Shown here: positions 1 to 33,149 of the stretch, in pieces
Position numbering within the stretch: the stretch's first letter is position 1
Layout: the number at the start of each line of letters is the position of its first letter
IMG/VR virus record: IMGVR_UViG_3300043787_000182
Coordinates: 1-33,149 of that record
Length of the DNA stretch: 33,149 bases
Strand: one strand, 5' to 3'
DNA from: a virus
Notes under the pieces: model-generated
The model's database searches: none
Seen by the model: only the letters and a program-made list of their open reading frames with translations
Told to the model about the DNA's origin: nothing
Made by a program: the position numbers and the translations under genes

Positions 1-250
1 CCATTCCTTTCATCACCCGAAGGTTTTCCTGACCAACCCGAGCAAATTCATTACTCACCTTTGCCGCTCCGCCCAACGTCCCGAGTGAGTAATTCATCGT
101 TTGTAAAAACCGACGAGCCCCTCCTATCATCGGTGGTTCCATTAGCTTATCACAGATGAAATCGGAAAAATCTAAATACGGTTGGATCGCTGAGAGTTCC
201 GCTCCCGTTATTCCAATCACCCTTCCCCCGGCGTGTGTTAGTGAGATCAT
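1..250 (-). CDS. hypothetical protein, C-terminus off the window
   Basis: Leftward partial reading frame of 83 codons starting at ATG 250-248 and still open at the left edge. The start overlaps the stop of the upstream gene in an ATGA arrangement, which supports both the start and the frame. The visible part begins MISLTHAGGRVIGITGAELS and continues with a region rich in Gly, Met and Asn that has no motif I recognise. It is the last visible member of the leftward small-gene run. Function unknown. Confidence 0.6.
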   Translation of the reverse strand, partial: MISLTHAGGRVIGITGAELSAIQPYLDFSDFICDKLMEPPMIGGARRFLQTMNYSLGTLGGAAKVSNEFARVGQENLRVMKGM

Positions 251-564
251 ACCGGTCCTCCTGGTACTGTGAAGTACTCCCGCGCCCCTTCGATAAACAC
301 CTTCACCACGCTCGCCCTACACCCTCGACACGAAATCTCTCGATACCGTTGTGCCCGTCGGGTATCCCCGATCGTCCCCATTTTCTGTGCCATTTCCAAC
401 TTCCCGTAACACCCATCCCTCATACACTTTCCGGAATTGGTCTCCGCTCGGTATGCGGTTTCTCTCCAGGTGGTGAGGGTGGATTTTGGAAGGGCGGCCC
501 CGCCTGGTTCGGCCCGTGCTTCCCACATCCCGGATGGATTCTTTGTAAATATCATCACTCCCAC
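247..564 (-). CDS. small Cys-containing protein, possible zinc ribbon
   Basis: 105-residue leftward protein. Its start lies inside the end of the upstream gene (10-nt overlap) and its stop forms ATGA with the next gene, so it sits in a translationally coupled run. Cysteines occur as a KCMRDGC pair around residue 48 and a CRGC pair around residue 79, a spacing compatible with a four-Cys zinc ribbon. The segment between the pairs contains a basic stretch (DTRRAQRYRE). No catalytic motif is visible. Best guess is a small zinc-stabilised nucleic-acid- or protein-binding protein; the exact role is unknown. Confidence 0.65.
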   Translation of the reverse strand: MGVMIFTKNPSGMWEARAEPGGAALPKSTLTTWRETAYRAETNSGKCMRDGCYGKLEMAQKMGTIGDTRRAQRYREISCRGCRASVVKVFIEGAREYFTVPGGPV

Positions 565-827
565 TCCCCCATCCCCACCGGTTGCGCACGCCGCCGGTAC
601 GTTCGTTCCACTATCCCAGTCCGGATGTTTACCACATGAATCACATGTTCCCGAATCCCATGCCCGTACAACTTCTCCGACAACTGTTCCACCACCTGAT
701 CCACCTCATCCCGAAGGTACGTGTGAGTCTCCACTGTGGAAGCTACCTCCGAGGGTTCTACGATACGGATGGAGAAAAAATCCATCCCCTCCGTCCCTGA
801 TGCTGTTCCGGTTGTTTCATTTTCCAT
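555..827 (-). CDS. hypothetical acidic protein
   Basis: 90-residue protein starting at MENETTGTASG. The start is chosen because a GAAAGGAT ribosome-binding site lies about six bases upstream; the same GAAAGGAT type recurs before other genes here (for example before 9177, 21960 and 25486). The frame stays open to 875, but that extension would run through a repeated sequence and has no better site. The protein mixes acidic and hydrophobic residues, and its C-terminal third is basic (RTGIVERTYRRRAQP). No family recognised. It is coupled to the downstream gene by a short overlap. Confidence 0.65.
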   Translation of the reverse strand: MENETTGTASGTEGMDFFSIRIVEPSEVASTVETHTYLRDEVDQVVEQLSEKLYGHGIREHVIHVVNIRTGIVERTYRRRAQPVGMGEWE

Positions 828-855
828 AACTAATCCTTTCATGTGATCTTTCTTT

Positions 856-885
856 AGGGAATTATATACATACATGAGTACAGTT
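856..885 (+). repeat. inverted-repeat copy 1 (30 nt)
   Basis: This segment reads AGGGAATTATATACAT, then an extra ACAT, then GAGTACAGTT. The same 26-nt sequence without the extra four bases occurs on the opposite strand at 1466-1491. The two copies flank about 580 bases holding three small leftward genes. In copy 2 the repeat contains the start codon of a small gene. In this copy it lies just upstream of the gene starting at 827. Confidence 0.8.
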
Positions 886-1012
886 AGCTTTTCTTTGCAT
901 CGCGTTTGGCCTTTCGTTTTTGCCGCGCTTTTGTGGCCGTCACTTTTTCAGGCGGTTTGTACGCAAGCACCGCATCAGTTATCGCGTGCAGTTCCTTCGG
1001 AGGATTAGGCAT
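884..1012 (-). CDS. small basic protein
   Basis: 42-residue protein (MPNPPKELHAITDAV...) ending in a strongly basic Lys/Arg/Ala tail (KARQKRKAKRDAKKS). An in-frame ATG at 1030 would add six residues (MTKNCN); neither start has a clear ribosome-binding site. The start at 1012 overlaps the stop of the upstream gene by eight bases and fits the coupling seen in neighbours. The basic tail suggests nucleic-acid contact, which is inference only. The stop lies next to inverted-repeat copy 1. Confidence 0.55.
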   Translation of the reverse strand: MPNPPKELHAITDAVLAYKPPEKVTATKARQKRKAKRDAKKS

Positions 1013-1373
1013 ATTGCAATTCTTTGTCATTATCCAAATGCCACTTCGCGTGAGCCTCACGCTGCCCCTGGGGAACCAGGGCGGCACAGCGTGGACAGGG
1101 GGACTTAGCGGCCCATGTTTTTAGAGCGGACTGAAATTCCTTGCGGCGATCTTGGACTTTGTAATTCCAATTGTCGCGATCAGCTCTGTTGGCGGCTTCC
1201 TGAACGGCATTGGCATGTTTTACTTCTTCTCTGTATGTTGCACAGCGCGAATAGCAACTATCTCCGTTGGATGAGTATCCGTTGAAGCACAGATGGCCAT
1301 CACGCGGACAGACGACCTGCCGGTCGGTGATATCCCTGGAGGTGCCCGACACGGTATTGTTTCTCCAAGCCAT
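1005..1373 (-). CDS. putative zinc-binding protein
   Basis: 122-residue protein starting MAWRNNTVSG; the start at 1373 lies two bases after the stop of the upstream small gene. Two Cys/His clusters are visible. The first, in the N-terminal half, reads CPRDGHLCFNG...CYSRC. The second, near the C-terminus, reads CPRCAALVPQGQREAHAKWH, a C2H2-like spacing. The middle is charged and probably helical (EEVKHANAVQEAANRADRD). This suggests a two-finger DNA- or RNA-binding phage protein. The first cluster somewhat resembles HNH-associated fingers, but no HNH catalytic motif is seen. Confidence 0.7.
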   Translation of the reverse strand: MAWRNNTVSGTSRDITDRQVVCPRDGHLCFNGYSSNGDSCYSRCATYREEVKHANAVQEAANRADRDNWNYKVQDRRKEFQSALKTWAAKSPCPRCAALVPQGQREAHAKWHLDNDKELQYA

Positions 1374-1375
1374 TG

Positions 1376-1477
1376 TTATTCCAGCCCCGCCCAACGTTTG
1401 GGCTGTTCTTGTGATTCTCTTTCCCTGGCCACGCTCTTGGAAGTGTCCAGTACAGAGCGCTTGTCAACTGTACTCAT
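1376..1477 (-). CDS. 33-residue hypothetical protein
   Basis: Very short gene (MSTVDKRSVLDTSKSVARE...) preceded by an AAAGGG ribosome-binding site about eight bases upstream, with the next gene starting two bases after its stop. The peptide is highly charged and probably helical. Its start codon and upstream AT-rich sequence lie inside inverted-repeat copy 2. The good ribosome-binding site and the gene-to-gene packing are the only evidence that it is real. Confidence 0.5.
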   Translation of the reverse strand: MSTVDKRSVLDTSKSVARERESQEQPKRWAGLE

Positions 1478-1643
1478 GTATATAATTCCCTTTCTTTATA
1501 CTGTCCGACACCCGGGGCGACCTTCCCACCACCCTACCCGTCGCGATGGACTCAAATCCCCTGGAGGAGCCAGGGTAAGGGGAGATAAATATCGGTTGTT
1601 GGCCATAAGGTATAATGTTATTCGACATTCTTTCCCGTACCAT
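1464..1643 (-). CDS. possible 59-residue protein
   Basis: Open leftward frame starting at ATG 1643 (MVRERMSNNIIPYGQQPIF...) with a GGGGAAG ribosome-binding site nearby. It overlaps the next gene's start by 14 bases and would fill the otherwise empty stretch 1478-1781. The frame is open further upstream to 1754 without a better start. Content such as GSSRGFESIATGR recalls spurious frames read through tRNA T-arms, but no tRNA cloverleaf could be folded here. Weakly supported. Confidence 0.3.
   Translation of the reverse strand: MVRERMSNNIIPYGQQPIFISPYPGSSRGFESIATGRVVGRSPRVSDSIKKGNYIHEYS
1466..1491 (-). repeat. inverted-repeat copy 2 (26 nt)
   Basis: Read on the minus strand, this matches plus-strand 856-885 over all 26 positions, except that copy 1 has four additional bases (ACAT) in the middle. 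It contains the ribosome-binding site, AT-rich spacer and first codons of the 33-residue gene at 1376-1477. Confidence 0.8.
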
Positions 1644-1781
1644 ACCGACTTCCCCTAATTCTATCCATCTCCACTCAACGAATAACCGAGAGGTAGTCGC
1701 TTTAGGACCAGTGGGACACCGTGGCACCCCATCATACCAGCCCCCATACCCCAAACAGCTTGACGGTGGGAAGGAAGGTCG

Positions 1782-1964
1782 TTAGAAATCGAACAAATCC
1801 AAATCCCGATGCACGTATAGATTCTTCGCAAGGTCATTCCATACGTTTTGTTGTGAGAGGGTAAGATACTTCCACGGGAAGCAAAATCCTCCGCATACTT
1901 TTTCCTCACACCTTTTTCGATACCCCTCATACAACGCTTTTCCAGTAACTTTTATATGTTCCAT
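1782..1964 (-). CDS. 60-residue hypothetical protein
   Basis: Protein of 60 residues (MEHIKVTGKALYEGYRKRCE...) with a GAAAGGA ribosome-binding site seven bases before ATG 1964. It overlaps the end of the upstream gene by 13 bases. It carries Cys residues in CEEKVCGGFCF and an aromatic C-terminal end (NLYVHRDLDLFDF). It looks like a small soluble mixed alpha/beta protein; no family recognised. Confidence 0.65.
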   Translation of the reverse strand: MEHIKVTGKALYEGYRKRCEEKVCGGFCFPWKYLTLSQQNVWNDLAKNLYVHRDLDLFDF

Positions 1965-2230
1965 CCGTTCCTTTCTCGGGTCCCCCCGAGGGGCCGATCT
2001 CCCACCCTCCCTCCACCATCCTTCACCGATTTACGTCGATGAACCAAGGGGTCCGCAGACCGAAGAAACCCCACCCTCAGCAGGTGGTAATTCCCTACTT
2101 CCCTAAAGTATCCTTTTCGGCACTTCCGACACCAGCCGGAGCCGTTAATCGGTACCTGACGTTGTCGTTCGGGCGGGAGATCGTAGTACCTCAGCTTTTG
2201 GGATAGGCCGGGCCGAGCCCGCCACACCAC
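1952..2230 (-). CDS. basic protein with a CxxC pair
   Basis: 92-residue protein starting at GTG 2230, with GAGG five bases upstream; a stable hairpin (2241-2259) sits just before this site. It is strongly basic and contains WCRKCRKGYF around residues 33-42 followed by His residues, compatible with a small zinc finger. The C-terminal third is Arg/Gly/Asp-rich and probably disordered. Likely a nucleic-acid-binding phage protein; function unknown. Confidence 0.55.
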   Translation of the reverse strand: MVWRARPGLSQKLRYYDLPPERQRQVPINGSGWCRKCRKGYFREVGNYHLLRVGFLRSADPLVHRRKSVKDGGGRVGDRPLGGTRERNGWNI

Positions 2231-2240
2231 GAGTGCCTCA

Positions 2241-2259
2241 CCTACGGGGTACCCGTAGG
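2241..2259 (-). other. intercistronic hairpin at a stop codon
   Basis: Perfect 8-bp stem (CCTACGGG with CCCGTAGG) around a 3-base loop. On the minus strand it covers the TAG stop of the gene ending at 2242 and lies just before the GAGG site of the next gene. No T-run follows, so it is more likely an RNA-stability or translation-control element than an intrinsic terminator. Confidence 0.5.
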
Positions 2260-2424
2260 GGGTGTGGGCTGAGGTAATTCCGTAGCCGCCATCTGCCGTT
2301 CAAGTTCCTCAATCTCCCGGGCAAGAATCTCAATATTCCGTCCGAGAGTATCCTTCCGATGGTTGAGTCCCTTCCAGTAATCTCGCCGATCGGCGAGACG
2401 ATCTTCTAGTTGTTGACGTGTCAT
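2242..2424 (-). CDS. coiled-coil protein, 60 residues
   Basis: 60-residue protein beginning MTRQQLEDRLADRRDYWKGL. The start at 2424 is supported by an AAGGAT site and by an ATGA overlap with the upstream gene. Residues about 5-45 form a heptad-like amphipathic helix with many Glu, Arg and Leu residues (EILAREIEELERQM), ending in a Pro/Thr tail. It is probably a short coiled-coil oligomer; partner unknown. Confidence 0.7.
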   Translation of the reverse strand: MTRQQLEDRLADRRDYWKGLNHRKDTLGRNIEILAREIEELERQMAATELPQPTPPTGTP

Positions 2425-2606
2425 ACGGTATCCTTCCAAAGAAATACGTTCCGATTTACTACAAACACCGTCCGCGTCCCACACCCGGGACAGATATGTT
2501 CCCATACCCCAGGTTCAAAACACATTCCATCCGGGGGTAGGTGTTCGAGATCTCGACAAAGTTCGGATGGGTTTTCCTGACTAACATCCCCAATCCGCCG
2601 TGTCAT
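2421..2606 (-). CDS. small zinc-ribbon-like protein
   Basis: 61-residue protein starting MTRRIGDVSQEN, with GGAGG upstream of ATG 2606. It overlaps both neighbours through ATGA junctions. The core WEHICPGCGTRTVFVV resembles small phage zinc ribbons in which a CxxCG knuckle precedes a beta strand; Cys22 and Cys33 upstream could complete the site. Role unknown. Confidence 0.65.
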   Translation of the reverse strand: MTRRIGDVSQENPSELCRDLEHLPPDGMCFEPGVWEHICPGCGTRTVFVVNRNVFLWKDTV

Positions 2607-3052
2607 ACCTTCACCCTCCATATCGTAACCATTCTTCCCGTGCGAGGGTTACGGGCGGGCGGGAACGCCGCAGCTCCGATGGATGTCAACCATGGAACGA
2701 ATTTCTCATCCGATTCGGAGGAGGTAGTACAAAGTAGCTGGTTTCCAATCTCCGATTGGAAATTCTTTCTCGCCAACCTATTCCACTCCCGTATCGCCCC
2801 CACCACTGCATTCATCACCATGTTAAAATTCACCTGCGTGGCGCAGCCATCCCTTGGGCGAATAACCTCCACCACCCCGCAACACCCGTCCAACACTCGT
2901 AGGCGGAGGTAGGTGTTAAAAATTGTACCCTTGGAAGGGAGATGACTAACTAGGTGAATCTTCATCCCCTCCGTCTCTCCATAGATATCACCTGAAAAAG
3001 AAGAACTCGTAAGAGCCTTCCCCAACTTTTTACAAACCAAATCTCCTATCAT
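2603..3052 (-). CDS. hypothetical protein beside the amidoligase
   Basis: 149-residue protein starting MIGDLVCKKLGKAL at ATG 3052, which overlaps the amidoligase stop (ATGA); GGAAAG lies upstream. The frame extends 14 codons further upstream without better support. It contains a beta-rich half (IFNTYLRLRVLDGCCGVVEVIRP), a helical segment (FNMVMNAVVGAIREWNRLA) and a C-terminal Pro/Arg tail. Tight coupling to the amidoligase suggests a shared process. Family not recognised. Confidence 0.65.
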   Translation of the reverse strand: MIGDLVCKKLGKALTSSSFSGDIYGETEGMKIHLVSHLPSKGTIFNTYLRLRVLDGCCGVVEVIRPRDGCATQVNFNMVMNAVVGAIREWNRLARKNFQSEIGNQLLCTTSSESDEKFVPWLTSIGAAAFPPARNPRTGRMVTIWRVKV

Positions 3053-4500
3053 ATCATCTTTCCTTGCGCGATCATACCAGAAGCTGCGACCCATGTCTTT
3101 CCAGGGGCTCCATACGTCCGATACCCTTCCACCCCCCAGTTATGAGGATGATCCAACTCCCTCCCAAAAATCTCCCTCCCCTCCAATACCCAATTCCCAA
3201 CTACATCCTTCGGCTTCCCAACCACCGCCACCAACCCCTCATACACCGTACGAAGTGTGGAGGGGATTAGGTGTTCAGTAACTCCATAACATCTCGCAAC
3301 AATCGTTTGGAACACCCTTTCATTCTTCCGAATAATCCGCCGTGCCCCTTCCCAATCACACTCATTCACCACCTCCCGTACCTCATCCTCCTCCGCATCC
3401 CACAAAAACCCTTGCCCGGATGCTCCCAACTTCATCACCATCCGAGCCACATCCACGAACAAATTAAACGTGGCGGGGTGACAAAGCAGGATTTGATCCG
3501 GTACTCGATACTCCAATCGGTGTTGGGGGAGGCTATCCGGCGCACCCGTGGTAGCGGGATGATACCTAAATTCCCCCGCCCTTCCATACCATCGTCGCCG
3601 TTCCCGTCCACCTAACTCAACCCCTAACTCCCCGCCCATCGCCACCCCCATAACCCCGGCCACTGCATCCAACAACCGTACGGTATCCGTCACTCGTTCC
3701 ACAGGAACATCCGGAGTCCCGTAGTGAAGATGGCATCCGGCAAACCTCCACCCCAACTCCATCGGGTCCGGTACCGCCATGCGAGGTTCACCATACACAT
3801 TCTGCGACGGTGAACACCCCAATGCGATTTGATCCGGATCACACGCTTCCAACGTTGGTCGTGAGATCGGGAGAGCCGATGCGGGAAGTAACGTAGCGGT
3901 CTCATCTACCTTCCGAGCAGCCGTCAGAACGGCCTTCAACCCCATCCTCACTCGATCGGTAAAATACCCATGACACTGCACTGGTATGGTAGTGAACTCT
4001 GCTTGGAATCCGTCGTAATACGCGAACCCTCCATCCACCTGCTGGGCCACATCCTGCATCACCGGTATACCCTTCTCCTTCGGAGGAAGATATTCCCATG
4101 CTGGAATTAACTCTCCCGTCCCCCGCACCGCAAATACCTCCGGATCGGCTCCGGCGTACGAAATTCCAGGGACGGTAAGAGTATTCCGATTCATCAACTC
4201 CCGGACTGCCTGGATTGCTTTCGCTCGCCCCTGCTTTACGAGAGTGAATTGGTGGGTGTTTTCGAAAATTCCAATCCCTTTCTGCCTCGCCACGAGGGCT
4301 TGCAAACCCGTGGAAGTGTCAAGTATCCGGACTTCTGTTCTGGTTGTGGAGGATACGGGAGTATCCCATTCACGATAATTCTTTATCTCCCTCTTACTCA
4401 TCACAACCCCTTGCTTCGTGGGACCCGCAGGGTTGGCAGCGTGTAGATACTCCACCACCATTCCCGGCACGATTTCCGAAACTGCAATTTGTTCTTTCAT
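3049..4500 (-). CDS. phiEco32-like COOH-NH2 ligase (amidoligase type 2)
   Basis: 483-residue protein with a strong AGGAGG site before ATG 4500. Residues about 115-460 match the phage COOH-NH2 ligase type 2 family, glutamine-synthetase-fold enzymes expected to form amide bonds with ATP. Visible signatures are GADPE (117-121), a Gly/Asp segment then QAEFT near 165-170, the GCHLHYG motif (255-261) and an RVPDQ segment near residue 330. These resemble the metal/ATP-binding acidic residues and conserved His/Arg of the family. Residues 1-100 form an extra beta-rich N-terminal domain (PGMVVEYLH..., EVRILDTSTG) that I cannot assign. Family members are proposed to modify peptides or protein side chains; the substrate here is unknown. 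It is the longest gene of the leftward region and is coupled to its downstream neighbour. Confidence 0.85.
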   Translation of the reverse strand: MKEQIAVSEIVPGMVVEYLHAANPAGPTKQGVVMSKREIKNYREWDTPVSSTTRTEVRILDTSTGLQALVARQKGIGIFENTHQFTLVKQGRAKAIQAVRELMNRNTLTVPGISYAGADPEVFAVRGTGELIPAWEYLPPKEKGIPVMQDVAQQVDGGFAYYDGFQAEFTTIPVQCHGYFTDRVRMGLKAVLTAARKVDETATLLPASALPISRPTLEACDPDQIALGCSPSQNVYGEPRMAVPDPMELGWRFAGCHLHYGTPDVPVERVTDTVRLLDAVAGVMGVAMGGELGVELGGRERRRWYGRAGEFRYHPATTGAPDSLPQHRLEYRVPDQILLCHPATFNLFVDVARMVMKLGASGQGFLWDAEEDEVREVVNECDWEGARRIIRKNERVFQTIVARCYGVTEHLIPSTLRTVYEGLVAVVGKPKDVVGNWVLEGREIFGRELDHPHNWGVEGYRTYGAPGKTWVAASGMIAQGKMI

Positions 4501-4525
4501 ATTCCTCCTAATATTTACTTATCCC

Positions 4526-4636
4526 TTATCGGGACGACCTACGAAATCTCCCACGCACCCACCACCACACCGGCAATGCCGATGGTATCACCAGCCACAC
4601 CACTCCGTGGATGGGACAGAATAAGTATTCCCACAT
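4526..4636 (-). CDS. 36-residue membrane peptide
   Basis: Starts at ATG 4636, overlapping the stop of the upstream gene (TGATG). The sequence MWEYLFCPIHGVVWLVIPSA continues into LPVWWWVRG and a basic RFRRSSR tail, giving one hydrophobic segment with positive residues at the C-terminal end. It looks like a tiny single-pass membrane protein with its C-terminus in the cytoplasm. Support is the coupling plus the membrane-like composition. Confidence 0.45.
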   Translation of the reverse strand: MWEYLFCPIHGVVWLVIPSALPVWWWVRGRFRRSSR

Positions 4637-4803
4637 CACCAACCGCCTTCCACATACTCCCGCACCTTCGCCTGTACGGCTTGAAGAATATCCGCCGCCA
4701 GTTTGAGTTGGTTCCACAATTCTTCCGGAACCTCCCCGTCTATTCCCCAATCATCTTCACACGGAAAGTAATCGTAGATTTCTTTTTTCCCTACCGGTAA
4801 CAT
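4636..4803 (-). CDS. 55-residue hypothetical acidic protein
   Basis: Starts at ATG 4803, immediately after the TAG stop of the upstream gene. It begins MLPVGKKEIYDYFPCEDDWG and continues through a helical stretch (EELWNQLKLAADILQAVQAKVREYVEGGW). The amphipathic helix and lack of low-complexity sequence indicate a genuine small folded protein. No family recognised. It overlaps the downstream membrane peptide by one base. Confidence 0.6.
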   Translation of the reverse strand: MLPVGKKEIYDYFPCEDDWGIDGEVPEELWNQLKLAADILQAVQAKVREYVEGGW

Positions 4804-5103
4804 CTAATCCCTCAACTTCCATGGGCGATCCAAATAAAAATACCCCCACCTTCGATACCTTGCATTGGCCACCCTAACCCCCCACGCGAAACTCCAATCC
4901 CACCGCAACAATCGATACGCTAACCAGTGCACCACACGATTCATTCCCCACCGTCGGGACGCCTCCCACTCCAATCGAAGTGCCGTTTGTTCCCAGTAAT
5001 CCTCATACCACTCCCGCCGACCGGCGGCGTATGGGTTGGGCCGTCCCTCACGGGTACCGGCCCCGGGAAAATCCTCATGAATGTGATACATCGGGTGTTC
5101 CAC
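4804..5103 (-). CDS. Trp/Arg-rich hypothetical protein
   Basis: 99 residues from GTG 5103, with GGAAAG about nine bases upstream; an in-frame ATG at 5091 (MYHIHEDF) is the alternative start. It is unusually rich in Trp, Tyr and Arg (REWYEDYWEQ, HWLAYRLLRWDWSFAWG, RYRRWGYFYLDRPWK). The middle could form an amphipathic membrane-associated helix. Trp richness recurs in several neighbours and partly reflects the G-rich coding strand. Function unknown. Confidence 0.6.
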   Translation of the reverse strand: MEHPMYHIHEDFPGAGTREGRPNPYAAGRREWYEDYWEQTALRLEWEASRRWGMNRVVHWLAYRLLRWDWSFAWGVRVANARYRRWGYFYLDRPWKLRD

Positions 5104-5212
5104 GTTGTTCTGCTTTCCGTCTCATTTCCCCTTGCAAGCTAATCACTGACAGCATGAGGAACACCATGTCATCCTCAGCTTTGTCTGTAACATTCGATAT
5201 TGGGAGTGTCAC
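5075..5212 (-). CDS. 45-residue hypothetical protein, GTG start
   Basis: GTG start at 5212 with a strong GGGGGAGG site five bases upstream and a GTGA overlap with the preceding gene. It encodes MTLPISNVTDKAEDDMVFLM followed by a short helical segment and a basic tail (GEMRRKAEQRG). It overlaps the next gene by 29 bases. The ribosome-binding site is among the best in the region, which is the main reason to accept it. Confidence 0.55.
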   Translation of the reverse strand: MTLPISNVTDKAEDDMVFLMLSVISLQGEMRRKAEQRGTPDVSHS

Positions 5213-5370
5213 GAAACCTCCCCCACCACCACCGGGTTAAACCCCTCCACTACCCCCACCGGTATGTGATTCACACACCCGCACCATTCCCTTCGCGTAG
5301 GCCACAGCACCGCTGCCGTACACACCTCCGTAAACCCATGGACATGCCCGCACTCACAAAGTAGTGTCAC
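5209..5370 (-). CDS. small Cys-rich protein, GTG start
   Basis: 53-residue protein starting at GTG 5370, which overlaps the upstream stop as GTGA and has GGAGG just before it. The first residues MTLLCECGHVHGFTEVC give a CxCGxxH...C cluster, with a further WCGC later. This is compatible with a compact zinc-binding knuckle. The C-terminal end is Val/Gly-rich. No family recognised. Confidence 0.55.
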   Translation of the reverse strand: MTLLCECGHVHGFTEVCTAAVLWPTRREWCGCVNHIPVGVVEGFNPVVVGEVS

Positions 5371-5684
5371 ACCCCCACCTCCGCCCGTCGGATCAACTCC
5401 TGCACCGAACACCCCGCCACTCCCGCCACGGCAACCAACGACTCCGCCCCCAACCTCTCAATCAACTTCGTCCGTTGCACCCGCCCCGTCCATCGATCCT
5501 CCCCAATTAAAAACCGATGTTGCCAGTATTCCATTACATACGTCGCCCCGAGCGACTCCGCCCACTCTATCACCGTCGCCCGTGGCAACGCGAGAAACGC
5601 CCGTACATCCATATCAAACCTTTTCCCCAACCGAGTCAACGCTTGAGCGAAGGTTAAATTCATCGCAGGTTTTACTGATTGCAT
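5367..5684 (-). CDS. 105-residue hypothetical helical protein
   Basis: Starts at ATG 5684 (MQSVKPAMNLTFAQALTRLG), with AAAGGATGAGG about eight bases upstream and a short overlap with the preceding gene. It is predominantly helical, with segments such as DVRAFLALPRATVIEWAESLG and a C-terminal helix (ESLVAVAGVAGCSVQELIRRAE) that has a helix-turn-helix-like spacing. It could be a small DNA-binding regulator, but the fit is loose. Confidence 0.65.
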   Translation of the reverse strand: MQSVKPAMNLTFAQALTRLGKRFDMDVRAFLALPRATVIEWAESLGATYVMEYWQHRFLIGEDRWTGRVQRTKLIERLGAESLVAVAGVAGCSVQELIRRAEVGV

Positions 5685-5914
5685 GTTTCCTCATCCTTTC
5701 CAATCTCCACAAACACCCGAGCCATTTCCTCCCACGCCTGCCGAATCTCAGACAGGGTAGTGTAACTTCCTTCCAACCCCACGGATAGATATGGTTTTTC
5801 CGGTGCGTCACGCACCCACCACCATACCCAAATCACCCAATCCCCTTCAAACCAAAACTCCACACCCCAACGGGTCACGCGAGGCCGCCTCTTCCACCAC
5901 CACCCTACCCTCAC
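5672..5914 (-). CDS. Trp-rich hypothetical protein, GTG start
   Basis: 80 residues from GTG 5914, which overlaps the preceding stop as GTGA and has GGAGG five bases upstream. The longer reading from TTG 6052 is rejected because a better supported gene occupies that stretch in another frame. The N-terminal half is beta-rich and Trp-rich (WWWKRRPRVTRWGVEFWFEG, VIWVWWWVRDAP). The C-terminal half is a helix (LSEIRQAWEEMARVFVEIGKDEE). It resembles small phage proteins of unknown function that respond to or bind nucleic acid; not assigned. Confidence 0.6.
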   Translation of the reverse strand: MRVGWWWKRRPRVTRWGVEFWFEGDWVIWVWWWVRDAPEKPYLSVGLEGSYTTLSEIRQAWEEMARVFVEIGKDEETCNQ

Positions 5915-6057
5915 TGAAACCTCCGTCCACGAATAACCACCCGTGGCACAAACGGCCACCACCAAGGTAACCCACACCTTCGATTCAATTGCCAAAACTC
6001 CCGTGGGGTGAGATCCGTAGTGCAAATCGCTGGGGTTAATTCCCGTAACCAACGCAT
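5911..6057 (-). CDS. 48-residue hypothetical basic protein
   Basis: Starts at ATG 6057 with a strong GGAGGG site seven bases upstream. It encodes MRWLRELTPAICTTDLTPRE and a Trp/Arg-rich tail (LPWWWPFVPRVVIRGRRFQ). It overlaps the upstream gene by 22 bases and the downstream gene by four (GTGA). The strong ribosome-binding site and fit into the coupled chain support it. Function unknown. Confidence 0.55.
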   Translation of the reverse strand: MRWLRELTPAICTTDLTPREFWQLNRRCGLPWWWPFVPRVVIRGRRFQ

Positions 6058-6236
6058 GCTACCACCCTCCCATTCACTACTCGGTACCGCCGAACCGCCC
6101 CACTCCGTTCCACCCGCACATCTACTTTCTTCACCTGAGTGCGCCACCCCCTCCGTGTGGGATGATCTTCCATCCGAAGCATCCCTGGAAACCAATCCAC
6201 CTCCACTCCATATCCATCCCCTTTCCGTGCCGCCAT
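6036..6236 (-). CDS. 66-residue hypothetical basic protein
   Basis: Starts at ATG 6236 directly on the stop of the PEP-CTERM gene (TAATG). The sequence MAARKGDGYGVEVDWFPGML is followed by beta-strand-like, Arg/Val-rich stretches (TQVKKVDVRVERSGAVRRYRVVNGRVVACVGYG). It looks like a small beta-barrel or beta-sheet protein. The coupling suggests co-expression with the upstream secreted protein. Confidence 0.55.
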   Translation of the reverse strand: MAARKGDGYGVEVDWFPGMLRMEDHPTRRGWRTQVKKVDVRVERSGAVRRYRVVNGRVVACVGYGN

Positions 6237-6517
6237 TACCGTATCCACTTTCGTACAAACCCCACAGCCGCTACCGCCGCTATCACCACCCACCACGGGG
6301 ATGGCTCAGGTACCTCTGACACCGGGGGACGGGGCGTCGGTACAGGATAATACAAATCCCCCGCCGGTACGTCCGGGACATTCCCATACTCACTTACGTA
6401 TGGTACATCTACTTGAAAACTCAACCCTTCCACAGGATTAGGGACGGCTGGGACAGGTGCATACGTACTCCCCATCGCAATCCCCACTCCAACCATCAAA
6501 CCAATCACACTCTTCAT
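6236..6517 (-). CDS. secreted protein with PEP-CTERM-like sorting tail
   Basis: 93-residue protein with three parts. Residues 1-20 (MKSVIGLMVGVGIAMGSTYA) form a Sec signal peptide. Residues 21-66 are Pro/Val-rich and probably extended. Residues about 67-93 carry VPEPS, then a hydrophobic stretch (PWWVVIAAVAAVGFV) and a basic RKWIR end. The last block is the classical PEP-CTERM arrangement (Val-Pro-Glu-Pro, transmembrane helix, basic tail), recognised by exosortase in Gram-negative bacteria. A phage protein of this kind would be anchored in or sorted through the host envelope. The start is coupled to the upstream gene (ATGA). The surface role is inference; the tail architecture is seen directly. 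Confidence 0.7.
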   Translation of the reverse strand: MKSVIGLMVGVGIAMGSTYAPVPAVPNPVEGLSFQVDVPYVSEYGNVPDVPAGDLYYPVPTPRPPVSEVPEPSPWWVVIAAVAAVGFVRKWIR

Positions 6518-6645
6518 TTCCGTATCCGTCTCCTTTCCTCATCCGTCCACTGCCGGAGTACCCGGCGCATGTGTGCGTTTGTGGATTCCGGTGGACGAGT
6601 CCATGCCTTCCACATTCGTTTGAAAATCCTAATCATACGAATCAT
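6514..6645 (-). CDS. 43-residue basic protein
   Basis: From ATG 6645, or ATG 6636, which has better spacing from GGAGAGG. It encodes MIRMIRIFKRMWKAWTRPPE, then an Arg-rich helical tail (RRVLRQWTDEERRRIRK). The stop overlaps the start of the PEP-CTERM gene (ATGA). It is very basic and amphipathic at the N-terminus, so membrane or nucleic-acid association is possible. Confidence 0.5.
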   Translation of the reverse strand: MIRMIRIFKRMWKAWTRPPESTNAHMRRVLRQWTDEERRRIRK

Positions 6646-6715
6646 CCTCTCCTGAAAAAATCCCCCACAACAAAATCACACAAATCGACACAACTGCAAT
6701 TCCTATTACAACCAT
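6629..6715 (-). CDS. 28-residue single-pass membrane peptide
   Basis: ATG 6715 has GGGAGGT six bases upstream, directly after a perfect hairpin. It encodes a hydrophobic helix (MVVIGIAVVSICVILLWGIF) and a short acidic tail (SGEDDSYD). The size and layout resemble tiny phage membrane peptides; type I topology is likely from the acidic tail. It overlaps the next gene by 17 bases. Confidence 0.5.
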   Translation of the reverse strand: MVVIGIAVVSICVILLWGIFSGEDDSYD

Positions 6716-6727
6716 TCTACTACCTCC

Positions 6728-6753
6728 CTTCGCAGGATACCCATCCTGCGAAG
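6728..6753 (-). other. perfect 11-bp hairpin before a ribosome-binding site
   Basis: CTTCGCAGGAT pairs perfectly with ATCCTGCGAAG around a 4-base loop. It lies between the stop at 6766 and the GGGAGGT site of the membrane-peptide gene (start 6715). No T-run follows on the minus strand. It is therefore more likely a transcript-processing, stability or translation-control element than a simple intrinsic terminator. Confidence 0.6.
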
Positions 6754-6765
6754 TACGTGACGTTT

Positions 6766-6933
6766 TTACGGCGTAACGGTGGGTGACGGGTCCAACTCCA
6801 CACCCATGGTGGTGGCAGCCATCCCCGCCAATTCCTCCCGTTCCGCCGGGCTTAGGGCAATCAACTCCCGTTTCTCCACGAGCCGACCACCATTCGCTTC
6901 AAAAAACGTCTTAATCGCTGTCATACGTGTCAT
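6766..6933 (-). CDS. 55-residue helical protein
   Basis: Starts at ATG 6933 (MTRMTAIKTFFEANGGRLVE) with GGAGGAT upstream. It is an amphipathic alpha-helical protein with a central basic/acidic pattern (EKRELIALSPAEREELAGMAATTMG) and a short Pro/Thr tail. The sequence looks like a small phage regulator or scaffold-type helix bundle; no family recognised. The extended frame to 6990 has no better ribosome-binding site. Confidence 0.65.
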   Translation of the reverse strand: MTRMTAIKTFFEANGGRLVEKRELIALSPAEREELAGMAATTMGVELDPSPTVTP

Positions 6934-7011
6934 CGGGTATCCTCCGATGGAAGGTACTACAGGTTGTTTTTCAAAAGTAGCACGAAACAAACTATGCTTC
7001 TTGGACCATTA

Positions 7012-7473
7012 TTATACTCCCATCGCTTCCCGTATCGCCCGTACGCGGGGATGATTCTCCCCGAACAGCAACACCAAATTCATCATCCGTTCATCATTCG
7101 GGGACCGCCGGACCGCAGCAACCGTGGGTGTCGTGGTACTCCCACATTCCCTCGGCCGCCCATCCGCATCACAGTAAAACGCTTCCCGTGGTGGCGTAGG
7201 CCGATACTTCTGTGGTGGCGTGGGCTTCCGCCGTGCGGTTTTGAGATTCCTGCACACGTGTGCATCCCCTGACATCCCTACCGCTGACTCCACCGGTTTT
7301 CCCATCACGTACCGCGTACTCCCATACGCCTCCGCCGTGCGGCGTCCGTCGCTATGTCCCGTACGGAGCACTTGCCCATTCATCGCGGCGGTTTCCCGTT
7401 GTGCCCGTGCAAACGCCAACGCGCCCGCACGCTCCACCACAAGCTTATTCAGCTTTTCAAACGTCATCGGCAT
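7012..7473 (-). CDS. 153-residue hypothetical protein
   Basis: Starts at ATG 7473 (MPMTFEKLNKLVVERAGALA) with GGAGG eight bases upstream. The N-terminal 60 residues are helical and Ala-rich. A central region with CRNLKTARRKPTPPQKYRP and FYCDADGRPRECG is basic, Pro-rich and contains three Cys. The C-terminal end is a helix (DERMMNLVLLFGENHPRVRAIREAMGV). No family recognised. Confidence 0.65.
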   Translation of the reverse strand: MPMTFEKLNKLVVERAGALAFARAQRETAAMNGQVLRTGHSDGRRTAEAYGSTRYVMGKPVESAVGMSGDAHVCRNLKTARRKPTPPQKYRPTPPREAFYCDADGRPRECGSTTTPTVAAVRRSPNDERMMNLVLLFGENHPRVRAIREAMGV

Positions 7474-7710
7474 GTGATAAACCTCCGGTAATGAAATTCC
7501 TTGGGGTACTCGCCCCGTGCAAGCCTAGACTTCCCAGCGCGCCGATCCACTTGCACTATAGACCGCAGTATCGCCCGCTAGGGTACCCCATTCGCCTCAC
7601 GACCGCTGCCGCCGTGGGGCCGATGGGATGCTCCGAAGTTGTCCCTAAGCTCGGAGCCACACTCAGGTTGGGTGGCGTGGTGCTAACTCGTTACGTACCG
7701 CCCGATGGGG
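7474..7710. other. 237-nt gap without a convincing gene
   Basis: Between the genes at 7012-7473 and 7711-8052. On the minus strand two short GTG-started frames touch each other and the next gene (34 codons near 7660-7557, then about 30 codons to 7470), but neither has a ribosome-binding site. No tRNA fold, T-run terminator or strong promoter was found. Confidence 0.4.
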
Positions 7711-8052
7711 CTAGGCCAACCGGAAGAACAGATTCGTCTGAATCGGCTTGGACGCCAATCGTTTCGACTGTTCCTTCCCATCCGCGTTCCGGAAGAAATC
7801 CACGGTGATATTCTGCTCGGAGTTGAGCTTGATAAAAGCATCCTTCGACGGAATCACCTTCGTTGTCCCATCCGGGTTAGTCTTAACCTTTGGCTTGCAC
7901 GGTGTAAGATACTCCACCGAAAGCTTCTTCGGGATTTTAATAACCCATGAATCCCCGCCGTCGGTAACACTAGCCGCAACCGATGGGGCTTTTTCGTCAG
8001 CTTCGTCCTGCGCGTCAGTTACGGGCGCAAAGATACGTGTTGCTAAATCCAT
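7711..8052 (-). CDS. 113-residue hypothetical protein
   Basis: Starts at ATG 8052 (MDLATRIFAPVTDAQDEADE) with AGGAGA upstream. After an acidic, probably disordered N-terminal 30 residues there is a beta-rich domain (SWVIKIPKKLSVEYLTPCKP..., FIKLNSEQNITVDFFRNADG). The acidic lead followed by a compact beta domain recalls small phage DNA-binding or inhibitor proteins. No family can be assigned. Confidence 0.65.
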   Translation of the reverse strand: MDLATRIFAPVTDAQDEADEKAPSVAASVTDGGDSWVIKIPKKLSVEYLTPCKPKVKTNPDGTTKVIPSKDAFIKLNSEQNITVDFFRNADGKEQSKRLASKPIQTNLFFRLA

Positions 8053-8124
8053 ACACTTCTCCTATGTTTTCAAAGATCATCCTACACTTCCGCTGGACCT
8101 CACCATGTCCACCTGCGTCAGCCG

Positions 8125-8486
8125 TTACCAGCCTTCACTCTTCCAGCCATCCGTGGAATCCAGCTTGCAAACGGCCCTGACGTGTGCTACGTACTCGCAT
8201 GCATGCGCCCAGTGCGTGTGTTCGTGTGGCGCGGTGCTTTCCGTACCCGATGGACCGTTGACAAGCGGGACTCCCGTCCCATGCTTGTGCGGAGTGTCAT
8301 CCCCCGCATCGCTTGCGTGGCCAGTGTCCGCCCGTTTGCTGGCCGCTTGCGGTTCCGGCGCTTTCTAGTGCAGCCAGATTGCCAAACCGAAACTGCCTTT
8401 GTTTGCAATACTTTCGCCTGATGTTCGCCCGGTAAAATCTACCCGATCCGGGTAACCCCAACCGGTAAATTCCGCCCGTTCGCCAT
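8125..8486 (-). pseudogene. disrupted gene (frameshift plus in-frame amber)
   Basis: A good AAAGG site precedes ATG 8486, directly after the stop of the upstream gene, but that frame ends after 15 codons (MANGRNLPVGVTRIG). The adjacent frame has no ATG, GTG or TTG near its front but is protein-like for a long way. It reads EFTGWGYPDRVDFTGRTSGE and on to FGLAIWLH, then one TAG at 8365-8367, then 79 more codons (KAPEPQAASKRADTGHASDA to CKLDSTDGWKSEGW) with a His/Cys cluster (HEHTHWAHAC). One extra G in the GGG run just after the start codons would join the two frames. So this looks like a gene broken by a one-base loss and a nonsense change, or by sequence errors. Confidence 0.5.
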
Positions 8487-8648
8487 TTATTCGCCTTTCT
8501 CGCGTTCGCCCGTCACGTGGGCTAACTCGTCCGAGGTCATCGCTGCCCGCATCGTTCCCGTTGTAAACACACCGGGAAACCTAGCCATGATGGCTAGGTC
8601 CTCCCGTGTCTGTTGAGCTGCCGGTACCGTTACCATCACGTAGTTCAT
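8487..8648 (-). CDS. 53-residue hypothetical protein
   Basis: Starts at ATG 8648, overlapping the stop of the upstream gene (ATGA). It encodes MNYVMVTVPAAQQTREDLAI, followed by a helical region (TTGTMRAAMTSDELAHVTGEREKGE). A 21-bp palindrome lies within its coding sequence. The TAA stop directly abuts the start of the disrupted gene downstream. No family recognised. Confidence 0.6.
   Translation of the reverse strand: MNYVMVTVPAAQQTREDLAIMARFPGVFTTGTMRAAMTSDELAHVTGEREKGE
8579..8599. promoter_or_regulatory. 21-bp palindrome inside a coding gene
   Basis: ACCTAGCCAT and its exact reverse complement ATGGCTAGGT flank a single central G. Ten base pairs per arm with a 1-bp centre is the geometry of a dimeric repressor site, not of an RNA hairpin. 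It lies inside the gene at 8487-8648, about 225 bases downstream of the leftward promoter. Confidence 0.5.
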
Positions 8649-8794
8649 CGGTAGTACTCCTCTCGTTCCTCATCCGTCACGTACTCCAGTACCGTACGGT
8701 CCTGTTGACTCTGCACGGTCCGAAGCGTAAGCTGTTCCTCGTCTATCCTCACAACCACAGCATCGCTGCGGCGTTCGATGTACATACTTGCCAT
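8645..8794 (-). CDS. 49-residue hypothetical protein, first leftward gene
   Basis: Starts at ATG 8794 (MASMYIERRSDAVVVRIDEE) with a near-perfect AAGGAGGGG site eight bases upstream. It is the first gene after the leftward promoter, so likely expressed early and strongly. Acidic and charged, with a short beta-hairpin-like start and a helical C-terminal end (DRTVLEYVTDEEREEYYR). The position suggests a regulatory or host-takeover peptide, but this is inference from context alone. Confidence 0.7.
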   Translation of the reverse strand: MASMYIERRSDAVVVRIDEEQLTLRTVQSQQDRTVLEYVTDEEREEYYR

Positions 8795-8823
8795 TGGGTT
8801 AGCCCCTCCTTGGGGCCACTCCC

Positions 8824-8851
8824 AGAATACCATCCCCACCAGCGGTGTCAA
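8824..8851 (-). promoter_or_regulatory. leftward sigma70-type promoter
   Basis: On the minus strand, TTGACA (8851-8846), a 16-base spacer and TATTCT (8829-8824) with a TGG extension just before the -10. Transcription would start near 8817, about 23 bases upstream of ATG 8794, and would drive the leftward small-gene run. Confidence 0.6.
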
Positions 8852-8895
8852 TAGTACCAACGGCCCATTTTCAGGTAGTACCTTGGTACCGATTC

Positions 8896-8911
8896 ATACC
8901 TACGTAGGTAT
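8896..8911. promoter_or_regulatory. 16-bp perfect palindrome, putative operator
   Basis: ATACCTACGTAGGTAT is identical to its own reverse complement. It lies about 45 bases upstream of the leftward -35 box. Confidence 0.5.
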
Positions 8912-8924
8912 CCACGTGTGGTCG

Positions 8925-8946
8925 CTACGTAGTACGTACTACGTAG
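8925..8946. promoter_or_regulatory. 22-bp perfect palindrome, putative operator
   Basis: Self-complementary over 22 bases, beginning CTACGTAGTAC. It shares the CTACGTAG core with the 16-bp palindrome 13 bases to its left, so both may bind the same dimeric regulator. GTAGTACT words continue to about 8960. Confidence 0.55.
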
Positions 8947-9110
8947 TACTCTTAGTACTTAAGTCCTACTCCTACAACACGTTACGCGGGGCCCCTCAAC
9001 ATTGACGGGGGCACCCCAATCCAAAACAGTGGTACCGGTGTCCACGTAGGGGCGAGTAGGTAGCTGTGTATAAAATTTTTAAAATCAAAAACATAGGTTT
9101 ATCCAGGTAC

Positions 9111-9139
9111 TTGACTTTTGGATAAAATTTTGTTAATAT
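9111..9139 (+). promoter_or_regulatory. rightward sigma70-type promoter
   Basis: TTGACT (9111-9116), a 17-base spacer and TAATAT (9134-9139) in an AT-rich stretch. The expected start is near 9146, about 30 bases before the nuclease start codon at 9177, with GAAAGGAT between them. Confidence 0.65.
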
Positions 9140-9176
9140 AAAGGGGTATTTGAAGTTTTTGAAAGGATTTTAACGA

Positions 9177-9710
9177 ATGAAAAAAATTATTAGAACCGCT
9201 TTGTATGAGAAAAAATTCGGTACAAAAGTCGTGCAAGATAACGGGAAGGTCTTCAAACGTTGCTCGGAGTGTAGGGAGTACATCTTGGAGAAGGAATTCA
9301 CAGCAAACCGTAAGGGAAAGTTGGGCACACACTCCCGATGCCCTCGTTGTGCGAGGAATAATTCGTACCGAAGGAAGTTTGGGGTAGGGGTGGACTATTT
9401 TGAATTCATGTTAAAAGCCCAAAATAACCGATGTGCGCTGTGTCCAAAGGTGTTTGAAAGTCCTGGGTATGGGAATAGTCTTGATTCTAAAGACAAACCA
9501 GTCCTTGATCATGACCATATAACCAACATTCCTCGGGCGGTGTTGTGTGTGAAATGTAACATTGCCCTTGGAATAGTTGAAGGAGATCGGGAATGGTTGT
9601 TGGATGCTCTGCATTATGTAAAACGCCATGAACAATTGGGATATCAGTTCGATAGTTGGAAGCAAGAGTTCCCAGGAATTACCCGAGTTGCGGAAAACCT
9701 TCAACTGTGA
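9177..9710 (+). CDS. endonuclease VII-like HNH nuclease
   Basis: 177-residue protein with a GAAAGGAT site before ATG 9177. Cys29, Cys32, Cys55 and Cys58 form an N-terminal zinc finger. The nuclease core follows: CALC (86-89), DHDH (111-114) and CVKC (124-127), the zinc-plus-ββα-metal arrangement of recombination endonuclease VII. His and Asp of DHDH are the expected catalytic residues. Known relatives resolve branched DNA or cut during packaging; others are mobile homing nucleases. The gene is markedly more AT-rich than its neighbours and has its own promoter, which hints at separate acquisition. It is the first gene of the rightward run. Confidence 0.85.
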   Translation: MKKIIRTALYEKKFGTKVVQDNGKVFKRCSECREYILEKEFTANRKGKLGTHSRCPRCARNNSYRRKFGVGVDYFEFMLKAQNNRCALCPKVFESPGYGNSLDSKDKPVLDHDHITNIPRAVLCVKCNIALGIVEGDREWLLDALHYVKRHEQLGYQFDSWKQEFPGITRVAENLQL

Positions 9711-9716
9711 TATAAT
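9688..9716 (+). promoter_or_regulatory. extended -10 promoter inside the nuclease 3' end
   Basis: TTGCGG (9688-9693), 17 bases, then TATAAT (9711-9716) preceded by TGA, a perfect extended -10. The start point would be near 9723, 13 bases before the next gene's ATG. It would give a second rightward transcript independent of the nuclease promoter. Confidence 0.6.
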
Positions 9717-9735
9717 AAAGATTAATCAAAAGTTT

Positions 9736-9987
9736 ATGACCCCAGGCAAATACTACCGTGTAATCCTCACGTACAACGGATTTGACGAGGAGAAGGATGA
9801 GAAAATTATTCGGGCGGTTCGTAAACGCCCTTCACAGATGGCGTACGACCCGGTTGAAACCCGCCGTACGATTGATTTTGTGTTTCGGTCCCATCGAGCC
9901 GCGACAAATTCCCGAATCCGAGTGTTGCGAGTCCAACAGGAAAGTGGCGGTTTTTCGGTCAGCAAGGTGATTGATGACAATTTCTGA
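9736..9987 (+). CDS. 83-residue hypothetical basic protein
   Basis: Starts at ATG 9736 (MTPGKYYRVILTYNGFDEEK); there is no clear ribosome-binding site and the leader after the 9711 promoter is very short, so translation may be nearly leaderless. The frame is open to 9628 but that would overlap the nuclease. It is a small alpha/beta protein with a beta-strand start, an Arg-rich middle (RKRPSQMAYDPVETRRTIDFVF) and a beta-rich end. No family recognised. It overlaps the next gene. Confidence 0.65.
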   Translation: MTPGKYYRVILTYNGFDEEKDEKIIRAVRKRPSQMAYDPVETRRTIDFVFRSHRAATNSRIRVLRVQQESGGFSVSKVIDDNF

Positions 9988-10408
9988 AACAGTCCCACAG
10001 GTCCCGCAGGCAGAGGCACCTACTCTATTCCCAGAACAGCAAGTTTTACGCCTGTGTACGGCAAACATCTGTACACGTGGGCATGAGTGGATTCCGAAGA
10101 TTACCCTAGCAAAGTGTGGTTACGGCACCCCGCAGGGATGGAATGGTTGTGGTTCCCCGGTGGTGGCGGTGAAAATGGAAGGATGTCCGGTTTGTAACGA
10201 ACCCATCGCCAAAATGCGACTTCGTTCGGATTATACCCCGCCTATTCAATTCGTGGTGCCTCTCTGTATCCCCGGCTCCGTAAGCCCAGGGGATGCCACG
10301 GAGATTGTTCTTGAAAGAAATTACAAACGTGATGAACAGGAGTACGAGGCAAAGTTCCCCGCCCTACCCCACCCGGAAACTCCCGTAGAGTCTAAGGAGA
10401 ATGAATAA
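9974..10408 (+). CDS. zinc-ribbon protein
   Basis: 144-residue protein starting MTISETVPQVPQAEAP, with AAGGTGA upstream and a 14-base overlap with the previous gene. The central region has a dense Cys/His pattern: CTANICTRGHEW, AKCGYG, GCGSP, then CPVCNEP. This fits two zinc-binding knuckles. A Pro/Glu-rich C-terminal tail (residues 120-144) follows. It is the first of three consecutive zinc-ribbon genes. A DNA- or protein-binding adaptor is likely. Confidence 0.65.
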   Translation: MTISETVPQVPQAEAPTLFPEQQVLRLCTANICTRGHEWIPKITLAKCGYGTPQGWNGCGSPVVAVKMEGCPVCNEPIAKMRLRSDYTPPIQFVVPLCIPGSVSPGDATEIVLERNYKRDEQEYEAKFPALPHPETPVESKENE

Positions 10409-10695
10409 TGAGTTATGGTTTCGCTCGTGAGCTTGAATCCCAGATCCACGCAGTTTCCAACGGACGACCGTTCGGTACCTGCCGACAATGTAACCTCCAG
10501 CAGGTGATCCCCGGAAAGGTAAACTGCCCGGAATGTGAACGGCTCCTGGCAATGAAGATGGCGGCCCCATCCGCTGATCCTGGTGGTGGGGTAAGGGATA
10601 CTCAGAACCCTCAATCCAACCCTTCCAACGATCATTCGGGGTACTCTGATTCCATCCCCTCCACCACCTTCCCCCCGAAGAAGGAAAGGGTGTAA
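10408..10695 (+). CDS. zinc-ribbon protein with disordered tail
   Basis: 95-residue protein starting on the previous stop (TAATG). CRQCN at residue 25 and CPEC at residue 41 form a canonical four-Cys zinc ribbon. From about residue 53 onward the sequence is Pro/Ser/Asn/Gly-rich and basic at the end (FPPKKERV), so probably disordered. It is coupled on both sides by one-base overlaps. Confidence 0.65.
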   Translation: MSYGFARELESQIHAVSNGRPFGTCRQCNLQQVIPGKVNCPECERLLAMKMAAPSADPGGGVRDTQNPQSNPSNDHSGYSDSIPSTTFPPKKERV

Positions 10696-10871
10696 TGATT
10701 CCTAACCAGCAGACTAATATCGCTGTAGCCCCTGGATCTTACCTCCCAGCTCCACCTCAACCGTGCCCCACCTGCGGTCGCTGTCCCACCTGCGGGCATT
10801 ACAAATCCGCCGAACCTCAAATTAATTGGTACTATCCGGTAACCTCAGGACAAGCATCGAATAATGGCTAA
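10695..10871 (+). CDS. 58-residue double CPTCG protein
   Basis: Starts at ATG 10695 on the previous stop (TAATG). It contains the tandem motif CPTCGRCPTCGHY (residues 24-36), two adjacent CxxC knuckles able to bind one zinc, flanked by Pro-rich and aromatic segments (NWYYPVTSG). It overlaps the next gene by eight bases. Third in a row of zinc-ribbon genes; role unknown. Confidence 0.6.
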   Translation: MIPNQQTNIAVAPGSYLPAPPQPCPTCGRCPTCGHYKSAEPQINWYYPVTSGQASNNG

Positions 10872-11091
10872 ACTTACCGCTTCTAAACGCCAGTCTCTCC
10901 CCTCATCGGACTTCGCCCGCCCGGGTAAGGGTAAGGGTCCGAAGGGGGCGGGGTCTGGGTCCTACCCAATCCCAGACGCTAACCACGCCGGCAAAGCCCT
11001 CCAGCTGTCAGGGGATGCTCCGGATGTGGTGGCGAAGGTTCGGGCAAAGTTCCCGGGGTTGGAAAAATTTGCCGGGGACGACAAGGATTAA
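10864..11091 (+). CDS. 75-residue protein with phage LPxSDFA/YPIPD motif
   Basis: Begins MAKLTASKRQSLPSSDFARP, then a Gly/Lys linker, then YPIPDANHAGKALQLS and a helical VRAKFPGLEKF end. The combination LPxSDFA...YPIPDxxHAxxAL is shared by small proteins commonly found in phage and prophage morphogenesis regions, where it sits near or within prohead proteins. Their role is not established. No catalytic residues are apparent. Confidence 0.7.
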   Translation: MAKLTASKRQSLPSSDFARPGKGKGPKGAGSGSYPIPDANHAGKALQLSGDAPDVVAKVRAKFPGLEKFAGDDKD

Positions 11092-11092
11092 C

Positions 11093-11311
11093 TTGGCAAG
11101 CCGCAAGATCATCATTCCTGTGGACTCAGTCCTGGAGTTATTCAAATCCTACACCGCTGAGAACAACGAAATCCCGATTGACGCCAAACCCGTATCCCTC
11201 ATGGTCCGCCCGGCAGAACGAGGTGCGTTTGCAATTGTTGCCGATTCCGAGGCATGGCCAAGTAACCAACCACCAATTATTATAAACTTTGACATCAGGA
11301 GAATGTTTTGA
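11093..11311 (+). CDS. 72-residue protein, paralogue of the 12336 gene
   Basis: TTG start at 11093 with AAGGATT just upstream, one base after the previous stop. It encodes MASRKIIIPVDSVLELFKSY and ends in a beta segment (PPIIINFDIRRMF). The pattern of a beta start, helix VLELFKSYTAENNEIPIDA and beta end is repeated in the 104-residue protein at 12336, so the two are probably paralogues. It overlaps the next start by four bases. Confidence 0.6.
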   Translation: MASRKIIIPVDSVLELFKSYTAENNEIPIDAKPVSLMVRPAERGAFAIVADSEAWPSNQPPIIINFDIRRMF

Positions 11312-11778
11312 CCCTTTCACTTCCGACACCAGCCACCCCCGGTTCCCCGGCGGGTACCAACCTTGTAGCCTCCGTAGTTGCGGAGTTGAATCAAATCTAC
11401 AACACCCAAAACGCCACCCTTGTTGCTGCGTATAAAGCAGCGGTTGCTGCGTCCTCCCAGACGACTCCGGCCCCTGCCCCACCCACCCTCACCATCGTAA
11501 ACTCCACCCTCGCCGCACAACTTGAAACCTCGGCGGAGGCGGGGATTTTCCCAACGGTGGCCCAATGGCAGGCGGTACTTAGTACTTACGTATACCCCGT
11601 CATCCCTATCGTCCCCCTCGCCCCCTACACCATCGGCACCCAGCAATCCAACGGTCTTTACGCTCTCACAGCCTCAGGCCCGTGGCCCTCCGATGGGCAA
11701 CAGTTTGTCGTGAACGGGCAGGATTACGTCGCGGTATGGGCGTCCCCGTTCGGTCCCGTCTACGCTGCTGCGATATGA
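11308..11778 (+). CDS. 156-residue Ala/Pro/Thr-rich protein, possible structural
   Basis: TTG start at 11308 with AGGAGA seven bases upstream, overlapping the previous stop. The N-terminal 60 residues contain an Ala-rich helix (LNQIYNTQNATLVAAYKAAV) and a Pro-rich linker. The remainder is beta-rich and ends with GQDYVAVWASPFGPVYAAAI. It resembles low-complexity virion-associated proteins, but no family is assigned. Stop and next start overlap (ATGA). Confidence 0.55.
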   Translation: MTLSLPTPATPGSPAGTNLVASVVAELNQIYNTQNATLVAAYKAAVAASSQTTPAPAPPTLTIVNSTLAAQLETSAEAGIFPTVAQWQAVLSTYVYPVIPIVPLAPYTIGTQQSNGLYALTASGPWPSDGQQFVVNGQDYVAVWASPFGPVYAAAI

Positions 11779-12332
11779 AACTCCTTCTCCTAGCCCTTCT
11801 GAGTGCCGTCCTTACCTTTGGGCAGACTGCGGCTCCTACCCCTTCCACGACTACTTCATCCCCGGGGATAGCATCCCCGACGTCGTGGTCGGGATTCGTG
11901 GAGGGCGGCGCTCAATCAGGGAAGAACATCACCTCCGGGATTGGCATCGCCACTACCGTTGCTGCCAACACACAGATCTTCCTCGAACTAACCTCTACCA
12001 CCCAATCCGGTGTGGCAGCAGTGACCGGCGTGATGTTCGGTGTAAAAACCGACCTTCCCACCGTGCGGTCGATTACCCCATTCACAATCGTGGGTTACGG
12101 GGGTTCGATATCCTCCCTATCGAAACTCACCTCCCTCCCTTCCTCCGTAACCGGGGTAAACGCCGCATCGGTCACAGCCGTCGGTACGGCTGTGGGATTC
12201 GCCCAACAGTATGCGGCGGGTGGGGAGTATAAACTTAAGAACGGTCTTACCATCGGCGTCGGGGCAGAGGTGAATAAATCCTCCCCCGCTTGGAAAGGTT
12301 ATCCGTTTGTGTTCGTGGGGAAGGAGTTTTAA
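11775..12332 (+). CDS. exported outer-membrane-like protein
   Basis: 185 residues from ATG 11775 (ATGA overlap). Residues 1-18 (MKLLLLALLSAVLTFGQT) form a signal peptide, followed by a Thr/Ser/Pro linker. The rest alternates short amphipathic beta strands and Gly-rich turns (IGIATTVAANTQIFLELTST, LKNGLTIGVGAEVNKSS). The last residues VFVGKEF end in Phe, the usual outer-membrane-barrel end recognised by the BAM system. It therefore looks like a small host-derived or phage-coded beta-barrel, possibly involved in surface exclusion. No phage family recognised. Confidence 0.6.
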   Translation: MKLLLLALLSAVLTFGQTAAPTPSTTTSSPGIASPTSWSGFVEGGAQSGKNITSGIGIATTVAANTQIFLELTSTTQSGVAAVTGVMFGVKTDLPTVRSITPFTIVGYGGSISSLSKLTSLPSSVTGVNAASVTAVGTAVGFAQQYAAGGEYKLKNGLTIGVGAEVNKSSPAWKGYPFVFVGKEF

Positions 12333-12335
12333 TCA

Positions 12336-12650
12336 ATGTCCCAGCGCTGGATTCAATTCGACGCTAACTCCCTTCTCAAACTCCTCACCCACTACACCAT
12401 GGACCATGAGGACCAGATCCCCCTTGACGCCGAACTCCGCTTCGCTGGGGTATCCAACTACGTCACTCGATGGATTGTACTTGATGTGGAAGCAAAGGAA
12501 TGGGATGGTATGGCCCCTGACCCTCGTACCGGGGAGCTGCCCTTCATTCACGTTCGTTTTGAAGGTGGAAAGGTGATGTCCTGGACCCAACTCCCCTCCT
12601 CCCCCCATACTCGCGACTCCTGGAAGGAAGCCGTTGAAAGTCCTACGTAG
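12336..12650 (+). CDS. 104-residue protein, paralogue of the 11093 gene
   Basis: Starts MSQRWIQFDANSLLKLLTHY with AAGGAG about ten bases upstream. The motif of a beta start, helix LLKLLTHYTMDHEDQIPLDA, beta strands (RWIVLDVEAKEW) and FIHVRFEGGKVM matches the layout of the 72-residue protein at 11093. The spacing of helix and IP(I/L)DA matches closely. A shared small fold is likely; function unknown. Confidence 0.65.
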   Translation: MSQRWIQFDANSLLKLLTHYTMDHEDQIPLDAELRFAGVSNYVTRWIVLDVEAKEWDGMAPDPRTGELPFIHVRFEGGKVMSWTQLPSSPHTRDSWKEAVESPT

Positions 12651-12879
12651 GTGTTTGATCCTAACCCTCCTCGCTGGCGGAGCAGCCGGTGCGGGGGACG
12701 TATTCGACCCCGACGCCTTTGCCCACACCTACAACGCATGGACCGTTCAGCTGAAACTAACCCCGGTGGGCGGAATTAACTCCAAAAGTATCGAAGGTTG
12801 GATCGAGACAAAAGAACAGTGGAAGATCCTTCAAAAACACGTTGATGAATACTACCGTAATCAAGGAATGAAACCGTGA
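12634..12879 (+). CDS. 81-residue exported protein
   Basis: TTG start at 12634 with GGAAGGA upstream, overlapping the previous gene by 17 bases. Residues 1-20 (MKVLRRCLILTLLAGGAAGA) form a signal peptide, giving a mature protein of about 60 residues. That part includes FDPDAFAHTYNAWTVQLKLT and a helical end (EQWKILQKHVDEYYRN). Periplasmic or envelope location is likely. The start of the following gene overlaps the stop (GTGA). Confidence 0.6.
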   Translation: MKVLRRCLILTLLAGGAAGAGDVFDPDAFAHTYNAWTVQLKLTPVGGINSKSIEGWIETKEQWKILQKHVDEYYRNQGMKP

Positions 12880-13157
12880 ATGTATTTAAAAAAGTAGCCA
12901 AAAAAGTCGGCACCTCCCTACTTCACTTTGCTTACAATGAAGATCGTGCAGTGGCATCCCTCGCGGGTGCTCCCCCAGACTGGACCATCTCTGGGGAATC
13001 AGCAAAGCATAAAGTACTTCACCCACTCGCTGACACCCTCGATGCCATTCACTTCGCTGGAGACCCTCACCACGCCCAGGACGCTGAACTCCACGACACC
13101 GCTCTCCAAGCAGCGGATTACGAACTAACAGCGGAAGAAAAAGCTGAGGGGAAATGA
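12876..13157 (+). CDS. 93-residue hypothetical protein
   Basis: GTG start at 12876 with AAGGA upstream. It begins MNVFKKVAKKVGTSLLHFAY and is followed by a His/Asp-rich middle (DTLDAIHFAGDPHHAQDAEL) and an acidic helical end. The basic first helix is amphipathic. It couples into the kinase start by a short overlap (ATGA), so it belongs to the same transcript. Family unknown. Confidence 0.55.
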   Translation: MNVFKKVAKKVGTSLLHFAYNEDRAVASLAGAPPDWTISGESAKHKVLHPLADTLDAIHFAGDPHHAQDAELHDTALQAADYELTAEEKAEGK

Positions 13158-13975
13158 CTCCCACCATTGCTATCCTCGGTGACATATTTATCGATAACTA
13201 CTGGATTGGAACAGCCACTCGCATCTCCCCAGAAGCACCGATCCCTGTAGTAGCCGTTAACCGAGTAGAATCCTTCAACGGAGGAGCGGGTAACGTTATT
13301 GCAAACCTACGAGCCCTTGGTGGGATCACCAAATACCCCAACGCTCTTTACCCTATAGTATGTCCTACCAAACATCGTTTAATAGTTGATGGCCACCAAC
13401 TCGCCCGATGGGATGAACATGATTATTCTAAAGAACTAAACCTAGCATGGATACGAGAGTTACGAGGAGTGGATGGGGTAATCATCTCTGACTACGGTAA
13501 AGGAGCCATCACCTACGAGGTAATCGAAGCTGTCGCCTCCTTAAACCTTCCCATTTTCATCGACTCCAAACGCTCCCCTCGGGATTTTGACATCATCCTC
13601 AACCCCACCTTCTTCCCAAACGAGAAAGAATACCTAACCCACCTTCACGACTACAGCCTTCAACCAAAAGTTGTTTGCAAACGTGGCCCCCAAGGAATGG
13701 AGTATCATGAATTCGGAAAAATCCTTCACTCCTACCCCGCCTACGCCCGCAAGGTTACTAGCGTTTGTGGGGCTGGTGATACTGTTATCACTGCTTATGC
13801 TTGGAGTTTCCTATCTGGGGACCAAGATCCCTTACTTGTATCAAGTATTGCAGCTGCCATAGCGGTGGAAAAACCCTACACATCCGTCGTAACCCTTGAA
13901 GAACTCACCCGCCGTCGTAATGAAATATGGAGAGAGGAATCCACTTACTATGCCTGTCCAACAGGAAGGGCCTGA
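13154..13975 (+). CDS. PfkB-family kinase, HldE/RfaE domain I-like (heptose-phosphate kinase type)
   Basis: 273-residue carbohydrate kinase coupled to the upstream gene by ATGA. The N-terminal segment (GDIFIDNYW..., TRISPEAPIPVV) and GGAGNVIANLRALG match the HldE kinase half, which phosphorylates D-glycero-D-manno-heptose 7-phosphate at C1. SDYGKG (112-117) and GAGDT (206-210, with the catalytic Asp) are present. The usual VTGAGDT reads VCGAGDT here. It is about 40-50 residues shorter than the HldE kinase half, mostly missing between the GGAGN block and the sugar-binding middle, so the substrate may differ. A matching nucleotidyltransferase lies at 15586; a related ribokinase-type activity cannot be excluded. 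Confidence 0.75.
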   Translation: MTPTIAILGDIFIDNYWIGTATRISPEAPIPVVAVNRVESFNGGAGNVIANLRALGGITKYPNALYPIVCPTKHRLIVDGHQLARWDEHDYSKELNLAWIRELRGVDGVIISDYGKGAITYEVIEAVASLNLPIFIDSKRSPRDFDIILNPTFFPNEKEYLTHLHDYSLQPKVVCKRGPQGMEYHEFGKILHSYPAYARKVTSVCGAGDTVITAYAWSFLSGDQDPLLVSSIAAAIAVEKPYTSVVTLEELTRRRNEIWREESTYYACPTGRA

Positions 13976-14375
13976 GACCCGAGCCCACGTCGCCAAGCTT
14001 TGGGGGATGGAGGAATGGTTGGTAAATAATGAAGAATACTGCGCCAAACTCCTTTGGATTACCCCCGGATTCCAATGCTCCCTCCATTACCATCCAATTA
14101 AACACGAGACTTTCGTTGCTCTTGATGGTCTCATCCGGGTGGAATACCACGACGGGGGTAAGCACTGTGAGACTCTCCTCTCAGGAAAACGACGGGACAC
14201 ACTCACTATCCCTCCGAACACTCCACATCGGTTTTGGGCGTTGGGGTTTGAGGGTGGGTTACTTCTGGAAATCTCCACCACTCACTCCGACGAGGATGTA
14301 GTTCGTATTGAATCTAGTATGGAACAAGCCAATCATGAACCTTTACTTGGTATAAGAATGAACGAAGATGACTAA
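13950..14375 (+). CDS. cupin sugar isomerase-like protein
   Basis: 141-residue protein starting MPVQQEGPETRAHVAKLWGM, overlapping the kinase end by 26 bases. It shows the single-cupin pattern of mannose-6-phosphate/lyxose isomerase-like proteins: WGMEEWLVNNEEYCAKLLWI, SLHYHPIKHET (metal-binding His/His/Glu), IPPNTPHRFWAL (third His) and EISTTHSDEDVVRI near the end. These enzymes interconvert sugars or sugar phosphates. Position directly after the kinase suggests a role in supplying or trimming the sugar. The exact substrate is unknown. Confidence 0.7.
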   Translation: MPVQQEGPETRAHVAKLWGMEEWLVNNEEYCAKLLWITPGFQCSLHYHPIKHETFVALDGLIRVEYHDGGKHCETLLSGKRRDTLTIPPNTPHRFWALGFEGGLLLEISTTHSDEDVVRIESSMEQANHEPLLGIRMNEDD

Positions 14376-14748
14376 AGAAGAAATTTTATTCTTAAAAAAT
14401 TACCGTCCATTGAATTGGAAGCCGGAATGTTCTAGCGTAAAATGTTACATTAACAAACAACATCCTTCAACATGCAATCCCTGGAGATCTGGAAATAACA
14501 AATTTTCTGAATCCACCCCTTCTAAAATATGCACAACAAGTTGGATTAGAAAACGAGAAGTAATTTGTGAATTTTTTGAAACTCTTCGTTATTATATTAA
14601 ATCTATCATAAAACCACGTGTTTTTAAAGAACCTTATACCCACTGGAACTCCACTCGTTGGCAGTCCTTTATTCAAGCTTGTCGTCATTATTTTGGAATT
14701 CGTATAGCTTGGTATGATTTTTGGCATGGCCCTAATGAACGACATTGA
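14368..14748 (+). CDS. AT-rich orphan gene, 126 residues
   Basis: Starts at ATG 14368 inside the end of the cupin gene and stops inside the start region of the terminase piece. The protein (MTKEEILFLKNYRPLNWKPE...) has scattered Cys (CSSVKCYIN, STCNPW, ICTTSW), a basic/aromatic middle and a Trp/His-rich C-terminus (HYFGIRIAWYDFWHGPNERH). Codons are far more A/T-ending than in neighbours, typical of a recently acquired gene. It is unlike any family I know. Confidence 0.55.
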   Translation: MTKEEILFLKNYRPLNWKPECSSVKCYINKQHPSTCNPWRSGNNKFSESTPSKICTTSWIRKREVICEFFETLRYYIKSIIKPRVFKEPYTHWNSTRWQSFIQACRHYFGIRIAWYDFWHGPNERH

Positions 14749-15589
14749 TCTAAATGCTGACACAATTGCCTACCTTGCTACCCTTCCTTCTGCGACACGT
14801 AAGAAGCTTTATGAGGAACTTGGCCGCCGAGAATGGGATCGTTGTGCGTCAGATCCCCTCTACTGGCTCGATCCCTCCCGTCATGCCATCCCTTACGTCC
14901 ACACCCGAGACCCCAAGCAACTCTACACCTGCCGACTCTGCGAAGGACCCGAATTGGCGTCCCTTACATATACCTTTGATTCCCGCATCCGGCACTTGGA
15001 AATATCCCACGATATGCGACACGATGACTATGATTTCGATAAGTACTTCGACAGCTTACCAACCACTCGTCCCTTCACTGTTTTCCCCTACATTGAACCG
15101 ATCGTAAACACGTGGTTGAGGGAAAAAATCATCTTCATAGAAAAATCCCGCGACATGATGGTAACGTGGCTGATTGTTACCCTCTACACCTGGGATACCC
15201 TCTTCCATCGTAACCGAGAAAATGTCTTCCAATCTGATGATTCTGCTAAAGCCTACGACCTTGTGGAACGTGCTCATTTCATTTGGGAAAACCAGCCTGC
15301 ATTTCTTCGGAATGTACATCCCGCTACTATTTCTGCGGGTGTATCTCGATCAGGTGTGCTTAAAGTTCCTTCACTTAAATCAGTTATCATGGGGTTTCCC
15401 CAGGGTCCCGATCAAATCCGACAGTTTCATCCATCAGGTGTTTTTCAGGATGAAGCAGCTTTTCAAATCGAAGCAGAGAAAGCATTTACAGCTGTGAAAC
15501 CGGCAATTCAAGCTGGTGGACGTTTTACAGCTGTTAGTTCCGCCAACCCTGGTTGGTTTACAAAATGTGTGAGAGACGTAGTAGAATGA
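14735..15589 (+). CDS. terL: terminase large subunit, ATPase half (split gene)
   Basis: 284 residues from ATG 14735; ATG 14726 and 14714 are alternative starts. The ATPase core shows a Walker-A-like KSRDMMVTW (137-145), a Walker B segment ending in GVFQDEAAF (235-243), and the coupling motif SSANPGW (268-274). The protein stops just after that motif, where an intact large terminase would continue into the nuclease domain. The nuclease half follows as a separate gene at 16673. An N-terminal insert (CRLC...HLEISH, residues 66-92) looks like a C2H2 zinc finger. The stop overlaps the next start (ATGA). Powers DNA translocation into the prohead. Confidence 0.85.
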   Translation: MNDIDLNADTIAYLATLPSATRKKLYEELGRREWDRCASDPLYWLDPSRHAIPYVHTRDPKQLYTCRLCEGPELASLTYTFDSRIRHLEISHDMRHDDYDFDKYFDSLPTTRPFTVFPYIEPIVNTWLREKIIFIEKSRDMMVTWLIVTLYTWDTLFHRNRENVFQSDDSAKAYDLVERAHFIWENQPAFLRNVHPATISAGVSRSGVLKVPSLKSVIMGFPQGPDQIRQFHPSGVFQDEAAFQIEAEKAFTAVKPAIQAGGRFTAVSSANPGWFTKCVRDVVE

Positions 15590-16098
15590 CCACCGAACGC
15601 CACACTAACTTCACCTATATCTCCCAAAGAGATGAACTTCCATGGCTCCGCCCTGAGGAGTTCCGAGACCTCGACCTTCCCCATCCCGTCGTCCTCATCA
15701 ACGGGGCCTTCGATATTCTCCACTCCGGCCATTGGAAACTAATCACCCGAGCCCGACGAAAGGCCGCCACTCTCATCTGCGCCCTCGATTCCGACGATAG
15801 AGTAGCCCGAAAAGACCCCAACCGTCCCATCCAAACCTTCATCGAACGAGCAACCATGCTTGGCTACACCCCTATTGATTACCTTTGTGAGATCGAAACC
15901 GACCGTGACATGCTCAATCTCATACGATCAACCCTTCCGGACTTACGAGTGCAAGGTCCTGAGTACAAACTGGTGGATAGTAAATACCCCTGGGTCCAAA
16001 AGTTTCACGTATCCGGTTTGGGGCGCACTGGAGCCCGGATCGGAATGAGCACCACGAAGATAATCAACCGTATCCTGGATCGTTATGCCCGGTCCTGA
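15586..16098 (+). CDS. nucleotidyltransferase, HldE/RfaE domain II-like (heptose-1-phosphate type)
   Basis: 170 residues from ATG 15586, which overlaps the terminase stop. The Rossmann-type cytidylyltransferase signatures are clear: NGAFDILHSGHW with HSGH at 46-49 (the HxGH catalytic motif), DSDDRVARKDPNRPI, and GMSTTKIINRI at 153-163. This corresponds to the ADP-transferring half of HldE, which joins heptose 1-phosphate to a nucleotide. About 35 extra N-terminal residues precede the core. Paired with the kinase at 13154 it would complete the two-step activation, although the base donor (ATP or CTP) cannot be read from the sequence. Confidence 0.8.
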   Translation: MTTERHTNFTYISQRDELPWLRPEEFRDLDLPHPVVLINGAFDILHSGHWKLITRARRKAATLICALDSDDRVARKDPNRPIQTFIERATMLGYTPIDYLCEIETDRDMLNLIRSTLPDLRVQGPEYKLVDSKYPWVQKFHVSGLGRTGARIGMSTTKIINRILDRYARS

Positions 16099-16309
16099 GG
16101 ATTGGTTCGATCGAGAGGTGGCAGGGTTTGAACCCACCTACTCCGTGGAAGACTTCCCCGGCTACGATCTCGAAGTCCTGGAGTGCCTGACCTGCGGTGC
16201 GGAGGTGTGTGGGATTCGTAAAACCCCTCCAGAGGAAATGGCATGCCCAAGATGTGGAACGACGGGAATGAAGATTCTTCGAGTAATTCGGAAGATTTAT
16301 CTTCAGTAA
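16085..16309 (+). CDS. zinc-ribbon protein, 74 residues
   Basis: Starts at ATG 16085 within the end of the nucleotidyltransferase. Residues 34-57 contain CLTCGAEVCG...CPRCG, a four-Cys zinc ribbon with an extra Cys. The acidic N-terminal half (FDREVAGFEPTYSVEDFPGY) and basic C-terminal end (MKILRVIRKIYLQ) suggest a compact adaptor. It lies inside the DNA that separates the two terminase halves. Confidence 0.65.
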   Translation: MPGPEDWFDREVAGFEPTYSVEDFPGYDLEVLECLTCGAEVCGIRKTPPEEMACPRCGTTGMKILRVIRKIYLQ

Positions 16310-16470
16310 CTTACCAAACAGATAAATTTATCCATGCCTGCGGTATGGCATCTTCCATCACTGAAGCTAAACGTCTTCGTCTTGCAGGGGCTATATCTAT
16401 TGAAATTCACGGCATTATGACTAAAGTATTCACTCCTTACATTACCTTTATCTTTCCTTTCTGTTCCTGA
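16243..16470 (+). CDS. S4-like RNA-binding small protein
   Basis: 75 residues from ATG 16243 (AGAGGAA seven bases upstream), overlapping the zinc-ribbon gene by 67 bases. Residues about 29-58 (DKFIHACGMASSITEAKRLR, then LAGAISIEIHG) match the S4 pattern of a helix with SxxEAxRLxxxGAIxI, used by ribosomal and tRNA-related proteins to bind RNA. A hydrophobic C-terminal end (YITFIFPFCS) follows. Codon use shifts to A/T-ending, unlike the nucleotidyltransferase. The S4 assignment is by eye on a short motif. Confidence 0.45.
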   Translation: MPKMWNDGNEDSSSNSEDLSSVTYQTDKFIHACGMASSITEAKRLRLAGAISIEIHGIMTKVFTPYITFIFPFCS

Positions 16471-16709
16471 TGAAAATTTTTCCCGGATCTGTAGCCATTC
16501 GTTTAATGGATGTTCATGGAGTGGACTTTGACACTCTTCAATATTGGTTACTTCAAGATGGATGGGCGTTGGATGTTATTGGATTTCTTTCCGCTGGTGA
16601 AGCTAATCCTAACTTCCCGCCATATCGTTTGTACCAACTTCTCTCTACATCTTCCTGTCAGGTAGCAGTGCTATGCCCTCCGAAATCATCCACGAACAAC
16701 TTGGATTAA
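16470..16709 (+). CDS. 79-residue hypothetical protein
   Basis: Starts at ATG 16470 on the previous stop (TGATG). It begins MKIFPGSVAIRLMDVHGVDF and continues through a helical middle (LQYWLLQDGWALDVIGFLSAGEAN) and Pro-rich end. The last 12 residues are read from DNA that also encodes the start of the terminase nuclease half, in another frame. That may be a read-through remnant of the insertion boundary. No family recognised. AT-rich codons. Confidence 0.5.
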   Translation: MKIFPGSVAIRLMDVHGVDFDTLQYWLLQDGWALDVIGFLSAGEANPNFPPYRLYQLLSTSSCQVAVLCPPKSSTNNLD

Positions 16710-17524
16710 AAATCCGTCGTAACGCCAATAATCGATTCGTGGTTTGCGAACTTGACTACTTCGCCGACCCTGCCAAACGCTCCCCTGAATGGGCTGCCGA
16801 AGCTCGTTCAGGAATGTCCGCTGCCGCTTGGGCGAAGGAATACCTCCGAGACGCCACAGCCATGTATGGCCAGCGGGTATTCCCGGAAATCGCCGCTCAT
16901 CGGGATAAGATTGTCATAAACCCTCCCTTCCGAGACTTTGGCCCCCAGGGTGCGTATTGGGGTGGGTTTGATTTTGGTTCCCGCAACCCCTCCGCATTCA
17001 TCGTCTACACCCTTGAAGACGGAGTCCTCTACGCGATCTGGGAACTCTACGAACCCTGTAAAACCATCCCCGACCTAGCTGCAAAGATCATCTCCTGCCC
17101 TTACTACAACCACCTCCGTTACGTTGCCTGCGACCCCACAATCGTTAACCAAAAAACCCGAACCAACAAATACGGTGCCCTCGTCACCATCAGTGACCTT
17201 CTCGGGGAATACGGTATAAAACGCCTCATCCCCGGTCACACGGATGAAACGGTCTGGTTACAAACCATGCGTCGTCACTGGGCAGACCCATCCGATCCGA
17301 CCTTCCGAATCCTTGATTCCTGCCCCAACCTCATCCACGAATTCGAGAACGCGGTATTTGCCTCCCAAAACGAGAAACAAGTCCTAACCGAAACCTACCG
17401 AGAACAAATCGAAGACGTGCACAACCACGCTCTCGATGCGACGAAGTACCTCATGAATTCCAAACCCACCGTCAACTTTCGTCGTTTCCGTGACCCTCAA
17501 ATGGCTCGTCGTTGGTTGCACTGA
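16673..17524 (+). CDS. terL: terminase large subunit, nuclease half (split gene)
   Basis: 283 residues from ATG 16673; a TAA in the same frame at 16610 blocks any longer start and the ribosome-binding site is weak. It begins with the sequence that normally follows SSANPGW in an intact protein: KIRRNANNRFVVCELDYFAD, then DPAKRSPEWAAEARSGM. The RNase H-like nuclease is complete: GGFDFGSRNPSAF (first Asp), RYVACDPT (second Asp) and IEDVHNHALDATKYL (third acidic cluster). Together with the ATPase half at 14735 it would reconstitute the packaging motor. The two halves are separated by 1083 bases. Confidence 0.85.
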   Translation: MPSEIIHEQLGLKIRRNANNRFVVCELDYFADPAKRSPEWAAEARSGMSAAAWAKEYLRDATAMYGQRVFPEIAAHRDKIVINPPFRDFGPQGAYWGGFDFGSRNPSAFIVYTLEDGVLYAIWELYEPCKTIPDLAAKIISCPYYNHLRYVACDPTIVNQKTRTNKYGALVTISDLLGEYGIKRLIPGHTDETVWLQTMRRHWADPSDPTFRILDSCPNLIHEFENAVFASQNEKQVLTETYREQIEDVHNHALDATKYLMNSKPTVNFRRFRDPQMARRWLH

Positions 17525-17556
17525 CCGTGGGTAACCCTACGTGTTAAAATAGGTTA

Positions 17557-17718
17557 ATGCTCCTGTCACAGACCAAACCAGGATCTGGATTATCTTATTT
17601 GGACCGCCCGACGGCTAAACCCAAACCCGCTGCTCCTCGGCCAAAGATTACCTCTGAGGATCAAAAAAATGGCTACCAAGCAATACCGTTAGTTCAGAAA
17701 CCTTCGAAGGAAACCTAA
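17557..17718 (+). CDS. 53-residue Pro/Lys-rich protein
   Basis: Starts at ATG 17557 and stops exactly on the start of the next gene (TAATG). The sequence MLLSQTKPGSGLSYLDRPTA leads into a Pro/Lys/Ala-rich disordered stretch (KPKPAAPRPK) and ends QAIPLVQKPSKET. It has only a short AGG four bases upstream. It is supported mainly by coupling; likely a small structural or linker peptide. Confidence 0.5.
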   Translation: MLLSQTKPGSGLSYLDRPTAKPKPAAPRPKITSEDQKNGYQAIPLVQKPSKET

Positions 17719-18014
17719 TGGCTAGTTTTAACAACGGTTTAGCCACCCTCAACCCCGGCCCTAATTCCACCGCCTTCAACAACGGGGTAGCCGCTACCCC
17801 CGGGGCGACAGCCCCGACGAGCCCGACCGGTGCGGGGGTAGGTCCCGCTAACGCCATGTTTGGTTCCCCTGGAGCTACTACATCAGGTGCAGCCGGGAAG
17901 ACCGGAATTACCCAAGGTCCCCAACTCTCCCTTGGAGCAAAGGGTGGGAATAGTCTTGCCGCTACCGGGAGTAGTATTGCCCCCGTTTCATCCCAACTTG
18001 GAGGGGCTAAATAA
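17718..18014 (+). CDS. 98-residue Gly/Ala/Ser-rich protein
   Basis: Starts at ATG 17718 with AAGGAAA before it. The protein is dominated by Asn, Gly, Ala, Ser and Pro (MASFNNGLATLNPGPNSTAF...) with no hydrophobic core, so probably disordered. It lies between the terminase and the portal and couples to the next gene by TAATG. Small virion or assembly protein by context. Confidence 0.55.
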   Translation: MASFNNGLATLNPGPNSTAFNNGVAATPGATAPTSPTGAGVGPANAMFGSPGATTSGAAGKTGITQGPQLSLGAKGGNSLAATGSSIAPVSSQLGGAK

Positions 18015-18415
18015 TGCCCGCAGCGCTTGGTAATCTCATCGGTAAAACATCGGACGGTCAACCTGGGAACGGTAACCCCGTCACCCCTCCCCTACCCGCC
18101 TCCATGCAAGCTGGCAACACCCCCTCCACCCTCATGCAACACATATCCGGGTTACTCGGTGGTGGCGACCCCATGGTTCAGCAAAACAATGCATATGTGA
18201 AGGGTAAAGTAGACGAGTACATGGCTAACCAGCAAGCCGCAAAAGCCCGAGCCCAACAAAAAGGAGCAGCAGCGGCGGCACGGGAGTTAAAAAAATCCCA
18301 ATCCACCATCACCCCACCCCAACTTGCCCAACCCGGTACGGGAGTAACCCCCGCCTCCCCCCTCCAATCCCTCTGGCAGTCCGTCCAATCTTCCCTTGGA
18401 ATGGGGTCTAAATAG
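18014..18415 (+). CDS. 133-residue hypothetical protein, partly disordered
   Basis: Starts at ATG 18014 on the previous stop. A Gly/Pro/Asn-rich N-terminal half is followed by a charged helix (QQNNAYVKGKVDEYMANQQA, then AKARAQQKGAAAAARELKK), which could form a coiled coil, and a short Pro/Ser tail. It precedes the HExxH protein and portal, so an assembly or internal virion role is plausible. Confidence 0.55.
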   Translation: MPAALGNLIGKTSDGQPGNGNPVTPPLPASMQAGNTPSTLMQHISGLLGGGDPMVQQNNAYVKGKVDEYMANQQAAKARAQQKGAAAAARELKKSQSTITPPQLAQPGTGVTPASPLQSLWQSVQSSLGMGSK

Positions 18416-18416
18416 T

Positions 18417-18929
18417 GTGGATAATCCTTTGGATAACCTTTGGGGGAAGGTAATGGATCTCATCCACCCCTCCCTTGCCCCGGAAGGACCAGCGGTAACT
18501 ACAAACACCTCCCTCCCCACAGCCGGTAAATACACCCGGGAGGGTCTGGTCCATAGTTGGTTTTCCTCCGTAGCTCCTGGGATTGTTCACCCCGGCGGAA
18601 CCATCGAAGTAAACCCAGCCAACACCGCTGATGTAAATAAAGTCATCCATCATGAAAAAGTCCACGCCCTTCTTTCCGATCTCGATGCCAACGGTACCCT
18701 TGATAAACTCAACGCTTCCAACCCTTACTACTCCACCCTCGCAGGCAAGATTACCATCGAACCCGGTGGTTCCCAATCCACTGAAGCCCCTGCTTACGCT
18801 GCGACCGGAGAGACCTCCCAGTTTGGGATAGACCCGAGTGTATCTAAAAAATACACCACCTACCTCACCAAACAACTCCAATCCGTGGACCCCCACATCG
18901 CAAAAGCGTATGGGGAGTTGAGTCAATAA
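18417..18929 (+). CDS. putative zincin (HExxH) protein next to the portal
   Basis: 170 residues from GTG 18417 (MDNPLDNLWGKVMDLIHPSL); TTG 18396 is an alternative start. The centre contains HHEKVHALLSD (HExxH at 79-83). An acidic residue in STEAPAYA (Glu123) about 40 residues downstream could be the third ligand, as in gluzincin-type metallopeptidases. A glycine-rich loop and beta segments (GGTIEVNPANTADV) precede it. It could be a head-maturation protease or a virion peptidase. It is immediately upstream of the portal. No other peptidase motif was found near the capsid gene. Confidence 0.55.
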   Translation: MDNPLDNLWGKVMDLIHPSLAPEGPAVTTNTSLPTAGKYTREGLVHSWFSSVAPGIVHPGGTIEVNPANTADVNKVIHHEKVHALLSDLDANGTLDKLNASNPYYSTLAGKITIEPGGSQSTEAPAYAATGETSQFGIDPSVSKKYTTYLTKQLQSVDPHIAKAYGELSQ

Positions 18930-18932
18930 TTT

Positions 18933-21524
18933 ATGGCGCAATCTTTCTTTGAGAGCACTCCCGCTGAGTTCGTCACAGGCCAAGACCCCTCCCTTGCCCA
19001 TCGCATAGACGAAACCGAAGAACAACGGCAAAAACGAGCATTCGATGAGAAAGTCCGTGAATACGTCATCGCTTGGCGTAACCAACTTCGGATGTATCGG
19101 TATGAAAAACTTGGCGTCTGGAATGAATGTTGGCAGCTCTACCGAGGGCAGGAAGATTGGTCGGATAAAGAAGACTGGCAATCGAAGATCGTCCTTCCCA
19201 AATCCTTTTCCTCCGTCAAACAAGCCACCAACGTAATCAAACGTCTCCTTTCCGCTTCGAAAAAACCCTGGCAAATCGAATCCGAAAACCCCAACGATCA
19301 AGTCAACAACATCCGTACGGAACAAATGACCTACCTCTCTCGGGTCTTCATGGAGAAAGCCAACTTCCTCTACGAATTCTCCGAAGCCCTGGAATGTTCC
19401 TTCATCATGGGATGTGGTATCGTCAAGCTCTGGTGGGGGTTGGTACCGCGAATAATTACGAAAGTAGAGACTCGTATGGTCCCGTTGGGACTCGCGGGTG
19501 TCACTACCGCCAACCCCAACCAGCAATATGTTAACGCCCCAGCAGATCCTAACTCATACTCCCCAACCGGAAGCATCCCCAACGACCGGATCTCCGACAA
19601 CGCCAACATCGGCCCGAACCATCCGCCGGACTCCACAGACTCACGAGGTGGTCCAACACCTCCAGGGGTTGACGTGTCTCGTCGGGGTGTCGGGACCGGG
19701 CCTATCGCAGGTACCCCCGCAGCGGGGCTTGGGGGCGGTGGGCAAGCCAACCAACCTCCTCCCGAACAACAACCCGGTGGAGCCGGTGTCCCGGTCGAAC
19801 CTCCAGCCAGTACGCGGACCCAACAACCGTTAGGTCAGCTTCCCAAGGCCCTTCAACAACAAGACGCTCGAACCTACCCCACGATGCTCGGTAACGAATT
19901 CATCTCCCCGATGAATCTCCCAGGTGGGCAGTCGGGCGGTGGGTTGGGTGTTCCGTCCCTCCCTGGCCAACCCCCTACCCTCCAGGCTCAGAAGCAACTG
20001 GTTCGGGAAGAAACCCTTGAAGGTCGATTGTTCCTCCGCTCCGTAGACCCTTACAACTTCTACTGGCTCCCCGGCTCCAAAATGAACCGATGGACCGGCA
20101 CCATCGAGGAGATCGAACTTCCGAAATGGGAACTCATGCAGATGGCACAGGAAGGGGTGTTTGATCCGGAGTTGGTAAAACAAATCCAACCGATGAAAAT
20201 CGAGGAACAAACCAAACAATCCTGGCTTCGTTTCGGGGAAATGCCCCGTACCACCAACGGCCCTACCGCTGATACCGGAGTAATCAAACTAACAGAATAC
20301 TACGGCCCTATCGTACTGGATGGGGAAGTTAAAGAACGCTGGGGACATGTACTCATTGCCAACGATACCATCGTCCTCATCAACGGTAAGAATCAATTCT
20401 GGCATCGTAAGCCCCCCTACATTGGTTTCTCCCCAGTGGTACTACCCTTCCGTACGGAGGGTGTGGGGTTGGTGGAAAACGTCCGTCAAATCGATAAAGC
20501 CTTAAACCGTCTCGCCAACATGTCAGTGGATACTCTCATGTTTCGGTTGATGCCGTTTTTTGAAATCACCACTGACGCATTTGAGAACCCTGAAGACTTC
20601 GACACCGGCCTCACCCCTGGTAAACTCTTCCGTCGTAACGCTCAATACCCAACCCTCGAAGGTATCAAACCAATCGAAACCCTCGACATTGGCCCGGGTG
20701 CGACCCAACTCTCCTCGGAGTTAAACGTCGCCCACCAGGAAGGGTCTCTCATCTCCCAGCTCCAACAATCCATCCCCCGCTACCGAGGATCTCAAACCGC
20801 CACGGAAACCCAACTCATGCAGGACAACCAACAGTCCTTCTTTGGTTCCATGGCATCGGATATTGAATCCCAATTCATCGACCCGATGATTATGATGGCG
20901 ATTGATCTCATTATGCAATTCATTGACACCGCTAACGATCCTCGGGTGGCTTCCATCCTTGGGCTTGAAGCCGCCACTCTCGCTGGGATGACCCGTGAGG
21001 AAATCATGGAGATGATTCAAGGGGATTATAAAGTACGAGTGACGGGTGTGACCGGTCAGCTTGAAAAAGCTGAGATGCTTCAAAACCTTGTCCAATTCAT
21101 GAACCTCATCGGGCAAAACCCGCAGGCATGGTTACCTTACATCAACCAAAACAAACTTCTCCAACGTATCCTCGAAGCGTTCCGCCCGGCGATACACGAC
21201 GTGGAGGAAATCATCGCCGATCCTGAAACCGTCCAAGCCAACCAGCAGGCGATGCTTGGTCAGGAAATCACCCCCGATCTCCTTAACCTCATTCCCCAAC
21301 TCGTTCGGCTCAACAACGAACGCCAATCCCGGCAATTCGACCAAGCCCAACTCAACGCTGAACACGCTGCTGCCATCCATCAGCAGAACCACGAACACAC
21401 CATTGACAACATCAATACCGCTCTTGGGATCGCTTCCCATCACCTAGCCGTTAAAACCGCCGAACAAACTCCACAATCCGCCGGGGTGTCCTCGTCCCCG
21501 ACTCAATCAGGACAAGGAAATTAA
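18933..21524 (+). CDS. portal protein, large podovirus-type
   Basis: 863 residues from ATG 18933, three bases after the previous stop. N-terminal helical region (REYVIAWRNQLRMYRYEKLG, QSKIVLPKSFSSVKQATNVI), a clip/wing beta domain around residues 355-500 (LEGRLFLRSVDPYNFYWLPG, GVIKLTEYYGPIVLDGEVKE), and a long C-terminal helical half with LNRLANMSVDTLMF and ATETQLMQDNQQSFFGSM. The order and the C-terminal Gln/Asn-rich tail match portals of short-tailed phages. An unusual feature is a Pro/Gly/Asn-rich low-complexity insertion from about residue 190 to 350. Assembles as a dodecameric ring at one capsid vertex. Confidence 0.8.
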   Translation: MAQSFFESTPAEFVTGQDPSLAHRIDETEEQRQKRAFDEKVREYVIAWRNQLRMYRYEKLGVWNECWQLYRGQEDWSDKEDWQSKIVLPKSFSSVKQATNVIKRLLSASKKPWQIESENPNDQVNNIRTEQMTYLSRVFMEKANFLYEFSEALECSFIMGCGIVKLWWGLVPRIITKVETRMVPLGLAGVTTANPNQQYVNAPADPNSYSPTGSIPNDRISDNANIGPNHPPDSTDSRGGPTPPGVDVSRRGVGTGPIAGTPAAGLGGGGQANQPPPEQQPGGAGVPVEPPASTRTQQPLGQLPKALQQQDARTYPTMLGNEFISPMNLPGGQSGGGLGVPSLPGQPPTLQAQKQLVREETLEGRLFLRSVDPYNFYWLPGSKMNRWTGTIEEIELPKWELMQMAQEGVFDPELVKQIQPMKIEEQTKQSWLRFGEMPRTTNGPTADTGVIKLTEYYGPIVLDGEVKERWGHVLIANDTIVLINGKNQFWHRKPPYIGFSPVVLPFRTEGVGLVENVRQIDKALNRLANMSVDTLMFRLMPFFEITTDAFENPEDFDTGLTPGKLFRRNAQYPTLEGIKPIETLDIGPGATQLSSELNVAHQEGSLISQLQQSIPRYRGSQTATETQLMQDNQQSFFGSMASDIESQFIDPMIMMAIDLIMQFIDTANDPRVASILGLEAATLAGMTREEIMEMIQGDYKVRVTGVTGQLEKAEMLQNLVQFMNLIGQNPQAWLPYINQNKLLQRILEAFRPAIHDVEEIIADPETVQANQQAMLGQEITPDLLNLIPQLVRLNNERQSRQFDQAQLNAEHAAAIHQQNHEHTIDNINTALGIASHHLAVKTAEQTPQSAGVSSSPTQSGQGN

Positions 21525-21908
21525 ATGAAACTAACCACTTTTTTCAAACGCCTGTTCTTGATTGGAATATTCGCTGTTGGGGTAGCTCACGCCGCCACCC
21601 CTGTTTCCCTCGCAGACATCTCCGGTAACGGAACTGCTTCAGCAGTGGGAACTCAAGGTCAAACCGCTCATTGGATAACTGTCTACGCTGCCCCCACCAA
21701 CGCTACAACTGCTTGTTCCACAGCAACTTACACCGGCTGTCCTCGTGTGGGAGACTCCTCCATCTCCACTACCCGTGGAATATTCCTAACCCCCGGCACC
21801 TCCTACACCTTCCCAGCCGACGCCCTAACCCTCCCTCAGTACCAACTCCAGCAAGTGTGGTACCTCGTTCAAACGAATGATAAAATTTCCATTGTCTACG
21901 GGCAATAA
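21525..21908 (+). CDS. exported 127-residue protein
   Basis: Starts at ATG 21525 directly after the portal stop. Residues 1-23 (MKLTTFFKRLFLIGIFAVGV then AHA) form a classical signal peptide ending AHA|A. The mature part is a small beta-rich domain with one Cys pair (TTACSTATYTGCPR), likely disulfide-bonded in the periplasm. The gene sits inside the head module, so it may be a secreted cell-surface factor or a moron. No family recognised. Confidence 0.65.
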   Translation: MKLTTFFKRLFLIGIFAVGVAHAATPVSLADISGNGTASAVGTQGQTAHWITVYAAPTNATTACSTATYTGCPRVGDSSISTTRGIFLTPGTSYTFPADALTLPQYQLQQVWYLVQTNDKISIVYGQ

Positions 21909-21959
21909 GACCCCCCACCCCGAATATGATATTATATTGAATGAAAGGATTTTCATCTA

Positions 21960-22247
21960 ATGGCAGGAAGTAATTTCAACGATCCCTCCAATAATGATCT
22001 CGCTCGTCCCGCTGGATACCCTCAGGGTGATCTAAACAAAATGAACGGTTCGGATGGTGAAGCCATCTCCGACCGACCCATCCCTGGTGTTGGTGGACAG
22101 GACGCCTCTTCGCAGGCTACCCCTGAAGCCAAGCGTGCGGGGTACGGTTATCAGTTTGTCCCTGAAGGTCAGTCGAAGATGGGTGGGCATAACATCGACG
22201 CGAGGAATCAGTACACCGTAAAGATGCCCCGGGGCAGCTCCCTCTAA
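21960..22247 (+). CDS. 95-residue hypothetical protein
   Basis: Starts at ATG 21960 with GAAAGGAT upstream. The sequence is hydrophilic and Asn/Asp/Gly/Gln-rich (MAGSNFNDPSNNDLARPAGY...), ending with a possibly folded tail (QYTVKMPRGSSL). A TGATATTAT element at 21927-21935 might be a weak promoter. Sits between portal-linked genes and the scaffold; probably a small virion or assembly protein. Confidence 0.6.
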   Translation: MAGSNFNDPSNNDLARPAGYPQGDLNKMNGSDGEAISDRPIPGVGGQDASSQATPEAKRAGYGYQFVPEGQSKMGGHNIDARNQYTVKMPRGSSL

Positions 22248-22290
22248 CTAACACCTCCACGGTGGACCGTCAGGCAGAACGTATCTCCTT

Positions 22291-22611
22291 ATGAAATCCC
22301 CAACTCCTGCATTCATTGATGCCTACAAAGCGGACGATCTTCAAGATTTGCTGGGTCACCTTGCTTGGACTGACACCGTCCTCCCAGCCCTCACCCGTGA
22401 ACGAGATTCCCTCACCCGTGCCTTGGTTAACTCGACCCTTGGGCTTCCTGTCCAAGCAAAAACGGCTACGGGTGTCATCGAGATTACCCGTGAACAACTC
22501 GCAGGGAAGATCTACGGTATCGATTACATCGTGAGTTTATTTGAAAAACTCCTCACTCGTGGGGAGGCAGCGGAAAAAGCACTCAAGCAGTTAGGTATTA
22601 ACATCTCTTAA
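22291..22611 (+). CDS. 106-residue helical protein
   Basis: Starts at ATG 22291 (MKSPTPAFIDAYKADDLQDL). The protein is largely helical, with a long heptad-rich segment (LPALTRERDSLTRALVNSTL) and a C-terminal helix (GIDYIVSLFEKLLTRGEAAE, then KALKQLGINIS). The start has no convincing ribosome-binding site. An oligomeric helical assembly factor by context and composition. Confidence 0.6.
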   Translation: MKSPTPAFIDAYKADDLQDLLGHLAWTDTVLPALTRERDSLTRALVNSTLGLPVQAKTATGVIEITREQLAGKIYGIDYIVSLFEKLLTRGEAAEKALKQLGINIS

Positions 22612-22638
22612 TCCCCTTTGTAAGGAAACCACAACCCC

Positions 22639-23520
22639 ATGGCCGATACATTACTAGCCCCCACTTCGGAAACCCAAGTAGAATCCACCCCTCTCTCCCC
22701 CCAGGACCAGTCCCGCCAAGCATTGTATGAACAATACTACGGCACTCCGGCTGGAGGTGAGAACCCACCCACCGAGCAGACGCCCTCGACGGAGTCTACA
22801 GCGCAAGTAGAACCAACCGAGCCCGTTGTCACTCCTCCAGTGGCTACTCTCCCTCCGGAAGTTCTTCAGTTAATGCAGTCCATGCAGGCGGAGTTGGCGG
22901 AGGTAAAAGCCAAACTTACCCCCACCGCACCTGTGGTAAATACCGAACATTCCCCTGAACCGGGTTGGATTTCCTTACTCAAAGAAGGTCGGATTGAGGA
23001 AGCCCAGGATGCCCTGGCCTCCCTTGTGGCTAAAAAGAACCAAGACGTACTCCTCCAGCAAGGAGTAGCCCAAACCCGAGAACTAATGCGGGCAGAGAAT
23101 GAAATCGATCGATTTACGACTGATCTTCGTTCCCAAAACCCCGAACTAGTCCCCATGGAAAAGACCATCGCGGTTGACGCTCAAGAACGTATGGCGGCTG
23201 CCCGCAACGCAGGACTTATTAAAACTACCGATGACGCGATTAGGATCTACAAAGAATCCGTTACCGAAGCCGTTAAATCCGCACGTAAACTCTACCTTCT
23301 CATCCGTGGAGAGGGCAAACAAGAGGCACAGGTTCGCCAACGCGAAGTACTGTCGTCTCGACCCATGACGCCTCAAGCTACCGACACTAACCGTCCTCAG
23401 GCAACCGGGCAGGAAGCACAGGAACCCCCTGTGGAAACCCCTGCTGAGTACCTGGAAAAACGGCGGGCTGTTGATAACTGGCGAAAAGGGTTGGCTCCCA
23501 AGCCCAATTTTATCCCATAA
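22639..23520 (+). CDS. scaffold-like protein upstream of the capsid gene
   Basis: 293 residues from ATG 22639 with AAGGAAA upstream. An acidic Pro/Thr/Glu-rich N-terminal third (residues 1-70) precedes a coiled-coil helix (PPEVLQLMQSMQAELAEVKA). More charged helices follow, with SARKLYLLIRGEGKQEAQVR late in the protein, and a Pro/Lys tail. Size, low complexity, coiled coil and position directly before the major capsid gene fit a head scaffolding protein. Identity is by context, since scaffolds share little sequence. Confidence 0.65.
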   Translation: MADTLLAPTSETQVESTPLSPQDQSRQALYEQYYGTPAGGENPPTEQTPSTESTAQVEPTEPVVTPPVATLPPEVLQLMQSMQAELAEVKAKLTPTAPVVNTEHSPEPGWISLLKEGRIEEAQDALASLVAKKNQDVLLQQGVAQTRELMRAENEIDRFTTDLRSQNPELVPMEKTIAVDAQERMAAARNAGLIKTTDDAIRIYKESVTEAVKSARKLYLLIRGEGKQEAQVRQREVLSSRPMTPQATDTNRPQATGQEAQEPPVETPAEYLEKRRAVDNWRKGLAPKPNFIP

Positions 23521-23534
23521 AGGACAACTAACAA

Positions 23535-24485
23535 ATGCCTGGACAGGTATATTCCGTTAGTACCCTCGGCGGAAATTGGTCTCAGCCTTATTTGTCCGAA
23601 CGCCTCCGTCACGTAGCGCAGCCGATGTTTCGGTTTCGTCAATTCGTGGATGTTAAGGAAGCCATCGGTAAACAACGCGGTGATACGTGGCTGTTTGATA
23701 AGGCTGGTAACGTAGCCACTCAGGGTGGAACCCTAGTGGAAACGAATACTATTCCTGAGACGAATTTCGTAACGAACCAAGGTACTGGTCAGATTTTCGA
23801 GTATGGTAACTCCATTCCGTTCACTCAGAAACTGATGAACTTGGCTCAATTTCAGCTGGAACCCGTCACCGAACAGAAACTTCGGGATGACATGGTGAAA
23901 GTTTTGGAATCCGCTTGCGGTACTCAATACATTGCAACTGATTTTGTGGCGGTTTTGACGAATACCGCGTCGGTGAACTTCACCACGAACGGTACTGCGT
24001 CTTCCGGCGCTGGTGCTAATCTCACGGCTGCGAACACTCGTTCCATCGTGGATTACATGAAAAAGAAACTAATCCCGAAGTATGACGGACGTAACTACGT
24101 CTGTATCGCTTCGGTCGCGGCTCTATCGGGAATGCATTCCGATACGGGAACCGGTGGTTGGGTGGACGTGTCGAAGTACACCGTTCAGTTCTCCACTAAC
24201 ATCTTCAACGGGGAAGTCGGTAATTACTACATGACTCGCTTTGTGGAGGAGACGGGTTTCCTGTCGAATACCATCGGTACCGGTACCGCGTATGGTCAGG
24301 CCATCTTCTTCGGATCGGATATCGTCTACGAGGCGGTTGCTGTTCCGGAAGAGATTCGCGTGAAGATCCCCACGGACTTCGGCCGCGATCAGGGTTTGGC
24401 TTGGTATTCACTGCTCGGATTCAAGATTGTTTGGTCCTACGCTACGGACGCTGAACAACATCTTGTGTATGTGACCAGTACCTAA
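23535..24485 (+). CDS. major capsid protein (HK97-fold type)
   Basis: 316 residues from ATG 23535. The N-terminal part (MPGQVYSVSTLGGNWSQPYL) leads into a beta-rich A-domain-like region with GDTWLFDKAGNVATQGGTLV and GNSIPFTQKLMNLAQFQLEP. Helix KLIPKYDGRNYVCIASVAAL and the C-terminal strand IRVKIPTDFGRDQGLAWYSL follow. The layout and size match capsid proteins of the N4-gp56-like group. The scaffold gene is upstream and small decoration genes follow, the usual order. It forms the icosahedral shell. Confidence 0.75.
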   Translation: MPGQVYSVSTLGGNWSQPYLSERLRHVAQPMFRFRQFVDVKEAIGKQRGDTWLFDKAGNVATQGGTLVETNTIPETNFVTNQGTGQIFEYGNSIPFTQKLMNLAQFQLEPVTEQKLRDDMVKVLESACGTQYIATDFVAVLTNTASVNFTTNGTASSGAGANLTAANTRSIVDYMKKKLIPKYDGRNYVCIASVAALSGMHSDTGTGGWVDVSKYTVQFSTNIFNGEVGNYYMTRFVEETGFLSNTIGTGTAYGQAIFFGSDIVYEAVAVPEEIRVKIPTDFGRDQGLAWYSLLGFKIVWSYATDAEQHLVYVTST

Positions 24486-24497
24486 AGGAGAACACAC

Positions 24498-24971
24498 ATG
24501 GGATACTCTGATCAGAAATACTTCTCTCAAAACCTCGACAAGTGGGGGGCCGGTATCGCTTTTGGTACTGCCACCGCTTCGGGTACGAACACGCTTGCCA
24601 CGCCATCTGGCGTGTATATGCCGAATTTTGAGTTTCCTGGAAACACTGCCATTCTCGGTATCGAGTTGGTAGCGGCGACCGCCCCGAATAACAAACAGGG
24701 TGGTTTGTTCCAGATCCTCAACGGTACGAACACCATCATCACCGCTACGTACACTTCCACCGCCACGGTTGGTAGTGTGATTTACGGTAGCTACACCGGT
24801 ACCTACACCACCACCGGCACTGCCACAGCGGATGTTCGTGGGGCTGTTCCGAAAAACGTCATCGGTTCCGGCACCTCGTTCACCTTGCAGTTAGTTCTCA
24901 ACACCGCTACCGCTTCGAGCGATACGACCGGTACTTGGGATTTCTACCTGCAGAACGTTCAGCACGTGTAA
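24498..24971 (+). CDS. beta-rich structural protein, likely decoration
   Basis: 157 residues from ATG 24498 with AAGGAG upstream. After a short N-terminus (MGYSDQKYFSQNLDKWGAGI) the sequence is a Thr/Ala/Gly-rich all-beta domain (NTIITATYTSTATVGSVIYG, YTGTYTTTGTATADVRGAVP), ending with TGTWDFYLQNVQHV. The position directly after the capsid gene and the beta sandwich character suggest a head decoration or stabilising protein. No specific family recognised. Confidence 0.6.
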   Translation: MGYSDQKYFSQNLDKWGAGIAFGTATASGTNTLATPSGVYMPNFEFPGNTAILGIELVAATAPNNKQGGLFQILNGTNTIITATYTSTATVGSVIYGSYTGTYTTTGTATADVRGAVPKNVIGSGTSFTLQLVLNTATASSDTTGTWDFYLQNVQHV

Positions 24972-24995
24972 ATCTTCCCCACCGGGAACCTCGTG

Positions 24996-25018
24996 CGGGA
25001 TGGAGGTTAAACATCCCG
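24996..25018 (+). other. hairpin with GAGGTTAAA loop
   Basis: CGGGATG pairs with CATCCCG (7 bp) around the 9-base loop GAGGTTAAA, between the decoration gene and the Ig-like gene. No T-run follows. The same 9-base word appears in the loop of another GC stem at 25418-25444. Confidence 0.5.
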
Positions 25019-25037
25019 TATCTTACATAGGAGATAA

Positions 25038-25358
25038 ATGGCTAACTTTCAATTAGCAGAAACGCAGCAGGTGACGTTGACTCTTCAACCTGTGGATGCC
25101 AACGGTAACGTTGGCGCTCTATCCGGTACTCCTACCTGGAGTATTGATAACAACGTTCCGGCGAATATTACCTCAACCGCGACGAACGGTTTGTCGGTGG
25201 TGCTTACGGGACAAGTGGCAGGTAGTACGGTTAATATCACCGCGTCGGCACAGTCCAGTAATGGCACTTCGCTGACGGCGACCTTGTCAGTGGATATCAT
25301 AGGTGGTCCTGCCACTTCGATGACCATTGTTCCAGGAACTCCTACTAACAAGAGCTAA
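25038..25358 (+). CDS. Ig-like (BIG2-type) virion protein
   Basis: 106 residues starting MANFQLAETQQVTLTLQPVD, with AGGAGA upstream. The pattern of a Ser/Thr-rich strand, GTPTWSIDNN, NGLSVVLTGQVAGSTVNITA, and a final strand DIIGGPATSMTIVPG is that of bacterial Ig-like group 2 domains, which occur on capsids and tails as weak surface binders. One domain fills the whole protein. Likely a capsid-exposed decoration protein. Confidence 0.65.
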   Translation: MANFQLAETQQVTLTLQPVDANGNVGALSGTPTWSIDNNVPANITSTATNGLSVVLTGQVAGSTVNITASAQSSNGTSLTATLSVDIIGGPATSMTIVPGTPTNKS

Positions 25359-25485
25359 CTGCTCCAAGGGGGCTGAAAGGCCCCTAACGATCTTGGTGAG
25401 GCGACTCACCCCTCCTAGGGGGTACAGAGGTTAAAGGGGCCCCCAGCCTTAGTTTAGATAATCGTGGAAACACGAAAGGATTTAT
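25359..25485 (+). terminator. structured non-coding stretch after the head genes
   Basis: 127 bases containing at least three stems: AGGGG/CCCCT (25367-25385), GGTGAG/CTCACC with a GCGA (GNRA) loop (25395-25410), and GGGGG/CCCCC with GAGGTTAAA in its loop (25418-25444). The first stem lies directly after the Ig-like gene stop and the last before the GAAAGGAT site of the next gene. There is no long T-run, so attenuation or RNA processing is as likely as termination. Confidence 0.5.
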
Positions 25486-25980
25486 ATGCCAGCTCCCGCT
25501 AAAACTCCCCCCGTTCCTTCTCCGGAACCTACCCCCAAAAAAACATTCACTAACTGGTCGGCTTTTGAAAAAGCCAAGGTCCACCCCACCCGAATCGTCT
25601 GCGATGTAATCCGTATGCATCCTGCGGATGAGTCGTGTAAGACTCGTCTTCCATTATTCGCTGGACAGATGATCGATCACTTCCGAAAGGAACATGGAGG
25701 TGGGTTTCAGGTTCAAGTAAAACAATCCGATGCGAAGCCCTGGCCCGGTTGGAAAGAACTCGCTGACGCAGGTATGGAAGCGGTCGGGTTGAAGTGTGAG
25801 GTATGTGACCAGCAGGTTCAAATTTCCCCCCGTGATATCCTCAACCACCTCCGTCCCCATCAGGGAAAGTTCCGTGGTGCATATCAGAACTTCCGTGATA
25901 CCTTCTTCTTACAAATCCAATCCACCCCTGTAAACCCGCCTGAGGATGACGATGAATCCTTCTACTCCGACCAGCAGTAA
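25486..25980 (+). CDS. double C2H2 zinc-finger protein
   Basis: 164 residues from ATG 25486 with GAAAGGAT upstream. After a Pro-rich N-terminal stretch there are two Cys/His clusters. CKTRLPLFAGQMIDHFRKEH, near residue 52, has two His but a loosely spaced Cys. CEVCDQQVQISPRDILNHLR then PH, near residue 105, is a textbook C2H2 spacing. The C-terminus is acidic (PPEDDDESFYSDQQ). It overlaps the start of the glycosyltransferase fusion. A DNA- or protein-binding accessory protein is likely. Confidence 0.65.
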   Translation: MPAPAKTPPVPSPEPTPKKTFTNWSAFEKAKVHPTRIVCDVIRMHPADESCKTRLPLFAGQMIDHFRKEHGGGFQVQVKQSDAKPWPGWKELADAGMEAVGLKCEVCDQQVQISPRDILNHLRPHQGKFRGAYQNFRDTFFLQIQSTPVNPPEDDDESFYSDQQ

Positions 25981-27556
25981 GCATAACTCTGGAATCCTTC
26001 GTACCACTCAGATGTATAGTAACGTGCCGCCGTGGGTGAGGTTTCGCTCGGTGGGGTATCTCACCAACCGAGGGTTATCCTTTGGGATGGGAATGGATTT
26101 ATACCCCCGAAAAGCTATCGCTCCAGGGAAGTTTTCCCTCAACGTAGACCTGCTCCCAACCCAACAGAATTCTAACATCTCCGTCTGTGATGGAAGATTG
26201 GATATCTTTGAGGAAGGGGTATTTGACCACGTAGTGGTTGGTCCTTCTCTTGGATGGTGCCCAAATCCCCAGACCTTCCTGAAGGACATCGTCTCCAAAC
26301 TGAAAATGCGAGGACACCTTGTGGTGTTCATGCCGGAGAAAAATCCCCTCCCGAATGTTCATTTTCAATTCGCCCCACTCGCTCTGTTGGATCTAATCTC
26401 CAGTGTGGGGGCTTGGAAGATGAAGATGAATATCACCCGCGAGGGGGATACGTTGATTATCGTAAAGAAGATACCAGGAAAGCCTGGGACACTTGAACCC
26501 ACCCGTCCACGTGCCCCAAAAACAGCCTGTATCTGCCGATACGGAGCACTTGGGGATATGGTTCTAATCACCCCGGTCATTCACCGACTTGCGGAGGATG
26601 GGTATGAGGTGACGATGAACATCACCGAATACGCGGCACCCCTACTCGATAATAATCCCTACATCACCAACATCGTTCTTCAAGAACGAGACGCAATTCC
26701 GAATCAAGACCTTGGCCCCTACTGGGAAGAGTGGAAAGGGGATTATGATAAATACATCAACCTCTCCGAATCCATTGAAGGGCGGTTGTTAAAGGTGGAG
26801 AATCGTAAGGATTTCTACACTTCTCAGGAATGGCGATCCCGCACCTGCGGTAAGCAGAATTACCAAGACTGGACTATGGAGTTGTGTGGGTATCCAAACG
26901 TAAAAGGGGAGAAAGGGGAGTTATACTTCTCCCGGAATGAAATCCTTCAAGTTCGGAAGTTTCGAGAGGACATGAAAGGGAAGTTCGTAATCCTCTGGGG
27001 ATTGAATGGCTCCTCCCATCATAAAGTATACCCACTCCTCGCCCCGGTCGCGATTGATTTCCTTGAACGTCACCCAGACGCGATGATGGTACTCCTTGGT
27101 GCGGCGGAAGCGAAGAGGTATGAATTCGAGCACCCGCAAGTTCTTCCCACAGCAGGTAAATGGCCACTTCGTCAAACCCTCGCCACCATCGCTATGGGAT
27201 CGGATTTGGTGGTAGGTCCGGAGTCAATGGTAGTTAACATTGCTTCATGTTACGATGTACCGAAGATCGTATTCCTCTCCCACAGCTCCCCGGATAATCT
27301 TACCAAGTACTGGACCAACTGTGTAGCGTTGGAACCTGACCGGGAGATGGCTCCTTGCTACCCTTGCCATCAACTTCACTACTCTTTGGAATCCTGTCCG
27401 CAGGGCGGAATCATCAACGGGGAGACCCACACCCCAATCGCTGAAGGTCCCCGCTGTGCTATGGGGGCCATTAAAGGTGAACGGGTGTTGGCAGAGATGG
27501 ATCGAGTTTACGCCGCTTGGCTTGCAGCCCAGCAGGTACCCGTCATGGTAAAATAG
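25946..27556 (+). CDS. methyltransferase domain fused to GT9 (heptosyltransferase-type) glycosyltransferase
   Basis: 536 residues; ATG 25946, or ATG 25952 which has better spacing from GAGG. Residues about 30-175 form a class I SAM methyltransferase-like domain (GLSFGMGMDLYPRKAI, then VFDHVVVGPSLGWCPNPQTF and LKMRGHLVVFMP). Residues about 190-536 are a GT9 domain: CRYGALGDMVLITPVIHRLA is the diagnostic GD-containing N-terminal motif, and VVGPESMVVNIASCYDVPKI the sugar-nucleotide site. GT9 enzymes usually transfer heptose from ADP-heptose to LPS core. Together with the phage kinase and nucleotidyltransferase this suggests a phage-made sugar transfer, with methylation by the same polypeptide. 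The start overlaps the zinc-finger gene. Confidence 0.75.
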   Translation: MTMNPSTPTSSKHNSGILRTTQMYSNVPPWVRFRSVGYLTNRGLSFGMGMDLYPRKAIAPGKFSLNVDLLPTQQNSNISVCDGRLDIFEEGVFDHVVVGPSLGWCPNPQTFLKDIVSKLKMRGHLVVFMPEKNPLPNVHFQFAPLALLDLISSVGAWKMKMNITREGDTLIIVKKIPGKPGTLEPTRPRAPKTACICRYGALGDMVLITPVIHRLAEDGYEVTMNITEYAAPLLDNNPYITNIVLQERDAIPNQDLGPYWEEWKGDYDKYINLSESIEGRLLKVENRKDFYTSQEWRSRTCGKQNYQDWTMELCGYPNVKGEKGELYFSRNEILQVRKFREDMKGKFVILWGLNGSSHHKVYPLLAPVAIDFLERHPDAMMVLLGAAEAKRYEFEHPQVLPTAGKWPLRQTLATIAMGSDLVVGPESMVVNIASCYDVPKIVFLSHSSPDNLTKYWTNCVALEPDREMAPCYPCHQLHYSLESCPQGGIINGETHTPIAEGPRCAMGAIKGERVLAEMDRVYAAWLAAQQVPVMVK

Positions 27557-27559
27557 ATC

Positions 27560-27700
27560 ATGGCATTATTTGATGGTCAAATTGCTACGGCTCAAAAAGA
27601 TGTCCAATCAGATATTACCCAACTTACCACAGCGATTCAGGCCGTGGTACAGGCAATTTTAGACGGGTATACTATTGAAATCAAAGCAGTAAAAAAGTAA
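27560..27700 (+). CDS. 46-residue helical peptide
   Basis: Starts at ATG 27560 (MALFDGQIATAQKDVQSDIT), three bases after the glycosyltransferase stop. The rest is one long amphipathic helix (TQLTTAIQAVVQAILDGYTI) with a basic end (IKAVKK). No clear ribosome-binding site is visible. It resembles the tiny coiled-coil or spacer peptides found near tail and lysis genes; assignment is by context. Confidence 0.5.
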   Translation: MALFDGQIATAQKDVQSDITQLTTAIQAVVQAILDGYTIEIKAVKK

Positions 27701-27749
27701 CCTTCCCCATCTCATCCGGCAGCTTCCCCGAAATGGAGCCCTACCACTC

Positions 27750-28157
27750 ATGCCGGAACCCACACATACTCAAGATCCTTCTACATTTTTATTCAGACTA
27801 GCCTGCGCTTTCGCCACCGCCGAAGGCGCTTTTGTTTCTGGAAGTCTCCCCAACACGGATAATAACCCCGGTGACCTTCGATTGGCCCCGTGGGTTACGA
27901 ATCCAACGGTGCGAGGAGGTTTCTGGCGTCCCACTACCCTCGCAGAGGGAATCGCGGGTTTGTATCATCAACTTGCGTTGGATATTGCCCGAGGGTATTC
28001 CTTACGAAAGTTAGTCTACACCTACGCCCCTCCGGGGGATCACAACAACTCTGAGAATTATCTCACCGAAACAGCCCGAAGGATGGGGATCGATCTCACG
28101 AAGGATATCGATACTCCGTTGTGGAACTTCCTAACCCCGCTGGAGAAGATACCTTGA
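27750..28157 (+). CDS. lysozyme/transglycosylase-like protein (NNPGDL family)
   Basis: 135 residues from ATG 27750. The catalytic-site region reads ATAEGAFVSGSLPNTDNNPG, the AEG...NNPGDL pattern of phage lysozyme-type cell-wall hydrolases; Glu25 is the expected catalytic residue. The conserved tail ALDIARGYSLRKLVYTYAPP then GDHNNSENYL and a final helix are present. There is no signal peptide. It lies between the glycosyltransferase and the TylF gene, so it could act in host lysis or in a virion-associated entry step. Confidence 0.7.
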   Translation: MPEPTHTQDPSTFLFRLACAFATAEGAFVSGSLPNTDNNPGDLRLAPWVTNPTVRGGFWRPTTLAEGIAGLYHQLALDIARGYSLRKLVYTYAPPGDHNNSENYLTETARRMGIDLTKDIDTPLWNFLTPLEKIP

Positions 28158-28681
28158 AGATTGATAAGATGGATAAAATCGTGGAGAAACTTCGTGAGGT
28201 GCCAGGGGATGTAGCGGAGTTTGGATGTTACGAAGGGGAAAACACCGAACATATGGCTCGGGCTTTTGGAACTCGTACGGTCTGGGCTTGGGATACTTTC
28301 GAAGGAATGCCGGATGATAGTTATATCGAAGAGTTGGATAATTCCGATCCCCCCGGGAAATGGGTTCCAGGTAAATCCCCACTTCCACATTTTGAACATT
28401 TAAACAAAGACCACGGGATGAATATCCATCCGGTGGTAGGGGTATTTTCCAAAACCATCCCCGCCTTCGAGCATCCTGAGGTACGATTTGCCTTCGTTCA
28501 CATTGACTGTGACCACTATCATGCATACCGGCGGGTGTTGGAATTTATCACCCCACGAATGTCCCCCGGAGGGATGGTTCGATTGGATGATTACGGTTGT
28601 TGTGCGGGGGCGAAGAAGGCCACGGATGAATGGTTGGCCACCACCGGGCATAAACTTATTGAGGATTTTATCTACTTCTAA
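28154..28681 (+). CDS. TylF-family O-methyltransferase
   Basis: 175 residues from TTG 28154, which overlaps the previous stop (TTGA) and has GGAGAAG seven bases upstream; GTG 28121 is the alternative. SAM site VPGDVAEFGCYEGENTEHMA (17-36), the TylF signature VWAWDTFEGMP (43-53), and the metal-binding acidic motif FVHIDCDHYH (114-123) with DDYGCC (145-150). TylF-type enzymes methylate sugar hydroxyls in glycan and antibiotic pathways. Proximity to the GT9-methyltransferase fusion suggests it decorates the same sugar. Confidence 0.75.
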   Translation: MKIDKMDKIVEKLREVPGDVAEFGCYEGENTEHMARAFGTRTVWAWDTFEGMPDDSYIEELDNSDPPGKWVPGKSPLPHFEHLNKDHGMNIHPVVGVFSKTIPAFEHPEVRFAFVHIDCDHYHAYRRVLEFITPRMSPGGMVRLDDYGCCAGAKKATDEWLATTGHKLIEDFIYF

Positions 28682-29466
28682 TGGCTCTCTCTGATCTTTG
28701 GACTGCGGCGCAGTTGGAAACTGCCATTCGTCGGGAGTTAATGGACCCTACCGGAGGGTTTTCATGGTCATGGACTTCCCAGGAGTTGCAGTATTATATC
28801 AACGACTGGCAAACGATTCTTCAAGATCGGTTTGAGTTCGTGTGGGGATCGGCCACTACACTCCTTCCTGCGAATACGAATACAGATGGGGGTGGTGGCT
28901 TGACGGGACCGTACGAATTCCCCATCACCAGCATCGCCACCAATATGCTCCGCCCCGGTAACATGTGGTACGCAACTACCAACACCGCAGGAACCACCAC
29001 ATCTTCCTACTTCCGGTTGGTGGGACGCACGAAAGAGGAGTTGGAGGTAATTCAACGAGACTGGCGGGAGGTAGGGCAAGGTTCTCCGGAAGTGGCGTAC
29101 ATGGCGGATATAAATACCATTGGACTATGGCCCCCGCCATCCATCAATGGTACGTTAGTAAATGAATACCCATTGGTTATCCTTTTCACTAACACTACCT
29201 CCGCGACCATGCAAGTCCCCGCTTGGACTCGGTATTCCTTTCTTGACTACGCCTGTTGGCGGGCCTGGGAACGACCCGGACCTAATCAGAACCTTACCAA
29301 ATCCTCTCGGAGAAAGAAACGACTGGAAGTAAAACTGAAACGGTATCGAACGATCTGGGAGAATTACCTCCCCGACAAAGCCCCATCCCTACGGATTGGC
29401 CATACCTACGAAGGAGACATCCTCAACGTCGGGCGGCATAATACGTTGTTTCAAACGTGGGTGTAA
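28681..29466 (+). CDS. head-tail connector/adaptor protein
   Basis: 261 residues from ATG 28681 on the previous stop (TAATG). The helical start (LWTAAQLETAIRRELMDPTG) is followed by WTSQELQYYINDWQTILQDR and FEFVWGSATTLLPA, then a beta-rich middle and a helical C-terminus (FLDYACWRAWERPGPNQNLT, then KSSRRKKRLEVKLKRY). The arrangement matches gp6-like/adaptor proteins that attach the tail to the portal in short-tailed phages. Followed by tail and fibre genes, as expected. Confidence 0.65.
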   Translation: MALSDLWTAAQLETAIRRELMDPTGGFSWSWTSQELQYYINDWQTILQDRFEFVWGSATTLLPANTNTDGGGGLTGPYEFPITSIATNMLRPGNMWYATTNTAGTTTSSYFRLVGRTKEELEVIQRDWREVGQGSPEVAYMADINTIGLWPPPSINGTLVNEYPLVILFTNTTSATMQVPAWTRYSFLDYACWRAWERPGPNQNLTKSSRRKKRLEVKLKRYRTIWENYLPDKAPSLRIGHTYEGDILNVGRHNTLFQTWV

Positions 29467-29469
29467 CGC

Positions 29470-30156
29470 ATGGCTAACTTTGCATTTGTTCAAGGTACGG
29501 GTACTACGGTGGTGGCGTCATCGAGTTTTGGCACCATCACCATGCAGTCCTCTAGCACAGCAGGTGATATTTTTATCGTCGCAATCCAGCAGAACTCGAA
29601 TAACATCGTAGGGGTTAGTGATAATTTATCCAACACCTACGTACCCATAATCAGCACAGCTTCCAACCCTGCGTTATTTCTTGCGGCAAATATCGCGGCA
29701 GGGTCAGCCACTATGACCGTAACCTGTGTTACTTCCTCTTCAGAAAGTACCTACTTCGCAGCGGAATATAAAGTACCTCAATACACCATGGTATACTCCG
29801 ATTGGAATGGTATCCAAACAACTCGTACCACTTGGCCTGCTCCGTTATTCGCTTCCGCTGGTATGGGAGGTACTGCCACGGAAGGGTTAATAATCCTTGC
29901 ATTCTCTAACGGTGTTACCGCTCCGGTGTATACTCTATCCTCCGGTACTATGCGGGGAACCCAAACCGCCGGGGCGCTGACACTTGCGTTAGGGGATTGT
30001 GATGTGGCGGGGACTGGTGGGATTGTGGACGGAACAACGACGGCTAGTAACACGGCTACGTTTGGTAAAAACCAAGCACAGGTAAATTTTGTAGCCTACA
30101 CAGGGTTCGCGGGTGGAGTTCGTGAGTCAGACTGGTCAGGAGGTATGCGAGGATGA
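29470..30156 (+). CDS. beta-rich structural protein
   Basis: 228 residues from ATG 29470 (MANFAFVQGTGTTVVASSSF). Almost entirely Ser/Thr/Ala/Gly-rich beta strands (NLSNTYVPIISTASNPALFL, AGALTLALGDCDVAGTGGIV), with an acidic C-terminal end (RESDWSGGMRG). The composition and position, between adaptor and fibre genes, suggest a tail or fibre component. No enzymatic motif. It overlaps the next gene (ATGA). Confidence 0.6.
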   Translation: MANFAFVQGTGTTVVASSSFGTITMQSSSTAGDIFIVAIQQNSNNIVGVSDNLSNTYVPIISTASNPALFLAANIAAGSATMTVTCVTSSSESTYFAAEYKVPQYTMVYSDWNGIQTTRTTWPAPLFASAGMGGTATEGLIILAFSNGVTAPVYTLSSGTMRGTQTAGALTLALGDCDVAGTGGIVDGTTTASNTATFGKNQAQVNFVAYTGFAGGVRESDWSGGMRG

Positions 30157-31214
30157 GTGAGCAGTATCAGAACTTTGCCTACGGAACGATAAGTTCTACA
30201 ATAAACAACTCAAGCAACCCCGTGACTATTGTACTCAACGGGGGGAATGGTGCATCTTTTCCTGCCACCACCAACGGCCCCTTCCGAATTACCGTCCTCG
30301 GGACAGGTGCCAGCACGGCCACGGAAGTGATGATTGTAACCACTCGGTCGAGTGATACACTTACAGCGTATCGGGGGACGACGATTTCAACGTATGGTGC
30401 CGCTGAAATCCCTACCCCATCCCTACAAGCATGGGCGGCTGGTTCGGTAGTATCCCACAACCTAACTGCCGGAGCGATGAATCAAATTCGTGCGGATATT
30501 AACACCGTGGGTTCCTACGCAACCATTCCCTCGACAGGATTACTCGGACAACGGTTTATTGCTAGTGATGGGGTATTTGGGGAGTATATCTACAACGGGA
30601 CAACGTGGGTGCCTTACATCTCCGGGTTACCGATGTCCCCTCCTGCGGCGTCCACATTCACCACTAACGTTACCGCTGCCGGAGCGACGCAGGTGGTGTT
30701 TGGTACTCAAAATGGTGGGGCTTTGTTCTTCTCAGGATCTCGTACCTCCGGTGGGGATAATTTAATCGCTAACATGATGACATGTCCTTCCACGTATACT
30801 CATCGGGTACGGTTCTACCTAAACGCGGATTTAAATAATTCCCCGAACTACTTCATGGCGGGGTTGTGTTTGTGGAACTCCACCTCAGGTAAGTTTGAAA
30901 CTTACTGTGTTGGTCCAGAGTCTAGCGCCCCTTACCCGGGGTCACTTCGAGTAGTTACATGGAACAGCGGCACATCCGGTAACTCTACTCCCTACCAGGA
31001 AACAATCCTCCCTGGACGTGGGGGATATTACGATCTTCAAATCTCCGATAACGGTACCACTCGGTCGTTTAGTTTTTCAAATGATGGACAAAATATATTC
31101 ACTGGATACTCCGAAGCAACTGGCAGTTGGATAACACCAACCCACGTGGGAGTTGTACTTGATCCCTCCGGTACGGGAATTACCCCTTCCATGACCATTC
31201 TCCATTGGGTGTAA
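30153..31214 (+). CDS. tail fibre-like protein with ConA/LamG-type end
   Basis: 353 residues from ATG 30153. A Thr/Ser-rich beta N-terminal domain (residues 1-120, e.g. GTISSTINNSSNPVTIVLNG) is followed by a linker with AGAMNQIRADINTVGSYATI. A C-terminal domain (about 190-353) holds RVRFYLNADLNNSPNYFMAG, GKFETYCVGPESSAP and a final VGVVLDPSGTGITPSMTILH strand. The last block resembles concanavalin/LamG-like carbohydrate-binding modules used by receptor-binding fibres. Likely a host glycan-binding tail protein. Confidence 0.6.
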   Translation: MSEQYQNFAYGTISSTINNSSNPVTIVLNGGNGASFPATTNGPFRITVLGTGASTATEVMIVTTRSSDTLTAYRGTTISTYGAAEIPTPSLQAWAAGSVVSHNLTAGAMNQIRADINTVGSYATIPSTGLLGQRFIASDGVFGEYIYNGTTWVPYISGLPMSPPAASTFTTNVTAAGATQVVFGTQNGGALFFSGSRTSGGDNLIANMMTCPSTYTHRVRFYLNADLNNSPNYFMAGLCLWNSTSGKFETYCVGPESSAPYPGSLRVVTWNSGTSGNSTPYQETILPGRGGYYDLQISDNGTTRSFSFSNDGQNIFTGYSEATGSWITPTHVGVVLDPSGTGITPSMTILHWV

Positions 31215-31215
31215 T

Positions 31216-31332
31216 ATGATAAACGCACAATGGGGGTACTTAGCGTGGGGGCACGGGCAGTGGGCAGCGGAGCAGGTGGTGGTTACTACTCCGCCCGCTG
31301 GGGATGTATTTTTAATAGTAACAGTACCCTAA
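31216..31332 (+). CDS. 38-residue Trp/Gly-containing peptide
   Basis: Starts at ATG 31216, one base after the fibre gene stop. MINAQWGYLAWGHGQWAAEQ, then VVVTTPPAGDVFLIVTVP; the WGxxxWGxGxW pattern recalls short phage tail-associated peptides. No upstream ribosome-binding site. Plausible but small. Confidence 0.5.
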   Translation: MINAQWGYLAWGHGQWAAEQVVVTTPPAGDVFLIVTVP

Positions 31333-31333
31333 C

Positions 31334-32782
31334 ATGAAACAAATCATTCAACTCGGTACAACCTCGAAGATGGTAACGGTGTTTATCCAAAGTGCCCTTA
31401 GCACCACAGGGGGAGGACTTACCGGGTTAACCTACGCTTCTTCTGGGTTGACGTGGTATTGGTTTGCTGAGGATAGTACGGCGGATACCTCCGTCCCCCT
31501 TGCTACCATGACGTTAGGGACCTGGGCTACAGGGGGTTTCGTTGCGGTGGATGCCACGAATCTTCCGGGGTTTTATGAGATCGGGTTACCTAACGCTCTT
31601 ACCACAAACACCAACACCAATCGTTCCTGGGCGGTGATGATGTTACAAGGTGCGGCGAATATGGTTCCTACCCCGGTGGAGATACAGTTTGTGGGGTGGA
31701 ATCCCTCCAGCACGTATGTGGCTGCGAATGTAGATCAATGGTTGGGGACGGCTGTTAGTTCTTCTTCGGGGATACCTATCGTTGTTGCCACAGGAACGGT
31801 TACGGCATCGATTGTTGGTGGGGTGAATGTAACGCAGTGGTTAGGTACTGCCGTTACCAGCAACGCAGGCATCCCTCAAGTTTACGCGGATGGAGGTACG
31901 ATTTCTACAGTTACAGGAACAGTTACCGCGACGGTACCCTCGCTTAATACAAACGTTAACGTCACTGAATGGCTCGGAACCGCTGTAACAAGTAACGCCG
32001 GGATACCGGTAGTGTATGCTACCGGGGGTACGGTTGGTGTTGTGACCGGCACAGTCACTGCCACCGTACCCACAGAAGTTTCAGCGAATGTCACGCAGTG
32101 GTTGGGGACTGCGGTAACCTCCGCTGGGGGTGTGCCGATTACTACCAACACCGGTACGGTTACGGCCACGGTGCCGTCACTAAACACTAATGTAAACGTT
32201 ACCGAGTGGTTAGGTACTGCCGTCACTTCCCACGCGGGAATACCCATCGTATACCCGAATGGAGGCACCATCACTACCGTGACTGGTACTGTAACGGCGA
32301 CCGTCCCGGGCGGGGGAAGCACCAATGTTAACGTCGTCCAATGGGATGGTACGAACGTCCCAACCCCGTTGGTGGGGGGCGTGCCTATTGTGGATGTGGG
32401 GGACTGGTTGGGAACAGCAGTAACTTCCAACGCCGGGGTACCTGTGGTGTACACCACCAACACCGTTACCGCCACCGTATCCGGCACCGTAACTCTCGGA
32501 ACTGGCCAACTCACCGTCAAACGTAACACCGCTATGAACGGGTTTAGTTTCCCGATGTACAACGCCACCACAGGAGTACTCCAAACTGGCCTCACCGTAG
32601 CCGCAGTAAATACCATCGATGGAGGATCAATCCGTTCGTGTAGCAACTCCGTAACGGAGATAGGTAGTGGTCTATACTCCCTCAACCTCTCCACCACCGA
32701 TACCGATGGAACCGTAATTACCTTCATCTTCACCGCGACAGGAGCCGGTTCAACTGTAATCACCGTAATCACACAGGCGTAA
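31334..32782 (+). CDS. repetitive tail fibre/baseplate-type protein
   Basis: 482 residues from ATG 31334, one base after the previous stop. An N-terminal domain (about 1-125) resembles tail-attachment domains (VTVFIQSALSTTGGGLTGLT, GFVAVDATNLPGFYEIGLPN). From residue 136 to about 370 there is an imperfect tandem repeat of about 45 residues carrying WLGTAV(T/S)S..G(I/V)P; six clear copies and one diverged (WDGTNV). Repeats are separated by TVTGTVTATVP-type linkers. A C-terminal beta domain (about 385-482) ends GTVITFIFTATGAGSTVITV. Probably a trimeric fibre shaft with a tip. Confidence 0.65.
   Translation: MKQIIQLGTTSKMVTVFIQSALSTTGGGLTGLTYASSGLTWYWFAEDSTADTSVPLATMTLGTWATGGFVAVDATNLPGFYEIGLPNALTTNTNTNRSWAVMMLQGAANMVPTPVEIQFVGWNPSSTYVAANVDQWLGTAVSSSSGIPIVVATGTVTASIVGGVNVTQWLGTAVTSNAGIPQVYADGGTISTVTGTVTATVPSLNTNVNVTEWLGTAVTSNAGIPVVYATGGTVGVVTGTVTATVPTEVSANVTQWLGTAVTSAGGVPITTNTGTVTATVPSLNTNVNVTEWLGTAVTSHAGIPIVYPNGGTITTVTGTVTATVPGGGSTNVNVVQWDGTNVPTPLVGGVPIVDVGDWLGTAVTSNAGVPVVYTTNTVTATVSGTVTLGTGQLTVKRNTAMNGFSFPMYNATTGVLQTGLTVAAVNTIDGGSIRSCSNSVTEIGSGLYSLNLSTTDTDGTVITFIFTATGAGSTVITVITQA
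31724..32440 (+). repeat. in-frame tandem repeat of WLGTAV units
   Basis: Imperfect direct repeats inside the fibre gene encode NV(T/D)xWLGTAV followed by a variable Gly-(Ile/Val)-Pro segment and TGTVTATV linkers. Unit length varies between about 30 and 50 residues. DNA copies differ mostly at third positions, so selection on protein rather than recent duplication maintains them. Confidence 0.7.
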
Positions 32783-32783
32783 C

Positions 32784-33149
32784 ATGCCCGACCAGCCTCT
32801 TCGCCCGCAGATAGCTTATGTCGAACGATATACCGCTCACGTTCCAAAACCTACCCCGGAGTTGGGGCGACTTTTCAAACCGCGAGTTCATCAACTCGCG
32901 TGGATCATGTCTTGGCAAGCGGTGTTGGAGACGGTTAGTAATTTTATGAATCCCACTCTTATCGGATTGACTCGGATACTGATCGATCAGGCATATTCCG
33001 GAACAGCAACAATTATTGATGATCCGACAGCTGGGGATATCTTCTGGCCTTCCCAGCAGTTATACGACGCCGCGAATGAAACAATCAACGACTACTGGGC
33101 TACTGTGGGTCGGCAAGATGTACCAATTCAACTTGCCACAGCCTCCACG
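32784..33149 (+). CDS. hypothetical tail-region protein, C-terminus off the window
   Basis: 122 codons from ATG 32784, one base after the fibre stop, open to the right edge. It begins MPDQPLRPQIAYVERYTAHV, then a helical part (HQLAWIMSWQAVLETVSNFM) and continues with IDQAYSGTATIIDDPTAGD. No family recognised; by position a tail or structural protein. Confidence 0.6.
   Translation, partial: MPDQPLRPQIAYVERYTAHVPKPTPELGRLFKPRVHQLAWIMSWQAVLETVSNFMNPTLIGLTRILIDQAYSGTATIIDDPTAGDIFWPSQQLYDAANETINDYWATVGRQDVPIQLATAST

Follow-up and report, generated by a model that had tools for sequence, protein, structure and literature searches.

What can a phage make with a sugar kinase, a cupin and a nucleotidyltransferase set around a gene of its large terminase (TerL), and what has become of that terminase? 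The locus lies at 13154-16098 of the window, that is, the whole stretch of 33,149 nucleotides analysed, which is about half the genome of a podovirus-like phage whose lineage is uncultured. The three genes were confirmed there, flanking the gene for the ATPase half of TerL; dozens of divergent contigs show the same gene order, which is therefore far beyond chance. The reading favoured here, with a probability of about 0.6, is that the lineage would make its own activated heptose by way of the cupin, the kinase, a host phosphatase, an HldC-like enzyme and a fusion protein with a GT9 domain, the cassette being threaded through a split TerL. The features concerned are these:

12336..12650, + strand: 104-aa protein of unknown function, conserved in almost every relative, upstream of the kinase (related loci)
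13154..13975, + strand: HldA-like (HldE domain I) PfkB kinase, viral short form, 273 aa (TIGR02198, PDB HldA 4e84, motifs)
13950..14375, + strand: cupin, proposed sedoheptulose-7-phosphate ketol-isomerase (PF01050, metal-site residues, PDB matches)
14368..14748, + strand: ORF of unknown function between the cupin and the TerL ATPase half (NgoBV restriction-enzyme match, E 0.002, sub-threshold)
14714..15589, + strand: TerL ATPase half, its own gene; the start may be ATG 14735 (family profile against 3ezk)
15586..16098, + strand: HldC-like (HldE domain II) nucleotidyltransferase, 170 aa (TIGR02199, HldC 5x9q/5xf2, HSGH)
16085..16309, + strand: small zinc-ribbon protein found repeatedly in the TerL gap (sub-threshold Zn-ribbon matches; homologues in L004, L008 and others)
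16243..16470, + strand: 75-aa protein with a likeness, by eye only, to an S4-type motif (tblastn to L005, 51%)
16673..17524, + strand: TerL nuclease half, its own gene (family profile against 5oe8; phrog_5653, 5e-9)
18933..21524, + strand: portal / head-tail connector, which follows as the module's next conserved gene (phrog_332, 2.5e-32; conserved order)
25946..27556, + strand: methyltransferase-like domain fused to a GT9 (heptosyltransferase-family) domain, assigned by profile-profile match
28121..28681, + strand: TylF-type O-methyltransferase (PF05711, 5.7e-16)

The kinase and the nucleotidyltransferase

The initial annotation saw in the first gene a PfkB kinase of the HldE domain I type, and grouping with HldA and HldE domain I is supported by sequence, predicted fold and phylogeny. 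A profile search matched the kinase to TIGR02198 (rfaE_dom_I) at E 6e-44 and to Pfam PfkB at 7e-9; its score, 150.4 bits where the TIGR02198 equivalog cut-off stands at 345, marks it as a relative and not a proven equivalog. HldA (4e84) is the nearest PDB sequence by a wide margin (137.5 bits, against 42.7 for ribokinase), and an AF2 model (pLDDT 92) finds its best fold match in HldA as well, at E 1e-23 against 1e-14 for ribokinase. The GAGD and NxxE motifs (D209 of GAGD; N156, E159) are invariant in 12 relatives. The tree resolves a split-TerL clade, an other-phage clade and a bacterial clade, all inside the HldA/HldE family.

The second assignment, an HldE domain II-type nucleotidyltransferase, held up too, and grouping with HldC and HldE domain II is supported by sequence and model. 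The protein matches TIGR02199 (rfaE_dom_II) at E 1e-19, with a score of 70.5 of 181.5 bits, below the equivalog cut-off; the HxGH motif is present as HSGH; the best PDB match is HldC (5x9q/5xf2), with 69.3 bits against 37.1 for GCT. Structure prediction for both enzymes and a phylogeny of the kinase against bacterial HldA/HldE, the checks proposed at the outset, came out the same way, with HldA and HldC as top fold matches and the viral kinases inside the family. The outcomes named in advance as adverse were tested and not seen: profiles, PDB scores, predicted fold and tree speak against a ribokinase or fructokinase, and profile, PDB scores and fold against a glycerol-3-phosphate cytidylyltransferase. 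As neither enzyme reaches its NCBI equivalog cut-off, the substrate may differ from the canonical heptose.

The two HldE activities are indeed separate genes here, as first described; as a distinctive trait this does not stand, since HldA and HldC encoded apart are nothing unusual in bacteria (Burkholderia, Neisseria; PMC10221265) and the arrangement already occurs in cyanophages. Bacterial HldA/HldC (split) and HldE (fused) belong to the same kinase and nucleotidyltransferase families as the phage pair and include its nearest solved structures, HldA 4e84 and HldC 5xf2. The phage system departs from them in its scores below the equivalog cut-offs, in having a cupin in place of GmhA, and in a kinase that is internally shorter at one site, where a linker of 13-22 residues corresponds to 39-43 in bacterial HldA. 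Cyanophage sugar clusters carry a PfkB kinase, a cupin isomerase, a HIGH nucleotidyltransferase, epimerases and glycosyltransferases (PMC7824862). Like the window, P-SSM2, S-CAM1, S-CAM3 and P-TIM68 have a separate HldA-like kinase and HldC-like nucleotidyltransferase and a cupin of the same family. In the cyanophages, however, the trio forms a compact operon with an HAD phosphatase and an HldD-like epimerase; in the window it is spread across the split TerL and neither of these was found. The kinases of the split-TerL lineage form a clade separate from those of cyanophages. Phage heptose-type pathways are thereby extended from marine cyanophages to an uncultured lineage.

The cupin and the proposed course of the pathway

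The canonical ADP-heptose pathway employs GmhA and no cupin. What, then, might the cupin do? Its ORF is open from TTG 13896, with a likely start at ATG 13950 after a AGAGAGGA-like site. The description 'sugar-isomerase-like' in the initial annotation is borne out: the best PDB matches are D-lyxose and D-lyxose-D-mannose ketol-isomerases (2y0o, 8e-9; 7nzo, 5e-8), and the metal-site His/His/Glu/His (H48, H50, E55, H95) is invariant in 15 phage cupins. Other matches are to phrog_7851 (1e-23) and, barely above cut-off, to PF01050, the mannose-6-P isomerase C-terminal domain. The phage cupin has fold, metal ligands and best solved matches in common with the D-lyxose/D-mannose ketol-isomerase and type II phosphomannose isomerase cupins; it differs from them in that phage cupins are single domains of ~120-140 aa, tied to a heptose-type kinase, with a putative activity.

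In a survey of 50,697 phage records the cupin accompanies an HldA-type kinase in 31 of the 35 that bear the kinase, in unrelated phages. GmhA (SIS) is absent from 50 other kinase-bearing virus records searched, and the window holds no SIS-domain gene (PF13580). Within the lineage GmhA was found in two contigs only (G007 and G011), both lacking the cupin and the nucleotidyltransferase; the mutual exclusion of cupin and GmhA (Fisher p 0.045, contigs of at least 30 kb) may represent one evolutionary event. Outside the lineage, some phages without the cupin are also without GmhA.

That no GmhB-type phosphatase is visible was noted from the start, and no homologue of the HAD phosphatase carried by other phages turned up in the window or in five large contigs of the lineage; nor did one of their HldD-like epimerase. 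The phage-encoded ADP-heptose pathway is thus incomplete in these sequences, the window covering only part of its genome. The early idea that the cupin itself might fill the GmhB gap has been set aside: likeness to ketol-isomerases, together with the presence of GmhA where the cupin is missing, suggests that the cupin probably stands in for GmhA instead.

The proposed course would be as follows: the cupin does the job of GmhA, turning sedoheptulose 7-phosphate into heptose 7-phosphate, an activity proposed from co-occurrence and family; the kinase, judging by its family, phosphorylates C1; the C7 phosphate is removed by a phosphatase, presumably the GmhB of the host, since none was found in the lineage; and the HldC-like enzyme attaches a nucleotide to what results, giving most likely, at the level of family, ADP-heptose. 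Elsewhere, an HldD-like epimerase (TIGR02197, 4e-67) and an HAD phosphatase adjoin the trio in other phages. This proximity, with the GT9-like transferase in the window, supports a pathway of the heptose type.

A different perspective supposes that the trio makes some other NDP-sugar, such as a mannose-type hexose; the cupin would then be a hexose-phosphate isomerase or an NDP-sugar epimerase of the RmlC/FdtA type, and no C7 phosphatase would be needed. PF01050 being a mannose-6-phosphate isomerase domain is in keeping with this, as are the sub-cut-off scores of kinase and nucleotidyltransferase and the failure to find in the lineage the phosphatase type of other phages. We nevertheless consider it unlikely: of 56 trio loci in other phages, 40 also carry epimerase-like SDRs of the HldD type, a GT9 domain is encoded in the window, GmhA turns up in contigs without the cupin, and HldA is by far the closest solved kinase.

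The heptose reading gives a specific, testable role to a cupin annotated 'cysteine dioxygenase' in many phages. A role is likewise proposed for a small HAD protein that phages carry under the name 'phosphoheptose isomerase': the cyanophage example, at ~113 aa (TIGR01689, 1e-8), is an HAD protein and not SIS, and was rejected as a GmhA.

Possible users of the sugar

The GT9 transferase and the methyltransferases, like the conservation of the split TerL, go beyond the initial annotation. GT9 membership of the protein at 25946-27556 rests on profile-profile comparison with bacterial GT9 (99.8% over 315 columns; negative control, 0.4%). D16 of ALGD, the catalytic Asp of the GD motif, is invariant; the canonical DTGP motif is altered to GPES or GPET; against PF01075 the window protein gives no match and its relatives score 13-18 of 22 bits, below cut-off. 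The methyltransferase-GT9 fusion is kept in G005, G006, G007, G011, G015, L014 and L059, and is present in all five of the large contigs fetched; GT9-like genes adjoin the trio in other phages too. The fusion is a likely phage transferase that would use the activated sugar. Its GT9 domain would transfer the sugar, which methyltransferases would probably cap; candidate acceptors are host LPS, where the change would shut out rival phages, and a virion protein. The TylF-type O-methyltransferase lies at 28121-28681 in the window, and in relatives such enzymes sit within the TerL gap.

Might the phage instead merely boost the ADP-heptose supply of its host, with no new structure made and with the GT9 and methyltransferase proteins acting elsewhere? 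The missing phosphatase and epimerase do imply a Gram-negative host possessing the pathway, and one clade retains the kinase without cupin or nucleotidyltransferase; the conserved fusion and the methyltransferases in the TerL gap (34 of 39 contigs) indicate that the product is modified, and make this improbable. Innate signalling as a purpose, one of the options in the initial annotation, drew no support from the analysis; ADP-heptose is a known bacterial signal to animal innate immunity, which raises the question whether phage infection alters that signal.

The divided terminase

The genes do flank the terminase ATPase 'half', as first described; this 'half' is an entire gene, one of the two into which TerL is consistently divided, and between it and the cupin lies an ORF (14368-14748) with no homologue across related loci. 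Both TerL activities are encoded. The family profile of the ATPase half matches the T4 gp17 ATPase (3ezk, 2.8e-6), with invariant K144/R146/D147 and DE 246-247 and an invariant Cys2His2 near the N-terminus (C73, C76, H94, H99); that of the RNase H-like nuclease half, whose relatives reach 84% identity, matches residues 258-418 of a phage large terminase (5oe8). The split is present in 39 of 39 contigs holding both halves, the genes lying 0.4-3.8 kb apart, and the gap, varying widely in length and content, usually carries the nucleotidyltransferase and/or sugar-type methyltransferases. In 31 of 31 cases the kinase lies upstream of the ATPase gene. Distances among kinases, cupins and nucleotidyltransferases follow those of TerL (Mantel r 0.67-0.77), a correlation that supports vertical inheritance of the sugar genes with TerL.

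TerL-N ends at much the same position in every sequence, its TGA stop overlaps the nucleotidyltransferase start as ATGA, and an Rfam search of the junction and of the window plus seven loci found no group I or II intron; these observations argue for two genes and no intron, and by inference for two polypeptides. That TerL is one spliced protein (by an unrecognised intron, intein-like or trans-splicing), with the sugar genes as intron cargo, has a precedent in the herpesvirus large-terminase genes UL15/UL89, likewise interrupted by unrelated genes and spliced, with an intron that contains two to five genes (PMC6466031), but is very improbable given that a stop and a start are conserved where the two domains meet, and given the overlap, the variable gap and the lack of any detected intron between halves that are separate conserved genes.

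On the two-gene reading, TerL would be permanently divided, with the gap as a fixed site for sugar genes; so stable a division offers a natural test of the need to link the two activities covalently. TerL-C has no match at E 1e-5 among the 50,697 phage records, and TerL-N and the portal have only distant matches among cultured phages, so that these searches point to no particular host. No relative of TerL-C was found in bacterial genomes, and so there is no sign of a prophage. A search of openly available full texts turned up no account of a TerL encoded as one ATPase gene and one nuclease gene. Both this division and the cupin as a probable replacement isomerase seem to be new, whereas the sugar pathway is of a kind already known from phages. 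Tentatively, at somewhat under even odds, the viral cupins would be an unrecognised, non-orthologous sedoheptulose-7-phosphate isomerase serving a GmhA-free heptose pathway, lodged in a lineage-wide two-polypeptide TerL that carries surface-sugar genes.

Of the small proteins in the gap, that at 16243-16470 gave no match in a Pfam search; its homologue in L005 also lies upstream of TerL-C.

Identity of the three sugar proteins

The kinase, cupin and nucleotidyltransferase of the initial annotation are all found at the positions it gave, on either side of one half of the terminase large subunit (TerL):

13154-13975: PfkB kinase, HldA-type
13950-14375: cupin
14714-15589: TerL, ATPase half
15586-16098: nucleotidyltransferase, HldC-type
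16673-17524: TerL, nuclease half
25946-27556: methyltransferase-like domain, then a GT9-like (heptosyltransferase family) domain, the latter by profile alignment to bacterial GT9

All three sugar proteins match PHROG phage protein families. The kinase matches rfaE domain I (TIGR02198, E 6e-44) and the nucleotidyltransferase rfaE domain II (TIGR02199, E 1e-19), both under the curated equivalog cut-off. By profile search the closest solved structures are HldA (5e-39, versus 4e-10 for ribokinase) and HldC (3e-18, versus 2e-8 for glycerol-3-phosphate cytidylyltransferase); the predicted folds give the same assignment, that of the nucleotidyltransferase with moderate confidence (mean pLDDT 73). A ribokinase-type kinase or glycerol-3-phosphate cytidylyltransferase-type transferase, named at the outset as outcomes that would count against a heptose pathway, is thus not seen by either approach. 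Three groups emerge from the kinase tree, one formed by the split-TerL lineage (support 83), one of other phages including cyanophages (99), and one of bacteria with some phages inside (97).

The canonical pathway runs from GmhA isomerase through HldE kinase, GmhB phosphatase and HldE nucleotidyltransferase to HldD epimerase (PMC10221265). GmhA is found in the lineage only in two large contigs (G007, TIGR00441 7e-23; G011, 1e-35), both lacking the cupin, a contrast (Fisher p 0.045, lineage contigs of 30 kb or more) that may reflect one single event; none was found among 50 other kinase-bearing virus records. The phage cupins retain their metal ligands, and the solved structures most similar to them are ketol-isomerases acting on lyxose and mannose. 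Conversion of mannose to fructose is aldose-ketose chemistry at C1-C2, as in the GmhA reaction. Because the ligands are kept, the relatives are ketol-isomerases and, within the lineage, GmhA occurs only where the cupin is missing, we propose from sequence that the cupin takes GmhA's place.

In unrelated phages the three genes are mostly adjacent or close, often with a HAD phosphatase and an SDR protein matching ADP-heptose epimerase (TIGR02197, 4e-67). Among 50,697 phage records the kinase is in 35, the cupin in 35 and both in 31, many of these being near-copies (about 14 distinct phages by our count); the four kinase records without cupin, one a piece of Salmonella chromosome, have bacterial-length kinases, judged from match spans. 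Five cyanophage proteins annotated 'phosphoheptose isomerase' (L227:6713-7057, L228:6707-7030, L229:6707-7027, L230:6745-7083 and L231:8961-9308; HAD-family, about 113 aa) belong to the EcbF-BcbF type phosphatase family, not to the SIS-fold isomerases. They appear to be misannotated and may supply the GmhB step. Cyanophage cupins (L227:7038-7394 and others) are annotated 'cysteine dioxygenase' (PHROG 7851) or 'nucleotidyltransferase'; they belong to the ketol-isomerase-like cupin family that accompanies the heptose kinase. In cyanophage P-TIM68 a transketolase-like gene (L230:3320-4465) adjoins the heptose-type kinase; transketolase yields sedoheptulose 7-phosphate, the starting sugar of the heptose pathway.

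A divided terminase and its cargo

TerL is encoded as two genes in 39/39 lineage contigs with both halves, 392-3785 bases apart; several contigs are near-copies of one another, so that counts across the lineage are not all independent. The split falls in the interdomain linker: in every sequence the end of the ATPase gene lies no more than a few residues from one position, and the nuclease half has a separate start codon. In the window, the stop codon of the ATPase gene and the start codon of the nucleotidyltransferase overlap as ATGA. Two distant relatives carry both domains in one protein of 582-595 aa, and an Rfam search of the TerL junction, the window and seven related loci gave no intron. 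The split TerL, seen at the gene level, is read as two polypeptides. Residues 73-99 of the ATPase half hold a Cys2-His2 set, invariant in 13/13 relatives and possibly a zinc site involved in assembly, either with DNA or with the nuclease half. A 75-aa protein of S4-like, RNA-binding appearance (16243-16470) has a counterpart immediately 5' of the nuclease half in L005, a related locus.

In all 31 contigs that include the relevant region, the kinase lies 5' of the ATPase half. Of these, 23 have both cupin and nucleotidyltransferase and eight have neither; the six distinct kinases of those eight form one supported clade. An FkbM, TylF or class I methyltransferase lies between the TerL halves in 34/39 contigs (examples confirmed by Pfam); the window's TylF enzyme is outside, at 28121-28681. 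Pairwise identities of the three sugar proteins follow those of TerL (Mantel r 0.67-0.77; 0/2000 permutations as high), which indicates a module inherited with the lineage.

A proposed user of the activated sugar

A 315-column profile alignment links the second domain of the 25946-27556 protein to bacterial GT9 enzymes encoded near hldE (99.8%, against 0.4% for the control). The ALGD motif of GT9, with its Asp, is present; the second motif is altered, and the protein has no Pfam GT9 match of its own. The fusion recurs in 5/5 large lineage contigs analysed and two more, and GT9-like proteins adjoin the three sugar genes in other phages (98.1% and 94.4%). We propose the fusion as the putative user of the activated sugar. 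Most likely, the phage would turn host sedoheptulose 7-phosphate into a nucleotide-activated heptose, which the GT9 domain would transfer and the phage then methylate.

Phage clusters combining a PfkB kinase, a cupin isomerase and a HIGH nucleotidyltransferase have been described before, so a sugar cluster of this kind is known; similar clusters have been proposed to alter the surface and so keep out rival phages (PMC7824862). Virion glycosylation is an alternative to such a surface change, considered because the GT9 gene sits among structural genes. As far as the open-access literature shows, three things are apparently new: the heptose reading with a cupin replacing GmhA, the lineage-wide split TerL carrying sugar genes, and the fused methyltransferase-GT9.

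Adaptor and ligase genes suggest a relationship of the lineage to SU10/phiEco32-like podoviruses. Two of its large contigs, G005 and G007 (loci L232-L235 and L240-L243; 66-68 kb) encode a dATP/dGTP diphosphohydrolase (MazZ-like family), uracil-DNA glycosylase, amidoligases and a family A DNA polymerase. In G005 the portal and TerL genes are at opposite ends of the contig, which suggests a complete, circularly permuted genome. The window also encodes a recombination endonuclease VII-like protein (9177-9710; PF02945, 7e-12) and a 216-aa phage protein without Pfam match (11682-12332), possibly secreted and outer-membrane-like.
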